The translations under genes and the position numbers were made by a program. From assembly GCA_025456345.1 (NCBI GenBank), contig JALOKU010000001.1, forward strand, positions 1 to 64,000: a stretch of DNA of 64,000 nt. The letters are read 5' to 3'. This document shows, piece by piece, positions 1 to 64,000 of the stretch. Origin of the DNA: Vicinamibacterales bacterium (GTDB lineage Bacteria; Acidobacteriota; Vicinamibacteria; Vicinamibacterales; JAKQTR01). How positions within the stretch are numbered: position 1 is the first letter of the stretch; each line of letters starts with the position of its first letter. A model generated the notes under the pieces. It saw nothing but the letters and a program-made list of their open reading frames with translations. It searched no databases and was not told where the DNA came from.

Positions 1-162
1 TTCGCCAGCGAGGTGGAGAGCAACCGCCCCGCGCAGGTTCTCGATGGTCTCATCGACGGTAGCGCCTTGCGTGACCACCGCAACTTCCAGGCACTCACCG
101 ATGAAACCGGACGTGTCGCCGCGTCGGATCGTCGCGGTGATGTTCTGGCGCAACTCAGGCAT
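1..162 (-). CDS. HicB-like antitoxin (partial, runs off the left edge)
   Basis: The first 54 residues of a small protein are visible, starting at an ATG whose complement is 160-162. A GAGGGA ribosome-binding site lies six bases upstream. The sequence has the HicB/UPF0150 pattern: a short strand, then GFIGECLEVAVVTQG, then a helix TVDETIENLRGAVALHL. HicB proteins neutralise HicA mRNA-cleaving toxins and have a degenerate RNase-H-like fold. The C-terminus and any hicA lie outside the window. A TACAAT hexamer sits about 17 nt upstream inside a short ACAATTGT palindrome, which could be an autoregulated promoter. Family assignment rests on pattern recognition over a short stretch. It could also be a solitary HicB-like protein. 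Confidence 0.7.
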   Translation of the reverse strand, partial: MPELRQNITATIRRGDTSGFIGECLEVAVVTQGATVDETIENLRGAVALHLAGE

Positions 163-239
163 CGCTTCCCTCGGGACAATTGTAGTCCGCATGCCTATAG
201 AACGAACGCCGATTCTGGTGAGGACCGCGGAGCCACTTC

Positions 240-269
240 GGGAGGCGGCGGGAATGGAACTCACGTCCG
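240..269 (-). repeat. Decayed third copy of the ssrA 3' end
   Basis: Aligned with 3322-3350, about 25 of 29 positions match. The GGAGGCGGCGGGA core is intact and scattered substitutions fall in the T-loop part. The changes break the T-stem pairing, so it is not a functional RNA end. It is probably a relic of an earlier integration at the same site. Confidence 0.6.
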
Positions 270-403
270 CGCCAGGGATCGGGTGCTTTGTTCCGCAATT
301 GCCGCCCGACCCGCCAGACGTGACGGTGTTGTGCGGAATATGCGGGTGTAGCGTGAGGAGTCTTGAGGCCCTTCGACTCGGCCCGACGGGCCTCGCTCAG
401 GGC

Positions 404-470
404 ACCATTCGGCTCGGTCGCTGACTGGGGCTGCCATGAGCGGGTGAGCGAAGCGACCGAGTCGAATGGT
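404..470. terminator. Long hairpin directly after the displaced ssrA 3' end
   Basis: Arms 404-422 and 452-470 are inverted repeats of 19 nt with one mismatch, around a 29-nt loop. Read on the minus strand, the hairpin begins at the CCA of the displaced ssrA end at 467-492. It may be the original ssrA terminator. There is no U-tract, so intrinsic termination is not certain. A REP-like palindrome is the alternative. Confidence 0.5.
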
Positions 471-492
471 GGAGGCGGCGGGAGTCGAACCC
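470..492 (-). repeat. Attachment-site copy of the ssrA 3' end
   Basis: These 23 bases are identical to 3322-3344, the T-arm and acceptor end of tmRNA. Unlike the functional gene, this copy is followed by an encoded CCA (complement of 467-469). That is what is expected if an island integrated into ssrA, carried its own replacement 3' end and displaced the host end to here. The interval 493-3321 would then be the residual island. Confidence 0.75.
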
Positions 493-718
493 TAACGGGC
501 ACGTCCCGCTAACTTATTGATGGCGTGGCGCTTCTGGTCTCAAGTGCTTGACAGGGCGAGACTTCCTGCTGCCTCCGCGTTCGCTGGCGTCCTCTCGTGT
601 CCTCTGGAATCGACCCGGGTTGTGGAGACATTGTGGAGACGGAGAACAGCGCCGGGTGGGCGCCAATCAACGGTCGCTGCATTCTCCGCGTGGCCGATGT
701 GAACGCGTCGTATCCGAC

Positions 719-1078
719 CTAGGCAGGGGCGTGTCTCCGACCGACGACTTTGTCTCCTGCAGCGTCGTCGGCAATGCCGGACAACACCACGGGATCGCGG
801 TCGGGGAACTCAGCGACCAGCGAGAGCGTCCCCCCCATCGCCTGGACGGACTTACGAAGCGTCGACAGCAGGAGATCGCTGCGTTTCTCCAGACGCGACA
901 CACCGTCTTGCGTGATGCCGAGCGCCTTGGCCATGCGGACCTGCGTCAGTTTCCGGGCCTGCCTAAGCTCCTGCAGGGTCATTTCCTCGGCTACCAGTTG
1001 CGCGGCGCGCGCCTCAATTTTCTTGCGGCGCGCGGGACTCAGCCCCTTCCTGATACGTTCGAGGTTCGTCATGGTCAT
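719..1078 (-). CDS. XRE-family antitoxin (HigA-like)
   Basis: A 119-residue protein with a helix-turn-helix near the middle: TLQELRQARKLTQVRMAKALGITQDGVSRLEKR. This is the XRE type used by HigA antitoxins to bind the toxin and repress their own promoter. The start ATG (1076-1078) overlaps the toxin stop in an ATGA junction, so the two genes are translationally coupled in toxin-first (higBA) order. A longer frame extends upstream into the toxin gene and is not used. The C-terminal tail after AEFPDRDPV is short and basic. The product is inferred to be cytoplasmic and to form a complex with the neighbouring toxin. It lies on the ssrA-associated island. Confidence 0.88.
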   Translation of the reverse strand: MTMTNLERIRKGLSPARRKKIEARAAQLVAEEMTLQELRQARKLTQVRMAKALGITQDGVSRLEKRSDLLLSTLRKSVQAMGGTLSLVAEFPDRDPVVLSGIADDAAGDKVVGRRHAPA

Positions 1079-1452
1079 GATTTCCGTCCCTTCAGGTTCT
1101 GCTTCTTCATGCCGGCCAGGTGCGCGTCGAACCTCGAGTCCGCCCTTGCGAGGAGTTGCACGTAGAATCGCCTCCCACTGCCGCCGGACTTGTCGCCCCC
1201 GCACAGCATGATGGCCCGTCGGGTCGGGTCAAAGGCAAAGGCGAAACGCCACACACCGTCTGCGGCGTCGAACCTCAACTCCTTCATGTTCGCGTGGCGC
1301 GAGCCATTGAGCGTGTCGACTCGAGGTCGACCGAGCAAGGGGCCGAAGTGCTCCAGCAGGCGGACGCACGCCAACAACTCGTCTTGAACGTCCCTCGGGA
1401 GGGCGTGATACTCCGCGACGAAGTCGCCATGGAAATCAACGGTCCACGTCAC
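1075..1452 (-). CDS. HigB/Gp49-like toxin (RelE superfamily)
   Basis: About 125 residues with the phage Gp49-like HigB signature. It starts VTWTVDFH, then PRDVQDELL, then GRPRVDTLNGSRHANMKELR, WRFAFAFDPTRRAI and GGDKSG. Members are ribosome-dependent mRNA interferases of the RelE fold. The open frame begins at a GTG at 1467, but that codon lies directly before the -10 hexamer of a strong promoter (1459-1464). Homologues begin at the residue encoded by GTG 1450-1452, so I choose that start. The transcript would then be leaderless or nearly so. The gene is directly upstream of, and overlaps by 4 bp, the XRE antitoxin. The function call is by family; toxicity is not shown. Confidence 0.85.
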   Translation of the reverse strand: MTWTVDFHGDFVAEYHALPRDVQDELLACVRLLEHFGPLLGRPRVDTLNGSRHANMKELRFDAADGVWRFAFAFDPTRRAIMLCGGDKSGGSGRRFYVQLLARADSRFDAHLAGMKKQNLKGRKS

Positions 1453-1458
1453 CTTCAC

Positions 1459-1497
1459 AGTATGCACCCAAAAACATATGGTGTCAAAGACATGTCT
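1459..1497 (-). promoter_or_regulatory. Promoter and candidate operator of the toxin-antitoxin pair
   Basis: On the minus strand TTGACA (1482-1487) is followed by a 17-bp spacer and CATACT (1459-1464), a near-consensus sigma-70 promoter. A perfect 10-bp palindrome AGACATGTCT (1488-1497) abuts the -35 element and is a natural candidate for antitoxin binding. The -10 ends six bases before the chosen GTG start. Confidence 0.8.
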
Positions 1498-1707
1498 CGA
1501 TCAAGGGCCACTATGCGCCGGAGTGGGCGGCTGAGGACTGCGACGAGATTCAGCCCGTGGGGTGGTGGTGTCCGATAACTGTATACACTCTTCGGACGCT
1601 CCGGGTTGGCAGGGTCACCCTCAGCGACGTGGTCGCGACTGGTCGTTGGCCACGCCAATCCGCTCGATAGAGACCTTGGGCTTGATCCGATCCGGTGGAC
1701 GGGTTGA

Positions 1708-2579
1708 CTACGCGGCCTGACGCTTGGCAGCGCGTCGCTCAAAGGCGGCCGGACTGATCTGGCCGCAAGTCGAGTGACGCCGCTGCTGGTTATAGAACAC
1801 TTCGATGTAGTCGAACAACTGCTCTTTCGCGACCCCGTACCCTTCGAACCGCTCGCCGAGCTCACTCTTGAGCGTGGAGAAGAAGCTCTCCATGACGGCG
1901 TTATCGAAGCAATTACCCCGCCGGCTCATGCTGCAGGTGATGCCGCGCCCGTCGAGGATCGTCTGGTAGTCCTCGCTGGCGTACGGCTGCCCTGGTCGGA
2001 ATGGTGGAGCAGCCCCGTGCCCGGACCGCGCCGTTTCAGGGCCATCTCGAGTGCCCGGATGACGAGGTGCCGGTCGTTGACCGCGCTCACCGCCCAGCCG
2101 ACCACGAAGCGTGAGAACAGGTCGAGGATGGCGGCCAGGTAGAGCTTGCTGCCGTGCCCCCCGATGAGGCATTCCGTCGTATCGCCGACCCACCGTTGAT
2201 TTGGGGCGTCGGCGGTGAACTCCTGATTCAACACATTCGCGGCGACGGGGTGGTCGTGGTCACTCATGGTGGTGCCCTTGAACCGCTTGCGCACGCGCGC
2301 CTTGAGGCCCTCTTCCTGCATCAGGCGAACGACACGCTTCCGGCTGATGGGGACGCCCTGCTCCCGCAGGTCCTCATAGATGCGAGGGCTGCCATACCGC
2401 TGCTTGCTCTCCGTGAACGCCGTGCGGACCAGGACGCTCAACCGGCGGTCTTGCTGGCGATGCGCCGACTCGGGGCGTCGCGCCCACGCGTAATACCCAC
2501 TCCGGGTCACCCGTAAGCACCGACACAAGATCGTGACGGCATGCGTGGCCTTCTCCGCGGCGATGAACTGAAATCTCAC
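1708..2579 (-). pseudogene. IS3 transposase OrfB, disrupted by a 1-nt deletion
   Basis: The rve integrase-core transposase of the element. The first frame runs from the start region VRFQFIAAEKATHAV through the HTH_21 segment YGSPRIYEDLREQGV and the first core aspartates (NQRWVGDTTE...ILDLFSRFVVGWAV) to LLHHSDQGS. There a single base is missing, after position 1984 on the plus strand. The rest (YASEDYQTILDGRGITCSMSRRGN, the ESFFSTLKSEL catalytic Glu helix, and QISPAAFERRAAKRQAA) continues in another frame to the stop at 1708. Adding one base restores a normal-length protein. Transposition by this copy should therefore be dead unless it is complemented. Confidence 0.85.
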
Positions 2580-2896
2580 CGACTCGACTTGGCGAAGAAG
2601 GCCAGCGCTTTTTTTAGGATGTCGCGCTCCTCCTGCAACACCCGATTGGCCTTCCGCAGCTGCGCCAACTCCTCCCGCTCGGCCGTCGTCAGCCCCGTCC
2701 GGCCGCGCGTCCGATTGGCTCGGGCCCGATGCACCCACTCGCGGAGCGCGGTCTCGGTGAGGTCCAGGTCTCGGGCGACGGTCGGGACCGTCTTGCCCTC
2801 GTCGAGGACCAGGCGCACCGCCTGCGCCTTGAAGTCCTCGTCAAACTGCCGGCGTGCCCGCCGGGACTTGGTGGTCGTTTCTGCCATCGTGGACAT
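2576..2896 (-). CDS. IS3-family OrfA (HTH protein)
   Basis: A 106-residue transposase subunit with a helix-turn-helix (RRQFDEDFKAQAVRLVLDEG, then TVPTVARDLDLTETALREWV) and a leucine-zipper tail (EREELAQLRKANRVLQEERD) for multimerisation. The ATG at 2894-2896 has an AAGGCGG site just upstream. A GTG start nine codons earlier is possible but would fall within the terminal-repeat region. The end overlaps orfB, as is usual for the family. The reading frame is intact, unlike orfB. Confidence 0.85.
   Translation of the reverse strand: MSTMAETTTKSRRARRQFDEDFKAQAVRLVLDEGKTVPTVARDLDLTETALREWVHRARANRTRGRTGLTTAEREELAQLRKANRVLQEERDILKKALAFFAKSSR
2609..2615 (-). promoter_or_regulatory. A7 slippery site for OrfA-OrfB frameshifting
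   Basis: A run of seven A on the minus strand lies 33 nt before the orfA stop. A -1 slip here moves ribosomes from orfA (...DILKK) into the orfB frame, the standard way IS3 elements make the OrfAB transposase. Confidence 0.7.
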
Positions 2897-3213
2897 CGTA
2901 TCCGCCTTTCGGAAAGTGTCCACGCGATCGGATCAAGCCCAAAGCCCACGAGCGCTTTCGAGGACGTAGACGAAGTGTTTGGGCTCATTGGGCACGCCTG
3001 GAACTGAAGCAAGGGGGAGGCCAGCGGCCAAGCATCAGTTTTTCTGGGCGATTCAGCCGAGTGGGAGATGAACCGAGGCAAATTCTGCAACACCGCGCAC
3101 TGATGGAGATTGCAGAAATCGTCCGCCTTCGCAACGGTCCGGTCCGCCTTCGCTGGCGTCCGGTCTGACGCCTTCCTCCGCCGGCTTCGGCGTGACAGAC
3201 TTCGCCTGTACAT

Positions 3214-3253
3214 GGCTTGCCCAGACCAATCTCATCCGAGGTTGTGGCAAGCC
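3214..3253 (-). repeat. Tandem palindrome, copy 1 (outer)
   Basis: GGCTTGCC at 3214-3221 pairs with GGCAAGCC at 3246-3253. The interior resembles copy 2 but its inner stem is degraded. It probably shares an origin with the copy at 3266-3305. Confidence 0.55.
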
Positions 3254-3265
3254 GGTGAAATGACT

Positions 3266-3305
3266 GGCTTGCCCAGACGAAGCTCTCCGAGGAGAGCGGC
3301 AAGCC
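3266..3305 (-). terminator. Hairpin 17 nt after the ssrA 3' end
   Basis: GGCTTGCC (3266-3273) pairs with GGCAAGCC (3298-3305). Inside it GCTCTCC (3282-3288) pairs perfectly with GGAGAGC (3291-3297). The placement just beyond tmRNA on the minus strand suggests a terminator or processing hairpin. No U-tract is present, and REP-type palindromes are an alternative. Confidence 0.5.
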
Positions 3306-3321
3306 GGAGGAGAGCGAAGTC

Positions 3322-3672
3322 TGGAGGCGGCGGGAGTCGAACCCGCGTCCGAAAGCGCGTCGCCGAAGGAATCTACATGCGTGTCCGCTCCTGTTGGTTC
3401 GCGCCAAGCGTGAGAGAGCGGCAGAAACCGCCCGGCGCTAGCTCCGAAATCGATTCGCCACCGCGCCTCGGAACCGAGCGCTTCAGCTAGCCTGCGAAGA
3501 TGACATCCAGCCCAGCCGTGCAGGCCCGGACCAGGTGGACGTCGCGGTTATTTAAGCCGCGAGAGCGAGCTGCGAGTTCGCAGTTAGGTTTGTTTCCACC
3601 GGTTTAACGAGTCAGCGGAGCTCGGCATGCATCCCTCGATCCAGCACCTCCGTCGAAGCCAATGTCGCCCCC
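3322..3672 (-). ncRNA. ssrA: tmRNA (transfer-messenger RNA)
   Basis: A 351-nt single-piece tmRNA that rescues stalled ribosomes with SmpB. The 5' end GGGGGCG pairs with CGCCTCC at the 3' end, followed by discriminator A at 3322. The T-arm reads GCGGG-TTCGACT-CCCGC. The tag frame (3552-3581, minus strand) encodes ANSQLALAA and stops at TAA, giving the usual LALAA-type degron. CCA is not encoded after the discriminator (GAC follows), so it must be added after transcription. The 3' 23 bp are duplicated at 470-492, which marks this gene as an island integration site. The 5' region GGCTTCGAC and the pre-tag segment are typical. Confidence 0.96.
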
Positions 3673-3685
3673 ACATGGTTGGCGC

Positions 3686-3712
3686 GGTCAGCCGGCGAAC
3701 AGTCGGCTGACC
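3686..3712. repeat. Inverted repeat in the ssrA leader
   Basis: GGTCAGCCG (3686-3694) and CGGCTGACC (3704-3712) form a perfect 9-bp stem. It lies between the predicted ssrA transcription start and the mature 5' end, so it would be in the pre-tmRNA leader removed by RNase P. An operator role is also possible. Confidence 0.55.
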
Positions 3713-3725
3713 AAGTTGCACTCTC

Positions 3726-3754
3726 ATTGTACGACCCATCCCCTCGCCAGTCAA
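3726..3754 (-). promoter_or_regulatory. ssrA promoter
   Basis: On the minus strand TTGACT (3749-3754), a 17-bp spacer and TACAAT (3726-3731) make a near-consensus sigma-70 promoter. The predicted start near 3719 gives a leader of about 47 nt before mature tmRNA. Confidence 0.82.
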
Positions 3755-3851
3755 AGACGCGGGGCCACGGGCACTCGACGGCCGCCTTCGCCACGCCACC
3801 GTGTGGCATAATGCCGCGAGCCGGAGTTTCCCCCGCACGAGGCGACGCCAC

Positions 3852-6218
3852 ATGGCACTGGAGCAGCACATCAACAGCGCGATCGAGGCCGCGACGGCGG
3901 AACTCGCGGGCCGGTTCCGGGAGCGGCTGCAGTCGCTGGCCGCGGAACTGAGCCAGGCGGCGTCGGCCGAGCGAGCCCGCGAAACGGAAGAGGCCGTGGT
4001 GCGCGCCAAGGCAGACCTGGCGGCGCAGCACGAAGCCGAGATCGCCGCGCTTCGAGCCGAAACGGCTGAGCAGCGCGATCTCGCGGTGTCGATGGCCTGG
4101 ACCGAAGCCGCCGAGAAGCACGACGCGGCCCTCACGGCCTACAGGGCGGACGCGGCGTCACAGCAGGAGGCGGCTTTATCGGCCCTCCGCGCCGAGGCCG
4201 ACTCGCAGCAGGAGAGTGCGCTCGCCGGACTGCGCAACGCCCTCGCGTCGCAGCACGAGACCGCGCTCGAGGCGCTGAGAACCGATCTGACGTCGCAGCA
4301 CGACGCGGCGATGGCCGCGCTCCGAGCTGAAACGGCTGGGCAGTGCGATCTCGCCGTGTCGATGGCCTGGACGGAAGCCGCCGAGAAGTACGACACGGCC
4401 CTGGCGGCCTTCAAGGCGGACGCGGTGTCCCAGCACGAGGCGGCCCTGTCCGCGCTGCACGCCGAGGCGGCCGAGCAACGCGACCTGGCCGTGTCGATGG
4501 CCTGGACCGAAGCCGCCGAGAAGCACGACGCGGCCCTGACAGCCTACAGGGCGGACGCGGCGTCGCAGCAGGATGCCGCCCTCGAGGCGGTCCGCGCCGA
4601 ACTGGAGTCGCAGCACGATGCGTCGATGGCCGCGCTGCGCGCCGAGGCCGCTGAGCAGCGCGACCTGGCCGTGTCGATGGCGCGGGCCGAAGCCGGCGAG
4701 CACCAGGAGGCCGCGCTCGCGGCCGCCCGCGCGGAGCACGAATCCCGTCACCAGTCGGCGCTGGAGGCCCTGCGGATCGATCTGGCGACCGAGCATGCCG
4801 CGGCGCTCGCCGCCGTGCGCGCACAGCTGGTCTCGGGTCGCGAGGCCGATCTGGAGGCCCTCAGAAGCGAACTCACCGCGCAGCACGACGCTGCCCTGGC
4901 GGCCGTCCGCGCCGACGCGGAGCTGCGGCAGGAACGCGCGCTCGCCGGGCTGGGAACCGAGCTGTCGGCACAGCACGAGGCCGCCCTCGAGGCGCTCAGG
5001 TCCGACATCGCCGCGCAGCACGAAGCCGCGGCGGCTGGCATGCGCGCCCAGTTTGCGGCGGATCAGGATTCGGCGCTCGCGGCGGCGCTCGCGGCGGCGC
5101 TCGCGAAGACCTCGCAGCAGCACGAGGCGGCGCTGGCGCAAAACACCCAGCAGCACGAGGCCGCCCTCGCCGCCGCCAGGTCCGAGGCTGACGACCGCCT
5201 CGCGCAGGCGCGCGCCGAGGCAGATGAACTCCTGGCCCACGCCCGCACCGAAGCGGACGAGCGCCTGGCCGCGGCCAAGGCCGAGGCCGAGGCGAGCCTC
5301 GCCGAGACCATTGCGGCGGCCAGGGCCGACGCCGTCCAGGCGACGGGCCCCGAGCTGGTCGCCGCGCGCGCCGCGGAGCGGCAGGTCGAACTCGCGCTGG
5401 CCGAGCGGCTGTCGGACGCCGTCCGCCGCCTCGACAACGCGCGTTCTCTCATCGAGGTGCTCGACGTCCTGGTCGACGCCTCGGCGCGCGAGGTGCCTCG
5501 CATCGCGGTCTTCCTCGTGCGCGGCAAGCAGTTGGCCGGCTGGCGGGCGGCGGGGTTCAGCCGCGACAACGACCCCCGCGAACTCGAAGTGCCGCTGGAT
5601 CAGGCCGGGCTGCTGACCAAGGCCGTCCGTTCCTTGTCGGCCGTGGCCGTGTCCGGCGCCATTCCGGGCGACACCGGCGCCACGCCCTTCGGATCGCTCC
5701 CGGCGACCAGCGCGGCGGTGGCGATTCCGTTGCGCGTCGGCGGCGAGACGGTCGGCGTCCTCTATGCCGACGACGTGTCGCCGCGGGAGCGCGAAACGCC
5801 CAGCGCCTGGCCCGAGAGCATCGACGTGCTGTCGCGCCACGCGTGCCGCTGCCTCGAGGCGGTCACCATCGCGCGCGTCACCCAGCCGGTCTCGATCCCG
5901 GCGCCGTCGACGCCGACGCCGCGGCGGTACACGCCGCAGGCGCGCGCCTTCCAGTCGGGACACGACGATGACGATGACGCCGCCCGGCGCTACGCGCGGC
6001 TGCTCGTGTCGGAAATCAAGCTGTACCACGAATCGGCGGTGACCGCGGGCCGGCGCGACCGCAACCTGCTGGAGCGCCTGCGCACCGAGATCGACCGCGC
6101 CAGGCGCCTGTACGGCGAACGCGTGCCGGCGGCGGTGCTGGCGCGCACCGACTACTTCGACCAGGAACTCGTGCGCACGCTGGCCAACGGCGACGCGTCG
6201 CTGTTGGGTCAGGCGTGA
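3852..6218 (+). CDS. Coiled-coil protein with GAF-like domain
   Basis: 788 residues. Residues about 30-520 are an Ala/Glu/Gln-rich coiled coil built from repeats around a 15-16-residue ALEALRxELxxQHDA unit. A longer block, QRDLAVSMAWTEAAEKHD and its variants, recurs near residues 75, 164, 209 and 269. Residues about 520-675 look like a GAF domain (IEVLDVLVDASAREVPRIAV, then AVAIPLRVGGETVGVLYADD). The last 80 residues (ARRYARLLVSEIKLYHESAV...ERLRTEIDRARRLYGERV) form a helical module I associate with acidobacterial GAF/zinc-ribbon proteins. There is no signal peptide. The start ATG 3852 follows GAGGCGAC; an upstream ATG at 3801 lacks such a site. The gene is coupled by a GTGA overlap to the lytic transglycosylase. 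A scaffold or sensor role in envelope growth is inference. Confidence 0.75.
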   Translation: MALEQHINSAIEAATAELAGRFRERLQSLAAELSQAASAERARETEEAVVRAKADLAAQHEAEIAALRAETAEQRDLAVSMAWTEAAEKHDAALTAYRADAASQQEAALSALRAEADSQQESALAGLRNALASQHETALEALRTDLTSQHDAAMAALRAETAGQCDLAVSMAWTEAAEKYDTALAAFKADAVSQHEAALSALHAEAAEQRDLAVSMAWTEAAEKHDAALTAYRADAASQQDAALEAVRAELESQHDASMAALRAEAAEQRDLAVSMARAEAGEHQEAALAAARAEHESRHQSALEALRIDLATEHAAALAAVRAQLVSGREADLEALRSELTAQHDAALAAVRADAELRQERALAGLGTELSAQHEAALEALRSDIAAQHEAAAAGMRAQFAADQDSALAAALAAALAKTSQQHEAALAQNTQQHEAALAAARSEADDRLAQARAEADELLAHARTEADERLAAAKAEAEASLAETIAAARADAVQATGPELVAARAAERQVELALAERLSDAVRRLDNARSLIEVLDVLVDASAREVPRIAVFLVRGKQLAGWRAAGFSRDNDPRELEVPLDQAGLLTKAVRSLSAVAVSGAIPGDTGATPFGSLPATSAAVAIPLRVGGETVGVLYADDVSPRERETPSAWPESIDVLSRHACRCLEAVTIARVTQPVSIPAPSTPTPRRYTPQARAFQSGHDDDDDAARRYARLLVSEIKLYHESAVTAGRRDRNLLERLRTEIDRARRLYGERVPAAVLARTDYFDQELVRTLANGDASLLGQA

Positions 6219-8491
6219 GCGGGCGCCCGTCTTTTCGGTTCACGGCGCTCGTCATCCTGGCGGCCCTGGCGATGCCGGCAGCGACGCCGGCGACCCTGGC
6301 CATCTCCGTCCAGCCTGGAAACCCGCCGTCCACGCGACCGTCGCGGGACGCGGCGCAGGCCGCGCGCCCGCAGCCGCGCCCGACGGAGCACCCGCCGCTG
6401 CCGTCCGCGTTGAACGACTACTGGATGGTTCCCCCGCCCGGCTGGACGCCCGCGCGTGCGGACGTGGTCGCGGCGGCTCGCGCACTCGCCCAGGCGGCCC
6501 GGCTGATGGACGAGGAGAAGTACGCCCAGGCGCTCACCTACATCAGGGCGTCGGCGCTGGCGGGCACGCCGCTCGCGGGGTACGCGACGTATCTGACCGG
6601 GCTCGCGCAACTCGAACTCGATCGGTTCGACGACGCGCGGCGCACCTTGACGGCGCTCGGTGCCGCGCGGCCGGCGGGGTTCCTCACCGAGGCCGCCATC
6701 CTGCAGCTGGCCGAGATCAGCACGACGCAGCGTGACTATGCCACGGCGGTCGCGCTCTACGACGAGGCGCTCACCCTGCAGCCCGAGTCTCCCGACGACA
6801 TCCTGCTGCGCCTCGCGCGGGCGGCATCGAACGCCGGCGACCGCGCCAGGGCCCTCGAGACCTACCAGGCGATCTACTACGACTGGCCGACCAGCGATGC
6901 CGCGGACGCTGCCGTGATCGAGATGCCGATCTCGGCGCTCGGTCCGGTCACCGCGGGCACGCCCCGGTTCGCGCGCGAACTGGCGCGGGCCGAGCGCCTG
7001 TTCACCGATCGCCGCTACGCCGAGGCCCGCGAGGCGTTCGAGGGCCTGGCCGCGGCGGCCACCGGCGACGAGACGGAGGTCGTGCAGCTGCGCATGGCCG
7101 AGTCGGACTACTTCCTGCGGCGGTACACCCGGGTCCGCGACGATCTCGCGCCGTTCCTCGAGCGGTCGGCCCGCCGCGCCGAAGCCCGATTCTTCTACCT
7201 GATGACGACGCAGCGCATCGGCAACCGCGATCAGTACATCGCGCTGACCCGCGCGCTGGTCGAGGAGTTCCCGTCCAACTCGTGGGCCGAGGAGGCGCTC
7301 AACAACCTGGCCTCCTTCCACATCGTCAAGGACGAAGACGATCAGGCGGACGCCGTCTTCCGGGAGCTCGTGACGCGATTCCCGTCCGGCAGGTACACGG
7401 CCCGCGCGATGTGGAAGGTAGGCTGGCTCGCGTACCGCCAGAAGCGGTATGCCGAGGCTGGCGACGTGTTCGAGCGTGCCGCCGTGGCGTTTCCCCGCTC
7501 GGACTACCGGCCGTCGTATCTCTATTGGGCCGCGAAAGCGCGGGAGCAGATCGGTGACGCCGCCGGTACGGACGAGGCGCTGCGGCTCGTCGTCACCGAC
7601 TACGCGAACTCCTACTACGGCCGGCTCGCCGCGAAGGCCCTGGCCGCGAAAGGGAGCGCGGTCCCGGCGTCGGGGCTCGTCACCAGGCCCCGCGCGGAGG
7701 CTGGGGCCGGCGGGGAGGCCGCGGCGCCGACCGCCGATCTCATCCGCTGGCTCATCTTCCTGGAGATGTACGACGAGGCCCTCGACGAGGTGCGGTTCGC
7801 CGAGCGCGCCTGGGGCACGTCGACGGCGCTCGCCGCCACGCGGGCATGGCTGCTCAATCGGACGGGCGAACTGCGTCCGGCCATCACCCTGATGCGGCGG
7901 ACGTACCCGCAGTTCCTGGCGGCGGGAGGCGAGTCGATGCCGCCCGAGGTGCTGTCGGTCATCTTTCCGCTGCAGTACTGGTCGCTCATCAGCACGCATG
8001 CCGCCGCGCACGGCCTCGACCCGTACCTGGTCGCGGCGTTGATCGCTCAGGAATCGACCTTCGACAAGGACATCGTGTCTTCGGCGAAGGCCATCGGATT
8101 GATGCAGATCATGCCGACGACAGGCCGCCGGTGGGCGAGGCGGCTTGGCATCCGGAACTACTCGACGCGGCGGCTGACTGCGGCCGACGTCAACGTCCGG
8201 ATCGGGACGGCCTACTTCGCGGACCTCATGAAGCAGTTCGGGAGCGAGCACGCCGCGCTGGCGTCCTACAACGCGGGCGAGAGCCGCGTGGTGCGCTGGC
8301 AGCGTGAACGGCCAGGCGTGCCGCGCGACGAGTTCATCGACGACATCCCGTTTCCCGAGACGCAGAACTACGTGCGCCGCATTCTCGGCACCGCAGAGGA
8401 CTACCGCCGGTTGTACGGAGCCCGCGAGAAGCCTCCCGGTCCGCCGAGAACTCCCGCCAGGCCGGCGCCGAAGCCTCCCGTCAGGAAGTAA
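6215..8491 (+). CDS. Soluble lytic murein transglycosylase with TPR repeats
   Basis: 758 residues with an N-terminal signal peptide (TALVILAALAMPAATPATLA), so periplasmic. Residues about 70-560 are TPR-like helical repeats (LDRFDDARRTLTALGAARP, YAEAREAFEGLAAAA, YAEAGDVFERAAVAFP), as in the Slt70 superhelix. The C-terminal SLT domain has the catalytic Glu near residue 613 in IAQEST, then GLMQIMP, ASYNAGE and the terminal TQNYVRRIL motif. It cleaves the MurNAc-GlcNAc bond of peptidoglycan to a 1,6-anhydro product. The GTG start overlaps the upstream stop (GTGA). The 3' end overlaps the convergent neighbour by 11 bp. Confidence 0.92.
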   Translation: MSGRPSFRFTALVILAALAMPAATPATLAISVQPGNPPSTRPSRDAAQAARPQPRPTEHPPLPSALNDYWMVPPPGWTPARADVVAAARALAQAARLMDEEKYAQALTYIRASALAGTPLAGYATYLTGLAQLELDRFDDARRTLTALGAARPAGFLTEAAILQLAEISTTQRDYATAVALYDEALTLQPESPDDILLRLARAASNAGDRARALETYQAIYYDWPTSDAADAAVIEMPISALGPVTAGTPRFARELARAERLFTDRRYAEAREAFEGLAAAATGDETEVVQLRMAESDYFLRRYTRVRDDLAPFLERSARRAEARFFYLMTTQRIGNRDQYIALTRALVEEFPSNSWAEEALNNLASFHIVKDEDDQADAVFRELVTRFPSGRYTARAMWKVGWLAYRQKRYAEAGDVFERAAVAFPRSDYRPSYLYWAAKAREQIGDAAGTDEALRLVVTDYANSYYGRLAAKALAAKGSAVPASGLVTRPRAEAGAGGEAAAPTADLIRWLIFLEMYDEALDEVRFAERAWGTSTALAATRAWLLNRTGELRPAITLMRRTYPQFLAAGGESMPPEVLSVIFPLQYWSLISTHAAAHGLDPYLVAALIAQESTFDKDIVSSAKAIGLMQIMPTTGRRWARRLGIRNYSTRRLTAADVNVRIGTAYFADLMKQFGSEHAALASYNAGESRVVRWQRERPGVPRDEFIDDIPFPETQNYVRRILGTAEDYRRLYGAREKPPGPPRTPARPAPKPPVRK

Positions 8492-10103
8492 TCAGCCTGT
8501 AGATCCTGATCTGGTTCCCCGACGCCACCAGCACCAGCCACGGCGCGGCGTTCAGGGAGGCCGCCATCTCGCCGCCCCGGCCTTCGTAGGCGTCGAGGTG
8601 GACGACGACGTGGCTCACGCCGAGTCGTAGGAGTCCGGCACGGGACCGCTCATCGGGGAATCCCCGGAGCGCGGCCGCAATGCCGGGATAGCTGGACGGG
8701 ACGAAGCCGCTGTAGCCGTTCACCAGCGGCTTCCAGTGTGCGGTGGAACTCAGGACGTACGGCGCGTTGCGGAGCACGGCCTCCGGCTGGAAGAACGGGA
8801 ACTCCGCCACGGCCCGCACCGACGGGTCATTGAGTGACTGGTAGAGCCGCGGGATGCCGTCGAACGGCCTGAAGGCGATCGGCGCGCGCAACGCCTCCAC
8901 GTTGACTGCCGCGACGAGGACGGCGACGGCCACGGGCCACCAGCGTTTCCCTCCATGCCGCGCGCGCAAGGCGCTCACGCCGAAGCCCGCCAGCACGGCC
9001 ACGGCTACGAGCGCGAGGAAGCCGAACCGGGCGGCGCCGCGAACGCCCTGCAGCAGCGGCAGCCACCGGTAGAGAAGGGCGTAGCCGGGGAGCGCTGGAC
9101 CGAACGACAGGGCAAGACCGGCAGCGCCAAACGCCGCGGCCATGCGGATGCGCGGGTCCCGCAGGCCGGGCTTCGCGGCGATCGCGTACCCGGCCAGCGC
9201 GAGCGCGGCCACGCCGGGGAAGAGCGCGGTCGAGCCCTCCAGGAAGCGATGGCTCCACGCGGCATAGTGCAGACGGCCGGCCGTCGACAGGTAGTCCCGC
9301 CAGGTCGAGGAGTAGAGCGCCACTTCGTCGAGGCTGCGCGTCAGTCCCTGCTCCCGCTGCGTGAGGTAGTACGGGTACAGGAACGGCGCGACCAGCGCCG
9401 CGGCAATGGCGGCCGCCAGCCCGAGCAGGGCGGCGGTGCGCGCCGGTGCCGGGTGCCGCCATTCGTTCACGCGGACGGCAACACCAACGGCTGCGGCCAT
9501 CGCGGTGAAGACCAGCAGGTAGTTCGACGTCAGTCCCTGGAGCGCGCAGGCCACACCGAGAAGGACGGCGTCCCGCGCGCGCCGCTCCACGAGCAGCCGA
9601 TCGAGGGCGAGCAGCACGACGGGCAGGAACTCCAGGTGCAGGGCCTGGAGATGGGGCAGCCGCGTGAGCGTGTGCGCGTTGAAGGCCAAGAGCGAGCCGG
9701 CGACGGCGCCGGCGGCGCTGCTGCCGGTCCAGCGTTTCAGCAGGAGCCACATCGCCCAGGCCGAGAGGGCGAGGCCTGCCATCACGAGCAGGTTGTACGC
9801 AAGCAGCGGCGAGCCGCCGAGCCAGAGGACGGGGGCCCCCATCAGGCCCTGCACCGTCATGTGCTCCGAAAAGGCCAGCGCGCGAGGCTCGGGATGGAAG
9901 ATGTTCGCGTCGAACAGGTGCAGCGGCGCGCGCGGCGCCTGGTAGGCGACCCACGCCACGATCCACTCGTTCAGCATCGCGTCGGCGTTGTCGTGGCGCG
10001 ACAGCACGGCCGGGGCCGTGGCCAGGGGCCACGTGTGCAGCACCGCCAGCGCGAGGCAGGCGGCTAGCGCTCCGGCGGCCAGGCGGCGATCTGAAACAGC
10101 CAC
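8481..10103 (-). CDS. Multi-membrane-span protein, GT-C glycosyltransferase-like
   Basis: 540 residues with roughly ten hydrophobic segments. An early extracytoplasmic loop, NADAMLNEWIVAW, matches the acidic loop position of GT-C polyprenyl-phosphate-sugar transferases. A C-terminal periplasmic part reads AEFPFFQPE, STAHWKPLVNGYSGF, then FPDERS. The neighbour at 10064 has the same architecture and the same C-terminal motifs, so these are tandem paralogues. The start overlaps the neighbour's end by 40 bp, which suggests one transcript. The substrate cannot be read from sequence. A lipid-linked sugar donor is family inference. Confidence 0.7.
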   Translation of the reverse strand: MAVSDRRLAAGALAACLALAVLHTWPLATAPAVLSRHDNADAMLNEWIVAWVAYQAPRAPLHLFDANIFHPEPRALAFSEHMTVQGLMGAPVLWLGGSPLLAYNLLVMAGLALSAWAMWLLLKRWTGSSAAGAVAGSLLAFNAHTLTRLPHLQALHLEFLPVVLLALDRLLVERRARDAVLLGVACALQGLTSNYLLVFTAMAAAVGVAVRVNEWRHPAPARTAALLGLAAAIAAALVAPFLYPYYLTQREQGLTRSLDEVALYSSTWRDYLSTAGRLHYAAWSHRFLEGSTALFPGVAALALAGYAIAAKPGLRDPRIRMAAAFGAAGLALSFGPALPGYALLYRWLPLLQGVRGAARFGFLALVAVAVLAGFGVSALRARHGGKRWWPVAVAVLVAAVNVEALRAPIAFRPFDGIPRLYQSLNDPSVRAVAEFPFFQPEAVLRNAPYVLSSTAHWKPLVNGYSGFVPSSYPGIAAALRGFPDERSRAGLLRLGVSHVVVHLDAYEGRGGEMAASLNAAPWLVLVASGNQIRIYRLITS

Positions 10104-11719
10104 ACGGGGTCCTCGAGGCGGATCGGCCGCAGGTACTCGCGGTACTGCTCGATCCGCGCCTTCAGTTCGACAACGGCGCGGCGGTCGTAGAGGTTCAGGT
10201 GGAAGATCACGTACTGCGGGCGCAGTTGCCTGAGGATGGCGAACGACTCGGGATTGGGAAATGAGCTGAGCGGCACCACCATGGCGCGGAACTCGGGCGG
10301 AATGTGGTCACTGTAGCCGTTGATGAGCGGCCGCCAGTGCGCCGTCGAGTAGAGCATGTACTCGGAGTGCCGGGAGAAGTCCATCCGCAGGTAGAAGAAC
10401 GGGAACTCCGCCACGGGGCCGTATGGCCACTTGCGCAACGACTCGTAGGCGGGCGCCACAGGCCGCGCCTCCACCATGAACAGGGGCACGACGGAAACGT
10501 CGGCCATCGCCAGCGCGACAAGCGCCGCCGACGCCAGCGCCGCGCGGCGGCACCGCGCCACGAGCGTCTGCACGGCGAACCCGCCCAGCACGCCCAGGGC
10601 GAGCACGACGACGAGGCCGAGGCGTGACGGCGCCCGAAGCCACGAGAACACCGGGACGATCCGGTAGAGCCAGGCGTACAGGCCGGCGTCCGGGCCGAGC
10701 GACGACCAGAGGGCGACCACGGCCACGCTCGCGTAGAACCAGAGGTGATCCCGCCGCGCGGCCTCCGCCCGGAAGCGCCGCACGCCCGCAAGCCCGGCCA
10801 GGCCGAGCAGGCCCGTCACCGTGACCACGACGCCCGGGAACAGCACCTCTCCCCACGGGTCGAGGTACTGCAGCACCCAGCGGTGCGCCCGCGCCCCCGA
10901 CGCGACGTACGAGCGCCAGCCGGCGGACCAGCGCCGCGAGTCGTCGAGGGACCGGACGAAGCCTTCCCCCTGCTGCAGCTCGATGTACGGCCAGAAGAAG
11001 GGCAGCACGATCGCGATCGACAGCGCGGCGGCGAGGGCGGCGCCGGCCCAGAAGCGCCAGCGGCGCCAGAGGCCACGCGACACGCCGTAGAACACCATGC
11101 CGTACCCGACGAGCAGGCCCGCGAAGATCCCGTAGTAGCCGCACGAGAGCGCCTGCGCCGCCAGCGCCAGGCCGAGCACCGACGCGCGGCCAGCCGTCTG
11201 CATCTCGACGTAACGGTGCAGCGCGAGCAGCGAGTAGGGAATGCCCGCCGTCATCAGCAGTTGAATGTGCGGGATGTGCGAGAGCACGTACGGACAGAAC
11301 GCGTACGAGACCGCCGCGACCGCGGCGCCACCGCGATGGCCCGTCAGATGCCGGACGAGGCTGTAGGTTCCCGTGAGCGCGAGCACGAAGGCGAGAAACA
11401 CCACCGCGTTGTGCGCAAAGTACGGATTGCCGCCGCTCGCCCAGTAGAACGGCACGGCGAGCGCGCCGGCGCCGATGTTCGCCTCGGAGTACGCGAGCGT
11501 GCCGCGGTGCGGGTAGAAGATGTTGGCGTTGTAGAGGCCCCGCGGATCCACCACGAGCGTGCGCGCCACCCACGCCACGTTCCAGATGCTGAACTGGCCG
11601 TCGCCCGAATCGATGCGGCCCGCGGACCCGCCGCGTACCACGAGCGGCCAGGTCATCACCGCGGTGATGAGGAGGGCGGCGGCAACGACCAGGACGGCCT
11701 CGCCGGCACGGGAGCGCAT
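10064..11719 (-). CDS. Multi-membrane-span protein, GT-C glycosyltransferase-like (paralogue)
   Basis: About 551 residues from the ATG at 11717-11719 (MRSRAGEAVLVV); an ATG at 11737 is an alternative. It has ten or more hydrophobic helices and the loop DSGDGQFSIWNVAWVART followed by NANIFYPHRGTLAYSEANI. The downstream paralogue has the matching ANIFHPEPRALAFSEHM. The C-terminal block AEFPFFYLRMDFSRH, STAHWRPLINGYSDH, SSFPNPESF matches too. It is divergent from the 11746 gene, with only 26 bp between the start codons. Probably an inner-membrane transferase acting on lipid-linked sugars. The precise reaction is unknown. Confidence 0.7.
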   Translation of the reverse strand: MRSRAGEAVLVVAAALLITAVMTWPLVVRGGSAGRIDSGDGQFSIWNVAWVARTLVVDPRGLYNANIFYPHRGTLAYSEANIGAGALAVPFYWASGGNPYFAHNAVVFLAFVLALTGTYSLVRHLTGHRGGAAVAAVSYAFCPYVLSHIPHIQLLMTAGIPYSLLALHRYVEMQTAGRASVLGLALAAQALSCGYYGIFAGLLVGYGMVFYGVSRGLWRRWRFWAGAALAAALSIAIVLPFFWPYIELQQGEGFVRSLDDSRRWSAGWRSYVASGARAHRWVLQYLDPWGEVLFPGVVVTVTGLLGLAGLAGVRRFRAEAARRDHLWFYASVAVVALWSSLGPDAGLYAWLYRIVPVFSWLRAPSRLGLVVVLALGVLGGFAVQTLVARCRRAALASAALVALAMADVSVVPLFMVEARPVAPAYESLRKWPYGPVAEFPFFYLRMDFSRHSEYMLYSTAHWRPLINGYSDHIPPEFRAMVVPLSSFPNPESFAILRQLRPQYVIFHLNLYDRRAVVELKARIEQYREYLRPIRLEDPVWLFQIAAWPPER

Positions 11720-11745
11720 GGAGCCGTATGGTAGCATGACCACCG

Positions 11746-14406
11746 ATGCCGCCCGCCCGACTGACGCCCGTCTCCGCGCTGGCCTCGGCGTCGGCGGGCG
11801 CGGCCGCATGGTGCTCGCTGGGCAACCTGGCGCTCGGCGATGCCGGTGCCCGCGCCGTGCGGGTGGGGCTTGCTCCGCCGCTCTGGTGGCTCGCCGCGCT
11901 TGTCGCGCTCGCCGTGGCGGTGGCGTGGGGCCTGCGCCTCCCGCCCGACCGTGCGAAGCCGCTCTTCTTCAGCGCCGTCCTGTGCCTGCCGTGGCTACCG
12001 GTCCGGCTGCCTCCGGCGCTGTTGCTCTGGGCCGGGCCGTTCGTGTGGTTGGTGTGGGCGGCCGTTGCCGCCGCTGTGCTGTCGGCAGGCGCGGCGCCGG
12101 CGGGCACGCGCCGCGGGTTGACCGGCCTGCTGGCGAATCCGGCCCGCGCGCCGTGGATGGCGTTTGTTTTCGCCGCCGTGGTCTACAACGCCGCTGCCTG
12201 GCGCCTTGCGCCACTCCTGCCGGGCGGTGACGAACCCCACTATCTCATCATCGCCCAGAGCCTCTGGCGCGACGGCGACCTTCGCATCGAGAACAACCAT
12301 CAGCGGGGCGACTACCTCGAGTACTTCGGCGGCACGCTGCGGCCCGACTATCTCAAGCGCGGGACCGACGGCCAGATCTATTCGATCCACCTGCCGGGCG
12401 TGCCCGCGATCATCGCGCCGGTCGTTGCGCTCGGCGGGTATCGCGGCGTGACGTTCCTGCTCGCCCTCGCGTCGGCGGCCGGCGCGGCCGTGGCCTGGCG
12501 GACGGCGTACCTGCTGACGGGCCGCGCCGCGGCAGCCTGGTTCGGGTGGGCGGCGGCGGCGTTGGCGGCGCCGGTCCTGCTGCTCTCGTTCACCGTCTAT
12601 CCCGACGGCCCCGGCGCCGTCGTCGTCATGCTGGCGTTCGGCCTGGTGGCGGGCCTGCACAGCCGGGCCTCGAGACGGGCGTTGTGGTGGGCGGGCGCGG
12701 GGATCCTGCCGGCGCTGCTCCCGTGGTTCCATCCGCGCTTTTCGGTGCTGGCGGCGGCGCTCGGCCTGGTGTTCGCCGGCCGTGCGCTGCGGGACGCCCG
12801 GCCGGGCCGCGCCCTGGCGGCCTTCGCCGCCGTGCCTGCCGCGAGCGCCATCGGGTGGTTCGGTTACTACTACGCGATCTACGGGCGATTCAACCCGTCG
12901 GCGGCCTACGGTCATTACACCCAGATGTCACCCGGCCGGGTGCCGACGGGGATTCTCGGACTCCTGTTCGATCAGCAGTACGGGCTGATCGTCTACGCGC
13001 CCGTGTTCGCCGTCGGCGCGGCAGGCGTGCTGGCGCTCGCGCGGAGCCACCGCCGCCTCGCCCTCGAGTGGTCGGCGGTCGTGGTGCCGTACGCCGTCGT
13101 GACGGCGATGTATCACATGTGGTGGGGCGGGTTCAGCTCGCCGGCGCGATTCATCGGAGCGACGCTGCTGCTGTTTGCGCTGCCCCTCGCCGCGGCCTGG
13201 GCCGCGACCACGCACGCCGCCACGCGGGCCGTCGAGGCCATCGCGCTCGCCGCGAGCCTCGGCATCACCGTGATGCTGCTCGCTGTCGAGCGCGGGGAGT
13301 TCGTCTTCAACGTGCGCAGCGGGGCCGCGCCCTGGCTTGCCTGGGCGTCGCAGATGGCCGACCTCACGCGCGCGGTCCCGAGCCTGTTCCGGCACGGGCC
13401 GCTCATTGCGGCGGCCGAGGCGGCGGTCTGGACGGCGGCCCTGCTCGGCGCCTGGCTTGTCGCGCGCGCCGCCGCGCGGGCGGCGGGCCTGAAGCCGGGC
13501 GCCGCCGCCCTGGTCAGCCTGTGCGGGATCGGCGCCGCGGCGACGGTGGGGGCAGCGGGGGCGTGGCGAATCGAGGGCGCGAGCGGCACGCGGGTGACCG
13601 CTGGGCAACTGCGCACACTGGAGGCCGCCGGCACGCCACGGGGATCTCTCGGCGTGCTGCTCGAATCGCGATCGATGGTGCCGCCCAGCCTCGCCTTCGA
13701 TCGGCTGCGCCTCGGCTCCGAACCTGGCACCGTCATCCCCGGAGACGACTGGCTCTCGCTGCCGTTCCTTCCGGCGGGACGCTATCGGTGGTGGGCCGAT
13801 CTCTCGGCCGCGGGCTCAGTCGAACTCGGCCTGCTGGGCGGCCGATCGGATGGGCCGTTCGAGTCGTGGACGGTCGCGAGCGAAAGCGCCGGGGCGGTGA
13901 GCCGGGACGTCGCGCTGCCGGTCGGGCTTTCGGGCGTGCGCGTTCGCGGCGACGCGGGAGCCCGGTCTTTCGTCCGTGGAGTCTGGCTCCAGCCGGTCCC
14001 CGAGGATGAGCGGCCCGCGTTTGCCGCCGGCCGGCGCGCGGCATCGGCGCGGCGCTACGGCGGCGTCACGGTGTACGCCGTGGCGAGCGCCTACCTGGAA
14101 CCGGACGGATTCTGGACCGCGGGCGGGCGGACGGCCGAACTCGTGTTGCAGACGGCCCCCGGCGCGCGCATCGCGACGTTCACCCTGCGCGCCGGACCAG
14201 CTGCCACGATGGTCGAGTTGCGGGCAGGTCAGTTCGGCCTCGAGGCCGAGCTGTCACCCGGAGAATCCCGGGAGTTGGCCATCCCAGTGTCACCGGACGG
14301 GTGGGCGCTGGTCACGATCCGGACGGGCCGGGGCTTCCGCCCCTCTGAGGCCGACCCTGCGAGCGCCGACAGGCGGCTGCTGGGCGTGCGCCTGGAGCCG
14401 CGCTAG
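11746..14406 (+). CDS. Large membrane protein, GT-C/mannosyltransferase-like
   Basis: 886 residues. About eleven hydrophobic segments fill residues 1-560. A soluble part of more than 250 residues, rich in beta-strand, follows (LLESRSMVPPSLAFDRLRLG, GRYRWWADLSAAGSVELGLL). The loop GGDEPHYLIIAQSLWRDGD carries the acidic DE pair typical of the first periplasmic loop of PMT-type GT-C enzymes. A catalytic transfer from a lipid-phosphate sugar is therefore plausible. It starts only 26 bp from a divergent GT-C-like gene. A TAGCAT hexamer sits 8 bp before the ATG, with no clear Shine-Dalgarno. No substrate can be assigned. Confidence 0.68.
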   Translation: MPPARLTPVSALASASAGAAAWCSLGNLALGDAGARAVRVGLAPPLWWLAALVALAVAVAWGLRLPPDRAKPLFFSAVLCLPWLPVRLPPALLLWAGPFVWLVWAAVAAAVLSAGAAPAGTRRGLTGLLANPARAPWMAFVFAAVVYNAAAWRLAPLLPGGDEPHYLIIAQSLWRDGDLRIENNHQRGDYLEYFGGTLRPDYLKRGTDGQIYSIHLPGVPAIIAPVVALGGYRGVTFLLALASAAGAAVAWRTAYLLTGRAAAAWFGWAAAALAAPVLLLSFTVYPDGPGAVVVMLAFGLVAGLHSRASRRALWWAGAGILPALLPWFHPRFSVLAAALGLVFAGRALRDARPGRALAAFAAVPAASAIGWFGYYYAIYGRFNPSAAYGHYTQMSPGRVPTGILGLLFDQQYGLIVYAPVFAVGAAGVLALARSHRRLALEWSAVVVPYAVVTAMYHMWWGGFSSPARFIGATLLLFALPLAAAWAATTHAATRAVEAIALAASLGITVMLLAVERGEFVFNVRSGAAPWLAWASQMADLTRAVPSLFRHGPLIAAAEAAVWTAALLGAWLVARAAARAAGLKPGAAALVSLCGIGAAATVGAAGAWRIEGASGTRVTAGQLRTLEAAGTPRGSLGVLLESRSMVPPSLAFDRLRLGSEPGTVIPGDDWLSLPFLPAGRYRWWADLSAAGSVELGLLGGRSDGPFESWTVASESAGAVSRDVALPVGLSGVRVRGDAGARSFVRGVWLQPVPEDERPAFAAGRRAASARRYGGVTVYAVASAYLEPDGFWTAGGRTAELVLQTAPGARIATFTLRAGPAATMVELRAGQFGLEAELSPGESRELAIPVSPDGWALVTIRTGRGFRPSEADPASADRRLLGVRLEPR

Positions 14407-14447
14407 CGAGCCGGGGCGGACGTCATCAGCCGACGTGAGTCCCGGGG

Positions 14448-15296
14448 CTAGTACCGCACGACGCCGCCCAGGTAGAACCCATCGAGCTTGGCGCTGCCCC
14501 GGTCGGCCTCGACGCGGTAGGCGATATCATGAGAGCGCCAGCCCGCCTGGGCGCCGAAGTTCCTGGTGATGTTCACCATGCCGTTCACGTCCCACTCGTA
14601 GTCGTGGCCGCCGTAGCGGGTGTCGAGGGTGTCGGGCAGCTTGAAGGCGCTCCATTCGCCCGTGATCGCGATACGCGTGGTCACCCAGGCGCGGCCGATG
14701 AAGCCGATGGCGGGGATCGGGGCCTTGGCCCTGACGAACTCCTTGCCGATCGGGCTGTCCAGCTCGAAGTTGACGTCGGTCCACTTCACCTGGAACAACG
14801 ACCCGATGAACCATCGGGGCTGCGAAATGAAGTCCCACTCCCACCCGGCGCGGTAGGTCTTCCACTCGAGCAGCGTGCGCACCTGCGTGTTCACGGGGTA
14901 CCTGATCCCGTTGAAGATGATCTCGCCCGTGATGGCCGTATCGGCGTCGTACTTCAACGGAATGTAGTTGAAGCGGAACTTGTTCTTCTTGCTCGGGCGG
15001 AGCACGAGGGCGAGTTCGTAGGTCGACTTCTTCTCGACGCCGAGGGTGGCCTGGACGTTGATGTCGGTGCCGGGGATGCCCAGCGACTCGCTCGAGATCA
15101 CAATATCGGGCTGCGGAGTCCACCAATTGACGGCGAACTCGATCCAGTACGGCTCGCCCACGGGGGTGTTGGGTGCCGAAAAGCTGGTCGTCGGCAGCGG
15201 ACGGTACTGGGCTGCCGCGGGAACAGGCGGCGCGGCGACAATGATGGCGGCCAGAAACAGGCCGGCGAGAACACGCGGGGCTGGCACTCGCAACAT
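14448..15296 (-). CDS. Putative outer-membrane beta-barrel protein
   Basis: 282 residues from the ATG at 15294-15296, chosen because GAGGAG lies seven bases upstream; earlier in-frame ATGs lack a site. The signal peptide is VLAGLFLAAIIVAAPPVPAA ending AQ. The rest alternates polar and aromatic residues in amphipathic strands (YWIEFAVNWW, WEWDFISQPRWFIGSL, AGWRSHDIAYRVEA). It ends GFYLGGVVRY, an aromatic C-terminus typical of BAM substrates. Strand count suggests a 10-12-strand barrel. No specific porin or enzyme motif is seen. It stands alone between the GT-C gene and the divergent ABC exporter. Confidence 0.65.
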   Translation of the reverse strand: MLRVPAPRVLAGLFLAAIIVAAPPVPAAAQYRPLPTTSFSAPNTPVGEPYWIEFAVNWWTPQPDIVISSESLGIPGTDINVQATLGVEKKSTYELALVLRPSKKNKFRFNYIPLKYDADTAITGEIIFNGIRYPVNTQVRTLLEWKTYRAGWEWDFISQPRWFIGSLFQVKWTDVNFELDSPIGKEFVRAKAPIPAIGFIGRAWVTTRIAITGEWSAFKLPDTLDTRYGGHDYEWDVNGMVNITRNFGAQAGWRSHDIAYRVEADRGSAKLDGFYLGGVVRY

Positions 15297-15448
15297 GGGC
15301 GCACTCCTCGGCGATACCGCGGGCATCGCACGTACCGTGTTTATCGGTGCAAGCCGCGTGCCCGCACGGGGCGGACTGCACGCCGTTGCACAGTACGGCA
15401 CGAAATAGGCGAGCGCCGGCCGGTAGCGGGGGCCGGGACAGGTCCGGT

Positions 15449-17269
15449 ATGCTGAAGCCTCCCGTGACCGCGTCGCCCACCCGCCGCCTCGTCGCCTACA
15501 TGCTGCGCTACCGGCGCGGATTCGCGCTGGGACTGGCCTGCACCGCCCTGTCGACGGTGGCGTCGCTGACCACGCCGTGGGTGCTGAAGCACGCCGTCGA
15601 CGACCTCGCGCAGGGTGTGACCGGCACGAAGCTCCGCACGTACGCCGGCCTCATCCTGGTGCTGGCGCTCATCGGCGGCGCGTTCCGGTTCCTCATGCGC
15701 CGCATCATCGTGGGTGTGTCGCGGCACCTCGAGTACGACTTGCGCAACGACTTTTTCGCGCGGCTGCAGACGCTCGCCCCCGCCAACTTCACCGCGAGCC
15801 GCACCGGCGACCTGATGTCGAGGGCGACCAACGACCTGAACGCGGTGCGCATGATGGCGGGCCCGGCCGTGATGTATTCGGCCAGCACGATCATCGTGTT
15901 CGTGGTGGCCCTGGTGCTCATGCTCGGCCTGGATGCGCGGCTGACGGCCATCGCGCTCATGCCGCTCCCGTTCGTGTCGATCGCGGTCCGTGTCTTCGGG
16001 ACCGCCATCCACCGGCGCTTCGAGGCGATCCAGGCCCAGCTGTCCGACCTGAGCGCCGTGGTCCAGGAAGCCCTCGCCGGCGTGCGCGTGGTGCGGGCCT
16101 ACCGGCAGGAGGCGGCGGAACTCGAGCGGTTCGCGGCGGCCAACACGGAGTACGTGCGCCGCAACCTCGTGCTCATCCGGCTGCAGGCGATGTTCTATCC
16201 CAGTCTGAGCCTGTTTCTCGGGCTCGGGGCGCTGCTGGTGCTCTGGCTGGGCAGCCGCGACGTGATGCAGGGGCGCCTCACCGTCGGCGAGTTCGTGGCA
16301 TTCAACGCGTACCTCGGGATGCTGACGTGGCCGATGATCGCCTTCGGGTGGGTCACCAACATGCTGCAGCGCGGCACGGCGTCCTGGAAGCGGATGCTGG
16401 AGGTCATGGACACGGTGCCGCTCGTGGCCGATGCCCCGGGCGCTCGCGGGGTCTCACCGATGCCGCCGATTCAGGGCGCGTTCGAGATCCGTGATCTCAC
16501 GTTCAGCTACGACGGGACGCCGGTGCTGCGCGACGTGTCGCTCAGCGTGGCCGCCGGCGAGACGCTCGCCATTGTCGGGCCGACCGGCTCGGGCAAATCC
16601 ACGCTCATCAGCCTGTTGCCCCGCCTGTATGAGCCGCCCCGGGGCACGGTGTTCATCGACGGCACCGACGTGCGAGACATCCCGCTGCCGGTGCTGCGCG
16701 GCGCCATCGGCTTCGTCTCGCAGGAGCCCTTCCTCTTCTCCGAGACCCTCGGCGCGAACATCGCGTTCGGGGTTGAACCGGCCGCAAGCCTCGCACAGAC
16801 GGGGGCGGCCGCGGACGCCGCGCCCGATGGGGCCGCCGGGCCTGGCGTCGCGCCGGCTGCCGCGATCGCGCGCCTCGACAAGGACGTACAAGGCTTCCCG
16901 ACCGGCTACCAGACGCTGGTGGGCGAGCGCGGGATCACGCTCTCCGGAGGGCAGAAGCAGCGGACCGCCCTCGCGCGCGCGATCGCCACCGACCCGCGCA
17001 TCCTCATCCTCGATGACGCGCTCTCGGCGGTGGACACCTACACGGAGGAGGAGATTCTCACGCGGCTGCGGGGCGTGATGCGCCAGCGCACGTCCGTCAT
17101 CGTGTCGCACCGCGTCTCGACCGTTCGCGAGGCGGACCAGATCGTGGTCTTCGACGGCGGGCGCATCGTCGAGCGAGGCCGCCACGCCGACCTCATCGCG
17201 CTCGGCGGCGCGTACGCGGAGCTGTACCGGAAGCAGTTGCTCGAGGAGGAGTTGGAGGGGGAGCGGTAG
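15449..17269 (+). CDS. Heterodimeric ABC exporter, subunit with degenerate Walker B
   Basis: 606 residues: a six-helix type-IV exporter membrane domain (residues 1-310) and a nucleotide-binding domain. Walker A is GPTGSGKS near residue 377 and the signature LSGGQKQ is intact. Walker B reads ILILDDALSAVD, with Asp in place of the catalytic Glu. The partner gene at 17542 has the complementary defect. An Ala/Pro-rich insert (AASLAQTGAAADAAPDGAAG) lies between the Q-loop and the signature. Such pairs (LmrCD, BmrCD, TM287/288 type) export drugs, lipids or peptides. The start ATG 15449 gives normal family length; an upstream frame to 15347 does not. Substrate unknown. Confidence 0.9.
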   Translation: MLKPPVTASPTRRLVAYMLRYRRGFALGLACTALSTVASLTTPWVLKHAVDDLAQGVTGTKLRTYAGLILVLALIGGAFRFLMRRIIVGVSRHLEYDLRNDFFARLQTLAPANFTASRTGDLMSRATNDLNAVRMMAGPAVMYSASTIIVFVVALVLMLGLDARLTAIALMPLPFVSIAVRVFGTAIHRRFEAIQAQLSDLSAVVQEALAGVRVVRAYRQEAAELERFAAANTEYVRRNLVLIRLQAMFYPSLSLFLGLGALLVLWLGSRDVMQGRLTVGEFVAFNAYLGMLTWPMIAFGWVTNMLQRGTASWKRMLEVMDTVPLVADAPGARGVSPMPPIQGAFEIRDLTFSYDGTPVLRDVSLSVAAGETLAIVGPTGSGKSTLISLLPRLYEPPRGTVFIDGTDVRDIPLPVLRGAIGFVSQEPFLFSETLGANIAFGVEPAASLAQTGAAADAAPDGAAGPGVAPAAAIARLDKDVQGFPTGYQTLVGERGITLSGGQKQRTALARAIATDPRILILDDALSAVDTYTEEEILTRLRGVMRQRTSVIVSHRVSTVREADQIVVFDGGRIVERGRHADLIALGGAYAELYRKQLLEEELEGER

Positions 17270-17307
17270 CCGCTAGGGACTAGGCGCTGGGCGCTAGTCG
17301 GGCGGTA

Positions 17308-17356
17308 GGGGAGAGGGGACAGGGGAGAGGGGACAGGGGAGAGGGGACAGGGGACA
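17308..17356 (+). repeat. Heptameric tandem repeat array (GGGGASA)
   Basis: Seven 7-bp units in a row: GGGGAGA and GGGGACA alternate three times, then one more GGGGACA. A looser tail of related purine-rich sequence (AGACAGAAGACAAGGACAGG) runs to about 17393. It lies between the two ABC exporter genes. Confidence 0.85.
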
Positions 17357-17453
17357 GGGAAGTAGACAGAAGACAAGGACAGGAGACAGGGACGTTTGAT
17401 GGACAGCCGGAACGGGGAATCAGGGGGCAGAGAGGGGTGGCCGGGAGACGCAC

Positions 17454-17534
17454 GAATCCCGAATCCCGAGCCCCGCCTGTCACGCCGAAGCCCGGCAATA
17501 CGGTGCCGGGCGAAGGCGGAAGTCCCGAGTCCCG
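17454..17534 (+). repeat. Short heptameric repeats GAATCCC x2 and AGTCCCG x2
   Basis: GAATCCC is repeated at 17454-17467 and AGTCCCG at 17521-17534, both with a 7-bp period. The second ends eight bases before the ABC subunit-2 start and includes no normal ribosome-binding site. Confidence 0.6.
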
Positions 17535-17541
17535 AGAACCT

Positions 17542-19308
17542 ATGACCGGGCACGACGACGACATCATCGTGGGGAAGGCGTACGACGCCGGGCTGATGCG
17601 GCGGCTGATGGGCTACCTGCGCCCGTACTGGCTGGCGGTGCTCGTCGCATTTGCCGCCATCGTGTGCGCGTCGGTGCTGCAGCTGGCCCAGCCTTACCTG
17701 ATGAAGCTGGCGATCGACCGCTACATCGCGACCCGCGACGTGGCCGGGATGGACCGCATCGCGCTGCTGTTCCTCGGGATCCTGCTCGGGTCGTTCGTCC
17801 TCGAGTTCGCGCAGACCTACGTGCTGCAGCACACGGGCCAGCGGATCATGTTCGATCTGCGGGCGCAGATCTACGGGCACCTTCAGCGCCTGGACGTGTC
17901 GTACTACGACCGCAACCCCGTCGGCCGGCTGATGACCCGGGTGACGACGGACGTCGACGCGCTGAACGATCTGTTCACGTCCGGCGTGGTGTCGGTGTTC
18001 GGCGACATCTTCACGCTGGCCGGGATCATGATCGTGCTGCTGGTGATGGACTGGCGGCTGGCGCTGGTGGCGTTCTCGGTGCTGCCGCTCATTGTCGTCA
18101 TCACGCAGTGGTTCCGGCGGCGGGTGCGCGACTCGTACCGCACCGTGCGGGCGTGGATCGCGCGCATCAACGCGTTCCTGCAGGAGAACATCACCGGCAT
18201 GGCGACGGTGCAGCTGTTCGGGCGCGAGGCGCGGAACTTCGCCGAGTTCAGCGCGATCAACGCGCGCCACCGCGACGCCAACATCGACTCGATCTTCTAC
18301 TACGCGGTCTTCTACCCGGCCATCGAGATCGTCGGCGCGCTCGCGACGGCGCTCATCATCTGGTGGGGCGGCGCCTGGGTGCTGGGCGGCACGCTGACGC
18401 TCGGGTCGCTGGTGGCCTTCATCCAGTACTCGCAGCGGTTCTTCAGGCCGATCAGCGACATGTCGGAGAAGTTCAACCTGCTGCAGTCGGCGATGGCCGC
18501 CTCCGAGCGCATCTTCACGCTGCTCGACACTCCGGTGGCCGTCGTCTCACCCGCGCAGCCGAAACGGCCCGCGTGGCGCGGGCACGTGACGTTCGAACAC
18601 GTCTGGTTCGCTTACGACGGCGAGCACCACGTGCTGAGGGACGTGTCCTTCGAGGTCCGTCCCGGCGAGCGCGTCGGCATCGTCGGGGCCACCGGCGCAG
18701 GCAAGAGCACGATGATCAACCTCCTGCTCCGGTACTACGACGTGAGCCGAGGGCGGATCCTCATCGACGGCGTGGACATCCGCGACGTCGATCTGGCGGA
18801 GCTGCGCAGCCGGTTCAGCCTCGTGCTGCAGGACGTCCACGTGTTCTCGGGGACCATTGGCGGGAACGTGCGGCTGGGGAACCCGGGGATTGGCGACGAG
18901 CAGGTGCGGCGCGCGCTCGAGGCGGTGCACGCCGACCGGTTCGTCAACGCGCTGCCCGACGGCGCGGCGACGCCGGTGGCCGAGCGCGGGGCGACGCTTT
19001 CAACGGGGCAGAAGCAGCTGCTGTCGTTCGCCAGGGCTTTGGCCTTCGACCCGCGGATCCTCGTGCTCGACGAGGCGACGTCGAGCATCGACACCGACAC
19101 CGAACTGCTGATCCGCGACGCCCTGCACGTCCTGATGGCGGACCGCACCACGATTGCGATCGCCCACCGCCTGTCGACGATTCAGGACATGGACACGATC
19201 CTGGTCCTGCACAAAGGCCAGCTGCGCGAGTCAGGCTCCCACCAGGAGCTGCTCGCGCAGCGCGGTCTGTATCACCGGCTCTACCAGCTGCAATACGCTA
19301 CTTCTTGA
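17542..19308 (+). CDS. Heterodimeric ABC exporter, subunit with degenerate signature
   Basis: 588 residues with the same architecture as the gene upstream: membrane domain, then nucleotide-binding domain. Walker A is GATGAGKS near residue 382. The signature is LSTGQKQ, departing from LSGGQ. Walker B, ILVLDEATSSID, keeps the catalytic Glu, and the H-loop is AIAHRLS. The site formed by subunit-1 Walker motifs and this signature would thus be degenerate, and the other site canonical. That is exactly the heterodimeric exporter pattern. The ATG at 17542 (MTGHDDD) is chosen; the frame upstream is repeat DNA. The last 11 bp overlap the convergent DUF4097 gene. Confidence 0.9.
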   Translation: MTGHDDDIIVGKAYDAGLMRRLMGYLRPYWLAVLVAFAAIVCASVLQLAQPYLMKLAIDRYIATRDVAGMDRIALLFLGILLGSFVLEFAQTYVLQHTGQRIMFDLRAQIYGHLQRLDVSYYDRNPVGRLMTRVTTDVDALNDLFTSGVVSVFGDIFTLAGIMIVLLVMDWRLALVAFSVLPLIVVITQWFRRRVRDSYRTVRAWIARINAFLQENITGMATVQLFGREARNFAEFSAINARHRDANIDSIFYYAVFYPAIEIVGALATALIIWWGGAWVLGGTLTLGSLVAFIQYSQRFFRPISDMSEKFNLLQSAMAASERIFTLLDTPVAVVSPAQPKRPAWRGHVTFEHVWFAYDGEHHVLRDVSFEVRPGERVGIVGATGAGKSTMINLLLRYYDVSRGRILIDGVDIRDVDLAELRSRFSLVLQDVHVFSGTIGGNVRLGNPGIGDEQVRRALEAVHADRFVNALPDGAATPVAERGATLSTGQKQLLSFARALAFDPRILVLDEATSSIDTDTELLIRDALHVLMADRTTIAIAHRLSTIQDMDTILVLHKGQLRESGSHQELLAQRGLYHRLYQLQYATS

Positions 19309-20356
19309 CGGCGGCCTTCGCCGCGGCCTTGCTGACGATCCGCACGTTGCCGCTGAAGGCGTTCAGCTCGAGCAACGCGCCGCCGTCTCCGAACGTGCCC
19401 CTGACGCGCTGCCCCGGCCCTCCCCGGCCTGGGCCGCGTCCCGGCCCCCGTCCCGGCGGCGGATCGCCCGCGGGCGGCTCGCCGCCGAAGGTGGACACCA
19501 GCTTCAGGTCGCTCGAGATGTCGCCGCTGAACGTGCTCGCGTTCAGCTCGAACCCGGTCTTGCCGTCGGTGTAGATCGTGATGTCGCCCGAGTGGGCCTG
19601 GACGACGTAGCGGCCGCCCTTCGCCAGCGGCCCGCCGAACACGACGTCGCCGCTGATGGAGCTCGCCTTGATGCGTTCGCAGGTCACGTCGGCGAGATCA
19701 AGGTCGCCGCTCACGCTCTTGGTCTCGATGGCCCGCGCCTTGACCGCCTTCAGCACGACATTGCCGCTCACGCTCTCGACCGAGAGATCGCTGTCGCTCC
19801 CGCCGGTCTCGATCGTGACGTTGCCGGACACCGACCGGGCCGTCTCGACCTGCGCCACCGAGGTGAGGACGACGTCGCCGCTGACGGTTTCCGCGGTCAG
19901 GCCGCCGTCCACGCTGGCCACCTTGAGGGTGCCGGAGACCGAATGCACCCGCACGCTTGCGCCGCGCGGCACCGAGACGGTGAAGTCGACCGACACGTTC
20001 ACGTTCCGGCGTTCGCGCGGGTACTGGGCGCGCACCTCCACGCGGTTGGCGGTCGCGGTGACCTCGATGGTCACCGCCTTCAAGTCCTCCGCGGTCTTGC
20101 CGCGCTTCACGGCGTCAATCACCACCTGGTCGCCCGCGCCGCCGGTGACGACCATGTCGCCGGAGATGTTGGCCAGATCGAGCAACCCGCCCTTGGCGAG
20201 CGGCACGGTCTTCGAGAACTTCTCGGTCTGCACCTGATCGCCGGGCCCGTCGATCGGGCCGGGGGAGTTGCCGACGAGACAGGCCGCCCGGGCGGGCGCC
20301 CCGGCGAGCAAAGCGGCCACTGCGACGATGCCGACGACGCGATGTGTGCTGTTCAT
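19298..20356 (-). CDS. Secreted DUF4097-type beta-repeat protein
   Basis: 352 residues with a signal peptide (VVGIVAVAALLAGAPARA). The body is a right-handed beta-helix-like series of SVSGxLxxxxVxG turns (HSVSGTLKVASVDGG, ETVSGDVVLTSVAQ, RSVSGNVTIETGG, KSVSGDLDLADV, SSISGDVVFGG). A Gly/Pro/Arg-rich linker (PPGRGPGRGPGRGGPG) precedes the last turn. DUF4097 proteins commonly sit beside ECF sigma/anti-sigma pairs, as here. Their role is unknown, possibly envelope-stress sensing. ATG 20356 has AGGTG upstream. A GTG at 20371 overlaps the anti-sigma stop (GTGA), so coupling is likely either way. Confidence 0.8.
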   Translation of the reverse strand: MNSTHRVVGIVAVAALLAGAPARAACLVGNSPGPIDGPGDQVQTEKFSKTVPLAKGGLLDLANISGDMVVTGGAGDQVVIDAVKRGKTAEDLKAVTIEVTATANRVEVRAQYPRERRNVNVSVDFTVSVPRGASVRVHSVSGTLKVASVDGGLTAETVSGDVVLTSVAQVETARSVSGNVTIETGGSDSDLSVESVSGNVVLKAVKARAIETKSVSGDLDLADVTCERIKASSISGDVVFGGPLAKGGRYVVQAHSGDITIYTDGKTGFELNASTFSGDISSDLKLVSTFGGEPPAGDPPPGRGPGRGPGRGGPGQRVRGTFGDGGALLELNAFSGNVRIVSKAAAKAAVKK

Positions 20357-20367
20357 GATGTCACCTG

Positions 20368-21135
20368 TCACGATTTGCTGAGTCCGCCCAGAATCTTCGC
20401 CGCGCCGGCCTGGTCGCCCTTCCGCATGACGTTGATGAGCGCGACGGTGTCTTCGAGCAACGCCACCTTCTGCCGCAACGCCTCGAACAGGCTCGTCTGG
20501 GCCAGCTGGTTGTTCGGCTGGGTCTTGATCGCCTCGCGGCTCTCGGTGATCGCCTGGTCGATGACGCCCAGGTTCTTCTGAAGCGTCGCCGCGAGCGCCG
20601 GGTCCAGCGCGCCCTCTCCGCCCTTCACCACCTCTTCGAGACCGGAAATCGCCTTCGCGTAGTGCTCGTCGGCGATGCGGAGGTGTTCGTCAACGTCTTG
20701 GACGAGGTCCTTCGGCGATTGGATTACCGCGGCCGCCGGCGCGCCGGCCGGCACGGCTGACGCCTGGGGGACCGGCGCCGTCGACGGGCCGCGCAGCAGC
20801 CACATGCTCGACGCGACGGCGACCACCAGCGTGGCCGCCATCGCGAGCGCCACGCGCGCGCCCGTCCAGAACGGGCGAGGGCGCGCGGCGAGCTCGGCGG
20901 CGAGCCGTTGCGAAAGGCTCGCCCAGACCTCGGCCCTGGGCGTGAAATCGGGCAGCCCCGCGGCCGCGCCGCGCATCGCCTCGAGGTCGGCCCGTAGCGC
21001 CCGGCAGGCCGGGCAGGAGGCGAGATGCGCGTCGAGATCGGCCTGCGCAGCCGCGTCGGCCGTCCCGCTCACGCGATCGTGCACGAGCGCCGCGAAGCGG
21101 CCGCACGCGTTGTCAGTCAGTGTGTCGCGTTCCAT
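20368..21135 (-). CDS. Anti-sigma factor with zinc-finger (zf-HC2) domain
   Basis: 255 residues. The N-terminal ZAS-like zinc site is HLASCPACR (H-x3-C-x2-C). A membrane helix, ARVALAMAATLVVAVASSMWLL, crosses once. The periplasmic C-terminal part is helical (VDEHLRIADEHYAKAISGLEEVV...). Such proteins hold an ECF sigma factor inactive until an envelope signal. The ATG shares its A with the sigma gene stop (TGATG), so translation is coupled and stoichiometry linked. A longer frame upstream lies inside the sigma gene and is rejected. Confidence 0.88.
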   Translation of the reverse strand: MERDTLTDNACGRFAALVHDRVSGTADAAAQADLDAHLASCPACRALRADLEAMRGAAAGLPDFTPRAEVWASLSQRLAAELAARPRPFWTGARVALAMAATLVVAVASSMWLLRGPSTAPVPQASAVPAGAPAAAVIQSPKDLVQDVDEHLRIADEHYAKAISGLEEVVKGGEGALDPALAATLQKNLGVIDQAITESREAIKTQPNNQLAQTSLFEALRQKVALLEDTVALINVMRKGDQAGAAKILGGLSKS

Positions 21136-21722
21136 CACCGTGCTCCAGACCGGCCGCGAAGGATGACCCGGAGGCGCGTCCTGGCCTTGAAGAGCAGCGA
21201 CTTGGACGTGCCTTCCGCGATGCCCAACGTGTCTCCAATCTCGTGATGCTCGAGCCCTTCCACGTCGTGCAGCAGGAAGGCCCGGCGATAGCTCGGCGGC
21301 AGCTGCGCGATCGCCCGCTCGAGGTCCATCCGATCCAGCGCCGCGTCGGGGCGCCACGGCCCGTTGGCGGGCGCCGCGATCGCGTCCAGATCCTCGGCCG
21401 TGTCGGTCACCCGCTGGCGGCGGCCTTGCTTGCTCCGCACGAAGTCGAGGCTGGCGTTAAGCGCGAGCCTGTGGAGCCACGTGCCGAGGGCGGCGTCGCC
21501 GCGGAAACTGTCGAGGCGCCGAAAGACCTGCAGGAAGATGTCCTGCACGAGATCCTCCGCGTCGGCGGCGCTGCCCGTGACCCGGTAGGCCACCGTGTAG
21601 AGCCGGCTGCCAAAACGCTTGTACAGCTCCTCGAAGGCTCCGAGGTCGCCCCGGCGGCAGCGCTGTACGATTTCGCGGTCCAGGCGGTTCGCCTCTGTTC
21701 TGTCAGACGGTGTCATGGCCAT
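21135..21722 (-). CDS. ECF-type RNA polymerase sigma factor
   Basis: 195 residues with sigma region 2 (ELYKRFGSRLYTVAYRVTGSAADAEDLVQDIFLQVFRR...GTWLHRLALNASLDFVRSKQ) and region 4 (AIAQLPPSYRRAFLLHDVEGLEHHEIGDTLGIAEGTSKSLLFKARTRLR). The DAEDLVQDIF core-binding motif and absence of regions 1 and 3 put it in group 4. It is followed without a gap by its anti-sigma factor. A GGAACTT-N14-CGTCTA element at 59533 is a possible target of an ECF factor of this kind, but that link is unproven. Confidence 0.95.
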   Translation of the reverse strand: MAMTPSDRTEANRLDREIVQRCRRGDLGAFEELYKRFGSRLYTVAYRVTGSAADAEDLVQDIFLQVFRRLDSFRGDAALGTWLHRLALNASLDFVRSKQGRRQRVTDTAEDLDAIAAPANGPWRPDAALDRMDLERAIAQLPPSYRRAFLLHDVEGLEHHEIGDTLGIAEGTSKSLLFKARTRLRVILRGRSGAR

Positions 21723-21744
21723 GAATGGTTGCCCGGCCAGCCGA

Positions 21745-22125
21745 TCAATTTCCCGGAGGCCGTTTCCCCGGGGATACGGGCTTTGGCTCGGCGTGGTTCC
21801 GCGAGCCCCGGGCCGGGTGCGGTCCCTGCCAGCGGATCAGGCGCCAATCCCTGATGCGGCCTCCCGTCACGGCCACGCCTTCAGCGGCCAGCAGCGCCCG
21901 CTTCATCGCCGGGTGTCCGCCGTACCCGCCCAGCCGCCCTCCCGCCGCCACCACGCGATGGTAGGGGGCACCGGGAGCCTGGCCCTTTCGCATGATGTTT
22001 CCGACGGCCCGGCACGCGCGGGGACGGCCGGCGAGCGCCGCAATGTCGCCGTAGGTGGCCGCCCGGCCAGCCGGGATCCGGCGGACCGCAGCCAGGACCG
22101 CTGCCGTGAAGGGCGTCGCCGCCAT
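21745..22125 (-). CDS. Alkyltransferase-like protein (MGMT fold, no active-site Cys)
   Basis: 126 residues matching the DNA-binding domain of O6-alkylguanine-DNA alkyltransferase: VLAAVRRIPAGRAATYGDIAALAGRPRACRAVGNIM. The motif that should read PCHRV is PYHRV, so the methyl-accepting Cys is replaced by Tyr. Alkyltransferase-like proteins bind alkylated guanine, flip it and pass the lesion to nucleotide excision repair; E. coli Atl has Trp at this place. The arginine-finger region RAVGNIM is retained. A 25-residue basic/Pro tail extends beyond the usual end. It sits 16 bp after the outer-membrane protein gene and 22 bp before the sigma gene. Confidence 0.85.
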   Translation of the reverse strand: MAATPFTAAVLAAVRRIPAGRAATYGDIAALAGRPRACRAVGNIMRKGQAPGAPYHRVVAAGGRLGGYGGHPAMKRALLAAEGVAVTGGRIRDWRLIRWQGPHPARGSRNHAEPKPVSPGKRPPGN

Positions 22126-22141
22126 CGGAGCGTTTCTCCGA

Positions 22142-23161
22142 TCAGAACAGGATGCGGGCGCCGAAGGCGGCCTGCAGCCCGCCGAGGCCGACCTTCGCGG
22201 GCTGCTCGGACGGCTTCAGCGTGGCCGACGCGTAGGAATAGCGCAGTTGGCCGCCGATGCCGACGTGCTTCGTCAGGAGGTATGAGACGTCGGCTCCCGC
22301 CGTCACGCCGAATCCGCCTCCGCGCACGCTGGTGGTCTCGATGCCGGTGAACGTCGCTGTCTCGTAGGGGTAGGACTCGGTGAACTGAATCCGCGAGGCC
22401 ATGTCCTGCCTGACGCTGATGTAGGCCGGCCCCGCGAACACGAACATGTCGACCCGGCGCGCCAGCGCGATGAGCCACGACAGTTCGAGGGCCGCCAGCG
22501 TTTCGGTGCGGCCGAGGCCGTCAGCCGTCCCCTGCACCTCGCGGAACTGGTTGAACTGGAAGGGATGCGGCAGGCGGCCGGTGACGTCGAGGGTCTGGCT
22601 CGTCGAGGTCAGCTCCAGGCCGCCGCCGATCGCCAGGTTCTTCCAGACGCGCATGCCGCCCCGCGCGCCGAAGGCCGGGCCGATCCCGACCGTGGCGTTC
22701 GCCGTCAGCGTCGCGTTCTCGGCGTGCACCTTGAACACGGCCGTCGACGTATAGCCCGGCGCGGCCAGCTGCGCACCGCCGCTCACGACGGCGAACCCGC
22801 GGCCTTTCCAGACTTTGGATGTGCGGGGCGGCGCAGGCTTCCTGGGAGGCGGCGCCTGGACGCCTTTCGTCTGCGGGCTTCCCGCCGCGGGTTTCGCAGG
22901 CTGCGCGCCGGCTGGCGTGGCGCCACCGGTCTGGGGCTTGGTCCCGCTGGTCTGCGGCTGGGCCGTGGCGCCGGGCGGGGCAGGGTTGGTCGCGGTCTTC
23001 GGTGCCGGCTGGGGCTGCGGGCGCCCCGCCTGTTGGCTCGACGGCTGGGCGATGAGGGGCCGGGCGGCCACGGCCACCGCGATCGCCACCAGCGCGGTGA
23101 CGGCGGCGCGCCGGAGAACGGTCCGGGCGCGGGTCACCGTGTGGCCAGGGCCCCGTCTCAT
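22142..23161 (-). CDS. Outer-membrane beta-barrel protein with Pro/Gln-rich linker
   Basis: 339 residues. A signal peptide (AAVTALVAIAVAVAARPLIA) is followed by about 90 residues of Pro/Ala/Gln/Thr-rich low complexity (QPQPAPKTATNPAPPG...), then an OmpA/OmpW-like eight-strand barrel. The barrel has alternating aromatic strands (VDMFVFAGPAYISVRQDM, HVGIGGQLRYSYASA) and ends FGARILF with a terminal Phe, the BAM signal. The ATG (23159-23161) shares one base with the stop of the upstream M4 protease (TGATG), implying coupling. Function unknown. The linker could span the periplasm or bind peptidoglycan. Confidence 0.75.
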   Translation of the reverse strand: MRRGPGHTVTRARTVLRRAAVTALVAIAVAVAARPLIAQPSSQQAGRPQPQPAPKTATNPAPPGATAQPQTSGTKPQTGGATPAGAQPAKPAAGSPQTKGVQAPPPRKPAPPRTSKVWKGRGFAVVSGGAQLAAPGYTSTAVFKVHAENATLTANATVGIGPAFGARGGMRVWKNLAIGGGLELTSTSQTLDVTGRLPHPFQFNQFREVQGTADGLGRTETLAALELSWLIALARRVDMFVFAGPAYISVRQDMASRIQFTESYPYETATFTGIETTSVRGGGFGVTAGADVSYLLTKHVGIGGQLRYSYASATLKPSEQPAKVGLGGLQAAFGARILF

Positions 23162-24798
23162 CAGATGACGCCGACGGCCGTCCACGCCTGTTCGACGGCG
23201 CGCTCGACGTCGCTCCCGGTCCCGTAGAGGTCTCGCGCGGCCTGCAGCGTGGCCGCCCGGGCCATCGAGAACGTCGCGTTGGCCGGCAGGAACTGCGTGA
23301 ATCCGCGGTAGAACACCTTCTCGATCTTCTCGCGGTTGGCTGCGCCGACACCCTGCACCGGGAGCCCGGAGGTGCGGTTGGCGCCGCCCTCGATCGCCAG
23401 GTAGAACGCGTTATTGGCAATGCCCGAATTGCTGTGGACGCCGCCGTTGTCCGCGGTCCCGGTGTAGCGCTTCGAGTAGTGGTCAGGGTCGTCGTAGGCC
23501 TGGGGGTTGGCCATCGACCGGAACGCCCCCGAAGGCGCCGTCAGGTCCTCGCCGAGCAGGTAGTCGGCCTTCAGATAGCCGGCGCCCGCCTGCTGATAGA
23601 AGTACTCAACCGAGGTGCCGATGATGTCGGAGAACGCCTCGTTCAGCGCCCCCGACTCGTTGCGGTAGATGAGGTCCGAGGTGTAGTCGGTGACGCCGTG
23701 GGCGAGTTCGTGGGCCACCACGTCGAGGGCGCCCGAGAAGTAGTTCCACTGCCGCCCGCTCACGGTCACGCCCGGCGGCAGCCCCTCGCCGTACACCATG
23801 ATGCCGCGGCCGGCATAGAAGGCGTTCAGGTAGTAGAGATTCAACACCGAACTGGGCACGCTCGCCCAGTCCTCGCGCTTGACGGGGTGCACGATGCTCG
23901 TCATCGTGAGGTTGCGGTTGTCCAGGCCCTGGCGGTTGAAGCGCTTGTAGAGATAGTCGTAGGTCCAGCCGGCGTAGGCGTGCGCGTCGACCGCCGCGGT
24001 GTCGGTCCACTGGTTGTCGGCATCGGCCGCCACGTCGCTGTCGTTGAGCGTGACGAGGCCGTTCAGGTAGAACTGCGTCCGGGCGAGGTTGCCCTTCAGG
24101 TCGTAGGTATAGATGGCCGGGGGACGCATCAGATCGATGGCCAGGTACGCGCCGTTGCGCACCGTCGTGCTGATCTTCTTCGTGTCGTTCTGCACGCCCT
24201 GCCCGGTGCCGATCGTCGTCTGGAGGTCGCTGTAGCGCAGCGCGACGCCGCCGGTCGCGGCGTCGATGAAGAACACCGTGAGGTCGTCCGCCGTGAGGAC
24301 GCGCAGCCGGTAGGCGAGCACGTATCCGCCTGCGTCGGTCGGCAGGACGACCAGCTCCGGGGCGAGTTCCGGGCCGATCGTGGCGCCGGTCATCCCGGCG
24401 ACGATTGCAGCCGCGTCCCGCGGGCTCAACGCAGGCTCGACGTCGACGCCGATGCCGGTGTAGAGCAGGCCGAACACGGACACGGCCTGCCCGCCGTCGG
24501 CCTGCCGCACCAGCTCGCCGCCGAACACCTTCACCCCGTTGTGGTACTGGTCCAGGCGTTCGTGGCTCCTGCCCTCCAGCTGCAGGTCCGCTTCCTCGCC
24601 GCGCGATCGCAACTGGCCGCCGCGGAGCATGCGGGTGATCTGCGTGTCCCACGCCCGCACATCACGCGCGTCGGACGCAGCCACGGCACGCCGGTCCGAT
24701 CCGGCCTGCGCGGAAGGATGCGCGGGAAAGAGGATCGCCGCTGACAGCGCGGCGACAACGATCAGGGCCGGGCGAGCGAGCCGTCGCACAAAACGCAT
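23161..24798 (-). CDS. Secreted M4-family (thermolysin-like) metalloprotease
   Basis: 545 residues. The order is signal peptide, propeptide with an FTP-like motif (HNGVKVFGGELVRQ) and PepSY-like part, then the catalytic domain. HELAH (residues about 363-367) supplies the two zinc His and the catalytic Glu. The third ligand is the Glu in GALNEAFSD. GGVHSNSGIANNAFYLAIEGG is the M4 C-terminal motif. The total length fits a preproenzyme. It is exported, probably autoprocessed, and degrades extracellular protein. The ATG has GGGAGG upstream. A strong promoter (24826-24854) stands before it. It leads a run of same-strand genes down to DUF4097. Confidence 0.93.
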   Translation of the reverse strand: MRFVRRLARPALIVVAALSAAILFPAHPSAQAGSDRRAVAASDARDVRAWDTQITRMLRGGQLRSRGEEADLQLEGRSHERLDQYHNGVKVFGGELVRQADGGQAVSVFGLLYTGIGVDVEPALSPRDAAAIVAGMTGATIGPELAPELVVLPTDAGGYVLAYRLRVLTADDLTVFFIDAATGGVALRYSDLQTTIGTGQGVQNDTKKISTTVRNGAYLAIDLMRPPAIYTYDLKGNLARTQFYLNGLVTLNDSDVAADADNQWTDTAAVDAHAYAGWTYDYLYKRFNRQGLDNRNLTMTSIVHPVKREDWASVPSSVLNLYYLNAFYAGRGIMVYGEGLPPGVTVSGRQWNYFSGALDVVAHELAHGVTDYTSDLIYRNESGALNEAFSDIIGTSVEYFYQQAGAGYLKADYLLGEDLTAPSGAFRSMANPQAYDDPDHYSKRYTGTADNGGVHSNSGIANNAFYLAIEGGANRTSGLPVQGVGAANREKIEKVFYRGFTQFLPANATFSMARAATLQAARDLYGTGSDVERAVEQAWTAVGVI

Positions 24799-24825
24799 GA
24801 GACCTCCCAGCGGGCGCTGCCATCG

Positions 24826-24854
24826 AGACTAGGCGACCCCCGCCGGACTGTCAA
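24826..24854 (-). promoter_or_regulatory. Promoter of the M4 protease operon
   Basis: On the minus strand TTGACA (24849-24854), 17 bp, TAGTCT (24826-24831). The start near 24819 gives a leader of about 20 nt carrying GGGAGG before the ATG. A heptameric repeat array begins only 12 bp upstream of the -35. Confidence 0.75.
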
Positions 24855-24866
24855 GCGGCGGAGATA

Positions 24867-24936
24867 GGGGATAGGGGACAGGGGACAGGGGATAGGGGAC
24901 AGGGGACAGGGGACAGGGGATAGGGGACAGGGGACA
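24867..24936 (+). repeat. Heptameric tandem repeat array (GGGGAYA x10)
   Basis: Ten perfect 7-bp units, GGGGATA or GGGGACA, in the order T-C-C-T-C-C-C-T-C-C at the variable base. The array fills most of the gap between the HD-GYP gene and the M4 protease promoter. Confidence 0.9.
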
Positions 24937-24949
24937 GGGGGGAGGGGCG

Positions 24950-26341
24950 TCACGCCGCCGCTTCGTCGAGGTAGGGCAGCGGGTCGATGCCGGCGACGGC
25001 CGGATCGACCGGCGTCACGATGCGGGGCGGCGGCCCGCCCGGGCCGTCGTCGACCCAGAGCGCGACATCATGAGGTTTCTGCAGGCGTTGGCCGTCTGGG
25101 CCGGCGACCACCCGCACCATCGGCCTCGATGGGTCCGGCGCGTGGACGCGCAGCACCACGGCCAGCGTCCCGTCGTCGAGACGCACGAGGTTGCCGGCGG
25201 GGTAGATTCCCAAGAGCTGGCCGAAGCGCCGCACGAGCCGCTGTTCGAAGTGCGAGCCGTCGTTCTGCTGGAGGACGGCCATGATCCGGTCGGTTGGGAA
25301 GGCCTGCTGGTAGCTCCGCTTCGACCGCATCGCGTCGAAGACATCCGCGATGCTGACAAACTGCGTCGCGAGATTCAGCTCGGGCCTCGCCACGCCGCCC
25401 GGGTAGCCGGTGCCGTTCACCTTGAGGTGGTGCTCGAAGGCCGCCACCGCGGCCAGCGGCGGCAGCTCGAGGCGCCGCCTCAGCATCTCCGCGCCGTCGA
25501 CCGGGTGCTTCATCATGATCGCGCGTTCACCCTCGGTCAGGCGATCCGGCTTCTTCAGGATCTCGGCGGGCGTCTTGATCTTGCCGATGTCGTGCATCAG
25601 CCCGGCCAGGCCGAACTGACGGAGCAGCGTCCCGTCGATGCCGAGGCTCCTCGCCTGGGCCATGGTGAGCACGCTGACGTTCACCATGTGCGTGAACGTG
25701 TAGTTGTCGTACCGGTAGAGGGTCGAGAGTGCCATCATGGCCCGCCGGTTCTGGCCGACGGCGCTCGCCAGCCCGTCGACGAGCCGGGTGGCCATCACCG
25801 GGTCGGGGCCGCCTTCGGCCAGGGACTGCTCCCAGATGGCTTCGGCCCCGGCGACGGCGTCCTGGTAGGCGTGCTGCATGGCGCGCATGTCGTCCGGCCC
25901 CGCTTCCCCCCGCCGCTGCAGGCGCAGGCGGCCGACATGGACGTGCGCCGTGGCCAGCGCCGCGAGCAGGTCGTCGCCGGCGCCCTCGGCCTTTGCCTGG
26001 GCGGCTGCGAGGCCGCGAACGAACTCGAGCAGTTCCTCGGCGGCCACCCCCCGGCCGATCGCGATGCGCTCGATCCCGAAGGCGCGCAGGCGCGCGGCGG
26101 CGTCCGCCGCGCCGTGGACGTCGGCGAGCGCGATGCCGTCGACGATCACCTGCCCGTCGACGATCCCAATCACCACCGCGGGAGCCTCGGCGTGCGCCCG
26201 CTCGAGCGTCTGGGCCAGCTGCTCAACGGCCCGCGCGACGATCGGATGCTCCGGCGCGTACAGCTGCACCGCCTTCGTGCAGGCCATGAAGTACCGGAGC
26301 ACGTCTTCCGCGGTCCGAATCCGCCGGGCATCGTCGCTCAT
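24950..26341 (-). CDS. HD-GYP domain protein (putative c-di-GMP phosphodiesterase)
   Basis: 463 residues. The C-terminal HD-GYP domain (about 185-370) has H218, the HD pair in GLMHDIGKIKTP (250-251), KHPVDGAEML, EHHLKVNGTGYPGG and FDAMRSKRSYQ. These are the metal ligands and GYP loop of phosphodiesterases cleaving cyclic di-GMP. The N-terminal 110 residues (VLRYFMACTKAVQLYAPEHPIV) resemble the N-terminus of the gene just upstream. No membrane helix. The start overlaps that gene's stop (ATGA). With the PilZ protein at 61299 it indicates c-di-GMP signalling in this organism. Confidence 0.9.
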   Translation of the reverse strand: MSDDARRIRTAEDVLRYFMACTKAVQLYAPEHPIVARAVEQLAQTLERAHAEAPAVVIGIVDGQVIVDGIALADVHGAADAAARLRAFGIERIAIGRGVAAEELLEFVRGLAAAQAKAEGAGDDLLAALATAHVHVGRLRLQRRGEAGPDDMRAMQHAYQDAVAGAEAIWEQSLAEGGPDPVMATRLVDGLASAVGQNRRAMMALSTLYRYDNYTFTHMVNVSVLTMAQARSLGIDGTLLRQFGLAGLMHDIGKIKTPAEILKKPDRLTEGERAIMMKHPVDGAEMLRRRLELPPLAAVAAFEHHLKVNGTGYPGGVARPELNLATQFVSIADVFDAMRSKRSYQQAFPTDRIMAVLQQNDGSHFEQRLVRRFGQLLGIYPAGNLVRLDDGTLAVVLRVHAPDPSRPMVRVVAGPDGQRLQKPHDVALWVDDGPGGPPPRIVTPVDPAVAGIDPLPYLDEAAA

Positions 26342-28599
26342 GCCGTCCGATCCTCTCTCGAGTGGTGCGCCGCGCCGGCCTCGAGGCGGGCGCGGGCCGC
26401 CATGCGCGACCCGGCCGCGGCTGCGGCGTCAATGACCCGGATCGCCTCGGGGCTGCCGATCTTGGCGAGGGCGTCGATCGCGCGCCGGTGCAGGTTCCGC
26501 ATCCGGAGCGGCGACCAGAGGCTGCGGCGCTGCAGGACCACGGAGAGCGCATCGACCGCCGTCCGGCCGCCGACTACGCCGAGGCGCTCGACGACCCGCT
26601 CGTGCACGGTCCACATCGCGCCACGGCAGGGGGCCTTGACGGCCAGGTGCGACAGCACCAGCTCCGCGTCGTCGTGCGACAGGCTCCAGAGCACGCCCAG
26701 CATGGACGCGCGGGCGTCTTCGGTGCCCCGCTCCAGCGCGCCGACCAGCGTGTCGTAGGCCGACTCGATGCCGAGCGTCGCGATGGCTCTGGTCGCCTCG
26801 CGCCGCACGTGAAGCTCGGCGTCATCGAGCAGCGACACCAGTTCGGGCAGCGCCTCCTGCCCGCCGAAGTCGCGCAGCAGCAGCACCGCCGTCCGGCGGA
26901 CGGCGGCGTTCGGGGACTGGCGCAGGCTTTCGACCGCCTGGCGCCCGGCGGCCCCGAAGCCGGTCAGGATTTCGATGAGGTGCGTCCGGGGGCGGTTCCG
27001 TTCCTCCTGCGACAGCACTTCGGCGAGGGGGCGGATCGCGATGGTGCCCAGGGCGAGGCAGAACCGCCGGGCCGCCTTGACGACCCTCCCGTCCGCGGTG
27101 TCGAGGTGGGACGCCACGTGCCGCATCGTCGACGGCGTGAGGAAGTTGTGGATGGTCTCGGCGGCTTCCGAGCGGATTTCGGGGTCGGCATCGCCCTCGG
27201 CCTGCGCGCGCAGGGCCTCGGCCAGGAGCGCGGCGGCCTGGAAATCGCCCACGACGAGGAGCATGCTGACGCGTTCGAGCACGAGGCCGGCCAGGTCCCG
27301 CCACAGCGTCAGGTCCTGCTGGAGACCCATGAGATCGGCGATGAGCTCCGCGTCCAGCAGCCGCAGGCTTCCGTCGTCCACCGTCGCGCGCCACGCGGCC
27401 ATCACCTCGCCCGAATCCGTGTGGTCCTTGTCGAGTTCCACGGCGCGTTCGGTCAGGCGTCCCAGCTCGACGTTGTAATCGTCCGACACGTAGGCCTTGT
27501 CGGAGTAGGCGAGCAGGAAGTCCTCGGATTGCTGCCACGCCTGGGCCAGCGCGGGGTCGGCGGAGGCGCCCGCCTCGCTGATCGCCTTTCGGGCCAGGGC
27601 GACGATGGCGGCGCGCCGGCCGGGGTCGGGTGCCATCCCGCCGAACGCGTCGGCCAGGCGCGGCGACGACCCGTGGCCCCCGCGGACCTCGCACGCGATG
27701 AAGTTGGCGATGGCCCCGTCGCTGGCACGGGCCAGGAGATTCTGGACGAACTGGCCGAGGTTCGGGTTGAACCCGCCGCGGGGGCCCTCCACGATCGGGC
27801 CGAGTGTCTCCAGCGGCAGGCGTGTTGCGGCCTCGGCCAGGGCCGCGGTGATGCGCTCGGTTTCGTCGGGCGTGGCGGCCGCGACGAACTCCGCGACGGC
27901 CCGGAGAAGCCCGGCCATGACCGCGGCGCTCTGGTCCGAGGCCGTCCCCGGCGGCAGGCGGGCCTGCAGGGCGCGCATGACCTGGCCAATCGACTCGGGG
28001 TCTTCCACCACGCCGAAGAGCATGTCGACCAGTCCCTGGTCGACCGAAACCGAGCTGCCCTCGAGGCAGTTTGTGACGATGGCGTTCCAGGTGGCTTCGT
28101 CGCCGCAGAGGTGGGAGCGCAGCAGTTCACTGTAGTCGAGGCTGCGGACTTCAATGCGCGACTCGCCTTCCGACGCCCAGAGACTCCCCAGGCCGCCGCG
28201 CAGGCGGGCCTGGTCGGGAGGGAGGGCCACCAGGGCGAGGAAGCGCCGCCAGGTGTCGACGTCGGTTTCCGGGAGCAGCGTCATCCTGCCGACCTGGTGG
28301 CGGTGAAGCAGGGCCGCAAAATCCGCCACGGTCGGGTCCGGGCGCGCCATGGCGCGGTCGTCAACGGTCAGCCCATCCGGCAGGATGGCGAGCGGAAGCT
28401 GGTGGCCGGCCGTTGCCGCCTCCGCGGCGGCCGTGACGGCGGTCAGGGCCGCGGCCACCGCCGGGTGCTCGCCCGGGTAGAGCGCGACGCTGCGAGCTGC
28501 CGCCTTGCAGGCACGGGCGAACGCCGTCACCCTCGCGGCCAGCTCCGCAGGCATCGGCTCCGGCGCCGGGTCCGTCTGAACGGCGGAGGGACTCATCAT
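26338..28599 (-). CDS. HEAT-repeat protein paired with HD-GYP
   Basis: 753 residues from the first of two adjacent ATGs at 28594-28599. The N-terminal part (AFARACKAAARSVALYPGEHPAV... and LPLAILPDGLTVDDRAMARP) matches the layout of the HD-GYP neighbour's N-terminus (ACTKAVQLYAPEHPIV and VVIGIVDGQVIVDGIALAD). The middle is helical. The C-terminal 250 residues contain HEAT repeats (AAGRQAVESLRQSPNAAVRRTAVLLLRDFGGQEALPELVSLLDDAELHVRREATRAIATLG). HEAT solenoids bind proteins, so a complex with the HD-GYP enzyme is likely. The genes are translationally coupled. Cellular target unknown. Confidence 0.8.
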   Translation of the reverse strand: MMSPSAVQTDPAPEPMPAELAARVTAFARACKAAARSVALYPGEHPAVAAALTAVTAAAEAATAGHQLPLAILPDGLTVDDRAMARPDPTVADFAALLHRHQVGRMTLLPETDVDTWRRFLALVALPPDQARLRGGLGSLWASEGESRIEVRSLDYSELLRSHLCGDEATWNAIVTNCLEGSSVSVDQGLVDMLFGVVEDPESIGQVMRALQARLPPGTASDQSAAVMAGLLRAVAEFVAAATPDETERITAALAEAATRLPLETLGPIVEGPRGGFNPNLGQFVQNLLARASDGAIANFIACEVRGGHGSSPRLADAFGGMAPDPGRRAAIVALARKAISEAGASADPALAQAWQQSEDFLLAYSDKAYVSDDYNVELGRLTERAVELDKDHTDSGEVMAAWRATVDDGSLRLLDAELIADLMGLQQDLTLWRDLAGLVLERVSMLLVVGDFQAAALLAEALRAQAEGDADPEIRSEAAETIHNFLTPSTMRHVASHLDTADGRVVKAARRFCLALGTIAIRPLAEVLSQEERNRPRTHLIEILTGFGAAGRQAVESLRQSPNAAVRRTAVLLLRDFGGQEALPELVSLLDDAELHVRREATRAIATLGIESAYDTLVGALERGTEDARASMLGVLWSLSHDDAELVLSHLAVKAPCRGAMWTVHERVVERLGVVGGRTAVDALSVVLQRRSLWSPLRMRNLHRRAIDALAKIGSPEAIRVIDAAAAAGSRMAARARLEAGAAHHSREDRTA

Positions 28600-28677
28600 A
28601 GGCAGACGCCGAGCCGCCCACGGCGCACGGCTCTCTGGGTAGTATCGGCAAATGGCGCCGGGACTTTCGGCATGGGC

Positions 28678-28686
28678 TGCTATACT
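28678..28686 (+). promoter_or_regulatory. Extended -10 promoter of the nucleoside-salvage operon
   Basis: TGC followed by TATACT (28681-28686) is an extended -10 element. The ATG follows ten bases later without a Shine-Dalgarno, so the mRNA is leaderless or nearly so. Confidence 0.6.
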
Positions 28687-28696
28687 TCTGGCGTCC

Positions 28697-30001
28697 ATGC
28701 GTGCAGTCGACATCATCCGGACAAAGCGCGACGGCGGGGCCCTCGATCGGGCCGAAATCGACAATTTTGTCGCCGGAGCCACGGACGGGTCGTGGCCGGA
28801 CTACCAGATTTCGGCCCTGCTCATGGCGATCGTCCTGCGCGGGATGGGCGACGAGGAGACGGCCTGGCTGACCGAGGCGATGGCCCGGTCGGGCGCCCGC
28901 TTCGACCTGCAGGCGCTGACGGGGCTCAAGGTCGACAAGCACAGCACGGGCGGAGTCGGCGACAAGACGTCGCTTGTGCTGGCGCCCCTGGCGGCGGCCT
29001 GCGGGGTCGTGGTCCCGATGATGTCGGGGCGCGGCCTGGGCCATACCGGCGGCACGCTGGACAAGCTGGAGTCGATTCCCGGGTTCCGGGTCGACTGTTC
29101 GGCCCGGGAGATCGTCGACGCGCTGGTGGAGGTCGGCTGCGTCATCGTCGGCCAGACCAGGGACATTGCGCCAGCCGACCGCCGCCTGTACCGCCTTCGC
29201 GACGTGACGGCCACCGTCGAGAGCATTCCCCTCATCACGGCTTCGATCATGAGCAAGAAGCTCGCCGAGGGGATCGACGGCCTCGTGCTCGACGTCAAGG
29301 TGGGGAGCGGCGCGTTCATGAAGACGGTTGGCGACGCCGAGCAGCTGGCGCAGTCGATGGTGCGGGCCGGCCAGCTGGCCGGCGTGCGGACCGAGGCGCT
29401 GCTGACGCGCATGGACGCGCCCCTCGGGCGCGCGGTCGGCAACGCGATCGAGGTGGTCGAGGCGATCGAGACGCTCCGGGGCCAGGGTCCGCGGGACCTG
29501 ACGGAACTCTCCGTCATCCTGGCCGCGCGCATGGTCCTGATAGCGGAGCGGGCGAAGACGATTGGCGAGGCTGAGCGGCGCGTACGCGATGCCATGGCCT
29601 CGGGCGCGGCGTCGGATCGGTTCCGGCGGATGGTTGCCCGCCAGGGCGGCGACCCGGGGGTCGTGGACGAGCCGTCGCGGCTGGCGCTGGCGTCAGGACG
29701 GGAGCTGGCCCGCGCGCCGCGGTCTGGATACGTCACCGGCCTCGATGCGATGCTCATCGGGCGCGCTGCCGCCGCCCTGGGCGCGGGGCGGGCCACGGCG
29801 GACGACCGGGTCGACCACGGCGTGGGCATCCGGGTGCTGGCTTCACTGGGGGCGCTCGTGCGGGCGGGCGAACCCGTGCTCGAACTCATTCACCGCGACG
29901 GGAAGGGCCTGGGCGATGCCGCCGCTCTGGCCGTGCAGGCGATCGAACTTGGCGGGGCGCCGCCCGTTCCGCAGCCGCTCGTCGTCGGGACGGTGGCGTG
30001 A
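28697..30001 (+). CDS. deoA: Thymidine/pyrimidine-nucleoside phosphorylase
   Basis: 434 residues. It converts thymidine or uridine plus phosphate to the free base and (deoxy)ribose-1-phosphate. The family signature GRGLGHTGGTLDKLESIPGF and phosphate-site KHSTGGVGDKTSL are present, as are DVKVGSGAFM and the C-terminal domain. MRAVDIIRTKRDGGAL matches the family N-terminus, so ATG 28697 is the start despite the lack of a Shine-Dalgarno. It heads a plus-strand operon with the nucleoside transporter and purine-nucleoside phosphorylase. Whether it prefers thymidine (deoA) or both pyrimidines (pdp) cannot be told from sequence. Confidence 0.92.
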   Translation: MRAVDIIRTKRDGGALDRAEIDNFVAGATDGSWPDYQISALLMAIVLRGMGDEETAWLTEAMARSGARFDLQALTGLKVDKHSTGGVGDKTSLVLAPLAAACGVVVPMMSGRGLGHTGGTLDKLESIPGFRVDCSAREIVDALVEVGCVIVGQTRDIAPADRRLYRLRDVTATVESIPLITASIMSKKLAEGIDGLVLDVKVGSGAFMKTVGDAEQLAQSMVRAGQLAGVRTEALLTRMDAPLGRAVGNAIEVVEAIETLRGQGPRDLTELSVILAARMVLIAERAKTIGEAERRVRDAMASGAASDRFRRMVARQGGDPGVVDEPSRLALASGRELARAPRSGYVTGLDAMLIGRAAAALGAGRATADDRVDHGVGIRVLASLGALVRAGEPVLELIHRDGKGLGDAAALAVQAIELGGAPPVPQPLVVGTVA

Positions 30002-30030
30002 CGGCGCGCAGCAGAGAGAGTGGAGTCCGG

Positions 30031-31431
30031 ATGACAACCAAGTCAGAACCCAAGTCCAGCATCTGGCGTTTCTCGTCCAGGGAGCTGGCGGTCGTCGCGG
30101 CCGGCGCCGCGGTGGCGGTGGTCGCGGTGCTGCTGGCCAGTTTCGGCGGCGTCCCCAAGGCGCAGCCGGTGGCGGGCGCCGTGCTGATCCTCGGGATCGC
30201 GTACGTGCTGTCGACGGACCGCAGCGCGATCGACCGGAAGACGGTGATGTGGGGCCTCGGCCTGCAGGTGGTCTTTGCGCTCCTCGTCCTCAAGAACGAG
30301 TGGGGGCAGCGGACGTTCAAGTACCTCGGGGATCTCATCACGCGGCTGCTCGACTTCGCCAACGTGGGCGCCTCCTTCGTGTTCGGCCCGCTGGGCGATC
30401 GGGAGGCCTGGCCGCGCATCATGACCGGGGCCCTCGGGGCGGAAGGCGCCCGCTACGCGATGATCTTCGCGTTCCAGGTGCTGCCCACGATCATCTTCAT
30501 CGCGGCGTTGTTCGCGATCCTCTACTACTACGGCGTGATGCAGCTGGTCGTGCGGCTCTTCGCCTGGGGCATGCGGAAGGTCATGAAGGCGAGCGGCGCC
30601 GAGACGCTGAACGTCGCGGCCAGCATCTTCATGGGCCAGACCGAGGCGCCGCTCACCATCCGGCCGTACCTGCCGAAGATGACGCAGTCGGAGCTGATGA
30701 CCGTGATGACCTCCGGCATGGCGCACATCTCGGGCGGCATCATGGCCGCCTACATCCTGTTCGGGATCGAAGCCAAGCACCTGCTGACCGCCGTGATCAT
30801 GACGGCGCCTGGCACGCTGATGATGGCCAAGATGTTCGTGCCCGAAACCGAGGTGCCGGCAACGATGGGCACCGTGAAGCTTGAGGTGGAGCAAACCGAC
30901 GTCAACGTCATCGACGCGGCCGGGCGCGGCACCGGAGAGGGCCTGCACCTGGCGCTCAACGTCGGGGCGATGCTCGTCTCGTTCCTGGCGCTGGTGGCGC
31001 TGCTGAACGCCCTGCTGGGCGTCGTCGGGGGGGCCGCCTCCACGTATCTCGGCTTCGCCTCGCTGGCGAACCTCAGCATGCAGCAGATCCTGGGCTGGCT
31101 GTTCTCGCCCGTCGCCTGGGCCATGGGCGTGCAGTGGCAGGATGCGGCGACTATCGGCAACCTGCTCGGCACGCGCATGGTGCTCAACGAGTTCGTGGCC
31201 TACTCGCAGCTCGGGCCGCTCAAGGCGTCGCTCGACCCGAATTCCTTCACTATCGCGACGTTCGCCCTGTGCGGGTTCGCGAACTTCAGCTCCATCGGCA
31301 TCCAGATCGGCGGCATCGGGGCGCTCGCGCCCAACCGGCGGCACGACCTGGCGCGCCTCGGGCTGCGGGCCATGCTGGCGGGCACGCTGGCCAACTTCAT
31401 GACGGCGACCATCGCGGGGTTCCTGCTATGA
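30031..31431 (+). CDS. NupC-type concentrative nucleoside transporter
   Basis: 466 residues, CNT family, coupling nucleoside uptake to a cation gradient. Membrane helices carry the family motifs FMGQTEAPLTIRPYLPKM, SGMAHISGGIMAAYI, GTRMVLNEFVAYSQLG and ALCGFANFSSIGIQIGGIGALAP. About 70 residues between helices (KLEVEQTDVNVIDAAGRGTGEG) are cytoplasmic. ATG 30031 follows GGAG five bases upstream. A GTG at 29998 overlaps the deoA stop but has no such site. It ends in an ATGA overlap with the purine-nucleoside phosphorylase. Supplies substrate to the flanking phosphorylases. Confidence 0.93.
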   Translation: MTTKSEPKSSIWRFSSRELAVVAAGAAVAVVAVLLASFGGVPKAQPVAGAVLILGIAYVLSTDRSAIDRKTVMWGLGLQVVFALLVLKNEWGQRTFKYLGDLITRLLDFANVGASFVFGPLGDREAWPRIMTGALGAEGARYAMIFAFQVLPTIIFIAALFAILYYYGVMQLVVRLFAWGMRKVMKASGAETLNVAASIFMGQTEAPLTIRPYLPKMTQSELMTVMTSGMAHISGGIMAAYILFGIEAKHLLTAVIMTAPGTLMMAKMFVPETEVPATMGTVKLEVEQTDVNVIDAAGRGTGEGLHLALNVGAMLVSFLALVALLNALLGVVGGAASTYLGFASLANLSMQQILGWLFSPVAWAMGVQWQDAATIGNLLGTRMVLNEFVAYSQLGPLKASLDPNSFTIATFALCGFANFSSIGIQIGGIGALAPNRRHDLARLGLRAMLAGTLANFMTATIAGFLL

Positions 31432-32249
31432 GCGACGAATACGCGCGCGTGCAGGCGGCGGCCGCGTTCGTGCGGGAGCGCATCCCGGCGGCGCCGGAGA
31501 TTGCCATCGTGCTCGGCTCGGGGCTCGGCGACTTCGCGTCGCATGTCGGCGACGCGATCGTGATGCCCTACGAGAGCATCCCGGGCTGGCCGCCGGCGAG
31601 GGTGATTGGCCACGCGGGGAAGCTGGTCGTCGGCACGGTGCGGGGGAAAGCCGTGGCGGTGCTGTCGGGGCGGGCGCATTTTTATGAAGGGCACCCGATG
31701 GCGAACGTGGTGTTCGCGACCCGGGTGGTGGCCGCGCTTGGGGTGAAGACGCTGTTGCTGACCAACGCGGCTGGCGGGATCAATACGTCGTTCTCGCAGG
31801 GCGCGCTCATGGTCATCGACGACCACATCAACCTCGTCGGCACCAACCCGCTCGTCGGCCCGAACGACGAGCGCTTCGGCCCGCGGTTCCCCGACATGAC
31901 CGAGGTGTACTCGAAGCGCTTGCGGGCCGTGGCCGACCGCGCGGCCGAGCGGAACGGCCTCCAGCTGGCGCACGGCATCTACGTGGGCCTGCACGGGCCG
32001 AGCTACGAGACGCCGGCCGAGATCCGGTATCTGCGCGCAATCGGCGCCGACGCGGTCGGGATGTCCACGGTGGCCGAGGCGATCGTGGCGCGGCACGCCG
32101 GGATGCAGGTGCTCGGGATCTCGTGCATCACCAACATGGCCGCCGGCGTGCTGCCGCAGCCGCTGAATCACGCCGAGGTGATGGAGACGGCGCAGCGCGT
32201 GCGGGGCGCCTTCATCGCCCTGCTCGAGGAGATTGTGGGGACGATTTAG
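31428..32249 (+). CDS. punA: Purine-nucleoside phosphorylase
   Basis: 273 residues, trimeric PNP family. Motifs: IVLGSGLGDFA (phosphate loop), SGRAHFYEGHPM, LTNAAGGIN, GLHGPSYETPAEIR and VGMSTVAEAIVARHAG, with ISCITNMAAG near the end. It splits inosine or guanosine (and deoxy forms) to base and ribose-1-phosphate. The start overlaps the transporter stop (ATGA). The first three genes thus form a compact import-and-phosphorolysis unit. The length is normal. Confidence 0.95.
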   Translation: MSDEYARVQAAAAFVRERIPAAPEIAIVLGSGLGDFASHVGDAIVMPYESIPGWPPARVIGHAGKLVVGTVRGKAVAVLSGRAHFYEGHPMANVVFATRVVAALGVKTLLLTNAAGGINTSFSQGALMVIDDHINLVGTNPLVGPNDERFGPRFPDMTEVYSKRLRAVADRAAERNGLQLAHGIYVGLHGPSYETPAEIRYLRAIGADAVGMSTVAEAIVARHAGMQVLGISCITNMAAGVLPQPLNHAEVMETAQRVRGAFIALLEEIVGTI

Positions 32250-32252
32250 ATC

Positions 32253-32280
32253 GGGATTCGGGGTTCGGGATTCGGGATTC
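32253..32280 (+). repeat. Heptameric tandem repeat (GGGRTTC x4)
   Basis: Four 7-bp units: GGGATTC, GGGGTTC, GGGATTC, GGGATTC, starting four bases after the punA stop codon. It is part of a 185-bp gap before cdd that otherwise shows nothing. Confidence 0.85.
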
Positions 32281-32434
32281 GATGGGCGGGGGCCGGAGGC
32301 CGGCATCTGTGCCTGCGACGCGTCGCACGTAGCGAGCGATCGAACGGCAGGGGGTGAGCGTGTCCCTCGAAGCGGGACCGCGACGGGCGACGGGTCGCAG
32401 GCACATACGGACCGGCGAGAGGCGAGGAGAGCCG

Positions 32435-32830
32435 ATGTCAGATGATGCGACGCTGATTGCCGCGGCCCGCGCGGCCCGCGAGCGGGCATTCGCGCCCTAC
32501 TCGAAATTCAAGGTCGGGGCCGCGATCGAGACCGAAGACGGCACCATTGTCACCGGCTGCAACATCGAGAACTCGACCTACGGGCTCACGCTGTGCGCGG
32601 AGCGCGTCGCGGTGTTCAAGGCGGTGTCCGACGGGCATCGCGCATTCCGGCGGGTCGCGGTCGTCGCCGACACGGCCGATCCGACGCCGCCGTGCGGCCC
32701 GTGCCGGCAAATCCTCTGGGAGTTCTGCGGCGACATCGAGGTCATCCTCGCCAACCTCACCAGCGACATGGGGCACCATCGCCTCAAGGACCTGCTGCCG
32801 CTGCCCTTCGATGCGCGGCTCCTCGGCTAG
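32435..32830 (+). CDS. cdd: Cytidine deaminase
   Basis: 131 residues, the short homotetrameric type. Zinc ligands are C54 in CAE (with Glu56 as proton shuttle) and C87/C90 in [19 protein letters not shown] and [12 protein letters not shown] bind the nucleoside. It converts cytidine or deoxycytidine to uridine or deoxyuridine, feeding the phosphorylases upstream. ATG 32435 is chosen because GAGGAGAG lies just before it. The frame extends upstream through low-quality sequence. Confidence 0.95.
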
Positions 32831-32860
32831 CCGGAGTCAGCCCGCGGCAGATCGCCTTTT

Positions 32861-32873
32861 GGGGTCTGACCCC
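32861..32873. repeat. Small palindrome GGGGTCTGACCCC
   Basis: A perfect inverted repeat (6 bp, 1-nt centre) after a T4 run, 10 bp before the start of mtnA. It could be an operator or a dispersed palindrome. It is too short to call a terminator. Confidence 0.4.
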
Positions 32874-32883
32874 GTTATCATTG

Positions 32884-33936
<1,053 letters not shown>

Positions 33937-33950
33937 CCCCGGGCGGATTC

Positions 33951-35009
33951 ATGCGCATCCTCGGGATCGAAACCTCGTGTGACGAGACGGCCGCGGCCGT
34001 TGTCGAGGAAGTCGACGACCCCGCGCGGCCGTGGGTCGTGCGGTCGAGCGTTGTGGCGTCGCAGGTCGAGATCCACCGCGAATGGGGAGGCGTGGTGCCC
34101 GAACTGGCCTCGCGCCAGCACCTCCGGGACATCTGCGGGGTGGTCGAGCGCGCGATGGGGGATGCCGCCGTCACGGCGAAGGACCTTGGGGCGATCGGGG
34201 TCACGCAGGGGCCGGGCCTCGTGGGATCGCTGCTGGTGGGCGTGTCGTTTGCGAAGGCGCTGGCCGCCTCCTGGAACCTGCCCCTCGTGCCCGTGCACCA
34301 TCTGGCCGGCCACATCGAGTCGCTGTGCCTCCAGCACGGCCCGCTGCCGCTGCCGGCGATGGTGCTCGTCGTGTCCGGCGGGCATACGAGCCTCTACGAT
34401 GTACGGTCGCCGGGGGAGTATCGGGCGATTGGCCGGACGCGGGACGACGCCGCTGGGGAGGCGTACGACAAGGTCGCCAAGCTCATCGGGCTCGGGTACC
34501 CGGGCGGCCCCGTGATCGATCGGATCGCGAAGGCCGGTGACGACCGTGCGATTCAGTTCCCCGTGGCGCGCATGACCCATCCTGATCGCAACGAGCCGCT
34601 GAAGAAAGGGCAGTGGGATTTCAGCTTCAGCGGGCTGAAGACCGCCGTGCTGCGCCACGTGCGCGCGCAAGGTGAGGGGTGGTCGCCGGGACCGCAGGAG
34701 CTTGCCGACCTGTGCGCGAGCTTCCAGCGCTCGGTGGTCGAGGCGCTCATCGGCAAGACCTTCGCGGCGGCGCGCTGGTACGGCGCCCGGAGCGTGGGCA
34801 TCGCCGGCGGCGTGTCGGCCAACAGCCGCCTTCGCGCCGATGCCGAGGCGGCCGGGAAGCGGGCCGGCCTCCCGGTGTTCGTGCCGTCGCTCGCCCTCTC
34901 GACCGACAACGCGGCGATGATCGCGGCCGCAGGACTGCGCCGGTTCCATGCCGGGGTGCGCGCCGGCGAGGACCTGAACGCCGAAGCGTCGCTGGCGCTC
35001 ACACCGTAG
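33951..35009 (+). CDS. tsaD: tRNA N6-threonylcarbamoyladenosine synthase subunit TsaD
   Basis: 352 residues, ASKHA fold. MRILGIETSCDETAAAV starts the protein. GVTQGPGLVGSLLVG, the metal-binding HHLAGHIES, VVSGGHTSLYD, GEAYDKVAKLIGLGYPGGP and AGGVSANSRLR are all family motifs. With TsaB, TsaE and TsaC it makes t6A at position 37 of ANN-decoding tRNAs, an essential step. ATG 33951 is the only start that fits the family; the frame upstream is a shadow of mtnA. It ends beside a possible bidirectional terminator. Confidence 0.97.
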   Translation: MRILGIETSCDETAAAVVEEVDDPARPWVVRSSVVASQVEIHREWGGVVPELASRQHLRDICGVVERAMGDAAVTAKDLGAIGVTQGPGLVGSLLVGVSFAKALAASWNLPLVPVHHLAGHIESLCLQHGPLPLPAMVLVVSGGHTSLYDVRSPGEYRAIGRTRDDAAGEAYDKVAKLIGLGYPGGPVIDRIAKAGDDRAIQFPVARMTHPDRNEPLKKGQWDFSFSGLKTAVLRHVRAQGEGWSPGPQELADLCASFQRSVVEALIGKTFAAARWYGARSVGIAGGVSANSRLRADAEAAGKRAGLPVFVPSLALSTDNAAMIAAAGLRRFHAGVRAGEDLNAEASLALTP

Positions 35010-35022
35010 AAGACCGAAGACC
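35009..35022 (+). repeat. GAAGACC x2 heptameric repeat
   Basis: Two direct 7-bp units starting at the last base of the tsaD stop codon. A minimal array, but with the same period as the larger intergenic arrays. Confidence 0.5.
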
Positions 35023-35094
35023 GGACGCTGGCCGCCGCCGGTGGCGGCCGCGCCTGCCGCGGTTCATCCCGCTCAACGGTCATCCCCGCGGGCG

Positions 35095-35115
35095 GGCGGC
35101 GCCAGGGGCGCCGCC
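35095..35115. terminator. Hairpin between convergent tsaD and DUF1501 genes
   Basis: GGCGGCGCC (35095-35103) and GGCGCCGCC (35107-35115) form a perfect 9-bp GC stem with a 3-nt loop. A second smaller GC hairpin lies near 35032-35050. Position between converging genes suggests a shared terminator. There is no U-tract. Confidence 0.5.
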
Positions 35116-35143
35116 GCCGGGGGTGTCCGGGCTCGAGTCTGCC

Positions 35144-36469
35144 CTACATGAATCCCAGCCGCTGAGGAGAGAAATTCGCCAGGTTCGGGAAGATCCCCGC
35201 CATGTCGGCGTCGGACACGCCGAACCAGCCGCCCAGCGTCGCGGCGTACTGATCCAGCGACGTTGTGGGGATCCAGCTTCCACGGTCGCCGGCGTCATCC
35301 GGGCCCGACAGCGTGTGGGTGGGGAATGTGCCGTATGTGTCGCCGCCCCGGACCGCGCCTCCGACCACCAGCTGGTGGCCGCCCCATGCGTGGTCGGTGC
35401 CGACGTTGGCATTGGCGTTGCCGGTCCGGTTGAACTCGCTTTCGGTGAACAGCGTGACCCGATCGGCAGCGCCGCGCGCCTCGAGCGTGGCGACGAAGGC
35501 GCCGATGGCGCCGTCGACGGTGGCCAGCAGCTGCTGGTGGTTGCCGAGCAGGTTCTCGTGGTTGTCGAAGCCGCCCATGCCGGCGAAGAAGATCTGCCGG
35601 TTCAGGCCGAGCGCGCCCTGCACGGCGATGATCTGGGCGACCTGCGCGAGCTGCTGGCCGAGCCCGCTGTTGGGGAAGGCCACCGGCAGCGGCGGCGCGC
35701 CGCCGAGGGCCGCGTCGATCTCCTGCGCCGAGCGTATCGCGTCGTTCAACACGCCGTTGGCGGCGCTGACCAGCTTGAGGCCGCTGTCGAAGGTCAGCAG
35801 CTTCTGCAGCGAACCAAGGCGGGCGGCCATCGCGGTGTCGTCGCCAAACGTGGTGAGCCCGAACGACGACGCGCTCGAGAAGTTGATGCCCCGGGTGGTC
35901 GGCCCCGCGAGGAACAGCGAGCTTCCGCCGTTGACGGAGATGCCCGGCGGCAGGGTGCCCGTGTTGGCCGCGGCCGCCACGTCGCCAATCCGCCCTCCCC
36001 ACCCCGTGCCGCCGCCGTTCGGATCGGAGCTCTGCCACTGCTGCGTCTGGTCGGAATGCGAATACAGGTTCTTCGGCAGCGGCGTGCGGTTCAGGGTCGC
36101 CTTCGTGGTGGGTTGAAACAGCGTGCCCACGTTGAACACCACGGCAGCCTGCCGGCTGTTGAACAGCCGCTGGACGTTCCCGAGCGCGGGATGAAGGCCG
36201 TACCCGCTGCCGCCGGCCGGCAGTAACGCCCCCTGCCCCAGCGCCACGGGCCCGCGCATGGCCTGGTAGGCCTGGTAGCGGGAATCGATGGGCACGATCA
36301 TGTTGTTGCTGTCGTGGCCGCCGAACAGGAACACACAGACGAGCGCCCTGTGGTCGGATGCCGATTGTGCATAGGCCGACACCATGCCCAGCCGGCCGAG
36401 CTGGGACGCGAGACCGGCCGCTCCCAGGTAACAGCAGTTCTTCAGAAAGGCTCGACGCTCTCGTCTCAC
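35144..36469 (-). CDS. DUF1501 protein, Tat-exported
   Basis: 441 residues. It starts with a twin-arginine signal, RRERRAFLKNCCYLGAAGL, cleaved after AYAQS. The body is of the DUF1501/alkaline-phosphatase-like class: VFLFGGHDSNNMIVP, then GFDNHENLLGNHQQLL, TLFTESEFNRTGN, GTDHAWGGHQLVVGGAVRGG. The conserved Asp/His sites (GGHDSNN, GTDHAWG) look metal-binding. DUF1501 genes are regularly found directly after DUF1800 genes, as here (22 bp). The function of the pair is not established. An extracytoplasmic hydrolase or matrix role is inferred. Confidence 0.88.
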   Translation of the reverse strand: MRRERRAFLKNCCYLGAAGLASQLGRLGMVSAYAQSASDHRALVCVFLFGGHDSNNMIVPIDSRYQAYQAMRGPVALGQGALLPAGGSGYGLHPALGNVQRLFNSRQAAVVFNVGTLFQPTTKATLNRTPLPKNLYSHSDQTQQWQSSDPNGGGTGWGGRIGDVAAAANTGTLPPGISVNGGSSLFLAGPTTRGINFSSASSFGLTTFGDDTAMAARLGSLQKLLTFDSGLKLVSAANGVLNDAIRSAQEIDAALGGAPPLPVAFPNSGLGQQLAQVAQIIAVQGALGLNRQIFFAGMGGFDNHENLLGNHQQLLATVDGAIGAFVATLEARGAADRVTLFTESEFNRTGNANANVGTDHAWGGHQLVVGGAVRGGDTYGTFPTHTLSGPDDAGDRGSWIPTTSLDQYAATLGGWFGVSDADMAGIFPNLANFSPQRLGFM

Positions 36470-36491
36470 GATGGGCTCCTTGTTCAGCGGT

Positions 36492-39170
36492 TCAGCGGTC
36501 CACCTGCGACTGTGCGGCCACCATGGTCAGGTACAGGGCGGTGCGCGCGCGTTCGAGCGCGTTGGTTGAAGGGGTCACCCTGACGGCCGCGATCATCTCG
36601 GCGCGCTGTTCGGTCGAGACGCGGCTGCCCATGAAGAGACGGACACAGTAGTCCACCAGCGCGGCCGGATCGTTCGCGCGGCTCGTGAAGGGGCTGTAGT
36701 CGATGGCCACGTCGCTGCCGAAGTAGCTGCCCAGCAGGGCGCCCACGAAGTTGGCCCGCACAAGCGCCGTCACCGACGTGAGGATCTGAAACTCAGGGCC
36801 GACCAGCGGCAGGCCGTTCGCGCCGGCGGTGCCGCGCACGCGGAACCCCGGAGAGTAGTAGCTGAACACCGACGGCGGGTAGAGGACCTTCTGCCCCATC
36901 TCCTCGGCCTTGTCGCTCATGAACGGATGGTCGGTCACCGTGGCGTCGAGGGCACGCAGCTGCGACACGATGAACAGGGCGGGCTCGGCCAGCTTGCCCG
37001 ACGCCGGCATCGAGAGGCTCGCGTCGGGGTGGGCGAGAATGGCCCGGACCACCGCCGAGAGGTCGCCGCGCACGCCGCCGCCGTTGTCCGCGAAGACCGA
37101 GGCGACGGACGCGACGTAGTCGGGGCTCGGATTCGACGTCACGAGCTGCTGGATCAGCTGGCGGCCGATGAAGGGCCCTACGTTGGCGTGCGCGAACAGC
37201 AGGTCGAGCGCCTGGTCGAGATCCTCCAGCGCGCTCTGGCCTGCAGGGAACGTCGTGCCGAGAATCGTCTTCTCGCCCGAGTCGTGGTAGCGCTCCACCA
37301 CTTCCATCGGCACCTTGTAGTTCTCCGGCGACAGCCTGGTGGGGACCGTGGCGGGGTTGCCGTCGCCGAAGGTCCATCCCGTGAAGACACGGGCCAGCTC
37401 CTTGACGTCGGTCTCGCTATAGACCGGCATCTCCTGCAACGCCGGGTCCAGCATCGGCGTCCCGTCCGGGTTCAGGCGGGGGATGCCGGTCGTCAGCAGC
37501 TGCAGCAGCTCGCGCGCGTAGTTCTCGTTGGCGGGCGTGCCGGTCACCTGCTGGCTGCGGTTGTTCAGCATGTTCAGGTAGCGCCCCATCGCCGGATTCA
37601 GCGTCATCGCGCGCATGAAGCCGCGGTAGTTGCCGAACGCGCCGTCCATGAGGACCCGTTGATAGGTGACCATGGCGGACGCGTTGTCCACGGCGACCGC
37701 GGAGACGACCCAGATCTTGTGCAGCGCCCATGCGACGCGCTGGCGCAACTGGTCGGGGCCGGTGAGCGCCAGCCGCATGAAATGCTCCTGTGTCGCCTCG
37801 ACGGGCTCGCTGTAGAGCGCGTTGGGATAGACCGACATCTGCGCGTTGAACTGTTCGGACAGGAACGCGTCAGCGCCGATCGTCTTCACGCGGTCGATGT
37901 CGTCGGGCCTTGGTCCCCACGTGGCCTGGCGCAGGAGGCGGAACGCCGCCAGCGTGCCGGCGTCGGCGTCCGGCGGCGGGCCCTCGGGGCTGGCGCTTGC
38001 CTCGGCCGATCGCGCGCTCTCGCCACCCGCGTTGAAGGCCGTCACCTTGAAGTAGTAGGTCTGCCCGTTCTCGACGCTGCCATCCGCGTAGGCCGGCTCG
38101 GTGAGGCCCGTCGCAACAGGCGTCTGGCCCTGGCGGGTGGACGTCGTGCCTCGATACACGTTGTAGCCGTTGGCGCCGGCCACGCCGGCCCACGAGAGCG
38201 TGACCTTCCGGTCGCCCGCCCTGGCGGTGAGCCCGGTGGGCGCCGCAGGCGGCGCCATCGGGGTCGCCACGGCGACATCCGAGGGCGGGCTGTCGCCCCC
38301 GGGGTTCCAGCCGGTCACGCGATAGTAGTACGTGGTGCCGTTGGTCAGCCCGGCGTTCTTGAACGTGATGCCGGTGACACTGGCAATCGGCGGCCCGGCG
38401 AACGTCCCCGTGGTCGCGCGGAAGATGCGATAGCGCGTCGCGCCAGTCACCGGGGTCCAGGAGAGCTGCACCCGGGCGTTGCCCGCCGTGGCGGTGAGGC
38501 TCGCGGGACCGGCCGCCGGCGGCGGCGGTTGCGGCTTCGCCCATGCGGCATTCGACAGGCCGCTCGACGATCCCTCGGCCGTGGCGCGTACGCGGTAGTG
38601 GTAACTGGTCCCGTTGCTGAGGCCGGTGTCGGTGAAGGCGGGTGCCGCAACGCCGCTGGCCAGCTCCGTCAGCTGGCGCTGTCCAGACACTCGCCGGTAG
38701 ACGGTGTAACGGGTGGCGCCGGCAGACGGCTCCCAGTTGAGCGCGACCTGCCGGTCGCCCCGCGTGGCGGTGAGATTGGCGGGCGGCGCCAGCGGAATGG
38801 CGCTGGCTACTCCCGACGACGGCCCGTTCCCCCCGCGCGTGTAGGCGGCCACTTTGTAGGAGTACGTCGTGCCGTTGATCAGGTTGGTGTCGAAAAACGT
38901 CACGCCCCCCACGCTGGCGATCGGCGACTCGTCGAACTGGCCGTTTGCCGTTCTGAACACCCGGTAGCCCTTCGCGCCAGCGACCGGCGACCATGTCAAC
39001 CGGACGCGCGCGTTGGCGGCGGTCGCACGCAGCGAGGATGGGGCCTCGGCGGGCGGAGGTGGCGGTGGCGACACCGGCCTGGTGGCAGCGCCCATCGGCG
39101 CGCCAAGAGCCAGCGTCAGCAGCAGAGTCGTTTGGGCGACGAAGCGCCCGACGCACTTCAGTCGATTCAC
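36492..39170 (-). CDS. DUF1800 protein with N-terminal fibronectin type III repeats
   Basis: 892 residues. A signal peptide (FVAQTTLLLTLALGAPMGAA) precedes four FN3 domains of about 85-95 residues each (PSSLRATAANARVRLTWSPVAGAKGYRVFRT; NLTATRGDRQVALNW; SLTATAGNARVQLSWTP; GLTARAGDRKVTLSWAG). The DUF1800 domain follows from about residue 410 (FRLLRQATWGPRPDDIDRV, NENYARELLQLLTTGI, ELARVFTGWTFGDGNP, YHDSGEKTILGTTFPAG). The GTG start has GAGGTG upstream. FN3 repeats suggest binding of polysaccharide or cell-surface partners. It is exported and transcribed with DUF1501. No enzymatic activity is known to me for DUF1800. Confidence 0.88.
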   Translation of the reverse strand: MNRLKCVGRFVAQTTLLLTLALGAPMGAATRPVSPPPPPPAEAPSSLRATAANARVRLTWSPVAGAKGYRVFRTANGQFDESPIASVGGVTFFDTNLINGTTYSYKVAAYTRGGNGPSSGVASAIPLAPPANLTATRGDRQVALNWEPSAGATRYTVYRRVSGQRQLTELASGVAAPAFTDTGLSNGTSYHYRVRATAEGSSSGLSNAAWAKPQPPPPAAGPASLTATAGNARVQLSWTPVTGATRYRIFRATTGTFAGPPIASVTGITFKNAGLTNGTTYYYRVTGWNPGGDSPPSDVAVATPMAPPAAPTGLTARAGDRKVTLSWAGVAGANGYNVYRGTTSTRQGQTPVATGLTEPAYADGSVENGQTYYFKVTAFNAGGESARSAEASASPEGPPPDADAGTLAAFRLLRQATWGPRPDDIDRVKTIGADAFLSEQFNAQMSVYPNALYSEPVEATQEHFMRLALTGPDQLRQRVAWALHKIWVVSAVAVDNASAMVTYQRVLMDGAFGNYRGFMRAMTLNPAMGRYLNMLNNRSQQVTGTPANENYARELLQLLTTGIPRLNPDGTPMLDPALQEMPVYSETDVKELARVFTGWTFGDGNPATVPTRLSPENYKVPMEVVERYHDSGEKTILGTTFPAGQSALEDLDQALDLLFAHANVGPFIGRQLIQQLVTSNPSPDYVASVASVFADNGGGVRGDLSAVVRAILAHPDASLSMPASGKLAEPALFIVSQLRALDATVTDHPFMSDKAEEMGQKVLYPPSVFSYYSPGFRVRGTAGANGLPLVGPEFQILTSVTALVRANFVGALLGSYFGSDVAIDYSPFTSRANDPAALVDYCVRLFMGSRVSTEQRAEMIAAVRVTPSTNALERARTALYLTMVAAQSQVDR

Positions 39171-39533
39171 GGGTCACCTCGAATGGCGGGGAAAGCTCGC
39201 AAGGAACTCGTTTTCCCGACAGCGGGAGCAAGATCCATTCCCGCCGACCAGCCTGGGGATTCCACACGGGTGCGCCGCACCACGACGCCGTGCGGCAACA
39301 AAACCGGATGCCCGTGGCGAATTCCGGGATCGGGCTGCGGGCCCTTGGGGGGCGTGCCGGATCCGTGAGGATCCAGCCCCAGGTCAGGCGCGCCAGGGTG
39401 CGCGCGTGTTAGAAGACAGAAGCAGAAGACAGAAGCAGGAGACTATCTGCAAGGGCGATTCTTCTTCTCGCTTGTGAACGACGTCAGCGCCCGAGTCTTG
39501 AGCCCCGGGGCTTGCAGTCCTGCCGTTTCTCGC
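39171..39533. other. Intergenic region upstream of DUF1800
   Basis: 363 bp without a gene. It holds a GGTGCG-C-CGCACC hairpin near 39270, a GGATCC pair around 39360, and the 13-bp duplication at 39411-39436. I looked for a riboswitch or small ORF on both strands and found none that I can name. Confidence 0.5.
39411..39436 (+). repeat. 13-bp direct repeat (AGAAGACAGAAGC x2)
   Basis: Two identical 13-bp units followed by AGGAGAC. The composition is like the heptameric arrays (AGAAGAC, a 7-mer, plus AGAAGC, a 6-mer) but the overall period is 13. Confidence 0.7.
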
Positions 39534-40400
39534 TCAACGGATGTCGAGGCCCCTGGCGGCGCGCTGTCCGCCGCTGCTGTCCGTGCCGGCTGCGAACGAC
39601 GCCCCGCGACGCGTCCGCGCCCACTCGTTGTCGTGCCACCAGGCCTGCACCTTGCGCATGGCCGCCTGGTAGCTGCCGCCATGCCGGCGGCACCGATAGC
39701 CGTACCGGGCCGCGCGGCTGGCAGGCAGCGGCGACCCGTCGTAGTCGGCGACGGCGTGAAACAATTCGAACGAGGGCCGCGGCAGCGACAGCCCGATCCG
39801 GATCATCGCGACGACGTCCTCCGGGCTGATCCAGGCGCCGGGGTCCGAATCCGCTTCGTGCGGGGTGACGCTCCCGAGGCGCAGGCATGTCACGGTCAGC
39901 CCGAACCGCTCGTGGTACAGACGGCACAGGGACTCGCCGTGGATCTTGCTCGCGGCGTAGTGGCTGTCCGGGCGGGGGGCATCCGCCTCGTCGAACCGAT
40001 CATCGCGGCGGTACATTCCCATCACGTGCATCGAGCTGGCGAAGACGAAGTGCGTGACGTCGGCTTCGACGGCGCTGCGAAGCAGATTGACGACCGCGAT
40101 CGTATTGTCCGCCACCAGGCTGGCCGCATCGGCCTCCTTCGAAGCGGCGGCGAGGTGCACGATCGCATCCACGCCGGCGACGATGCGTTCGCAGTCGCTG
40201 ACATCACAGAGGTCGGCCCGATCGTCGCCGCTGCCGGTGCGATCGGCGAGCCGGAGCTCGACGTCCCCGGCCCGGAGCAGCGGTACGATCAACGAGGCGA
40301 CTGCGCCGTTGGAGCCGGTGACCAGCACGCGGCGGACAGCGGCCTCGGGTGCGGCAGGCCCGCCCCGTCCAACGATCCGCCGTATCCAGGACGTGGTCAT
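39534..40400 (-). CDS. NAD-dependent epimerase/dehydratase (extended SDR)
   Basis: 288 residues. The Rossmann start is VRRVLVTGSNGAVASLIVPLL, with GVDAIVHLAAAS, the SSMHV segment and the catalytic YAASK. LRLGSVTP follows. The compact size and FHAVADYDG resemble uronate dehydrogenase-like SDRs more than large sugar epimerases. The glycine motif GSNGAVA ends in Ala where Gly is usual. The ATG overlaps the stop of the kinase/glycosyltransferase gene (ATGA), so it is the last gene of the six-gene modification/export operon. A role in making or oxidising a sugar for that system is inference. Confidence 0.8.
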   Translation of the reverse strand: MTTSWIRRIVGRGGPAAPEAAVRRVLVTGSNGAVASLIVPLLRAGDVELRLADRTGSGDDRADLCDVSDCERIVAGVDAIVHLAAASKEADAASLVADNTIAVVNLLRSAVEADVTHFVFASSMHVMGMYRRDDRFDEADAPRPDSHYAASKIHGESLCRLYHERFGLTVTCLRLGSVTPHEADSDPGAWISPEDVVAMIRIGLSLPRPSFELFHAVADYDGSPLPASRAARYGYRCRRHGGSYQAAMRKVQAWWHDNEWARTRRGASFAAGTDSSGGQRAARGLDIR

Positions 40401-42229
40401 GCGGTGTCGGCGCCTCCAGGGGGCGCTCCGGGCGCCGTGCCGGCCTGCCTGGCCCGCTGGAGGGCCTTGCGAAAGGCGCCCAGCGTGGTGGCCCGCAGCT
40501 CTTCGCGGGTCTTCTGCGCCGTCATGTTCCCCCCGTGGCGGCGCACCTGGAGCGTTATCTGCTCGAGGCGCTCAACCTTCAGCCCGCTCTCCTTGATCCG
40601 CGTGTACCAGTCGGTGTCTTCGGCGAACCGCAGCGTCACGTCGAAAAGCCCGATCGCCTCGAAGGCCTCCCGCCGGTACAGCCCGGCGCCGATGTAGTGC
40701 GGGAACGACTCCGCCGGGTTGCCTTGAGGATGGAAGGCTCCCGACACCGGGTCCAGGATGAGCATCTGGGCGTGGCCGCGGACCACCATCAGGTCCGCGT
40801 CGGCTCGAAGCGCCTCGGCCAGGCTGACCAGCGTGCCTTCCGGCCAGAGGTCGTCCACGTCCAGGAACGCCAGCAGCGCGCCCGAGGCGTCGCGGATGCC
40901 ACGGTTGCGGGCAGCAGACGGGCCGGCGTTGTCCTGTTTGAAAAAGCGGACGTCGACGGGCAACCGGCCGGCCACATCCTGCACGTCGTCGGTCGACCCG
41001 TCATCCACGACAATGATCTCGAGGCACGGGTAGTCCTGCGCCAGGACATTGCGGACGGCTTCCTCGAGGAAGCGCGCGCCGTTGTACACAGGGATGATCA
41101 CGGAAATGAGCGGCGGCGCCGTGGATGTCCCTCGAGCGGTCCGGGCCCTGCCCGCCATCGCGTGCAGGTCCGGGTCGGACTTCGCCACGGTGTCGCGAAT
41201 CACGGCAACCACGCGGTCCCGGTCCGAACCGAGCACCAGTTCGAAGCCCGGCAGCCGATCGATCATGGATTCGATGAACGCCTGCGTGCGCTGTCCGGCG
41301 TAGGGCAGTTGCGAGAGCGTCGTGAAGGCCCCGGCGCGGCGAAGCGTCATGGCGTCGGCCGGGTGGAGCCGAGTCTCGACCTGAGGTGCCACGCGCGGGG
41401 TCACAACGGTTCGCAGTCGCATCCGCGGCGCGATCTGCGGCGCCAGGCCCGGATAGAGCTGCAGGACGGCTTTCTCGCCATCGGCGGCTGGATGGTGCCG
41501 TACAAATGGCGCCAGTTGCGGGAAGTGCGCGACATCGCCGGCATTCAGCTTGGCGGTGCTGTACAAGCTGTACACCGCCGGCTCCGGATCGAGGCGCACC
41601 GCGACGTAGTCGTCGCCTGCGTAACGCATCCCCCTCACCAACGCAGCGAGCGCGGTGCTGGACTTCCCGACACCCCCCTTGCCCGTGATGAGCATGGCCC
41701 CGTCGGCGGTGCCGACCGCCGCCGCGTGCAGCAGCTGCGCCCCTGAGCGCTCGAGCGCCCAGTGCAGCAGCGTGCGCAGCGGAGACGCCTTCGACCAGAA
41801 CGGCAGGTCGTCTGCGTTCTGCAGCCAATGCACGCCGACGCCGGTGGCGAGATCGAGGCAGTTCACGGAGTACTCCACCCAGTGGAACGCCGTGCGGTAG
41901 CGCGGGCTCGTGAAGCCCCAGAGATCCCCGCGGTCGGTGAAATCGTGCCGGGTGCAGGGCGGCGGGGGCATCCGCACCCCAGTCGACCGGCCGTCCCAGA
42001 TGTGGAGGACCAACTCGGCTGGCGTGTCGCCCCCGCTGACGAGGTGCCGGAGGCCCGGCAGGAGGTCGCCGACCAGGCGCGGCCCGGCGAACACCAGGTC
42101 GATGCGGACCTCAGCCACGGTGAGCGGGACCACCTCGCAGCCAGCCGCGCGCTCGGCGGCAAGGGCCGCGTCGAGGGCGCGGCAGTAGAAGTCCTGCTGT
42201 TCGGCTTCGCTCTTGCGTGCTGGGTCCAT
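40397..42229 (-). CDS. HprK-like kinase fused to a GT2 glycosyltransferase
   Basis: 610 residues in two modules. Residues 1-350 resemble HprK-related kinases: LLHAAAVGTADGAMLITGKGGVGKSS contains the P-loop (about 182-191), and AGDDYVAV supplies the acidic pair. Residues from about 372 are a GT-A family-2 glycosyltransferase: ISVIIPVYNGARFLEEAV, VVDDGSTD, AARNRGI, LDVDDLWPEG as the DxD-type motif, and AEDTDWYTRI. HprK-like proteins phosphorylate a Ser; GT2 enzymes use nucleotide sugars. I see no frameshift or stop between the modules. ATG 42229 has AGGATGAG upstream, four bases after the ABC exporter stop. Acting on one shared substrate is an inference from fusion. Confidence 0.85.
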   Translation of the reverse strand: MDPARKSEAEQQDFYCRALDAALAAERAAGCEVVPLTVAEVRIDLVFAGPRLVGDLLPGLRHLVSGGDTPAELVLHIWDGRSTGVRMPPPPCTRHDFTDRGDLWGFTSPRYRTAFHWVEYSVNCLDLATGVGVHWLQNADDLPFWSKASPLRTLLHWALERSGAQLLHAAAVGTADGAMLITGKGGVGKSSTALAALVRGMRYAGDDYVAVRLDPEPAVYSLYSTAKLNAGDVAHFPQLAPFVRHHPAADGEKAVLQLYPGLAPQIAPRMRLRTVVTPRVAPQVETRLHPADAMTLRRAGAFTTLSQLPYAGQRTQAFIESMIDRLPGFELVLGSDRDRVVAVIRDTVAKSDPDLHAMAGRARTARGTSTAPPLISVIIPVYNGARFLEEAVRNVLAQDYPCLEIIVVDDGSTDDVQDVAGRLPVDVRFFKQDNAGPSAARNRGIRDASGALLAFLDVDDLWPEGTLVSLAEALRADADLMVVRGHAQMLILDPVSGAFHPQGNPAESFPHYIGAGLYRREAFEAIGLFDVTLRFAEDTDWYTRIKESGLKVERLEQITLQVRRHGGNMTAQKTREELRATTLGAFRKALQRARQAGTAPGAPPGGADTA

Positions 42230-42233
42230 GCGC

Positions 42234-43979
42234 TCATCCTGACGTGGCGGGCGGATGCCCCGCGGCGGGCTGGGCGGCCGGGTGCAGCCGGCCGTCGCGC
42301 AGCTGGTAGCTGCGGCGGACGAACCCGATGACCCTCGGGTCGTGGCTGACGACGAGGATTGCGGGGGAGTCCGGGAGCTGCCGCAGGGCGGGCAGGATTC
42401 TGCCGACCACCGCGGCATCGAGATGATTGGTGGGCTCGTCGAGCACGAGCAGCCGCGGCCGGCGCAGCACCGCCCGCGCCAGCGCCAGGCGCTGGCATTC
42501 GCCGCCGGACAACGTGATGCCGGCCTCCCCGAGCAGCGTGTGGTAGCCCTCGGGCAGGTCGCGGATGAACTCGTCTGCGAAGGCTCCCCGTGCCGCGGCG
42601 GCAATGGCGTCGTCGGTCGCGCCGTCGTGCCCGTAGGCAATATTGTCGCGGATCGTACCGTGGAAGAAGGCCGCCCGCTGCATCACGACGCCGATGCCGC
42701 GGCGGAAGTGCTCGAGATCCAGCTCGGCGTATGGCGTTGCGTCCGCCAGGGCAAGCCCCGAATCGGGCTTGAGCATGCCGAGCAGGACGTTGAGCAGCGT
42801 TGTCTTGCCCGAACCGTTGGGCCCGACAATCGCGACGTGTTCGCCGGGTGCGAGATCGAAGTCGATGCCGCGCAGCACCGGCTCGCCGCCGTAGCTGAAC
42901 GTGACGTCGCGCAGCGCGAGCCGGCCGGTGAAGTCGATCCGCGCCGACCCGCCGTACGGCGCCTCCACACGCTCGCTGTCGATGGCGGCGAGGGTGCCCA
43001 GCGACACCCCGGCCGCCACAAGGTCTGCCGTCCCCCGCGTCAGCGCCAGGACCGAGTTGCTGAGCATGCTCGCGCCGACGTAGAACGACACGAACTGTCC
43101 AAGCGTCATCAGGCCGTGCATGACCTCGAGCCCGCCGGCGACGAGCAGCCCGATTCCGAGGACGCCGACGACGGTGCCCTGCAACTGGCCGTGCACGGCA
43201 TAGCTCCAGGCCATCCGCTCGCCGCTCGCCGCCAGGTCGCGGACCACCTGCTGCTGGCGCGCGAGCTCCTCGCGCTCGAAGGCCTGGGTGCGCGTCAGCT
43301 CCATCTGGCGCAGGACGAACGACACGCCCCGATTGAATCGCCCGAAATCATCCTGGAACGCGGCGACGTCGCGGCCGACGCGCCGCTGGGTCCAGCGCGC
43401 GGCGAGCCACACGACGGGCGCCGCCAGGCTGGCCAGCGCAACGAGCGACCAGCTCAGGACCATGAGCAGCACGAACAGCGCGGCGGCCGTAAATGCCGCC
43501 GGCAGCAGGCCGGAGAGCATCGATCCGACCAGCACGTCGAGCCGCTCGGTGTCCTGGACGACCTGGTTCTGAAGCCGGTCCACGTCGGCGCGCGTGCGCG
43601 TGGCGCGCTCGATCCGGTAGAGCTTCTCGATCAGTTCCTCGCGCATCTGCGCGACCGTGTTCTTGGTGAGGCGGACGACGTAGCGGCGGAGGGCCAGCGC
43701 GCCTGCGGCCGCGGCAACCCGCACGGCGACGATGCCGGCGCCAATCCATGCCAGCAGGACCGGATCGGACTGGGGAATGGCGGTGTCGATGGCCAGCCGC
43801 ACCAGCACCAGCGTGGGAACCATCGAGGCGGCCGTCAGCGCGGCGGCCAGCGAGTAGACCACGAGCCGGCGCGTGTGCGGTGTGAAGTACCTCGCGAAGT
43901 AGCGCCACGCCTCCGGCGACCCCCACCCGAGCCGGCGCGCCCAGTGCTTCGAGGCTCCGGCGGCGTGGCTGGCAGGCAT
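42234..43979 (-). CDS. ABC exporter (membrane and ATPase domains fused)
   Basis: 581 residues. Residues 1-330 form the six-helix exporter domain (YSLAAALTAASMVPTLVLVRLAI). The NBD has Walker A GPNGSGKTT, signature LSGGECQ and Walker B LLVLDEPTNHLD. D-loop and a His-containing switch (VVSHDPR) are present. All catalytic residues look intact, so it should work as a homodimer. There is no N-terminal C39 peptidase domain. The start is two bases after the nucleotidyltransferase stop. Context suggests export of the product made by the flanking RRE, kinase and glycosyltransferase proteins. Lasso-type exporters have this architecture. Confidence 0.9.
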   Translation of the reverse strand: MPASHAAGASKHWARRLGWGSPEAWRYFARYFTPHTRRLVVYSLAAALTAASMVPTLVLVRLAIDTAIPQSDPVLLAWIGAGIVAVRVAAAAGALALRRYVVRLTKNTVAQMREELIEKLYRIERATRTRADVDRLQNQVVQDTERLDVLVGSMLSGLLPAAFTAAALFVLLMVLSWSLVALASLAAPVVWLAARWTQRRVGRDVAAFQDDFGRFNRGVSFVLRQMELTRTQAFEREELARQQQVVRDLAASGERMAWSYAVHGQLQGTVVGVLGIGLLVAGGLEVMHGLMTLGQFVSFYVGASMLSNSVLALTRGTADLVAAGVSLGTLAAIDSERVEAPYGGSARIDFTGRLALRDVTFSYGGEPVLRGIDFDLAPGEHVAIVGPNGSGKTTLLNVLLGMLKPDSGLALADATPYAELDLEHFRRGIGVVMQRAAFFHGTIRDNIAYGHDGATDDAIAAAARGAFADEFIRDLPEGYHTLLGEAGITLSGGECQRLALARAVLRRPRLLVLDEPTNHLDAAVVGRILPALRQLPDSPAILVVSHDPRVIGFVRRSYQLRDGRLHPAAQPAAGHPPATSG

Positions 43980-43981
43980 GC

Positions 43982-45157
43982 TTAATTCCGTGCCCCGGCG
44001 GCACCCGCGGTCGTCCGCCGCCGGAGGCCCTGCAGCACGCGCCGTGGTATCTCCCGGCGGCCGGACAGCCCCCAATGGAAACGCAGGAAATGCGTGAAGG
44101 CGCCGGCCGTCCGAAACGGCCCGCCGATCCCCGGCAGGCGGGGGAATTCCGCCAGCGCGTCCAGCAGCGGGCCCATGGCCGACTCGTACCGCAAGGGCTT
44201 CAGGAGCGTCCGCAGTTCCAGGCGTTCTCGCAATGTGGGCTGGACGCCCGCCAGGCGGGCCAGGGCCGATGGCGGAACGTCGGCCGCGAACTGCCGGGTC
44301 AGATACGCGAGGCCGAGGTGGAGCCGGTACGTGAGATGCCGCTCGGTGGCGAAACCGACGAGCCAGTCCCAGTCGATCGGCTGGCGGCCGTGTCGGAGGA
44401 TCATCACGGCGTCCGGAATCCAGCGGACCGGCGGCTCGGGATTCCAGCGCAGCCCGTGGATGATGGTGAGCAGCAGCAGCCGGGAAGGATCGGGCGCCAG
44501 GATGTCGCGGCCGAGGAAACGGAACGGCTGCGCGGTCTGCCAGAACACGTCGTCCGCCGTGTCGTCGCAGAGGTCCACCAGCATATGCCAGTGAAGGTCG
44601 ACCTCTTTCTGGCCCGGCGCCTTGAAGCCGACCGCATGGCGGAACCGCTTGACGTCGCCGTCGAGGGTACGCCACGGCCGGTACCCCAGTTCGGCCAGGA
44701 TCTGCGATGCGGCCTCGGCCTGGTCCCCCGGCACCGCGAAGTCGACGTCGGACATGGGGCGCACGCCGAGGTTGCCGTAGTAGCAGAGCGCCAGCGGAGC
44801 GCCCTTCAACGCCATGACCCGCAGCCCGGCCGCGAGGAACCGATCGAGGACCGGGCGGGTGCCGTCGAAGAGGCGGTGGTTCTTCGCCCACGCGAGGCGA
44901 TAGGTGCCCTTGAGACGGCCCGTCAGCGCGTCCTGGTGGCCGAGACGGCGCAGGTTCTCGTAGAGGAGCGGGATCAGCCGGAAGACCTCCCGATCGAAGT
45001 CCCGCGACATGTCCACCATGGCCAGCCACGCCTCGTAGGCGCGCAGCGCATCCGGACCGTCCCCCAGCGCGCCACGAAGCACGAGAGACTGTTCGCGGCT
45101 GGGGAAGAGGCCGTGTCGATCGGCGTCGTGCGGCGCTCGAGGTCCTGTCCGGCCCAT
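43982..45157 (-). CDS. Nucleotidyltransferase family protein (PF14907-like)
   Basis: 391 residues. Core: RVMALKGAPLALCYYGNLGVRPMSDVDFAVP, the G...R.m.DvDf signature of the 'uncharacterised nucleotidyltransferase' family, with KEVDLHWHM as the second acidic strand. The C-terminal half is helical. Members often lie beside PqqD-like, HprK-like and asparagine-synthase-like genes in peptide-modification clusters. The chemistry in those settings is largely unproven. ATG 45157 shares one base with the stop of the GT2 gene (TGATG); the upstream part of the frame is shadow. Confidence 0.82.
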   Translation of the reverse strand: MGRTGPRAPHDADRHGLFPSREQSLVLRGALGDGPDALRAYEAWLAMVDMSRDFDREVFRLIPLLYENLRRLGHQDALTGRLKGTYRLAWAKNHRLFDGTRPVLDRFLAAGLRVMALKGAPLALCYYGNLGVRPMSDVDFAVPGDQAEAASQILAELGYRPWRTLDGDVKRFRHAVGFKAPGQKEVDLHWHMLVDLCDDTADDVFWQTAQPFRFLGRDILAPDPSRLLLLTIIHGLRWNPEPPVRWIPDAVMILRHGRQPIDWDWLVGFATERHLTYRLHLGLAYLTRQFAADVPPSALARLAGVQPTLRERLELRTLLKPLRYESAMGPLLDALAEFPRLPGIGGPFRTAGAFTHFLRFHWGLSGRREIPRRVLQGLRRRTTAGAAGARN

Positions 45158-45852
45158 CACCCGGGTGCTCCTTCCCCGGCGCGCCGCTTGCGGTCGAGGG
45201 CCCCCCTGATCGCTCTCAGGTAGTCGGCGGGCGAACTGCCGTCCCGCCGCACGGTGTTGGCATCGTGGATGCGCCGCTGCAGCACCACCGCGTCGATTGT
45301 CTCGATGCGCAGGCCGGCCGCCTCGGCGCGGGAGAGCCACTCGATCATCTCGCCGACCTTCAGCGACTCGTCGAAGGGCCCGACGCGTTCGAACGAGGCG
45401 CGCCGGACGAGGAACGTGCCGGCGAAACGGGCCACCGAGGGCTCGGGGTCGAAACGCATGCGCCCCGCCAGGCGGTCGGCGAGTTCGGGCGAGACAAACT
45501 GCGACAGCGCGGCAAACACCCCGTCGGATTGCGGACGGGCCTCCAGGTGGGCCAGGCGGACCGCCAGGCCTCCTGGCGCCCAGACGTCGTCCGCGTCAAG
45601 AAACGCGAGGTACGGCGCCCGCGCGCGGGCGATCCCCGCGTTGCGCGCCGCGGAAATCCCGCCGTTCGGCTGCCGGTAATACTCGATCGGCCCTCCCTGG
45701 CTGCGGATGACATCGGCGCTCCCGTCGGTCGACCCGTCGTCGATGACGATGATGCGCGCCGGCGGGGGAGCCTGGGCCAGCGCGCTTTCCAGCGCGGCGG
45801 CGATGTAGCGGGCCGTGTTGAAGCACGGGATGACGAGGTCGACGTCCGGCAT
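45157..45852 (-). CDS. Family 2 glycosyltransferase (short)
   Basis: 231 residues. VDLVIPCFNTARYIAAALESAL, IIVIDDGSTDGS, PNGGISAARNAGIARARAPY and FLDADDVWAPGG (DxD-type site) are standard GT2/GT-A motifs. The C-terminal acceptor half is shortened (GPFDESLKVGEMIEWLSRAEAAGL). Its catalytic region resembles the GT2 half of the kinase fusion four genes on, so the operon encodes two related glycosyltransferases. It lies 25 bp after the PqqD-like gene and is coupled to the nucleotidyltransferase. Donor and acceptor are unknown. Probably a soluble or peripheral cytoplasmic enzyme. Confidence 0.88.
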   Translation of the reverse strand: MPDVDLVIPCFNTARYIAAALESALAQAPPPARIIVIDDGSTDGSADVIRSQGGPIEYYRQPNGGISAARNAGIARARAPYLAFLDADDVWAPGGLAVRLAHLEARPQSDGVFAALSQFVSPELADRLAGRMRFDPEPSVARFAGTFLVRRASFERVGPFDESLKVGEMIEWLSRAEAAGLRIETIDAVVLQRRIHDANTVRRDGSSPADYLRAIRGALDRKRRAGEGAPG

Positions 45853-45877
45853 GGCTGCAGCCCCCGCGTGCCCCGCG

Positions 45878-46318
45878 CTACTCCGCGGGCGTGCGCGGCT
45901 TCACCGGCCAGCCTTCCTCGCCCACGTCGTGAATGGGATCGAGCAGCAGCAGGTCCTGCATGTCCGAGTAGACCTTGAGCTCCGGCGGCGCATAGGCCTG
46001 GCCGGAGACGCCCGGTGCGTCGCTGGTCAGGATATCGTCCGGACCGGCCTCGCGGATGAGGCCCTCGCGCCTCAAGGCCTCGAGGAAGGCCTCCATATCG
46101 CTCCGGGCGCGCTCGGGCGCCAGGCCGAAGCCGTCGGTGAGCGCCGCCAGAGCGGCATCTGCCCTGACCTGCTGCTCCACGCACTGCCACAGGTAGGATC
46201 CAATCCCCTCGCTGCTGTAGTAACGGCCCTTCTCGAGGTTGATCACGACCAATTCGCCGTCGATTACCTCGCTGACGGCGTTTGGCGCGTTGATGACCCA
46301 CTCGGCGCGGCTGGACAT
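45878..46318 (-). CDS. PqqD-like (RRE) protein with leader-like C-terminal tail
   Basis: 146 residues. Residues 6-90 match the PqqD/RRE winged-helix fold (VSEVIDGELVVINLEKGRYY, SYLWQCVEQQ, FLEALRREGLI) that binds RiPP leader peptides. After a flexible linker, residues 109-138 form an odd tail. It begins YAPPEL, fitting the Y-x-x-P-x-L core of lasso leader peptides, and continues DMQDLLLLDPIHDV and EEGWP. Plain PqqD ends before such a tail. The ATG has GAGG five bases upstream. It is the first gene of the six-gene operon. The tail could be a built-in substrate, a docking peptide for the kinase or transporter, or a pseudo-leader. Which one cannot be told here. Confidence 0.8.
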   Translation of the reverse strand: MSSRAEWVINAPNAVSEVIDGELVVINLEKGRYYSSEGIGSYLWQCVEQQVRADAALAALTDGFGLAPERARSDMEAFLEALRREGLIREAGPDDILTSDAPGVSGQAYAPPELKVYSDMQDLLLLDPIHDVGEEGWPVKPRTPAE

Positions 46319-46565
46319 ACCTCGGCTCCCATCATCGTCGTCGGGCGACTCTCCTGTAGCATCGGACCATTCGGGCGATGCCGACAGAGGCGGGCGATCG
46401 AAATCGCCACGACGCCTTCCAGGACCGGTCATCCGGGCAGGGGGGCACGAACCATCAGCACGCCCCGCGTCGTCAATCAGTGCTGAGCAGACGCAGCCGG
46501 CCACGTGCGCCGACACGGCACCGCGGCCGCAGTTACGAGTCGAAGGACGTGGCCCGAAGGGGCTC

Positions 46566-47063
46566 CTACCTGGACGGCGTCCTGCGGCCGAAGAGGCCGT
46601 GCAGGATGACGTCCAACCCGGCGAAGCGTCCGCTGCCCGTCACGAGGATGACGACCAGCGCGCACAACTCCACCAGGTTCTTGTTCACGATGAGATAGCT
46701 GCCCTCGGTGGGAATCGAGTAGAAGTACCCCACGAACGGGGGATTGGCCAGGTAGAAGAGCACGATGAACCCGATCCCGCCGAGGCAGGCCAGCCGCGTG
46801 AACAGGCCCAGGATGAGGAGGACCCCGACCAGCGAGAGCCCCCACATCGTGATGAGGTCGGCGTTGGCGAGCAGGTTCGGCTGCGACGCCAGCCACTTGA
46901 ACAGGTCGGCGAACGGCCCGCGCGCCTGCTTCAGATAGCCGGCGGCCGTCCAGGACGGCGAGGAGAGCTTCGCGATGCCCTCGTAGAGGAAGTGCCAGCC
47001 AACGGCCACCCGCAGCACGGTGATCGCGATCATCTGCCAGCGGGAGAGCTTTCCGTCTTCCAT
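46566..47063 (-). CDS. DoxX-family membrane protein
   Basis: 165 residues with four hydrophobic helices (IAITVLRVAVGWHFLYEGIAKL, MWGLSLVGVLLILGLFTRLACL, GIGFIVLFYLAN, NLVELCALVVILVTG). The GWHFLYEGIAKL motif is typical of DoxX/DoxD-like proteins linked to quinone or thiol oxidoreduction. It follows the Gfo/Idh oxidoreductase by 12 bp, and such pairing is common. The physiological electron partner is unknown. The N-terminus is cytoplasmic by the positive-inside rule. Confidence 0.85.
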   Translation of the reverse strand: MEDGKLSRWQMIAITVLRVAVGWHFLYEGIAKLSSPSWTAAGYLKQARGPFADLFKWLASQPNLLANADLITMWGLSLVGVLLILGLFTRLACLGGIGFIVLFYLANPPFVGYFYSIPTEGSYLIVNKNLVELCALVVILVTGSGRFAGLDVILHGLFGRRTPSR

Positions 47064-47075
47064 GTCCAGGCTCCT

Positions 47076-48506
47076 CTAGATCGTGAAGTCCTCGGGCTTG
47101 AACGACAGCCGGGTCTTGGCCTCGATCGCCTCGTTCACCTTGAGCACCGCGACTGCCGTGGCGTACGCCTCCTCCGACGGGCAATTGAGGGTCGCCTTCC
47201 CGCGCACCGCGTCGAAGAAGTTCTGCAGGTGCGGCTGGTGGACGGGGTCGCGCAGCACGATCGGCACCTTGTGCTCGTCGGGCGAGACCGACTCGCGCAC
47301 GTCGGTCACACCCTCGGCCTTCTCCTTCACCTCCTGGACCTTCGGGGCGGTGATGTAGCCTCTCTGGACCCACGTGTCCCAGGCGGGGGCATTGGGGTCG
47401 CGGTAGACCTTGGCCGCGTGAGCGTCCGACTCAGAGATGAGCAGCGTCCCCTGGTCGCCCATGAAGTTCTCGAAATAGCCCTGGCTGCCGTTGGTCGTCT
47501 GCGTCTGGTAGTACGCCATCGCCGGGCCCACGGGGGTGTCGTAGTCGTAGACGGTCATGACCGTGTCGTACCACTCGTGCGTCGCCGGGTCGTGGTAGAG
47601 GTTTCCGCCTCTTGCCGTCACCGCCGAGGGGTTCACGCCGAGGAACCAGCTGTAGATGTCGATCTGGTGCGACCCGAGGTCCACGATGGGCCCGCCGCCC
47701 AGGCCCTTGAACCAGCGCCAGTTGCGGAACTGGTGCATGTCCCTGAAGCCGTACTGCTTCAGCCGCGCTTCCGGAATCGCGTAGCGGTCGGGGGCCCCGA
47801 GGTCCGGGGTCAGTGCCCGGTTCCACTGTCCGTTGATCGTCACGATCCGGCCGAGCAGCTTCGCCTCGCCGAGCAGCTTCTCGTAGGAGTGCAGGTAGCG
47901 CGGGTTGGAGCGGCGCTGGTGGCCAATCTGCAGCCGCTTGCCGGTGTCGCGCGCGGCCGTCACCATGGCCCGCGCGCCCTCGAGGGTGTTCGACATCTCC
48001 TTCTCGCAGTAGACGTGCTTGCCGGCCTTGAGGCAGTCGACGGTGTGCTGCGAGTGCCAGAAATCGGGAGTCGCGATGACCACCGCGTCGAGCTCTTTTT
48101 CCTTGTCGAGCATCTCGCGGTAGTCTTCGTAGGCGTTGACCTCGTGCTTGAACTTCTTCAGGCTGTTGACGACGCGCTTCTGGTTGTACTCCGTCCACAC
48201 GTCGCACACCGCGCGGAAGCGCAGGCCCGGGATCCGGAGCATCGCATCGGTGAGCACCTGTCCCTGGGCGCCCGCGCCGAGCAGGGCGACGTTGATCTCC
48301 TGCACGTCGCCCGCCGCCACGGGCGCCGCCGCGGCTTCTTCGATGCGCGCTTGCTGGTATTGGCGTTGCCTGTGCCACGCATACCCGAACAGACCCAGCG
48401 CGGGGACCGTGGACAGCCCCTTCAGCACGTCTCGCCGATCGAGCTTTCTCGGGCCCGCGGCCCCGGTCTGCGGCGTCTTCTTGACCTTCTCGTCATCACC
48501 AGCCAT
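47076..48506 (-). CDS. Gfo/Idh/MocA-family oxidoreductase with Tat signal
   Basis: 476 residues. The N-terminus LDRRDVLKGLSTVPALGLFGYAW is a twin-arginine signal or anchor. The NAD(P)-binding part follows: INVALLGAGAQGQVLTDAML, VVIATPDFWHS, AGKHVYCEKEMSNTLEGA, with the family Glu-Lys (EKEMS, usually EKP). DLGSHQIDIYSWFLG is the sugar-binding motif. Tat export carries the folded cofactor-bound enzyme across the membrane. Substrates of this group are sugars or cyclitols. ATG with AGGAG eight bases upstream. Co-transcribed with DoxX. Confidence 0.88.
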   Translation of the reverse strand: MAGDDEKVKKTPQTGAAGPRKLDRRDVLKGLSTVPALGLFGYAWHRQRQYQQARIEEAAAAPVAAGDVQEINVALLGAGAQGQVLTDAMLRIPGLRFRAVCDVWTEYNQKRVVNSLKKFKHEVNAYEDYREMLDKEKELDAVVIATPDFWHSQHTVDCLKAGKHVYCEKEMSNTLEGARAMVTAARDTGKRLQIGHQRRSNPRYLHSYEKLLGEAKLLGRIVTINGQWNRALTPDLGAPDRYAIPEARLKQYGFRDMHQFRNWRWFKGLGGGPIVDLGSHQIDIYSWFLGVNPSAVTARGGNLYHDPATHEWYDTVMTVYDYDTPVGPAMAYYQTQTTNGSQGYFENFMGDQGTLLISESDAHAAKVYRDPNAPAWDTWVQRGYITAPKVQEVKEKAEGVTDVRESVSPDEHKVPIVLRDPVHQPHLQNFFDAVRGKATLNCPSEEAYATAVAVLKVNEAIEAKTRLSFKPEDFTI

Positions 48507-48634
48507 CGCTCGTCTCCTGCTCTTTCGCGCCTTGCGTCGCGGCGTGCCCCAGAGGCCGGCCTCGACACCACCACCGAGTATACCTGCGGGACTCTTGCGG
48601 TGCCAGACGTGGGCGCGTCGTCGAGTTGCCCGAC

Positions 48635-49597
48635 CTATTCCGGCTGCGGTCTCCCGGCTGCGGGCGGCGGCGCTTGAGGGGTGCCGCTGAAATGAAGCAG
48701 GCTCGCCTCCCCGTGCCGACTGTCGGCCGGGTCCAGGAGGATCCAGGCTTCGAGGCCGGGATTCCGGTCACACAGTGCTTCGATTTCCCCAGGGTCGAGG
48801 AGCATGAACGCGGTGGTGAGCGCGTCGGCCACGGCGGCAGGCGCGATCCGCGGTCCCTGGTCGGCCCTGGCGCCCGCCCGGGCCTCGACCGGCCGCGGCA
48901 GCGCGGCCCAGGCCCCACGACGCCGGCGCACCGGCTCGCCGCTGCGCGGATCCACGATGTGGTCGCCCTTGCGCAATCCGGAGGCCCCGAGCGCGGTCTG
49001 GCTCACCGAGAGGCGGGCCAGCACCCGCGAGGGATCGGCAGGGTCGCTCAGCGTGAGCGGCCACCCGTCGAGGCCCGCCGGCGCTTCGAGGGCGAGCAGT
49101 GAGCTGAAGCCCCCGTGGACAAGCGCCAGATCGAGGCCCCACTCCTCGAGCAGCTCGGCCATCAGGTCGACCGCGTAACCCTTGCCGATGCCGCCGAGGT
49201 CGATCCGCACGCCGCTCCTGGTCGTGCCCACCATGAAGTTGTCGGCATCCAGCTCGAGCGATGCGAGCCCCGTGCCGATCGAGACGTCGAAGGCGCCGCC
49301 CGTGAGGTCGAACACGTGCCGCGCGATGACGAGACAGTCCATCGCCGACGGACTGACCGAAGTACTGCCGCCCGCCGACAACGCGTTCACACGACCGATG
49401 TCGCTGTTGGCGCGGAATCGGCTGAGTTCGCCTTCCAGGCGGTCCGCGAGCTCGAATGCGGCCTGGGCGGCCTGCGCCGCGTACCGCGCGTCCGGGTGCA
49501 CGGCGTGCACCTCGAAGACGGTGGCCATGGCCTCGTGCGTGAAGCGCCGCACATCGCGGCCCCCGCGCGACTCACCCAGTTCCAGCGTGCCGTCCAC
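48635..49597 (-). CDS. ApbE-family FAD:protein FMN transferase
   Basis: 320 residues. MATVFEVHAV, LSRFRANSDIGRVNA, GGAFDVSIG, DLGGIGKGYAVDLM (flavin/Mg site) and ALVHGGFSSLLAL are ApbE motifs, with DALTTAFMLLD as the C-terminal metal-binding segment. It attaches FMN to a Thr of flavoprotein targets. There is no lipobox or signal peptide here, unlike most ApbE, so it may act in the cytoplasm. The start is GTG 49597. A TACACT hexamer ends seven bases before it, with no Shine-Dalgarno. The C-terminal 20 residues are Pro-rich. No Nqr/Rnf target is visible nearby. Confidence 0.88.
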   Translation of the reverse strand: MDGTLELGESRGGRDVRRFTHEAMATVFEVHAVHPDARYAAQAAQAAFELADRLEGELSRFRANSDIGRVNALSAGGSTSVSPSAMDCLVIARHVFDLTGGAFDVSIGTGLASLELDADNFMVGTTRSGVRIDLGGIGKGYAVDLMAELLEEWGLDLALVHGGFSSLLALEAPAGLDGWPLTLSDPADPSRVLARLSVSQTALGASGLRKGDHIVDPRSGEPVRRRRGAWAALPRPVEARAGARADQGPRIAPAAVADALTTAFMLLDPGEIEALCDRNPGLEAWILLDPADSRHGEASLLHFSGTPQAPPPAAGRPQPE

Positions 49598-49604
49598 GTG
49601 GGAG

Positions 49605-49610
49605 AGTGTA
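49605..49610 (-). promoter_or_regulatory. -10 element for leaderless ApbE mRNA
   Basis: TACACT on the minus strand, seven bases before the GTG start. CTGACT from the adjacent heptamer array lies 18 bp further upstream and could serve as a -35. Confidence 0.55.
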
Positions 49611-49625
49611 GGACATTGAGGGGAC

Positions 49626-49714
49626 AGTAGTCAGTAGTCAGTAGCCAGTATTCAGTAGAAAGGGAGGCCAGCGTGACACTGTCTCACCCTACCGGCTACT
49701 GGCTACTGGCTACC
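49626..49714. repeat. Inverted pair of heptameric arrays (AGTAGYC / GGCTACT)
   Basis: Five 7-bp units (AGTAGTC x2, AGTAGCC, AGTATTC, AGTAGAA) at 49626-49660. They face three complementary units (GGCTACT x2, GGCTACC) at 49694-49714 across a 33-bp spacer. The arrangement can fold into a long imperfect hairpin between the divergent apbE-like and yjbQ-like genes. Confidence 0.85.
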
Positions 49715-49759
49715 TACTACTGACCGACGAGCCCCCTGCCCCCTGCCCCCAGCCCCGAG

Positions 49760-49765
49760 TATGAT
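49760..49765 (+). promoter_or_regulatory. -10 element for leaderless YjbQ mRNA
   Basis: TATGAT ends six bases before the ATG at 49772. Only cytosines lie between, so no Shine-Dalgarno is possible. Confidence 0.55.
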
Positions 49766-49771
49766 TCCCCC

Positions 49772-50185
49772 ATGATCGTCCACACCGACTATCTCTGGTT
49801 CAACACGAAGCAGCGGCGCGAGGTCGTCCGCATCACCGACGAGGTCGCCTCCATCGTCAAGGCGAGCGGCGTCAGCGAAGGGATGGTGCTGGTCTCCGCC
49901 ATGCACATCACCGCCGCCGTCTACGTGAACGACTGGGAGGGCGGCCTCATCCAGGATATCCAGGACTGGCTCGAGAAGCTGGCGCCCTCCGGACTCGACT
50001 ACCGCCACCACCAGACCGGGGAAGACAACGCCGACGCGCACCTCAAGCGGACCGTGATGGGGCACCAGGTGATGGTGCCCATCACGAAGGGGGCGCTGGA
50101 CCTCGGCCCGTGGGAGCAGGTGTTCTACGCGGAGTTCGACGGCCGGCGCAAGAAGCGCGTCGTCGTGAAGGTGATGGGGCAGTGA
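49772..50185 (+). CDS. yjbQ: YjbQ/UPF0047 family protein
   Basis: 137 residues, the whole length of the family. [41 protein letters not shown], the [26 protein letters not shown] block, and [14 protein letters not shown] are hallmark segments. The conserved His and Asp residues would bind a metal. Members can complement thiamine-phosphate synthase defects weakly, but the true role is unknown. It overlaps the Nudix gene by GTGA. There is no Shine-Dalgarno; a -10 element sits immediately before the start. Confidence 0.92.
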
Positions 50186-50658
50186 CGGCGCCCGGCAGAG
50201 GCGGGCCTGGCGACGGCGCCGCGCCGCCGGGGAGGGAATACCCCGCGAGGCCGATCGTCGGCGTCGGGGGAGTGGTGTTCGTCGGCAGCCGCGTGCTGCT
50301 CATCAAGCGCCGCTTCGAGCCGCTGGCCGGCCGGTGGAGCCTGCCAGGCGGGGCGCTGGAACTGGGCGAGACGCTGGCCGAGGGGCTCGCACGGGAGATG
50401 AAGGAAGAAACCGGCCTGGACATCGTCGTCGGGCCGGTCGTGGACGTGTTCGACCGCATCACCCGCGACGCCGAAGGCCGAGCGCGCTTCCACTACGTGC
50501 TGGTCGACTTCCTGTGCACCGTCCTGGAGGGCACGCCCACGGCCGCCAGCGACGTGGCCGAGGTTGCGCTCGTGGAGATCGGCGATCTCGCCCGCTACGA
50601 TCTCACTCCGAAGACGATCGAGGTGATCGCCCGGGCGAAGGTGCTCTCCGCCGCCTGA
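50182..50658 (+). CDS. Nudix hydrolase
   Basis: 158 residues. The Nudix box is complete: [26 protein letters not shown], with the REMKEE metal ligands. [30 protein letters not shown] precedes it and resembles the ADP-ribose/NADH-type branch. It hydrolyses a nucleoside diphosphate linked to another group; the substrate is not evident. GTG 50182 overlaps the yjbQ stop and gives the right length. The first 20 residues are Gly/Pro-rich and poorly conserved-looking. Confidence 0.92.
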
Positions 50659-50672
50659 GTCCGGTACGGCAG

Positions 50673-51230
50673 TTACTTCCTGAAGTCCACGTTGGGCACG
50701 GCCTTGGCCGCGTCCGGCACGTTGAAGTACGGATACTCCTTGAACCGGAAGATCGCCGCCGTCACGTTGGCCGGGAAGCTGCGCCGTTTCGTGTTGTAGT
50801 CCTGGACCCGCTCGTTGTAGCGCATGCGCTCCACCGCGATGCGGTTCTCGGTACCCGACAGTTCGTCCATCAGCCGGTTGAACGACTCGTTGGCCTTCAG
50901 CTGCGGGTAGTTCTCCACGACAGCGAGCAGGCGGGCCAGGGCGGAACTCTGCTCGTTCGCGGCCGCGATCCTGGCCTCGGGCGTCTGGGCGCCGGCCATC
51001 CTCGCCCGCGCATCGGCGACGGCCTGGAAGACGCCCGTCTCGTGGGCCGCGTAGCCTCTGACGCTTTCAACGAGATTCGGGATGAGGTCGCTGCGCCGCT
51101 GGAGCTGATTTTCGACCTGCGACCACTGCGCCCTGATCGCTTCTTCCTGGCCGACGAACGTGTTGTAAGAACAGCCGGACAGCGTCAGCGCCAGCAGCAG
51201 GAGGCCGCCGTGAACCCGGAATCGCCTCAT
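50673..51230 (-). CDS. LemA-family lipoprotein
   Basis: 185 residues. The signal peptide GGLLLLALTLSGC ends in a lipobox, so the mature protein is a lipoprotein beginning at Cys. The LemA core is helical: FVGQEEAIRAQWSQVENQLQRRSDLIPNLVESVRGYAAHE, then AANEQSSALARLLAVVENYPQLKANE, NRIAVERMRYNERVQDYN and FPANVTAAIFRFKEYPYF. ATG 51230 has AGGAG eight bases upstream; the GTG six codons earlier overlaps that site. LemA is regularly encoded with TPM-domain proteins, as here. Function unknown, probably envelope-related. Confidence 0.93.
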   Translation of the reverse strand: MRRFRVHGGLLLLALTLSGCSYNTFVGQEEAIRAQWSQVENQLQRRSDLIPNLVESVRGYAAHETGVFQAVADARARMAGAQTPEARIAAANEQSSALARLLAVVENYPQLKANESFNRLMDELSGTENRIAVERMRYNERVQDYNTKRRSFPANVTAAIFRFKEYPYFNVPDAAKAVPNVDFRK

Positions 51231-51290
51231 GTCTTCTCTCCTTTTCACCAGACCCTGACGGGTCGCGTCATGATGCCACGTGTGACCGGC

Positions 51291-52142
51291 CTACCAGCTG
51301 GCGCCGCCGCCTCCGCCGCCGCTGCGTCCGCCGCCGAATCCGCCGAACCCGCCTCCGCCGCCGCTGCGTCCGCCGCCGAACCCGCCGAACCCGCCGCCCC
51401 CAAGACCACCGCCGCCGAAACTCCCGCCGCCGAACGGTCCCACGCCGCCTCCCCATCCGCTCCAGTTGTCGCGGCCCCAATCGCGCCGATCACGAGACGA
51501 CCGGCGCCGCCCTGAACTGGCGGCTCTTGAGATGAGGAACAGCAGCACGAGCGCCAGGACGATCAGCCAGACCGGCGGGATTGGCCTCTCCCCGGCCGGC
51601 TCCGCCGGCACGGGGCCGTCGTCCAGCGTCACGCCCCGGGCCTCGGCGATCCGGCCGATGATCCGCTCCACGCCGGCTCGAAGGCCGGGGCCGTAGGCGC
51701 CTTGCCGGAAATGCGGGACCATGACCGTCCGGCTCGTTTCGCCCGCAAACCCGTCGGTGACGATCGACTCCAGGTCGTAGCCGGCCTCGATACGGACCTG
51801 GCGCTCCTTGACGGCGAGCAAAACCAGCAGACCGTTGTCCCGTCCCTTGCGGCCGATGCCCGCCTGTTCGAAGAGCCTGACGGCGTACTCCTTCGCGTCC
51901 GCGTAGGGCGCGACGGTGTCGACGGTCACCACCACGACGGCGTCCGTCGTCGTCGCGTCGAGCTCGCGAATGAGCCGGTCCATGGCGGCTTCGCTTGCGC
52001 CGTCGATGACGCCCGCGAAATCGTTGACGGGCCGGGTCAGCGCCGGCAGCCGCTGGGCAGAGGCGGGCGTGGCTCCGGCGAGCGCGACGGCCAGGGCGGC
52101 CGCCGCGAGCGCGGCCCGGGCGGTTCTAGGCCTGCCACGCAT
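51291..52142 (-). CDS. TPM-domain membrane protein with Gly-rich tail
   Basis: 283 residues. A signal peptide (ALAAAALAVALAGATPASA) is followed by a TPM domain (VNDFAGVIDGASEAAMDRLIRELDA, VVVVTVDTVAPYADAKEYAVRLFEQ, GRKGRDNGLLVLLAVKERQVRIEAGYDLE). One membrane helix (PPVWLIVLALVLLFLISRA) crosses near residue 200. About 65 residues of Gly/Phe/Arg-rich repeats (GGGFGGFGGGRSGGGG twice) end in SW. The Gly tail is common in YgcG-like proteins beside LemA. TPM domains have been linked to photosystem repair in plants and to phosphatase activity. The bacterial role is unknown. Confidence 0.9.
   Translation of the reverse strand: MRGRPRTARAALAAAALAVALAGATPASAQRLPALTRPVNDFAGVIDGASEAAMDRLIRELDATTTDAVVVVTVDTVAPYADAKEYAVRLFEQAGIGRKGRDNGLLVLLAVKERQVRIEAGYDLESIVTDGFAGETSRTVMVPHFRQGAYGPGLRAGVERIIGRIAEARGVTLDDGPVPAEPAGERPIPPVWLIVLALVLLFLISRAASSGRRRSSRDRRDWGRDNWSGWGGGVGPFGGGSFGGGGLGGGGFGGFGGGRSGGGGGFGGFGGGRSGGGGGGASW
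51303..51395 (-). repeat. Coding minisatellite in the Gly-rich tail
   Basis: A unit of about 48 bp (encoding FGGFGGGRSGGGGG) is present twice in near-identical form, next to shorter GGNGGC runs. Length variation between strains is likely. Confidence 0.55.
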
Positions 52143-52860
52143 CGATGTAGGTCACGAGCCGCTCAACGGCCTCGATGTAGCCGGGGTAGAAGGTCTCCGC
52201 CTCGGCCGCCGACATCGCACCGGCCCGGCCGGCATCGTCGACCGCGCGGAAGACGGCGGCGTCGAACCCGGCGCGCGACGCGAGACGCGCGAGAAACGCC
52301 GGCGCGTCGCCGGGCATGCCTTCGAGCCGGGAGAGCCCGGCCAGCAGGCTGGCCAGAGGCACGGCGGAGTGCACGATGATCTGCGCGAGCCGCCGTGGAT
52401 CGGCGCCGCTCTCGATGTACCCCTCTCTGAGATGGAGGGCATGGCCGCGTGCGTGAATCTCGCAGGCCCGCCGGACGTCCTCGCGCGGCACCGACAGCCC
52501 GGGGCACGGGTCCGTGCCGAAGAGGAGGCGATGCTCGGCCAGGATCTCGGCGAACTCCAGGGGGAAGACGTCGAGCGATCGCCGGAGGTCCTCGAGTGCG
52601 ACCATGAGCGGCGTCGCCACCCGATTCTCGCGCCAGGCGGACGCGAAGCCGGCGCACGCGCGCAGGTCCGCGACCGAGAGCGACTCGACCAGCGCCAGCG
52701 TGTAGGCGATGTCGCGCGGCCCGCCCGCCCGGCTGCCTGGCAGGTGGGCCGACGCGCCGTAGAGGACGACTGCCTTGAGCCGCTCACGAAACACGCTCTG
52801 GAGATCGCCGACCAGGCGCGAGAGCACGTCCGGGCTGAGGCTGTCCGCCACGGCGGTCAC
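52126..52860 (-). CDS. Nucleotidyltransferase-like protein with HEPN-like C-terminus
   Basis: 244 residues. The N-terminal half (SVFRERLKAVVLYGASAHLPG...GPRDIAYTLALVESLSVADL) aligns by pattern with minimal nucleotidyltransferases (LYGSxARG...SDIN). The second Ser/Arg of the G-S motif and one of the two Asp are absent, so activity is doubtful. The middle reads PLEFAEILAEHRLLFGTDPCPGL, a phrase typical of this group. The C-terminal part (ACEIHARGHALHLREGYIES) is an all-helical HEPN-like segment. The GTG overlaps the TauE-like gene stop (GTGA). A toxin-antitoxin role is not supported, because both parts are in one chain. Confidence 0.65.
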   Translation of the reverse strand: MTAVADSLSPDVLSRLVGDLQSVFRERLKAVVLYGASAHLPGSRAGGPRDIAYTLALVESLSVADLRACAGFASAWRENRVATPLMVALEDLRRSLDVFPLEFAEILAEHRLLFGTDPCPGLSVPREDVRRACEIHARGHALHLREGYIESGADPRRLAQIIVHSAVPLASLLAGLSRLEGMPGDAPAFLARLASRAGFDAAVFRAVDDAGRAGAMSAAEAETFYPGYIEAVERLVTYIDAWQA

Positions 52861-53756
52861 TCCGCACTGGCGGCGGCCGCCTGCGGGCCGGCCGCCTGCT
52901 CCCGCGACGCGGCGAGCAGCAGCGACACGCCCGTGTAGATCACGACGACGGTCACCAGCCACATGACAACGCGGAGATTGAGGCTCTTGACGACGATGAG
53001 CGCCAGGGCGGATCCGAAGACCCCGCCGATGGCCATGCCAACGGCCGTCCGCAGGCTGTACCGCCCTGCTCGTACGAATTTCATGCTCGCCACGGGCATC
53101 AGGAACGCGCAGGCCCCCATCATGATCGGGAACGCGGCGAGCGGGTTCATGCCGAGCAGCGCGACGAGAATCATGCACGGCGCGTAGTAGCCGATCCCGA
53201 GCGGCATGATCGCGCCCAGGAAGAAGCTGCCCGCGAGGCCGAGCGCCAGCAGCGGCCCGTGGAGACCGAGCGTCCCGGCGTCGGCCGAGGGCATCAGACC
53301 GGTGAGCTTGGCGAACAGGAAGCCGGCGGCGGCGAGCAGCGCGACGCCCATCCCGATCTGGATGGCCCGCTTCGGCATGCGCGAGACCACGCCCGCGCCG
53401 ACCCACGACCCCAGCACGGCAGCGGCGATCATGAGGACGAGCGTGGGCGGTTCGACGGCGATGAGCGTAATGCCCAGAAACGCCTGCGTGATGGTGGGGA
53501 GACAGTAGCCTACGTTCAGCGTGCCCGGAATCAGTTCGTCCTTCACCATCTTCCTCAGCCGGAAATAGGTGGTCGAAGTGGCGAAGCTGCCAATGCCGAG
53601 GGCATCGAAGAAGTTCGCGAAGAAGCCGACGGCGACCCGTTCGGCGTCGGGGCGGCCGCGGTCAGGCGTGACCGGCCGCCTGCGGGCCTGGGTGACCCAG
53701 TCCGCGATGAACGCAAGCGTCAGAATGCCGAGAGCGATGAACAGCGCTGCAATCAC
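52857..53756 (-). CDS. TauE/SafE-family permease
   Basis: 299 residues with eight or more hydrophobic helices and the two-fold family motif: GFFANFFDALGIGSFATSTTYFRLRKMV and GSFFLGAIMPLGIGYYAPCMILVALLGMNP. Members export sulfite, sulfoacetate or other organic anions, or import them. The GTG at 53756 is chosen because AGGGGG lies six bases upstream. The earlier ATG at 53798 falls beside a TATATT -10-like element (53789-53794) that more likely drives the gene. It is divergent from GltS. The substrate is not identifiable. Confidence 0.85.
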   Translation of the reverse strand: MIAALFIALGILTLAFIADWVTQARRRPVTPDRGRPDAERVAVGFFANFFDALGIGSFATSTTYFRLRKMVKDELIPGTLNVGYCLPTITQAFLGITLIAVEPPTLVLMIAAAVLGSWVGAGVVSRMPKRAIQIGMGVALLAAAGFLFAKLTGLMPSADAGTLGLHGPLLALGLAGSFFLGAIMPLGIGYYAPCMILVALLGMNPLAAFPIMMGACAFLMPVASMKFVRAGRYSLRTAVGMAIGGVFGSALALIVVKSLNLRVVMWLVTVVVIYTGVSLLLAASREQAAGPQAAAASAE

Positions 53757-53824
53757 TCGCGTCCCCCTCTGGAGTTTGCTGGCCGTCGAATATATCATGC
53801 ACGGAACTCCGTGGCCGGATCCCT

Positions 53825-55063
53825 ATGACCAGCCTCGTCTTCAAGCTCGACATGGTGCAGACGCTCGCCCTCGCGGCGGTGGTGCTGTTTCTCGGGTACG
53901 GCGTGCGGCGCCGCGTCGGCGTCCTGGCGCGTTACAACATCCCGGCTCCCGTCATTGGCGGGTTCCTGTTCGCCGCGGTGGCGCTGGCGCTCCGCCTGCA
54001 GGGTATCGTCGCGGTCGAGTTCGACACGACGCTCCAGACGCCGCTGATGATCGCCTTCTTCACGACGATAGGCCTCGGGGCGAGCCTGGCGCTGCTGAAG
54101 GTCGGAGGGCCGCAGGTGCTGCTGTTCTGGGTGCTGGCGAGCGCGCTGGCGGCCGTCCAGAACGGCCTGGGGGTGATCCTGGCGAAGGGGCTGGGGGTGC
54201 ATCCGTTCCTCGGCCTGATCGCGGGCTCCATCACCATGACGGGCGGGCACGGCACGGGCGCGGCCTTCGGCAAGCTCCTGGAAGACCAGTACGCCGTGAG
54301 CGGCGCGCTGACACTTGCGATGGCGGCCGCCACCTTCGGGCTTGTCAGCGGCGGCCTCATCGGGGGGCCGGTCGCCACCGCACTCATCGGGCGGCACCGG
54401 CTGAAGACGCCCGGGCGCGGCGCCGTCCCGGAGGCGGTCCCGGCGGGCGTCGGCGCGATGGGGCTCGAGAGCGAGATCGACACCGAGCCGGCGGGCGAGG
54501 CGCCGACGGCCTACACGCTGCTGAAAACGATCACGGTCATCCTGGTCGCGATGTGGGCCGGCTCGCTCCTGAGCCGCTGGCTGGGCCAGTATGTGACCCT
54601 GCCGGCGTACATCTGGGCGATGATCATCGCCGCCCTCATCCGCAACGGCGACGAACTCGCGCACCGCATCAAGCTCGACCAGCGCGTGGTCGACGATGTC
54701 GGCACCATTGCCCTGTCGCTGTTCCTGGCGATGGCGCTGATGTCGCTCAAGCTGTGGGAACTGCTCGACCTGGCCGTCCCCATGCTGGTCATCCTGACCG
54801 CCCAGGTGACCATGATGGCGGCCTTCGCGTACTTCGTGACCTTCCGGGTGATGGGCCGCGACTACGACGCGGCCGTCATGGCGGGAGGCCATTGCGGGTT
54901 CGGCCTCGGCGCGACGCCGAACGCGGTGGCGAACATGGAAGCACTCGTGGAGCGGTTCGGGCACGCCCCGCGGGCCTTCCTGGTCCTGCCGATGGTCGGC
55001 GCGTTCTTCATCGATTTCACGAACGCCCTGATTATCACGGCGTATATCAATCTGGTGCACTAG
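53825..55063 (+). CDS. gltS: Sodium/glutamate symporter, GltS family
   Basis: 412 residues. Two halves carry the family re-entrant-loop motifs GSITMTGGHGTGAAFG and GGHCGFGLGATPNAVANM. About ten hydrophobic helices flank a charged central loop (PAGVGAMGLESEIDTEPAGEAPT). It imports glutamate with sodium. Length matches E. coli GltS (about 400). The ATG is 26 bp from the nearest possible start of the divergent TauE-like gene. The downstream gap has heptameric repeats. Confidence 0.94.
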   Translation: MTSLVFKLDMVQTLALAAVVLFLGYGVRRRVGVLARYNIPAPVIGGFLFAAVALALRLQGIVAVEFDTTLQTPLMIAFFTTIGLGASLALLKVGGPQVLLFWVLASALAAVQNGLGVILAKGLGVHPFLGLIAGSITMTGGHGTGAAFGKLLEDQYAVSGALTLAMAAATFGLVSGGLIGGPVATALIGRHRLKTPGRGAVPEAVPAGVGAMGLESEIDTEPAGEAPTAYTLLKTITVILVAMWAGSLLSRWLGQYVTLPAYIWAMIIAALIRNGDELAHRIKLDQRVVDDVGTIALSLFLAMALMSLKLWELLDLAVPMLVILTAQVTMMAAFAYFVTFRVMGRDYDAAVMAGGHCGFGLGATPNAVANMEALVERFGHAPRAFLVLPMVGAFFIDFTNALIITAYINLVH

Positions 55064-55152
55064 CCTAGGGACGAGGGGCTAGGGACACGGGACAAGGCAC
55101 GGGGGGAAAGACGAGCGGCGTCCGGCCCGGGGGAGACGCGGTGCTCGTCTCT

Positions 55153-55180
55153 CTCTACTGGCTACTGGCTACTGGCTACT
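55153..55180 (+). repeat. Heptameric tandem repeat (GGCTACT x3)
   Basis: CTCTACT followed by three GGCTACT units, 18 bp before the HD-hydrolase start. Purine-rich GGGACA-like fragments lie at 55065-55105 in the same gap. Confidence 0.85.
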
Positions 55181-55197
55181 GACGACGGAGATCATCA

Positions 55198-55770
55198 ATG
55201 GACCTGTCCCGTGATGCTGCGTGGGCGCTGCTGACGGAGTTCACCCAGAACGAGAACCTGCAGAAGCACGCGCTGGCGGTCGAGGCCGCCGTGCGGGGCT
55301 ATGCACGGCAGTGGGGCGAGGACGAAGACGCCTGGGGCGTGACGGCGCTCCTGCACGACTTCGACTACGACCGCTATCCGGACCTCGCCGACCATCCGTT
55401 CAAGGGCGCGGAGATCCTCCGCGAGCGAGGCTATCCCGAGTGGCTGGTGCGCGCGGTGCTGTCGCACGCCGACCACACCGGCGTCGCGCGGGAATCGCGC
55501 CTCGAGCACACGCTGTTTGCCTGCGACGAAATGGCGGGGTTCGTCACGGCGGCCGCCCTCATCAGGCCGTCGAAGAGCCTGTTCGATCTCGAGGCGAAGT
55601 CGGTCGTGAAACGGATGAAGGAAAAGGCGTTCGCCCGGGCCGTCAACCGCGACGATCTGCGCCGGGGCGCCGAGGAAATCGGCGTGCCCCTCGACGCCCA
55701 CGCGGCGAACGTCATCGGCTTCATGCGCGAGCACGCCGAGGCGCTGGGGCTGAAGGGGAATCTCGGATGA
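55198..55770 (+). CDS. HD-domain hydrolase
   Basis: 190 residues. The HD superfamily core is visible: NLQKHALAVEAAVRGYARQWGED, TALLHDFDYDRYPDLADHPFKGAEIL and AVLSHADHTG, providing the His/HD/His/Asp metal set. The C-terminal part (AGFVTAAALIRPSKSLFDLEAKSVVKRMKEKAFA) is conserved in small HDIG proteins found in many bacteria. The natural substrate is a phosphate ester or nucleotide that is not established. GGAG lies seven bases before the ATG. It is isolated between two repeat-filled gaps. Confidence 0.88.
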   Translation: MDLSRDAAWALLTEFTQNENLQKHALAVEAAVRGYARQWGEDEDAWGVTALLHDFDYDRYPDLADHPFKGAEILRERGYPEWLVRAVLSHADHTGVARESRLEHTLFACDEMAGFVTAAALIRPSKSLFDLEAKSVVKRMKEKAFARAVNRDDLRRGAEEIGVPLDAHAANVIGFMREHAEALGLKGNLG

Positions 55771-55775
55771 AAGTC

Positions 55776-55857
55776 AGTAGCCAGTAGTCAGTAGTCAGTA
55801 GAAATGCGTATCAGTTGAACGCTGCTCCGCCCTACTGGCTACTGGCTACTGACTGCT
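55776..55857. repeat. Inverted pair of heptameric arrays (AGTAGYC / GGCTACT)
   Basis: AGTAGCC, AGTAGTC x2 and AGTAGAA (55776-55803) face GGCTACT x2 and GACTGCT (55837-55857) across a 33-bp spacer, copying the organisation at 49626-49714. The pair can fold into a long hairpin in the gap after the HD hydrolase. Confidence 0.85.
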
Positions 55858-55908
55858 GTCCCCTGAAGTGAACAACCGTCATTGTCCCTGCGTATCTAGC
55901 TGGTGAGC

Positions 55909-56841
55909 ATGAGCGATTTTCCTACCGATCCGGTCGTCACCATCAAGAGCCTCACCGTCCTGTACGGCAAACAGCGGGCCCTGAACGACGTCAGCGCGTC
56001 GTTCCCGGCCGGCGCGGTCGGCCTGCTCGGGCCGAACGGCGCGGGCAAGAGCACCCTGCTCAAGACCCTGCTCGGCTTCCTCAAGCCCGCCGCGGGCTCG
56101 ATGGAGGTGCTTGGTCTGGACGTGGCGGCCTCGCCCGCCGAGATCCGCGCGCGCCTGGGTTACATGCCCGAGATCGACGCGCACATCCCGGGCATGAACG
56201 CCGTCTCGTTCGTGGGCTATTGCGGCCAGCTCGCCGGACTCCCGCCGGTCGACGCGATGCAGCGCGCGCACGAAGTGCTCTATTACGTGGGCCTCGGCGA
56301 GGCCCGGTACCGGAACGTGGAGACCTACTCCACGGGCATGAAGCAGCGCATCAAGCTCGCCCAGGCGCTGGTGCACGACCCGGACCTGCTGTTTCTCGAC
56401 GAGCCGACCAACGGGATGGACCCGAAGGGCCGCGAGGAAATGCTCGAGCTCATCCGCGACCTCGCCCACAACAAGGGCATGAACCTGATTCTCTCGTCGC
56501 ACCTGCTGCCGGACGTGGAGTACACGTGCGACCACGTCATCGTGCTGCACCAGGCGAGCGTGGCGACGCAGGGGCCCATCGACGAGCTGAAGGGCCCCCG
56601 CGGCAGCGTGTTCGAGTTCCGCATCAAGGGCGATCGCGCCGCGTTCAGCCGGCTCCTGCACGACGAGGGCCTTACGGTCCACGCCGGCGAAGAGGACGTG
56701 ATGCGGGTGTTCGTGCCCGACCAGCGAGGGGCCCACGCGCTGTTCGCCCTGGCGGCCCGCCATGGCGTCCAGGTCCGCCACCTGCGGCCCAGCCTGCCGA
56801 CCCTCGAAGACGTGTTTGCCCAGGCCGTGGGCGAGGAGTAG
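55909..56841 (+). CDS. ABC transporter ATP-binding protein (ABC-2 type, first)
   Basis: 310 residues. Walker A GPNGAGKST, Q-loop YMPEIDAHIPG, signature YSTGMKQR, Walker B LLFLDEPTNGMDP and H-loop SSHLL are all present, with a C-terminal extension typical of ABC-2 ATPases. ATG 55909 is used; a GTG two codons before is possible. It is followed by its permease after 3 bp. A second ATPase/permease pair overlaps downstream, giving a four-gene system. Such transporters move polysaccharides, drugs or lipids, or support gliding. The substrate is not evident. Confidence 0.93.
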   Translation: MSDFPTDPVVTIKSLTVLYGKQRALNDVSASFPAGAVGLLGPNGAGKSTLLKTLLGFLKPAAGSMEVLGLDVAASPAEIRARLGYMPEIDAHIPGMNAVSFVGYCGQLAGLPPVDAMQRAHEVLYYVGLGEARYRNVETYSTGMKQRIKLAQALVHDPDLLFLDEPTNGMDPKGREEMLELIRDLAHNKGMNLILSSHLLPDVEYTCDHVIVLHQASVATQGPIDELKGPRGSVFEFRIKGDRAAFSRLLHDEGLTVHAGEEDVMRVFVPDQRGAHALFALAARHGVQVRHLRPSLPTLEDVFAQAVGEE

Positions 56842-56844
56842 GCC

Positions 56845-57684
56845 GTGCCCATCCACGACCAGAGCTACCGGCGGTATCGCGGCGAGCGGGCGCCCGAGGG
56901 CCGCGCCTGGACCGTCATCGCGACGGCCGGCATCAAGACGATGCTCGCGAAACGCAAGTTCCTGGGCCTGCTGCTCATCGCGTGGCTGCCCTTCATCGTC
57001 CGCGCCGTGCAGATGTACATCGCGGCGAATTTCCCGCAGGCGTCCATGCTCGCGCCGACGTCCGAGACGTTCCGGCAGTTCCTCGAGCAGCAGGGCGTGT
57101 TCACCTTCTTCATCACGATCTTCACCGGCGCCGGGCTCATCGCGAACGACCTGCGGGCCAACGCGCTCCAGATCTACCTCTCCAAGCCGATGGGCCGGTT
57201 CGAGTACATCGCGGGCAAGTTTGGCGTCCTGGCCTTCTTCCTCCTGCTGGTCACGTGGCTGCCCGCGACGATGCTGCTCATCATCCAGATCGTGTTCGCG
57301 GGCAACCTCGAGTTCCTGAAGGCGAACCTGTTCCTGCTGCCGGCGATTCTCGTGGCGACCGTCATCGAGACCATCGTGCTGTGCATGGTGATGCTGGCGC
57401 TGTCCTCGCTCTCGAAGAGCGCGCGGTTTGTCGGCATCATGTACGCCGGCATGGTGTTCTTCACCCATGCGCTGTACGGCGTGGTCTTCGTCGTGACGCG
57501 GAACACGAAGTTCTCCTGGATGTCGCTCCAGGGCAACCTGCAGCAGCTCGGCGACCTGGTGTTCCGGGTCGACCCGCGCTACGGCACGCCCGCGTGGGCG
57601 ACGATCCTCGCGCTCGTCGTCATCGTCGGCGCGTCGGCCTTCGTGCTCGAACGCCGCGTGCGGGGCGTGGAGGTGGTGACGTGA
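56845..57684 (+). CDS. ABC-2 type permease (first)
   Basis: 279 residues with six hydrophobic helices (FLGLLLIAWLPFIVRAVQMYI, FTFFITIFTGAGLIANDLRANALQIYLSKPM, FGVLAFFLLLVTWLPATMLLII, LLPAILVATVIETIVLCMVML, FVGIMYAGMVFFTHALYGVVF, ATILALVVIVGASAFVLE). The ANDLRANALQIYLSKP loop is a recognised ABC-2 permease signature. The GTG start is three bases after the ATPase stop. The end overlaps the next ATPase by GTGA. Confidence 0.88.
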   Translation: MPIHDQSYRRYRGERAPEGRAWTVIATAGIKTMLAKRKFLGLLLIAWLPFIVRAVQMYIAANFPQASMLAPTSETFRQFLEQQGVFTFFITIFTGAGLIANDLRANALQIYLSKPMGRFEYIAGKFGVLAFFLLLVTWLPATMLLIIQIVFAGNLEFLKANLFLLPAILVATVIETIVLCMVMLALSSLSKSARFVGIMYAGMVFFTHALYGVVFVVTRNTKFSWMSLQGNLQQLGDLVFRVDPRYGTPAWATILALVVIVGASAFVLERRVRGVEVVT

Positions 57685-58601
57685 CGCCCCTGGTCGTGGC
57701 GGATCATCTGTCGAAGTGGTACGGCCAGGTCATCGGCCTGAACGATGTCAGCGTGTCGATCCCGCCAGGGATCACGGGCCTGCTCGGGCCGAACGGCGCG
57801 GGCAAGTCCACCCTGCTCAAGCTGCTCACCGGGCAGCTCAAGCCGAGCAAGGGCTCGATCGCCGTCCTCGGCGAGCCGGTCTGGGGCAACCCGCGGATCT
57901 TCTTCCGCATCGGGTTCTGCCCCGAGCAGGACGCCTTCTACGACCGGATGACGGGCCTCGAGTGGGTGGCCGGCCTCGCGCGCCTGAACGGCCTCGGCGA
58001 GCAGGCGTCGCTCGCGGCCGCGCGGGCCGCCCTGGAGCGCGTCGACCTCATGGATGCCGCCCACAAGAAGATCGGCGGCTACAGCAAGGGCATGCGGCAG
58101 CGCGTCAAGCTGGCCCAGGCCCTGGCGCACGACCCGGAGCTGCTGATCCTCGACGAGCCTTTGTCGGGCATGGATCCAATCGCCCGCCGGCGCACCATCC
58201 GCCTCATCAAGGACTGGGCACGGGAGGGGCGCAGCATCCTCGTCTCGAGCCACATCCTGCACGAGATCGAGGCGATGACCTCGTCGATCCTGCTCATCAA
58301 CAACGGCCGGATCCTCGCCGAAGGCGATGTCCATCAGATCCGGGAGCTCATCGACGAGCACCCGCACACGGTCCACGTTCGGGCGGCGCGGCCGCGGGAC
58401 CTGGCGCGGGAGTTCCTGACGCGCGACGACGTGCTGAGCCTCAAGCTCGAACTGGGCGCCATCGTCGTCGAAACCTCGAAGCCGGACAGCTTCTACCGGT
58501 ACCTGACCGAACTGGCCGCCGACGGGCGGGCCGGGGAAATCACCGAAGTCACCTCGCCTGACGACAACCTGCAGGCGGTCTTCAAGTTCCTGGTCAAATG
58601 A
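57681..58601 (+). CDS. ABC transporter ATP-binding protein (ABC-2 type, second)
   Basis: 306 residues. Walker A GPNGAGKST, signature YSKGMRQR, Walker B LLILDEPLSGMDP and H-loop SSHIL. The C-terminal domain (HTVHVRAARPRDLAREFL...) is present. It is a diverged paralogue of the ATPase at 55909. GTG 57681 overlaps the permease stop, and its own stop overlaps the next permease (ATGA). With two ATPases and two permeases the complex could be a heterotetramer or two separate pumps. Confidence 0.93.
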   Translation: MTPLVVADHLSKWYGQVIGLNDVSVSIPPGITGLLGPNGAGKSTLLKLLTGQLKPSKGSIAVLGEPVWGNPRIFFRIGFCPEQDAFYDRMTGLEWVAGLARLNGLGEQASLAAARAALERVDLMDAAHKKIGGYSKGMRQRVKLAQALAHDPELLILDEPLSGMDPIARRRTIRLIKDWAREGRSILVSSHILHEIEAMTSSILLINNGRILAEGDVHQIRELIDEHPHTVHVRAARPRDLAREFLTRDDVLSLKLELGAIVVETSKPDSFYRYLTELAADGRAGEITEVTSPDDNLQAVFKFLVK

Positions 58602-59497
58602 GCGACACCGCACCCGATCCGACCGCGCCGGCATCGCCGGGACACGTCCCGTGGGCCGCCGGCCCCGCACGCCAGGCGCCGCCATTTCTGTCAGCGGCCA
58701 TGCGGGTCTTCGACCTGTCCATGGGGCAGATGCTCTGGTCCCGGCGCACGATCTTCCTCGGGCTCATCGTGGGGTCGCCCCTCGCGCTCGGGGTGCTCTT
58801 CCGCGTCCTCGAGATGCTGGGAGTCACCGGCGGAGTACGCATCGAAGGTGCGGCCGTCACCGGGCCGACGATTTTCGGCGGGATGATCTGGATCCTGTAT
58901 CTCCGCTTCATCGTCCCGGTGCTCGGGGTGTTCTACGGGACGGCCCTGATCGCCGACGAGGTCGACGACAAGACCATCACCTACCTGTTCGTCCGGCCGA
59001 TTCCTCACGGGGCGGTGCTGGCCGGGAAGTACCTGGCCTATCTGGTGACCACGGTCTTCGTCGTGCTGCCGTCGGTCGTCATCCTGTACCTGCTCGTCGT
59101 CCCGCTCGGGAACGGCTCCCTTGCAGCCTCGTTCACGGCGCTCCTGAAGGATCTGGCCCTGCTCGGCATCGGCCTGGCCGCCTACGGCGCGGTGTTCGCG
59201 TTTATCGGCGCGTACTTCAAGTACCCGCTGGTCACCGGCCTGGTGTTCGCATTCGGCTGGGAACCGCTGGCCATGCTGCTCCCCGGCTACCTCAGGCGGT
59301 TGACCATCGCCTACTACCTGCAGGCGCTGGTGCCGCATTCGATGCCGCAGGAGGGCCTTGGAAGCGCCCTCCAGGCCCTGTTCCGGGAAGTGCCGCCCGT
59401 CTGGGTCAGCCTGGTGTGGCTGGCTGGCTACGTGGTGGTGTTCATCGCCCTGGCGGCCCGGACCGTGGAGCGCAAGGAATACGTCCTGGAACAGTAG
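58598..59497 (+). CDS. ABC-2 type permease (second)
   Basis: 299 residues. A Pro/Ala-rich cytoplasmic N-terminus of about 30 residues is followed by six hydrophobic helices. The motif YGTALIADEVDDKTITYLFVRPI is the counterpart of the first permease's ANDLRANALQIYLSKPM. The sequence ends in a charged tail (ERKEYVLEQ). Coupled to the upstream ATPase by an ATGA overlap. Together with 55909-58601 it forms the double ABC-2 system. Confidence 0.88.
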   Translation: MSDTAPDPTAPASPGHVPWAAGPARQAPPFLSAAMRVFDLSMGQMLWSRRTIFLGLIVGSPLALGVLFRVLEMLGVTGGVRIEGAAVTGPTIFGGMIWILYLRFIVPVLGVFYGTALIADEVDDKTITYLFVRPIPHGAVLAGKYLAYLVTTVFVVLPSVVILYLLVVPLGNGSLAASFTALLKDLALLGIGLAAYGAVFAFIGAYFKYPLVTGLVFAFGWEPLAMLLPGYLRRLTIAYYLQALVPHSMPQEGLGSALQALFREVPPVWVSLVWLAGYVVVFIALAARTVERKEYVLEQ

Positions 59498-59532
59498 GCG
59501 GGCCGCAACCGTTACCGGAACCTGGGGTTGGT

Positions 59533-59559
59533 GGAACTTCCCGCCGGAAATGCCGTCTA
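59533..59559 (+). promoter_or_regulatory. Candidate ECF-sigma promoter
   Basis: GGAACTT (59533-59539) and CGTCTA (59554-59559) match the general ECF consensus: GGAAC, about 16 bp, CGTC. It precedes the membrane-anchored unknown gene by 22 bp. It could be read by the ECF factor at 21135, but no matching element was found upstream of that sigma gene. Confidence 0.45.
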
Positions 59560-59581
59560 CTGAGAGTGGAGGCGTTAGACG

Positions 59582-60610
59582 ATGACCGCCAAAACACGCT
59601 ACTTCCTTGTCGGGTCGGTGATGGTCCTCATCGTGGGGCTGTCGATTGGCCTGGTCGCCTTCTATGGCGGGATGCCCTCAGGCCTGTTCTCCGGCCAGAG
59701 CGGGCCGGCCGAGCTGAAGTACCTCCCCGGCGACGCGGCCGTGGTCGCCTACGCCAACGTCCGGGACGTGATGAACTCCGAGCTGCGCCAGCGGCTGCGC
59801 AGGTTCGAAGGGGTGACTGACGAAGGGCGCAGCGAGTTCAAGACCCAGACCGGGATAGACATCGAGCAGGACATCGACCACGTCGTGGCCTGCATGGGGA
59901 CGCCGGGAGCCCAGGCTGAGCGCTCCGGGCTGGTGGTGGTGACCGGACGGTTCGACGCGACGAGGATCGAGGCGCTGGCGCTGCAGCATGGCGGGCGGAC
60001 CGAGCAGTACAAGGGCAAGCGGCTGCTGCTGGCGCCCGACGCCAAGAGCGGCGCCGATGAACACCCCCATGCCGAGATGGCGATGGCGTTCCTGGGCAGC
60101 GGCGTGGTGGCCATGGGCACCGCCGACATGGTGCGCCGCGCGGTGGACCGCGCCGCCGGCGGGAGCAGCGTCCAGGGCAACGCCGAGCTGATGCGGCTGG
60201 TTGGCGAGATGAGCGGGCAGAGCATGTGGGCGGTCGGCCGGTTCGACGCGCTCTCCGCGCAGGCGACGCTTCCGGCCGAGGTGACCGAACGGATTCCGCC
60301 GATCTCCTGGTTCTCGGCGAGCGGGCGCGTCAACGGCGGGCTGTCTGCGGTGGTCAAGGCCGAGGCCAAGGATGAACAGGCGGCCGACAACCTGCGGGAC
60401 ATCGTGCGCGGCTTCGTGGCCCTGGCAAAGATGCAGACCAGCGGCAAGCCCGGCATCCAGAAGATGCTGCCCGACGTCCAGCTCTCGGGCGACGGCAAGG
60501 AAGTGGCGATCTCCTTCGCCGTGACCAACGAGATGCTCGACGCCTTCGAAGCCGCGCGCGCGATGGGCGATCAGATCAAGAAGCTCGAGCCGCACGCTCC
60601 GAAGCAGTAG
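59582..60610 (+). CDS. Membrane-anchored protein of unknown function
   Basis: 342 residues. One N-terminal helix (YFLVGSVMVLIVGLSIGLVAFYGG) probably anchors it, with the rest outside. The body alternates sheets and helices (LKYLPGDAAVVAYANVRDVMNSELRQRLRR, GIDIEQDIDHVVACM, GLVVVTGRFDATRIEALALQHGG, SMWAVGRFDALS). The repeated VTGRFD/AVGRFD elements suggest two similar halves. I do not recognise the family. GGAGG lies upstream of the ATG. It follows the ABC-2 operon by 84 bp, and a candidate ECF promoter lies in that gap. Confidence 0.7.
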   Translation: MTAKTRYFLVGSVMVLIVGLSIGLVAFYGGMPSGLFSGQSGPAELKYLPGDAAVVAYANVRDVMNSELRQRLRRFEGVTDEGRSEFKTQTGIDIEQDIDHVVACMGTPGAQAERSGLVVVTGRFDATRIEALALQHGGRTEQYKGKRLLLAPDAKSGADEHPHAEMAMAFLGSGVVAMGTADMVRRAVDRAAGGSSVQGNAELMRLVGEMSGQSMWAVGRFDALSAQATLPAEVTERIPPISWFSASGRVNGGLSAVVKAEAKDEQAADNLRDIVRGFVALAKMQTSGKPGIQKMLPDVQLSGDGKEVAISFAVTNEMLDAFEAARAMGDQIKKLEPHAPKQ

Positions 60611-60688
60611 GGACGTTCTCGGCGGGGAACCTTGCGGCCCGGGTCAGGCGCGGTGCCAACCCGGGCCGCCGACTGTACGCAGCCTGCC

Positions 60689-60717
60689 TTGACTAAGATC
60701 TGCGCGGCATCTACACT
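60689..60717 (+). promoter_or_regulatory. Sigma-70 promoter upstream of the GGCT-like gene
   Basis: TTGACT (60689-60694), 17 bp, TACACT (60712-60717). The predicted start near 60724 leaves a leader of about 93 nt before GTG 60817. I see no named regulatory RNA in that leader. Confidence 0.7.
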
Positions 60718-60816
60718 GCATCCATACCTAAGGCTCCTGCGCTGCGTCGGCGACCACGCCGGTCAGGACGGCGCGCACGGCTCTGACGTTTGCCCCGCTG
60801 GGAGGCTGGTCCGCCT

Positions 60817-61218
60817 GTGACCGACAAGATCTTTGTCTACGGAACGCTGATGGCGGGCTTCGACCGCAGGAAGCGGGCCGGCATCGACACGCGGATGCGG
60901 TTTGTGGGCCGCGGCTGGATTCAAGCCGCGATGTACGACCTCGGCCTCTTCCCGGCGGCCATCCCCGCTCCGGACGGCCGCGTGGCCGGGGAACTCTACG
61001 AAGTGGTCGACGACCCTTCAGTGCTCACCAAGCTGGACGAAATCGAAGGCTACCGCCCGACCGAACCTGACACCAGCCTCTACATGCGGGCTCAGACGGC
61101 GGTGACGCTGGAGAACGGGTCCGTCGACAGCGCCTGGGTGTATTTCTACAATGCCCCCCTCGGACAGGGTCAGCGGATCGAGTCTGGCGACTACCTCGAC
61201 CACCTTCGCCTCAAGTAG
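60817..61218 (+). CDS. Gamma-glutamylcyclotransferase-like (AIG2/YtfP) protein
   Basis: 133 residues. DKIFVYGTLMAGFDRR, MYDLGLFPAAI, GELYEVVDD, LTKLDEIEGYRP and the C-terminal VYFYNAPL match the GGCT/AIG2 fold; YGTLM forms the substrate pocket and Glu in DEIEGY is the usual catalytic acid. Members cyclise gamma-glutamyl compounds, but many bacterial YtfP proteins lack a proven substrate. GTG 60817 has GGAGG 11 bases upstream; a TTG at 60790 is less likely. Single-gene unit with its own promoter. Confidence 0.88.
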   Translation: MTDKIFVYGTLMAGFDRRKRAGIDTRMRFVGRGWIQAAMYDLGLFPAAIPAPDGRVAGELYEVVDDPSVLTKLDEIEGYRPTEPDTSLYMRAQTAVTLENGSVDSAWVYFYNAPLGQGQRIESGDYLDHLRLK

Positions 61219-61298
61219 CGCACGGACCCGTTTCTGCCGTTCGACGCCACGCCGATGTTCGTCGCGCCGGCCCATCACGGTGACGTCGGGGAAGGTGG

Positions 61299-61646
61299 TC
61301 AGCGCGCGGCTTCGCGCTCTCGGAGGATGCGATCGAGGTAGGCGGCGATCGCCGCGTCTGCGTGGGGCGGCAGGTCGACGAACTCGACGCCCGCCACGTA
61401 TCGCACGAGGTCGCGGCCGATGTCCGCGATCTGGCAGTGGACCACGCGGGCCGTCACGACGACCGAATCGTCCCCGAGGTACAGGCGCAGTTCGTGGGCG
61501 CTTCCGAGGATCAGGGGGAACGCGCACTCGAGTTGCGCGCCCTTGCGGCTGATGTTGCGAATGAGCGCCGGGGCCGGCACGGTGACTTCCCCGGGCAGGC
61601 GGCCCAGGATCTCGGTGCGCGGCGCCTCCCGCTTGTCGGGATCCAT
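61299..61646 (-). CDS. PilZ-domain protein (c-di-GMP receptor)
   Basis: 115 residues, one PilZ domain. The c-di-GMP contacts are present: R-x3-R in REAPR near the N-terminus and N-x-S-x2-G in [11 protein letters not shown]. The remaining strands ([32 protein letters not shown]) fit the beta-barrel. The C-terminal helix is [10 protein letters not shown]. The ATG is preceded by TATAGT eight bases upstream and no Shine-Dalgarno. It complements the HD-GYP protein at 24950 as evidence for c-di-GMP signalling. Confidence 0.88.
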
Positions 61647-61654
61647 CGGCGGGC

Positions 61655-61660
61655 ACTATA
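61655..61660 (-). promoter_or_regulatory. -10 element for leaderless PilZ mRNA
   Basis: TATAGT on the minus strand ends eight bases before the ATG at 61646. A TATGAT on the plus strand (61678-61683) lies back to back and may serve the aldehyde dehydrogenase gene. Confidence 0.55.
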
Positions 61661-61710
61661 CCACGCCCCGGCTTGTGTATGATGGAGCCTCCCCCCGTGT
61701 GGCAGAGACC

Positions 61711-63216
61711 ATGACCATGAACGAGCTTGGCGTCCCGACGTGTCAGAATCTCATCGGCGGCGAGTGGGTGCCGGCCGCTTCCGGCGAGGTCTTCGAGAAC
61801 CGAAACCCCGCCGACACCGGCGACCTCATCGGCTACTTCGCCAAGTCCTCCCGCACCGACGCGGAGCGGGCCGTCGATGCCGCCGCCCGGGCCTTCGAGC
61901 CCTGGCGGCTCGTGCCGGCCCCGAAGCGGGCCGAAATCCTCTTCCGGGCGGCCCAGCTGCTCGTCGAGCGCAAGGAGCGCCTCGCGCGCGACATGACCCG
62001 CGAGATGGGCAAGGTCCTCGAGGAAGCGCGCGGCGACGTCCAGGAAGCCATCGACATGGCGTTCTTCATGGCGGGCGAAGGCCGCCGCCAGCACGGCCAG
62101 ACGGCGCCCTCCGAGCTGCGCGACAAGTTCGCGATGTCGATCCGGCAGCCGATCGGCGTGTGCGGCATCATCACGCCGTGGAACTTCCCGATGGCCATCC
62201 CGTCGTGGAAAATCCTGCCCGCGCTCGTGTGCGGCGACACCGTGGTGCTGAAGCCGGCCACGCTCACGCCGCTGTCGGCGTGGAACTTCGTCAAGGTCCT
62301 GGAGGACGCGGGGCTGCCGCCGGGCGTGCTCAACCTCGTGACCGGGGGCGGCGGCGACGTCGGCAACGCGCTGCTCGAGTCGCCGGTGGTCAGCGTCGTG
62401 TCGTTCACGGGCTCGACCGAGGTCGGCCGCACGGTCAGCACGAAGGCGGCCCCGACCTTCAAGAAGGTCCACCTGGAAATGGGCGGGAAGAACATCATCG
62501 TCGTCATGGACGATGCCGACCTGGCGCTGGCGGTTGACGGGTGCGTGTGGGGCGGGTTCGGGACAACGGGGCAGCGATGCACGGCGGCGAGCCGCGTGGC
62601 CGTGCACCGGAAGGTCTACGAGGCGTTCGTGGACCAGTACGTCAGGCAGGTGCGGACGCTGAAGGTGGGCGACGGCCTCGACCCGAGCGTGCAGATGGGG
62701 CCGTCGGTGAGCCGCGGCCAGGTCGAGACCGTGATGCACTACGTCGGCGTCGGCAGAGCCGAGGGCGCCACGCTGGCGTGCGGCGGGCACGCCCTGGACA
62801 CGGGCGCGTACGCGAAGGGGTTCTTCCACGAGCCCACGGTGTTCACCGACGTGCACCCGCAGATGCGGATTGCGCAGGAAGAGATCTTCGGGCCGGTGGT
62901 TTCGGTGATGCCGTTCGAGTCGTTCGAGGAGGCCGTTGCCATCGCCAACGGCGTCGAGTACGGGCTGTCGGCGTCGATCTACACGCGCGACATCAATCTC
63001 GCCTTCCGCGCGATGCGCGACCTGCACACGGGCCTTTTCTACGTGAACGCGCCGACGATTGGCGCCGAGATCCACCTGCCGTTCGGCGGCACGAAGAACA
63101 CCGGCAACGGGCACCGGGAGGCCGGCGAGGCCGCACTGGACGTGTTTTCCGAGTGGAAGTCGATCTACGTCGACTTCAGCGGCCGGCTGCAGCGCGCCCA
63201 GATCGACACGGAGTAG
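61711..63216 (+). CDS. NAD(P)-dependent aldehyde dehydrogenase
   Basis: 501 residues. [43 protein letters not shown], catalytic Glu in HLEMGGKN and catalytic Cys in [11 protein letters not shown] are all present. [13 protein letters not shown] and [16 protein letters not shown] complete the ALDH core. The C-terminus [19 protein letters not shown] resembles the alpha-ketoglutarate-semialdehyde/succinate-semialdehyde type rather than ALDH7. The exact substrate is uncertain. Two ATGs (61711, 61717) are candidate starts. It is eight bases upstream of folE, an unusual partner that may simply share a transcript. Confidence 0.92.
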
Positions 63217-63224
63217 GAGACGCC

Positions 63225-63776
63225 ATGGAAGACCTGGTCCGTCAGCTGCTGGTTGAACTGGGCGAAGACCCGTCGCGCGAGGGCCTCGCCGCCACGCCGA
63301 GGCGTGTGGCGAAGTCGCTGAAGTTCCTCACGAGCGGGTACGACGCCGACGTGGACGAAGTCATCAATCAGGCCCTCTTCACGGTCACCTACAGCGAGAT
63401 GGTGATCGTCAAGGACATCGACTTCTTCAGCCTGTGCGAACACCATCTCCTGCCGTTCTTCGGCAAGTGCCACGTGGCGTACATCCCGCGGAACAAGGTG
63501 ATCGGGCTCAGCAAGATTCCGCGCCTGGTGGACATCTTCGCCCGCCGGCTGCAGGTCCAGGAACGTCTCACGAGCCAGATCGCCGAGACGATCCGGGACA
63601 AGATCGACCCGCTGGGCGTGGCCGTGGTCATGGAGGCCACGCACCTGTGCATGTCGATGCGCGGCGTCGAGAAGCAGCGCTCGTTCGCCGTGACCAGCTC
63701 GATGCTCGGCGCGTTCCGGGACCGCGACCGGACCCGCGCGGAGTTCCTCGAGCTCATCCGGCTCCGGCACGCCTGA
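63225..63776 (+). CDS. folE: GTP cyclohydrolase I
   Basis: 183 residues. [41 protein letters not shown] with zinc ligands Cys and His, [23 protein letters not shown], and [14 protein letters not shown] (third zinc ligand Cys) are family motifs. It converts GTP to dihydroneopterin triphosphate, first step of tetrahydrofolate and pterin synthesis. The normal length is about 180-220. ATG 63225 follows AGGAGACGCC. No other folate genes are seen in the window. Confidence 0.97.
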
Positions 63777-63820
63777 CGGGCGCGCCGCCACCGCGCCCGT
63801 GCCGGCCCTCGTGCCGCTGG

Positions 63821-63826
63821 TATACT
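63821..63826 (+). promoter_or_regulatory. -10 element for a leaderless mRNA
   Basis: TATACT ends seven bases before ATG 63834, and no Shine-Dalgarno lies between. Confidence 0.55.
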
Positions 63827-63833
63827 GCAAGCG

Positions 63834-64000
63834 ATGCGCCGAGTTCTCCTGTCTCTGCTCCTCGTGGGGTGCCTCGCGCCGGCCCGGGCCGGCGCGCAGA
63901 CCCGCACGACCACCCGCAAGCCTGCGCCGCCACCGCCGGCGATGAAGATCGCACCCGCCGAGGTCGACTGCCCGTCGCCTCTCGGCAGCGGCGTCAACAC
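63834..64000 (+). CDS. Secreted protein, N-terminal part only
   Basis: 55 codons are visible before the window ends. They encode a signal peptide (RRVLLSLLLVGCLAPARAGA) and the start of a Pro/Thr/Lys-rich segment (TRKPAPPPPAMKIAPAEVDC). A Cys inside the hydrophobic stretch (VGC) fits a lipobox poorly, so cleavage after AGA is more likely. No domain can be called from this fragment. Confidence 0.7.
   Translation, partial: MRRVLLSLLLVGCLAPARAGAQTRTTTRKPAPPPPAMKIAPAEVDCPSPLGSGVN

Follow-up and report, generated by a model that had tools for sequence, protein, structure and literature searches.

A six-gene operon of a Vicinamibacterales bacterium with a conserved leader-like tail on its RRE protein

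The operon and its neighbourhood

The window that we analysed is a stretch of 64,000 nucleotides from a Vicinamibacterales bacterium, and on its minus strand positions 39534 to 46318 hold six close-set genes with junctions of 25, -1, 2, 4 and -4 bp. Pfam and NCBIfam searches, together with a check of the gene coordinates, gave the families RRE/PqqD, GT2, PF14907 nucleotidyltransferase, MsbA-like ABC exporter, HprK-GT2 fusion and SDR, and so reproduced the gene positions, strand, junctions and families of the original prediction for this DNA.

The first gene (45878..46318, minus strand) encodes a protein of 146 aa, with a PqqD/TbiB1-like RRE domain in residues 1 to about 92 (PF05402 PqqD, E=9.6e-14), then a variable linker and then a conserved C-terminal tail. 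It is followed by genes for a stand-alone GT2 glycosyltransferase of 231 aa (45157..45852, minus strand; PF00535, E=8.8e-30), a PF14907 nucleotidyltransferase-fold protein of 391 aa, here NTase (43982..45157, minus strand; E=1.9e-38), and an MsbA-like ABC exporter (42234..43979, minus strand; PF00005 ABC_tran, 9.4e-33, and PF00664 ABC_membrane, 2.4e-15). The best NCBIfam matches of the exporter are MsbA_rel and MsbA, both below cut-off, and it has no match to the C39 peptidase domain. The fifth gene (40397..42229, minus strand) encodes an HprK-like kinase and a GT2 in a single polypeptide (Hpr_kinase_C, 2.2e-6; PF00535, 1.7e-28). The kinase part, residues 1 to about 360 (41150..42229, minus strand), has its own conserved N-terminal domain and also matches HprK_rel_B (4e-8), while the PF00535 match of the GT2 part (40397..41149, minus strand) lies at residues 376-483. 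The last gene (39534..40400, minus strand; Epimerase PF01370, 1.4e-25) is for an extended SDR or NAD-dependent epimerase-like protein, which we treat as accessory. The genes on either side of the operon look unrelated, with DUF1800/DUF1501 downstream and DoxX/DoxD, Gfo/Idh and ApbE upstream.

The kinase part retains H168, the P-loop GKGGVGKS and D206-D207, all conserved in 49 homologues, and its profile matches the HPr kinase structures 1jb1 and 1ko7. The AlphaFold model of the fusion has a mean pLDDT of 90, and the best 50 Foldseek matches listed for it were all GT2, with none informing on the N-terminal domain of the kinase. For protein P0003 there was no sequence relative in the PDB.

The tail of the RRE protein

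The first gene had been described as a PqqD/RRE protein, which is right for the domain and understates the protein, as its conservation is highest over some 30 residues at the C-terminus. The tail reads YAPPELKVYSDMQDLLLLDPIHDVGEEGWP and has the near-invariant form [FY]xxPxLxxYxDMQDLLLLDPIH[DE]VDExGWP. Within it are a putative docking motif YAPPEL (residues 109-114; 45977..45994, minus strand) and the conserved segment DMQDLLLLDPIHDVGEEGWP (residues 119-138; 45905..45964, minus strand).

The 35-residue tail, used as query against GTDB species genomes, gave 203 relatives, of which 80 were kept. The tail is fused to an RRE in more than 80 loci from about 17 phyla, these being phyla by record label and the records mostly MAGs, so that single labels may be wrong. 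It forms the C-terminus of the RRE protein in every locus examined except one, G180 (L050), where it is a separate short ORF upstream of a gene for an FAD/GMC-type oxidoreductase. Among 81 tail proteins P112, D119, D127 and P128 are invariant, M120, L124, L126, I129, H130, V132, G136, W137 and P138 are each conserved in at least 90%, position 109 is F, Y or W in 80 and position 114 is mostly L or V; the loci were picked by tail-derived patterns, so these percentages are upper bounds, and both the apparent invariance and the co-occurrence given below are inflated. Divergent tails include DMDDMLALDP (L036), DMADLLALDPPHPG (L038) and DAQELLLADPIHEVKEETGW, the last in small AT-rich cyanobacterial genomes. 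The proline of the docking motif is lost in some relatives (picocyanobacterial-type tails, L141, L143), and the motif is thus not universal.

No serine or threonine of the tail is invariant, position 118 being T or S in 68 of the 81 proteins and otherwise A, E, N, R or H. A tail Ser/Thr as target of the kinase was considered and dropped, as the residue is not conserved in this set.

In a tree built on 83 columns, with low deep support, the tail-bearing RREs form nearly one group apart from the tail-less members of their class; the tree needs 2 label changes, where shuffles gave 19.4. No tail was found in viral contigs, and the open-access literature gave no description of the tail sequence, subscription papers and preprints being outside that search.

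Predicted docking of the tail

The AlphaFold model of the RRE protein (81-row alignment, pLDDT 88) has the TbiB1/lasso-B1 fold, with a Foldseek TMt of 0.86-0.91 against leader-bound TbiB1 (about 0.9 for 5v1v/5v1u); Foldseek gave no match to viral structures. Residues 101-120 have a mean pLDDT of 90-92 and include a short strand at 115-117. Over residues 121-146 the pLDDT is down to 56-65, the DMQDLLLLDPIH part of the tail is unplaced, and the conserved segment is predicted to be exposed. Read from the pLDDT and secondary structure, the YxxPxL-type start of the tail is predicted to sit in the RRE as leaders do in leader-bound RREs. YAPPEL is taken as equivalent to the [YW]xxPx[LVIFA] leader motif that the RREs of lasso and LPP (linear polyphosphorylated peptide) systems bind.

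D70 of LppB hydrogen-bonds the leader tyrosine (PMC13381572), and its equivalent, residue 74 of the RRE, was picked from the LppB structure as an independent check. D74 is present in 6 of 13 proteins with Y or W at tail position 109 and in 1 of 67 with F109 (Fisher p=3.7e-5, uncorrected for kinship), and the cases of D74 with Y/W109 span three or more phyla by label. This covariation favours docking in the RRE cleft; we treat it as supporting and not decisive, because the pair of residue 74 and the tail aromatic ranks only 7th among RRE columns by raw mutual information.

A conserved cassette

Co-occurrence was assessed by profile searches in the 46 loci whose downstream DNA extends for 8.5 kb or more. 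HprK and GT2 genes are present in all 46, NTase in 45, and the three jointly in 45; GT2 genes are usually in two or three copies. The ABC family of the window is in 30 of these loci and was not seen in the other 16, and the SDR family is in 9. The cassette genes are mostly adjacent and on the same strand, RRE-tail adjoins HprK in most loci, and clustering of all ORFs across the loci returns the same families as are in the operon. On these searches the gene grouping exceeds chance and is a conserved unit across many phyla. The claim that the six genes act together is borne out, in that the same genes cluster in all 46 usable loci and are not scattered in relatives.

Comparison across Acidobacteriota, proposed with the original prediction, gave nearly the same order in the Acidobacteria MAG locus L111 (RRE-GT2-GT2-NTase-ABC-HprK/GT2-SDR, which is that of our operon plus one GT2), with the cassette in only 13 of the 396 genomes sampled. 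Its distribution is patchy elsewhere also (21 of 292 in the cyanobacterial-phylum sample and 7 of 301 in that of Chloroflexota). Crinalium plasmid pCRI9333.04 has the order RRE-NTase-HPr kinase-FkbM-GT2, and more genes for GT2, NAD-dependent oxidoreductase, NTase and ABC proteins are close by. Cultivable relatives with a cassette are Crinalium PCC 9333, Oscillatoria PCC 10802 and Niabella drilacis DSM 25811. Genes for glycosyltransferases, sulfotransferases, SDRs and epimerases are in or around many loci, and picocyanobacterial-type loci sit among further glycosyltransferase genes.

HprK-GT2 fusions are found in 17 of 85 loci, and some of those in Bacteroidota are of about 850 aa. There are also fusions of RRE domains to the kinase. 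A cyanobacterial genome (G857, locus L197) has a single ORF of 649 aa with the arrangement RRE-tail-RRE-HprK, in which the RRE profile matches at 40-177 and weakly at 185-250, and HprK at 289-648 (E=1e-92). Some small AT-rich cyanobacterial genomes, of 1.6-2.1 Mb and resembling Prochlorococcus in size and base composition, encode a kinase of about 500 aa with a C-terminal RRE-like domain, and the kinase gene adjoins those for NTase and RRE-tail. Such fusions tie the RRE and tail to the kinase, and the internal position of the tail in the 649-aa protein argues against release of a C-terminal product. The spread across phyla, the RRE-HprK fusions and the highly conserved tail are all absent from the original prediction.

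Comparison with known systems

The phosphorylated or glycosylated lasso peptides, paeninodin with PadeK and pseudomycoidin with PsmK and PsmN (reviewed in PMC9266682), have in common with our operon an HprK-like kinase and a nucleotidyltransferase homologue. PsmN, annotated as a nucleotidyltransferase, is needed for hexosylation of phosphoserine (PMC9266682). The RREs are also related: the operon has the B1-type RRE of a lasso cluster, with its TbiB1-like fold, and lasso_PqqD HMMs are its top NCBIfam matches, yet below cut-off. In lasso systems the kinase and nucleotidyltransferase homologue act on a peptide that the RRE delivers. In the operon we found no precursor, lasso cyclase or B2 protease.

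The lack of cyclase and protease had been noted and extends beyond the operon. No PF00733 macrolactam cyclase is among the six genes, and the source genome (90.8% complete) has one strong and two weak PF00733 matches, all on other contigs; a profile search for PF13471, the B2 protease family, found it nowhere in that genome. With the Asn synthase of the source genome as phmmer query only L091 matched among related loci. PF13471 had no match above cut-off in 33 of 45 cassette-bearing genomes, a B2 gene lies within about 12 kb of the cassette in L067 and L085 only, and most other matches are on contigs that differ in length from that of the cassette. We therefore rejected a lasso cluster with its missing genes just outside the operon, as PF00733 is elsewhere, PF13471 is absent and related loci mostly have neither.

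The LPP clusters (lppA-K-B-S-D-N), described from Bacillota, have been shown by experiment to make linear phosphorylated peptides, with a set of RRE, HprK, NTase and MsbA genes and no cyclase, and with a kinase, LppK, that phosphorylates serine and does not accept threonine or tyrosine (Popov et al. 2026, PMC13381572). The quartet of RRE, HprK-like kinase, NTP transferase and MsbA-like ABC exporter, without macrolactam cyclase, is also in our operon, with the ABC gene less conserved in related loci. Also shared are the [Y/W]xxPx[LV] motif, RRE-bound in LPP, and a frequent location among polysaccharide genes. LPP clusters differ in having separate precursors with YxxPxVLxHQxIxFETxxS, an SpI-like (SipW-type) leader peptidase and an RRE with no tail, whereas in our cassette the leader-like tail is on the RRE, precursor and peptidase were not found, GT2 genes are near-universal and the range is about 17 phyla.

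Two other groups are more distant. The HPr-rel-A system (TIGR04352/TIGR04353) has a kinase and a PqqD-like protein weakly similar to those of the operon, with all scores far under the equivalog cut-offs (19.3-35.9 bits against 200 for the kinase and 19.6 against 35 for PqqD). The RRE-Finder work associates RREs with GT2 (PF00535), in RRE-glycosyltransferase fusions (PMC7470986, PMC12710340); the GT2 link is shared, and a leader-like RRE tail or an HprK/NTase cassette is not mentioned in the excerpts of these papers that we cite. In an excerpt of one of them 21% of PF05402 proteins are above discrete-RRE size with no other domain (PMC12710340), and the RRE-tail proteins may fall among these.

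In the open-access literature, subscription papers and preprints lying outside the search, the gene combination of the cassette led to lasso, LPP and RRE-mining work only, and the cassette itself was undescribed; Prochlorococcus with PqqD gave incidental mentions only. The closest known systems are thus the LPP clusters of Bacillota and the phosphorylated lasso clusters, and some defining features of each are lacking here. What is new is the leader fused to the RRE, the near-universal GT2 genes, and that neither precursor nor leader peptidase was found.

The substrate and the role of the tail

The original prediction was of a peptide or protein that is phosphorylated, nucleotidylated or glycosylated and exported without lasso folding. 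We found no discrete precursor to go with this. Clustering gave no conserved small-ORF family within about 10 kb across some 80 loci, the leader motif is not enriched near the cassette (79 on the same strand, 80 on the opposite strand and 90 in shuffled sequence), and direct reading of the window revealed neither precursor nor leader motif. The LPP motif Y..P.[VIL]L.H had 0 matches in the small ORFs of related loci and in all six frames of the window from 36.4 to 50 kb, and a general family survey found no peptidase among the six genes or the recurrent families of related loci. The only leader-like sequence found is the tail fused to the RRE. A linear phosphorylated product made without a cyclase has a precedent in LPP. 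A peptide as the substrate is unsupported, the tail having no invariant Ser/Thr; nucleotidylation is likewise unsupported.

We suggest, with moderate confidence, that the operon is for a phosphorylation, glycosylation and export pathway scaffolded by an RRE protein to which the leader is permanently fused. The [FY]xxPxL start of the tail would dock in an RRE cleft, either its own or that of a dimer partner, and DMQDLLLLDPIHxVDExGWP would be on display as a constant surface to which the HprK-like kinase and its partners could bind. The RRE-tail protein would then be a scaffold that holds its own leader and recruits or activates the kinase, the PF14907 protein and the GT2s. The chemistry is proposed by analogy with serine phosphorylation by LppK and hexosylation of phosphoserine with PsmN: the kinase would phosphorylate an acceptor, the PF14907 protein and GT2s would assemble a sugar decoration at or close to the phosphate, and the SDR could supply or modify the sugar. 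The MsbA-like exporter would carry the conjugate out. Gene content, conservation, the RRE fold and the predicted placement of the tail are what the analysis shows; this function of the tail, the order of steps and the export are what we infer. Instead of a peptide, the acceptor may be a glycan or a lipid. More tentatively we propose that an RRE captured its own leader as a permanent activator, and that the HprK, PF14907 and GT2 enzymes which it assembles now act on an acceptor that is a carrier or is not a peptide. The outcome would be a phosphoglycoconjugate for export, made in about 17 phyla with picocyanobacteria among them.

It is also conceivable, and in our view rather unlikely, that the precursor is the tail, with a leader and an unusually conserved core both carried on the RRE. 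It would be phosphorylated or glycosylated, and a housekeeping protease would then release from it a small, near-invariant product, for instance a cofactor, a signal or a glycopeptide. The tail does open with a lasso/LPP-type leader motif followed by the hyper-conserved segment, it is a separate short ORF in G180, and there is an exporter in the cassette. However RiPP cores are normally variable, no peptidase is recurrent in the cassette, and the tail lies within the chain of RRE-tail-RRE-HprK and lacks an invariant Ser/Thr, whereas LppK accepts serine and not Thr or Tyr (PMC13381572). We consider it improbable that the tail serves as a pseudo-leader for autoinhibition and gives way to a true substrate encoded elsewhere or too divergent to find: classical RREs do work on separate precursors and the second RRE-like domain of the picocyanobacterial-type kinase could bind another partner, but conservation of the tail over so many phyla exceeds the needs of autoinhibition, and neither a small ORF that recurs nor enrichment of a leader motif was found within about 10 kb in the 80 or so loci, or in the window. 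An ordinary surface-polysaccharide locus, with the RRE protein a vestigial passenger and the kinase acting on a sugar or regulator, would account for the sugar genes in and around many loci and the further glycosyltransferase genes at picocyanobacterial-type loci, but is very hard to sustain when RRE-tail is the most constrained part and adjoins HprK in most loci, and when there are two kinds of fusion between RRE domains and the kinase.

Significance

The search for peptide natural products uses RREs as beacons and assumes that each has a separate precursor nearby, and a widespread cassette with its sole recognisable leader on the RRE, as in the scaffold that we propose, would challenge that assumption. 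Engineering would also gain a system in which the leader is fused by nature. The cassette would open a practical route to the roles that PF14907 proteins and HprK-like kinases have outside lasso clusters, and its presence in small AT-rich cyanobacterial genomes, probably of Prochlorococcus type, would add ecological weight.

Variation around the RRE-tail cassette

Loci L188-L196, in small AT-rich cyanobacterial genomes that are probably Prochlorococcus-type, hold a divergent subfamily of the RRE-tail proteins (PqqD/RRE proteins with the conserved C-terminal tail). Their tail reads Y[NSD]DAQELLLADPIHEVKEETGWTPEKDS and lacks the proline of the docking motif, and the RRE-tail gene adjoins that for an HprK of about 500 aa, which carries an RRE-like domain at its C-terminal end. 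Further GT genes surround these loci. Another cyanobacterial protein, of 649 aa (L197, 8171-10120, minus strand), has the domain order RRE-tail-RRE-HprK, and the tail is thus internal and joined to the kinase.

The tail was seen without the RRE domain only once, as a short ORF at 1640-1840 of L050 (G180, contig C1042). An FAD/GMC-type oxidoreductase gene starts about 110 bp downstream of it.

A Bacillota MAG (L067) holds both systems next to each other: an RRE-tail cassette and, a few kb upstream of it, a lasso-type B2 peptidase gene accompanied by separate HprK and NTase genes of its own (about 5190-6580).

Directly 3' of the six-gene operon in the window are genes for a DUF1800 protein that contains fibronectin type III repeats and then a DUF1501 protein (35144-39170, minus strand).

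Some genomes have two or three RRE-tail genes, as in G857 and at L202 (G1138, contig C72), the copies at L202 lying about 11 kb from each other, and this multiplicity within one genome suggests paralogous cassettes.

Follow-up and report, generated by a model that had tools for sequence, protein, structure and literature searches.

A PqqD/RRE-domain protein with a recurrent, lasso-leader-like C-terminal tail in a kinase and glycosyltransferase gene cassette

The stretch of DNA analysed here, called the window below, comprises 64,000 nucleotides of one contig (JALOKU010000001.1) from a Vicinamibacterales bacterium of the phylum Acidobacteriota. The features studied (Table 1) comprise P0001, an RRE-domain protein with a C-terminal tail, and a cassette in which this RRE-tail protein is accompanied by an HPrK-like kinase (K), GT2 glycosyltransferases, an ABC exporter and an NTP_transf_5 protein (N). 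In Pfam, K matches PF07475 with 27.8 bits, below the cut-off of 33.3, and PF00535 with 100 bits; its translation holds the P-loop GKGGVGKSS, and it matches the cassette-kinase profile with an E-value of 4.7e-102. The epimerase-like gene is a less constant member of the cassette. Elsewhere in the window, an intergenic inverted repeat is located at 49622-49725, with two 37-nt arms that are 81% complementary and 30 nt apart, built of CAGTAG/CTACTG-like units.

Table 1. Positions of P0001, its segments and the cassette genes in the window
Feature	Position	Strand	Basis or remark
P0001, PqqD/RRE-domain protein with leader-like tail	45878..46318	-	146 aa
RRE (PqqD) domain, residues 7-92	46043..46300	-	PF05402 at residues 22-88
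Variable linker, residues 93-108	45995..46042	-	identity and low confidence in homologue model
Leader-like segment YAPPELKVYSDMQDLLLLD, residues 109-127	45938..45994	-	lasso register and modelled strand/helix
Conserved core-like motif PIHDVGEEGWPVKP, residues 128-141	45896..45937	-	identity; pLDDT 54-62, without modelled structure
GT2 glycosyltransferase	45157..45852	-	PF00535, 104 bits
N, NTP_transf_5 nucleotidyltransferase-like protein, 391 aa	43982..45157	-	PF14907, 132.9 bits
ABC exporter, membrane and ATPase domains	42234..43979	-	PF00005 and PF00664
K, HPrK-like kinase (about 1-365) fused to GT2 (about 371-610)	40397..42229	-	
NAD-dependent epimerase-like protein	39534..40400	-	PF01370; homologue in 11/82 neighbourhoods

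P0001 is laid out as a PqqD/RRE domain, a variable linker and the tail YAPPELKVYSDMQDLLLLDPIHDVGEEGWP / YAPPELKVYSDMQDLLLLDPIHDVGEEGWPVKPRTPAE. A preliminary description had proposed a PqqD-like domain followed by a tail with YAPPEL, DMQDLLLLDPIHDV and GWP, and this is borne out by the 146-residue translation of 45878-46318 on the reverse strand, which holds all three elements, together with the PF05402 match (51.9 bits against a cut-off of 23.4). The same family is matched by all 66 members of alignment A4 at E<=0.1. The nearest solved structures to the P0001 model are lasso B1 RREs with bound leaders, namely 5v1v, the lasso RRE TbiB1 with its leader (Z 12.7, rmsd 1.9, 87 aligned residues), 5v1u (Z 12.5, rmsd 1.3, 84 aligned) and 6jx3 (Z 11.2, rmsd 1.7, 85 aligned). 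The best NCBIfam match is lasso_PqqD_Bac (NF033536) with 47.4 bits, under the curated cut-off of 80, and none of the Pfam and NCBIfam matches seen covers the tail.

The tail is widely distributed. Scanning GTDB genomes with a profile of 11 tails, we found 242 stretches matching the search pattern [DE]LLL[LA]DPIH, which fixes nine positions, and 225 of them were confirmed by tblastn, so the possibility that the tail is unique to P0001 is refuted. The best 80 of these 225 loci, chosen by likeness to the tail consensus, were kept and inspected; they come mostly from MAGs and include Chloroflexota, Bacteroidota, Cyanobacteriota, Acidobacteriota, Nitrospirota, Deltaproteobacteria, Pseudomonadota, Planctomycetota, Verrucomicrobiota, Lentisphaerota, Gemmatimonadota, Bipolaricaulota and Bacillota. 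Of the 80 proteins or frames concerned, 79 are PqqD-domain proteins with the tail as their C-terminus. The tail recurs, but in the kept loci not as stand-alone peptides or on other domains, the outcome by which the preliminary description would have recognised a substrate or tag. The sole exception (L109) has an intact tail in an open frame of 99 codons, about 59 residues if read from a possible TTG start, without a recognisable PqqD domain. On the plasmid side, the search gives one record, from Crinalium, with the tail on a PqqD protein whose gene is directly followed by NTP_transf_5 and HPr-kinase genes; viral contigs gave two weak matches, both read as chance. A full-protein scan of genome contigs with P0001 found no relative, while the tail-profile scan did recover relatives.

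Among 396 genomes of the window's phylum, 11 full tails are present, every one ending a PqqD protein, together with two variant tails on PqqD proteins and one intergenic remnant, the remaining matches at E>=0.004 being judged as chance. At the order level, 8 of 162 genomes have a tail match at E<=0.01, and this search added three tail genomes: G453, G482, whose tail is a variant, and G510, which holds three copies. Of these three, two are on PqqD proteins directly 5' of the kinase, and the last (L208, the same place as L109) is without PqqD. At this place (L109 1739-1840) a complete tail stands directly before a GMC-oxidoreductase-like gene; it may be a stand-alone tail or a truncated or eroded gene. 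The remnant, KPSLEKYTDQQEMLLLDPIHEV, is located at 9461-9526 of locus L073 in genome G236, with a stop on either side. Three variant tails (L074, L076 and L204) read Y-x-x-P-x-L-x-A-Y-x-D-M-x-D-[LM]-L-A-L-D-P-P, keeping the leader-like half but ending differently, as would result from divergence of the core-like part.

Within the protein, conservation is distributed unevenly. Mean pairwise identity over 77 rows (2,926 pairs) is 35% for the domain, 10% for the linker, 69% for the leader-like part and 67% for the core-like part, the tail values being inflated because the pattern fixed nine positions and the ranking favoured the tail consensus. Outside the pattern, 78 of 79 tails have an aromatic first residue, 78 the Pro and 78 the Val after DPIH, and the Asp and Met before the Leu run are present in all 79. 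For Y-x-x-P-x-L itself, the counts are 78 for the aromatic residue, 78 for Pro and 79 for Leu, Val, Ile, Met or Phe at the third position (Leu in 60). None of the residues Ser, Thr, Tyr and Cys keeps a constant place in the core-like part of the 79 tails, and the residue at the C-terminus is variable.

For comparison with lasso leaders we used 10 sequences from the window's phylum, picked by eye: nine of 15 extracted (L158, L162, L163, L165, L171 and L172 were dropped) and L048, which had itself come from the tail search. Aligned without gaps, the leaders read Y-x-x-P-x-L-x-x-Y-G-D-x-x-x-L-T and the tails F-x-x-P-x-L-x-K-Y-T-D-M-Q-D-L-L, that is, the first 19 tail residues are in the lasso-leader register, with Y/F-x-x-P-x-L kept and the Gly and the penultimate Thr lost. 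The hhalign score of the leader profile against the tail is 14.3, whereas shuffling the columns of the leader profile 300 times gives 1.9 on average and 9.1 at most. The probability that hhalign itself assigns to so short a pair is only 2%, with an E-value of 0.0087. A 19-position matrix of the leaders gives residues 109-127 of P0001 15.5 bits and the next window -5.6, and in 77 of 79 proteins the best window is the tail, in register. None of the 289,019 19-mers from the 870 other ORFs called in the neighbourhoods reaches 15.5 bits, and a six-frame scan including non-ORF frames gives one chance 19-mer at 15.2 bits among 1,291,644. The earlier assignment of YAPPEL to the Y-x-x-P-x-L core of lasso leaders is therefore upheld by the register and score of residues 109-127.

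At the Gly position of the leaders, 75 of 79 tails have Thr or Ser and one has Gly, the window's residue being S118; in 15 divergent or variant tails Thr or Ser is kept in 5, the others having E (4), H (2) and N, D, A and R (one each). At the position of the penultimate Thr all 79 tails have Leu, a residue that was fixed by the search pattern. In lasso leaders this Thr is known as a recognition point for leader removal (PMC10368454). Since the RRE-binding residues are kept while the Gly and the penultimate Thr are lost, we read the tail, from its sequence, as a leader that would still bind but is probably no longer meant for cutting.

AlphaFold was run on P0001 with an alignment of 76 homologues and P0001 (L093, L101 and L116 being left out of 79); a second structure alignment contained 65 of the 79 PqqD-fused proteins and P0001. 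The P0001 model has a mean pLDDT of 90-91 at residues 101-120, with a predicted strand at 115-117 and a predicted helix at 120-126, after which pLDDT falls to 54-62 and the core-like motif is disordered. In the model of a homologue (L084), the linker has a pLDDT of 64-67 and the leader-like part 88-89, with a strand at the equivalent residues. A strand assignment by DSSP requires a pairing partner. From this assignment, the local confidence and the binding of leaders to RREs as a fourth strand beside beta-3 (PMC5067487), we infer that the leader-like segment lies in the leader groove, and both models are consistent with self-docking in the RRE. The preliminary description had also considered that the tail might fold into the PqqD domain as an ordinary extra strand. 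A strand and a helix are indeed predicted; this does not tell an ordinary extra strand from a docked leader, which adds a strand to an RRE in any case (PMC5067487).

We then present the gene context of the tail. In 82 neighbourhoods, many of which end at contig edges and which were searched with profiles built from the window and Crinalium genes, the HPrK-like kinase is found in 69, GT2 in 69, NTP_transf_5 in 63 and ABC in 42; when only the 56 loci that extend 6 kb or more downstream are counted, these figures become 51, 50, 47 and 31, respectively, and the five of these 56 where no kinase was detected are L109, L131, L135, L146 and L149. A fusion of kinase and GT2 in a single ORF is seen in the window and in 15 of the 81 other neighbourhoods, 16 of 82 in all. 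Kinase or NTP_transf_5 occurs within 1.5 kb in 66 of 74 tail loci against 10 of the 27 PqqD loci without a tail that come from the window's order, and GT2 in 38 of 74 against 0 of 27. The other downstream genes (66 of 71 scanned) are mainly GT1/GT4 glycosyltransferases (13), accompanied by sulfotransferases (5) and methyltransferases, and a leader protease (B2) is not among the matches listed, which cover 25 of 46 Pfam families. Judged by these gene families, the cassette looks like one for the synthesis and export of a decorated glycan.

The asparagine-synthetase-like lasso cyclase, searched with a single phmmer query, is found within 1.5 kb in none of the 74 tail loci, and at E<=1e-3 in none of the 82 whole neighbourhoods; the same query finds it within 1.5 kb in 13 of 27 tail-less PqqD loci, and it also detects 7 of 17 lasso-leader loci. 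On the outcome of this single-query search, and because the lasso leader family NF033521 has no match in the window's own genome, a lasso peptide cluster is rejected. Two loci of the window's order (L014 and L018) have NTP_transf_5 homologues adjoining tail-less PqqD and asparagine-synthetase-like genes, and are apparent lasso clusters.

The kinase follows the tail in its distribution. Searched alone at a preset E<=1e-25 in the 396 genomes of the phylum, the cassette-kinase profile, which is tuned to the tail-linked subfamily because it was built from tail loci, matches 13 genomes. These are exactly the genomes in which an intact tail is present, in full form in 11 and as a variant in 2. The two variant-tail genomes, G050 and G247, carry the tail HDMADLLALDPP, and in G050 kinase and tail are on separate contigs; G236, with the tail remnant only, has no cassette kinase at this threshold. 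NTP_transf_5, by comparison, is present in 208 of 376 genomes and thus is not specific to the tail. The kinase is strongly indicated by these distributions as the partner of the tail. The earlier alternative of a docking tag for the kinase holds up in this respect, that the same 13 of 396 genomes have both; the evidence is co-occurrence, which shows a shared pathway, not contact.

The explanation that we favour, tentatively and with slightly less than even confidence, is that P0001 is a lasso-B1-type RRE whose tail is a built-in leader mimic, so that the protein is a self-loaded adaptor or activator of the kinase in a glycan-type cassette and not a cleaved RiPP precursor. The segment F/Y-x-x-P-x-L-x-K-Y-[T/S]-D-M would lie in the RRE leader groove as an added strand, in cis or from a neighbouring copy, with the MQDLLLL helix beside the docked strand; the docking would display DPIHEVDExGWP as a fixed recognition surface for K, through which the surface would reach the glycosyltransferases, fused to K in some loci. 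Along with the position in the groove, the binding of K and the target that K phosphorylates are what we infer, and strand and helix are predictions of the model. The adaptor is preferred since the core-like part does not vary between phyla and offers no constant Ser, Thr, Tyr or Cys, the cutting signal is absent, and the kinase is the one specific companion of the tail.

The preliminary description had instead proposed a self-presenting substrate, in which precursor and recognition domain would be joined in one protein, the tail being the precursor. In this reading K would phosphorylate the tail, NTP_transf_5 would attach a sugar at the phosphate and chain extension would fall to the glycosyltransferases, making the RRE protein a glycan primer. 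We consider this rather unlikely, although it comes close behind the adaptor because a lasso kinase of the same type and the pseudomycoidin nucleotidyltransferase phosphorylate and glycosylate a precursor in this way (PMC8498205). The composition of the cassette, with kinase and nucleotidyltransferase families, several glycosyltransferases and an ABC exporter, agrees with it, as do the NTP_transf_5 homologues of the two apparent lasso clusters and the finding that 75 of 79 tails carry Thr or Ser where the 10 leaders have an invariant Gly. However, only 5 of the 15 divergent or variant tails keep this Thr or Ser, so a helix cap explains it as well as a phosphosite, and its role as a required phosphosite is weakened. 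The proposal is further opposed by the absence of a constant Ser, Thr, Tyr or Cys in the core-like part and the varying C-terminal residue, and by the lack of a protease among the listed families of the other downstream genes. It is not supported so far, as the tail stays on the same PqqD protein in nearly all kept loci, the signal for the lasso protease is missing, the search nearby found no lasso-cyclase-like gene, and the core-like part is conserved, not variable. In an extended and clearly less probable form, a lasso-type RRE would have taken up leader and core into its own chain, the kinase would phosphorylate the built-in peptide, and NTP_transf_5 and the glycosyltransferases would build an exported phosphoglycan decorated by methylation or sulfation; in such a protein-primed pathway the RRE would be both matchmaker and substrate.

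An autoinhibitory pseudo-leader, which would keep the groove blocked until displaced by a true precursor from a gene elsewhere, is improbable. Such behaviour would be expected of a leader mimic that sits in its own groove, and real lasso leaders are found elsewhere in the window's phylum. Against it, the six-frame scan gives 51 non-tail 19-mers of at least 9 bits among the 1,291,644, none precursor-like by eye, and no small lasso-like ORF in the 82 neighbourhoods exceeds this chance level; no second tail is found in any of 202 loci; and the conserved core-like motif would be left unexplained. The least probable reading, that the tail is just an extra strand stabilising the RRE, agrees with the strand and short helix confidently placed in both models, but leaves unexplained why the tail is twice as conserved as the domain, why the core-like motif is conserved yet unstructured, and why tail and kinase co-occur one to one.

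RREs serve as beacons for the discovery of RiPP pathways. Here a large, multi-phylum RRE family seemingly has its own leader and stands beside a dedicated kinase and glycan genes, not RiPP chemistry. If the tail docks in cis, leader recognition has been put to a different use, and a separate precursor may be unnecessary for many 'orphan' PqqD proteins.

Among known systems, the domain is of a known kind, while the fused leader-like tail and the cassette appear new within the open-licence literature, where our searches brought up neither an RRE with a leader-like tail fused to it nor the P0001 cassette, and within the Pfam and NCBIfam matches seen. The HPr-rel-A system (kinase TIGR04352, PqqD protein TIGR04353) is a similar pairing of an HPrK-related kinase with a PqqD protein, to judge from the model names; unlike its members, P0001 scores 19.6 bits against the TIGR04353 cut-off of 35, and the kinase model gives 19.3 for the window kinase and 38.7 for the Crinalium kinase against a cut-off of 200. 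In lasso clusters, the C-terminal Ser of the precursor receives a phosphate from an HPrK homologue, and in the case of pseudomycoidin this phosphate is then extended by one or two hexoses through a nucleotidyltransferase (PMC8498205). The cassette likewise combines genes for an RRE, an ABC exporter, an HPrK-like kinase and a nucleotidyltransferase-type protein; unlike pseudomycoidin, it has several glycosyltransferases and neither a lasso cyclase nor a C-terminal Ser. Borosins, as far as the sources available describe them, are a natural precedent for enzyme-substrate fusion, a substrate joined to its own methyltransferase; their fused partner is a modifying enzyme, whereas that of P0001 is a recognition domain and modification is hypothetical. 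Close relatives are also the lasso B1 proteins, the discrete RREs such as TbiB1 and PadeB1, whose fold P0001 shares and whose bound leader its tail resembles; unlike them, and with no cyclase found nearby, P0001 carries the leader-like segment fused to the RRE itself.
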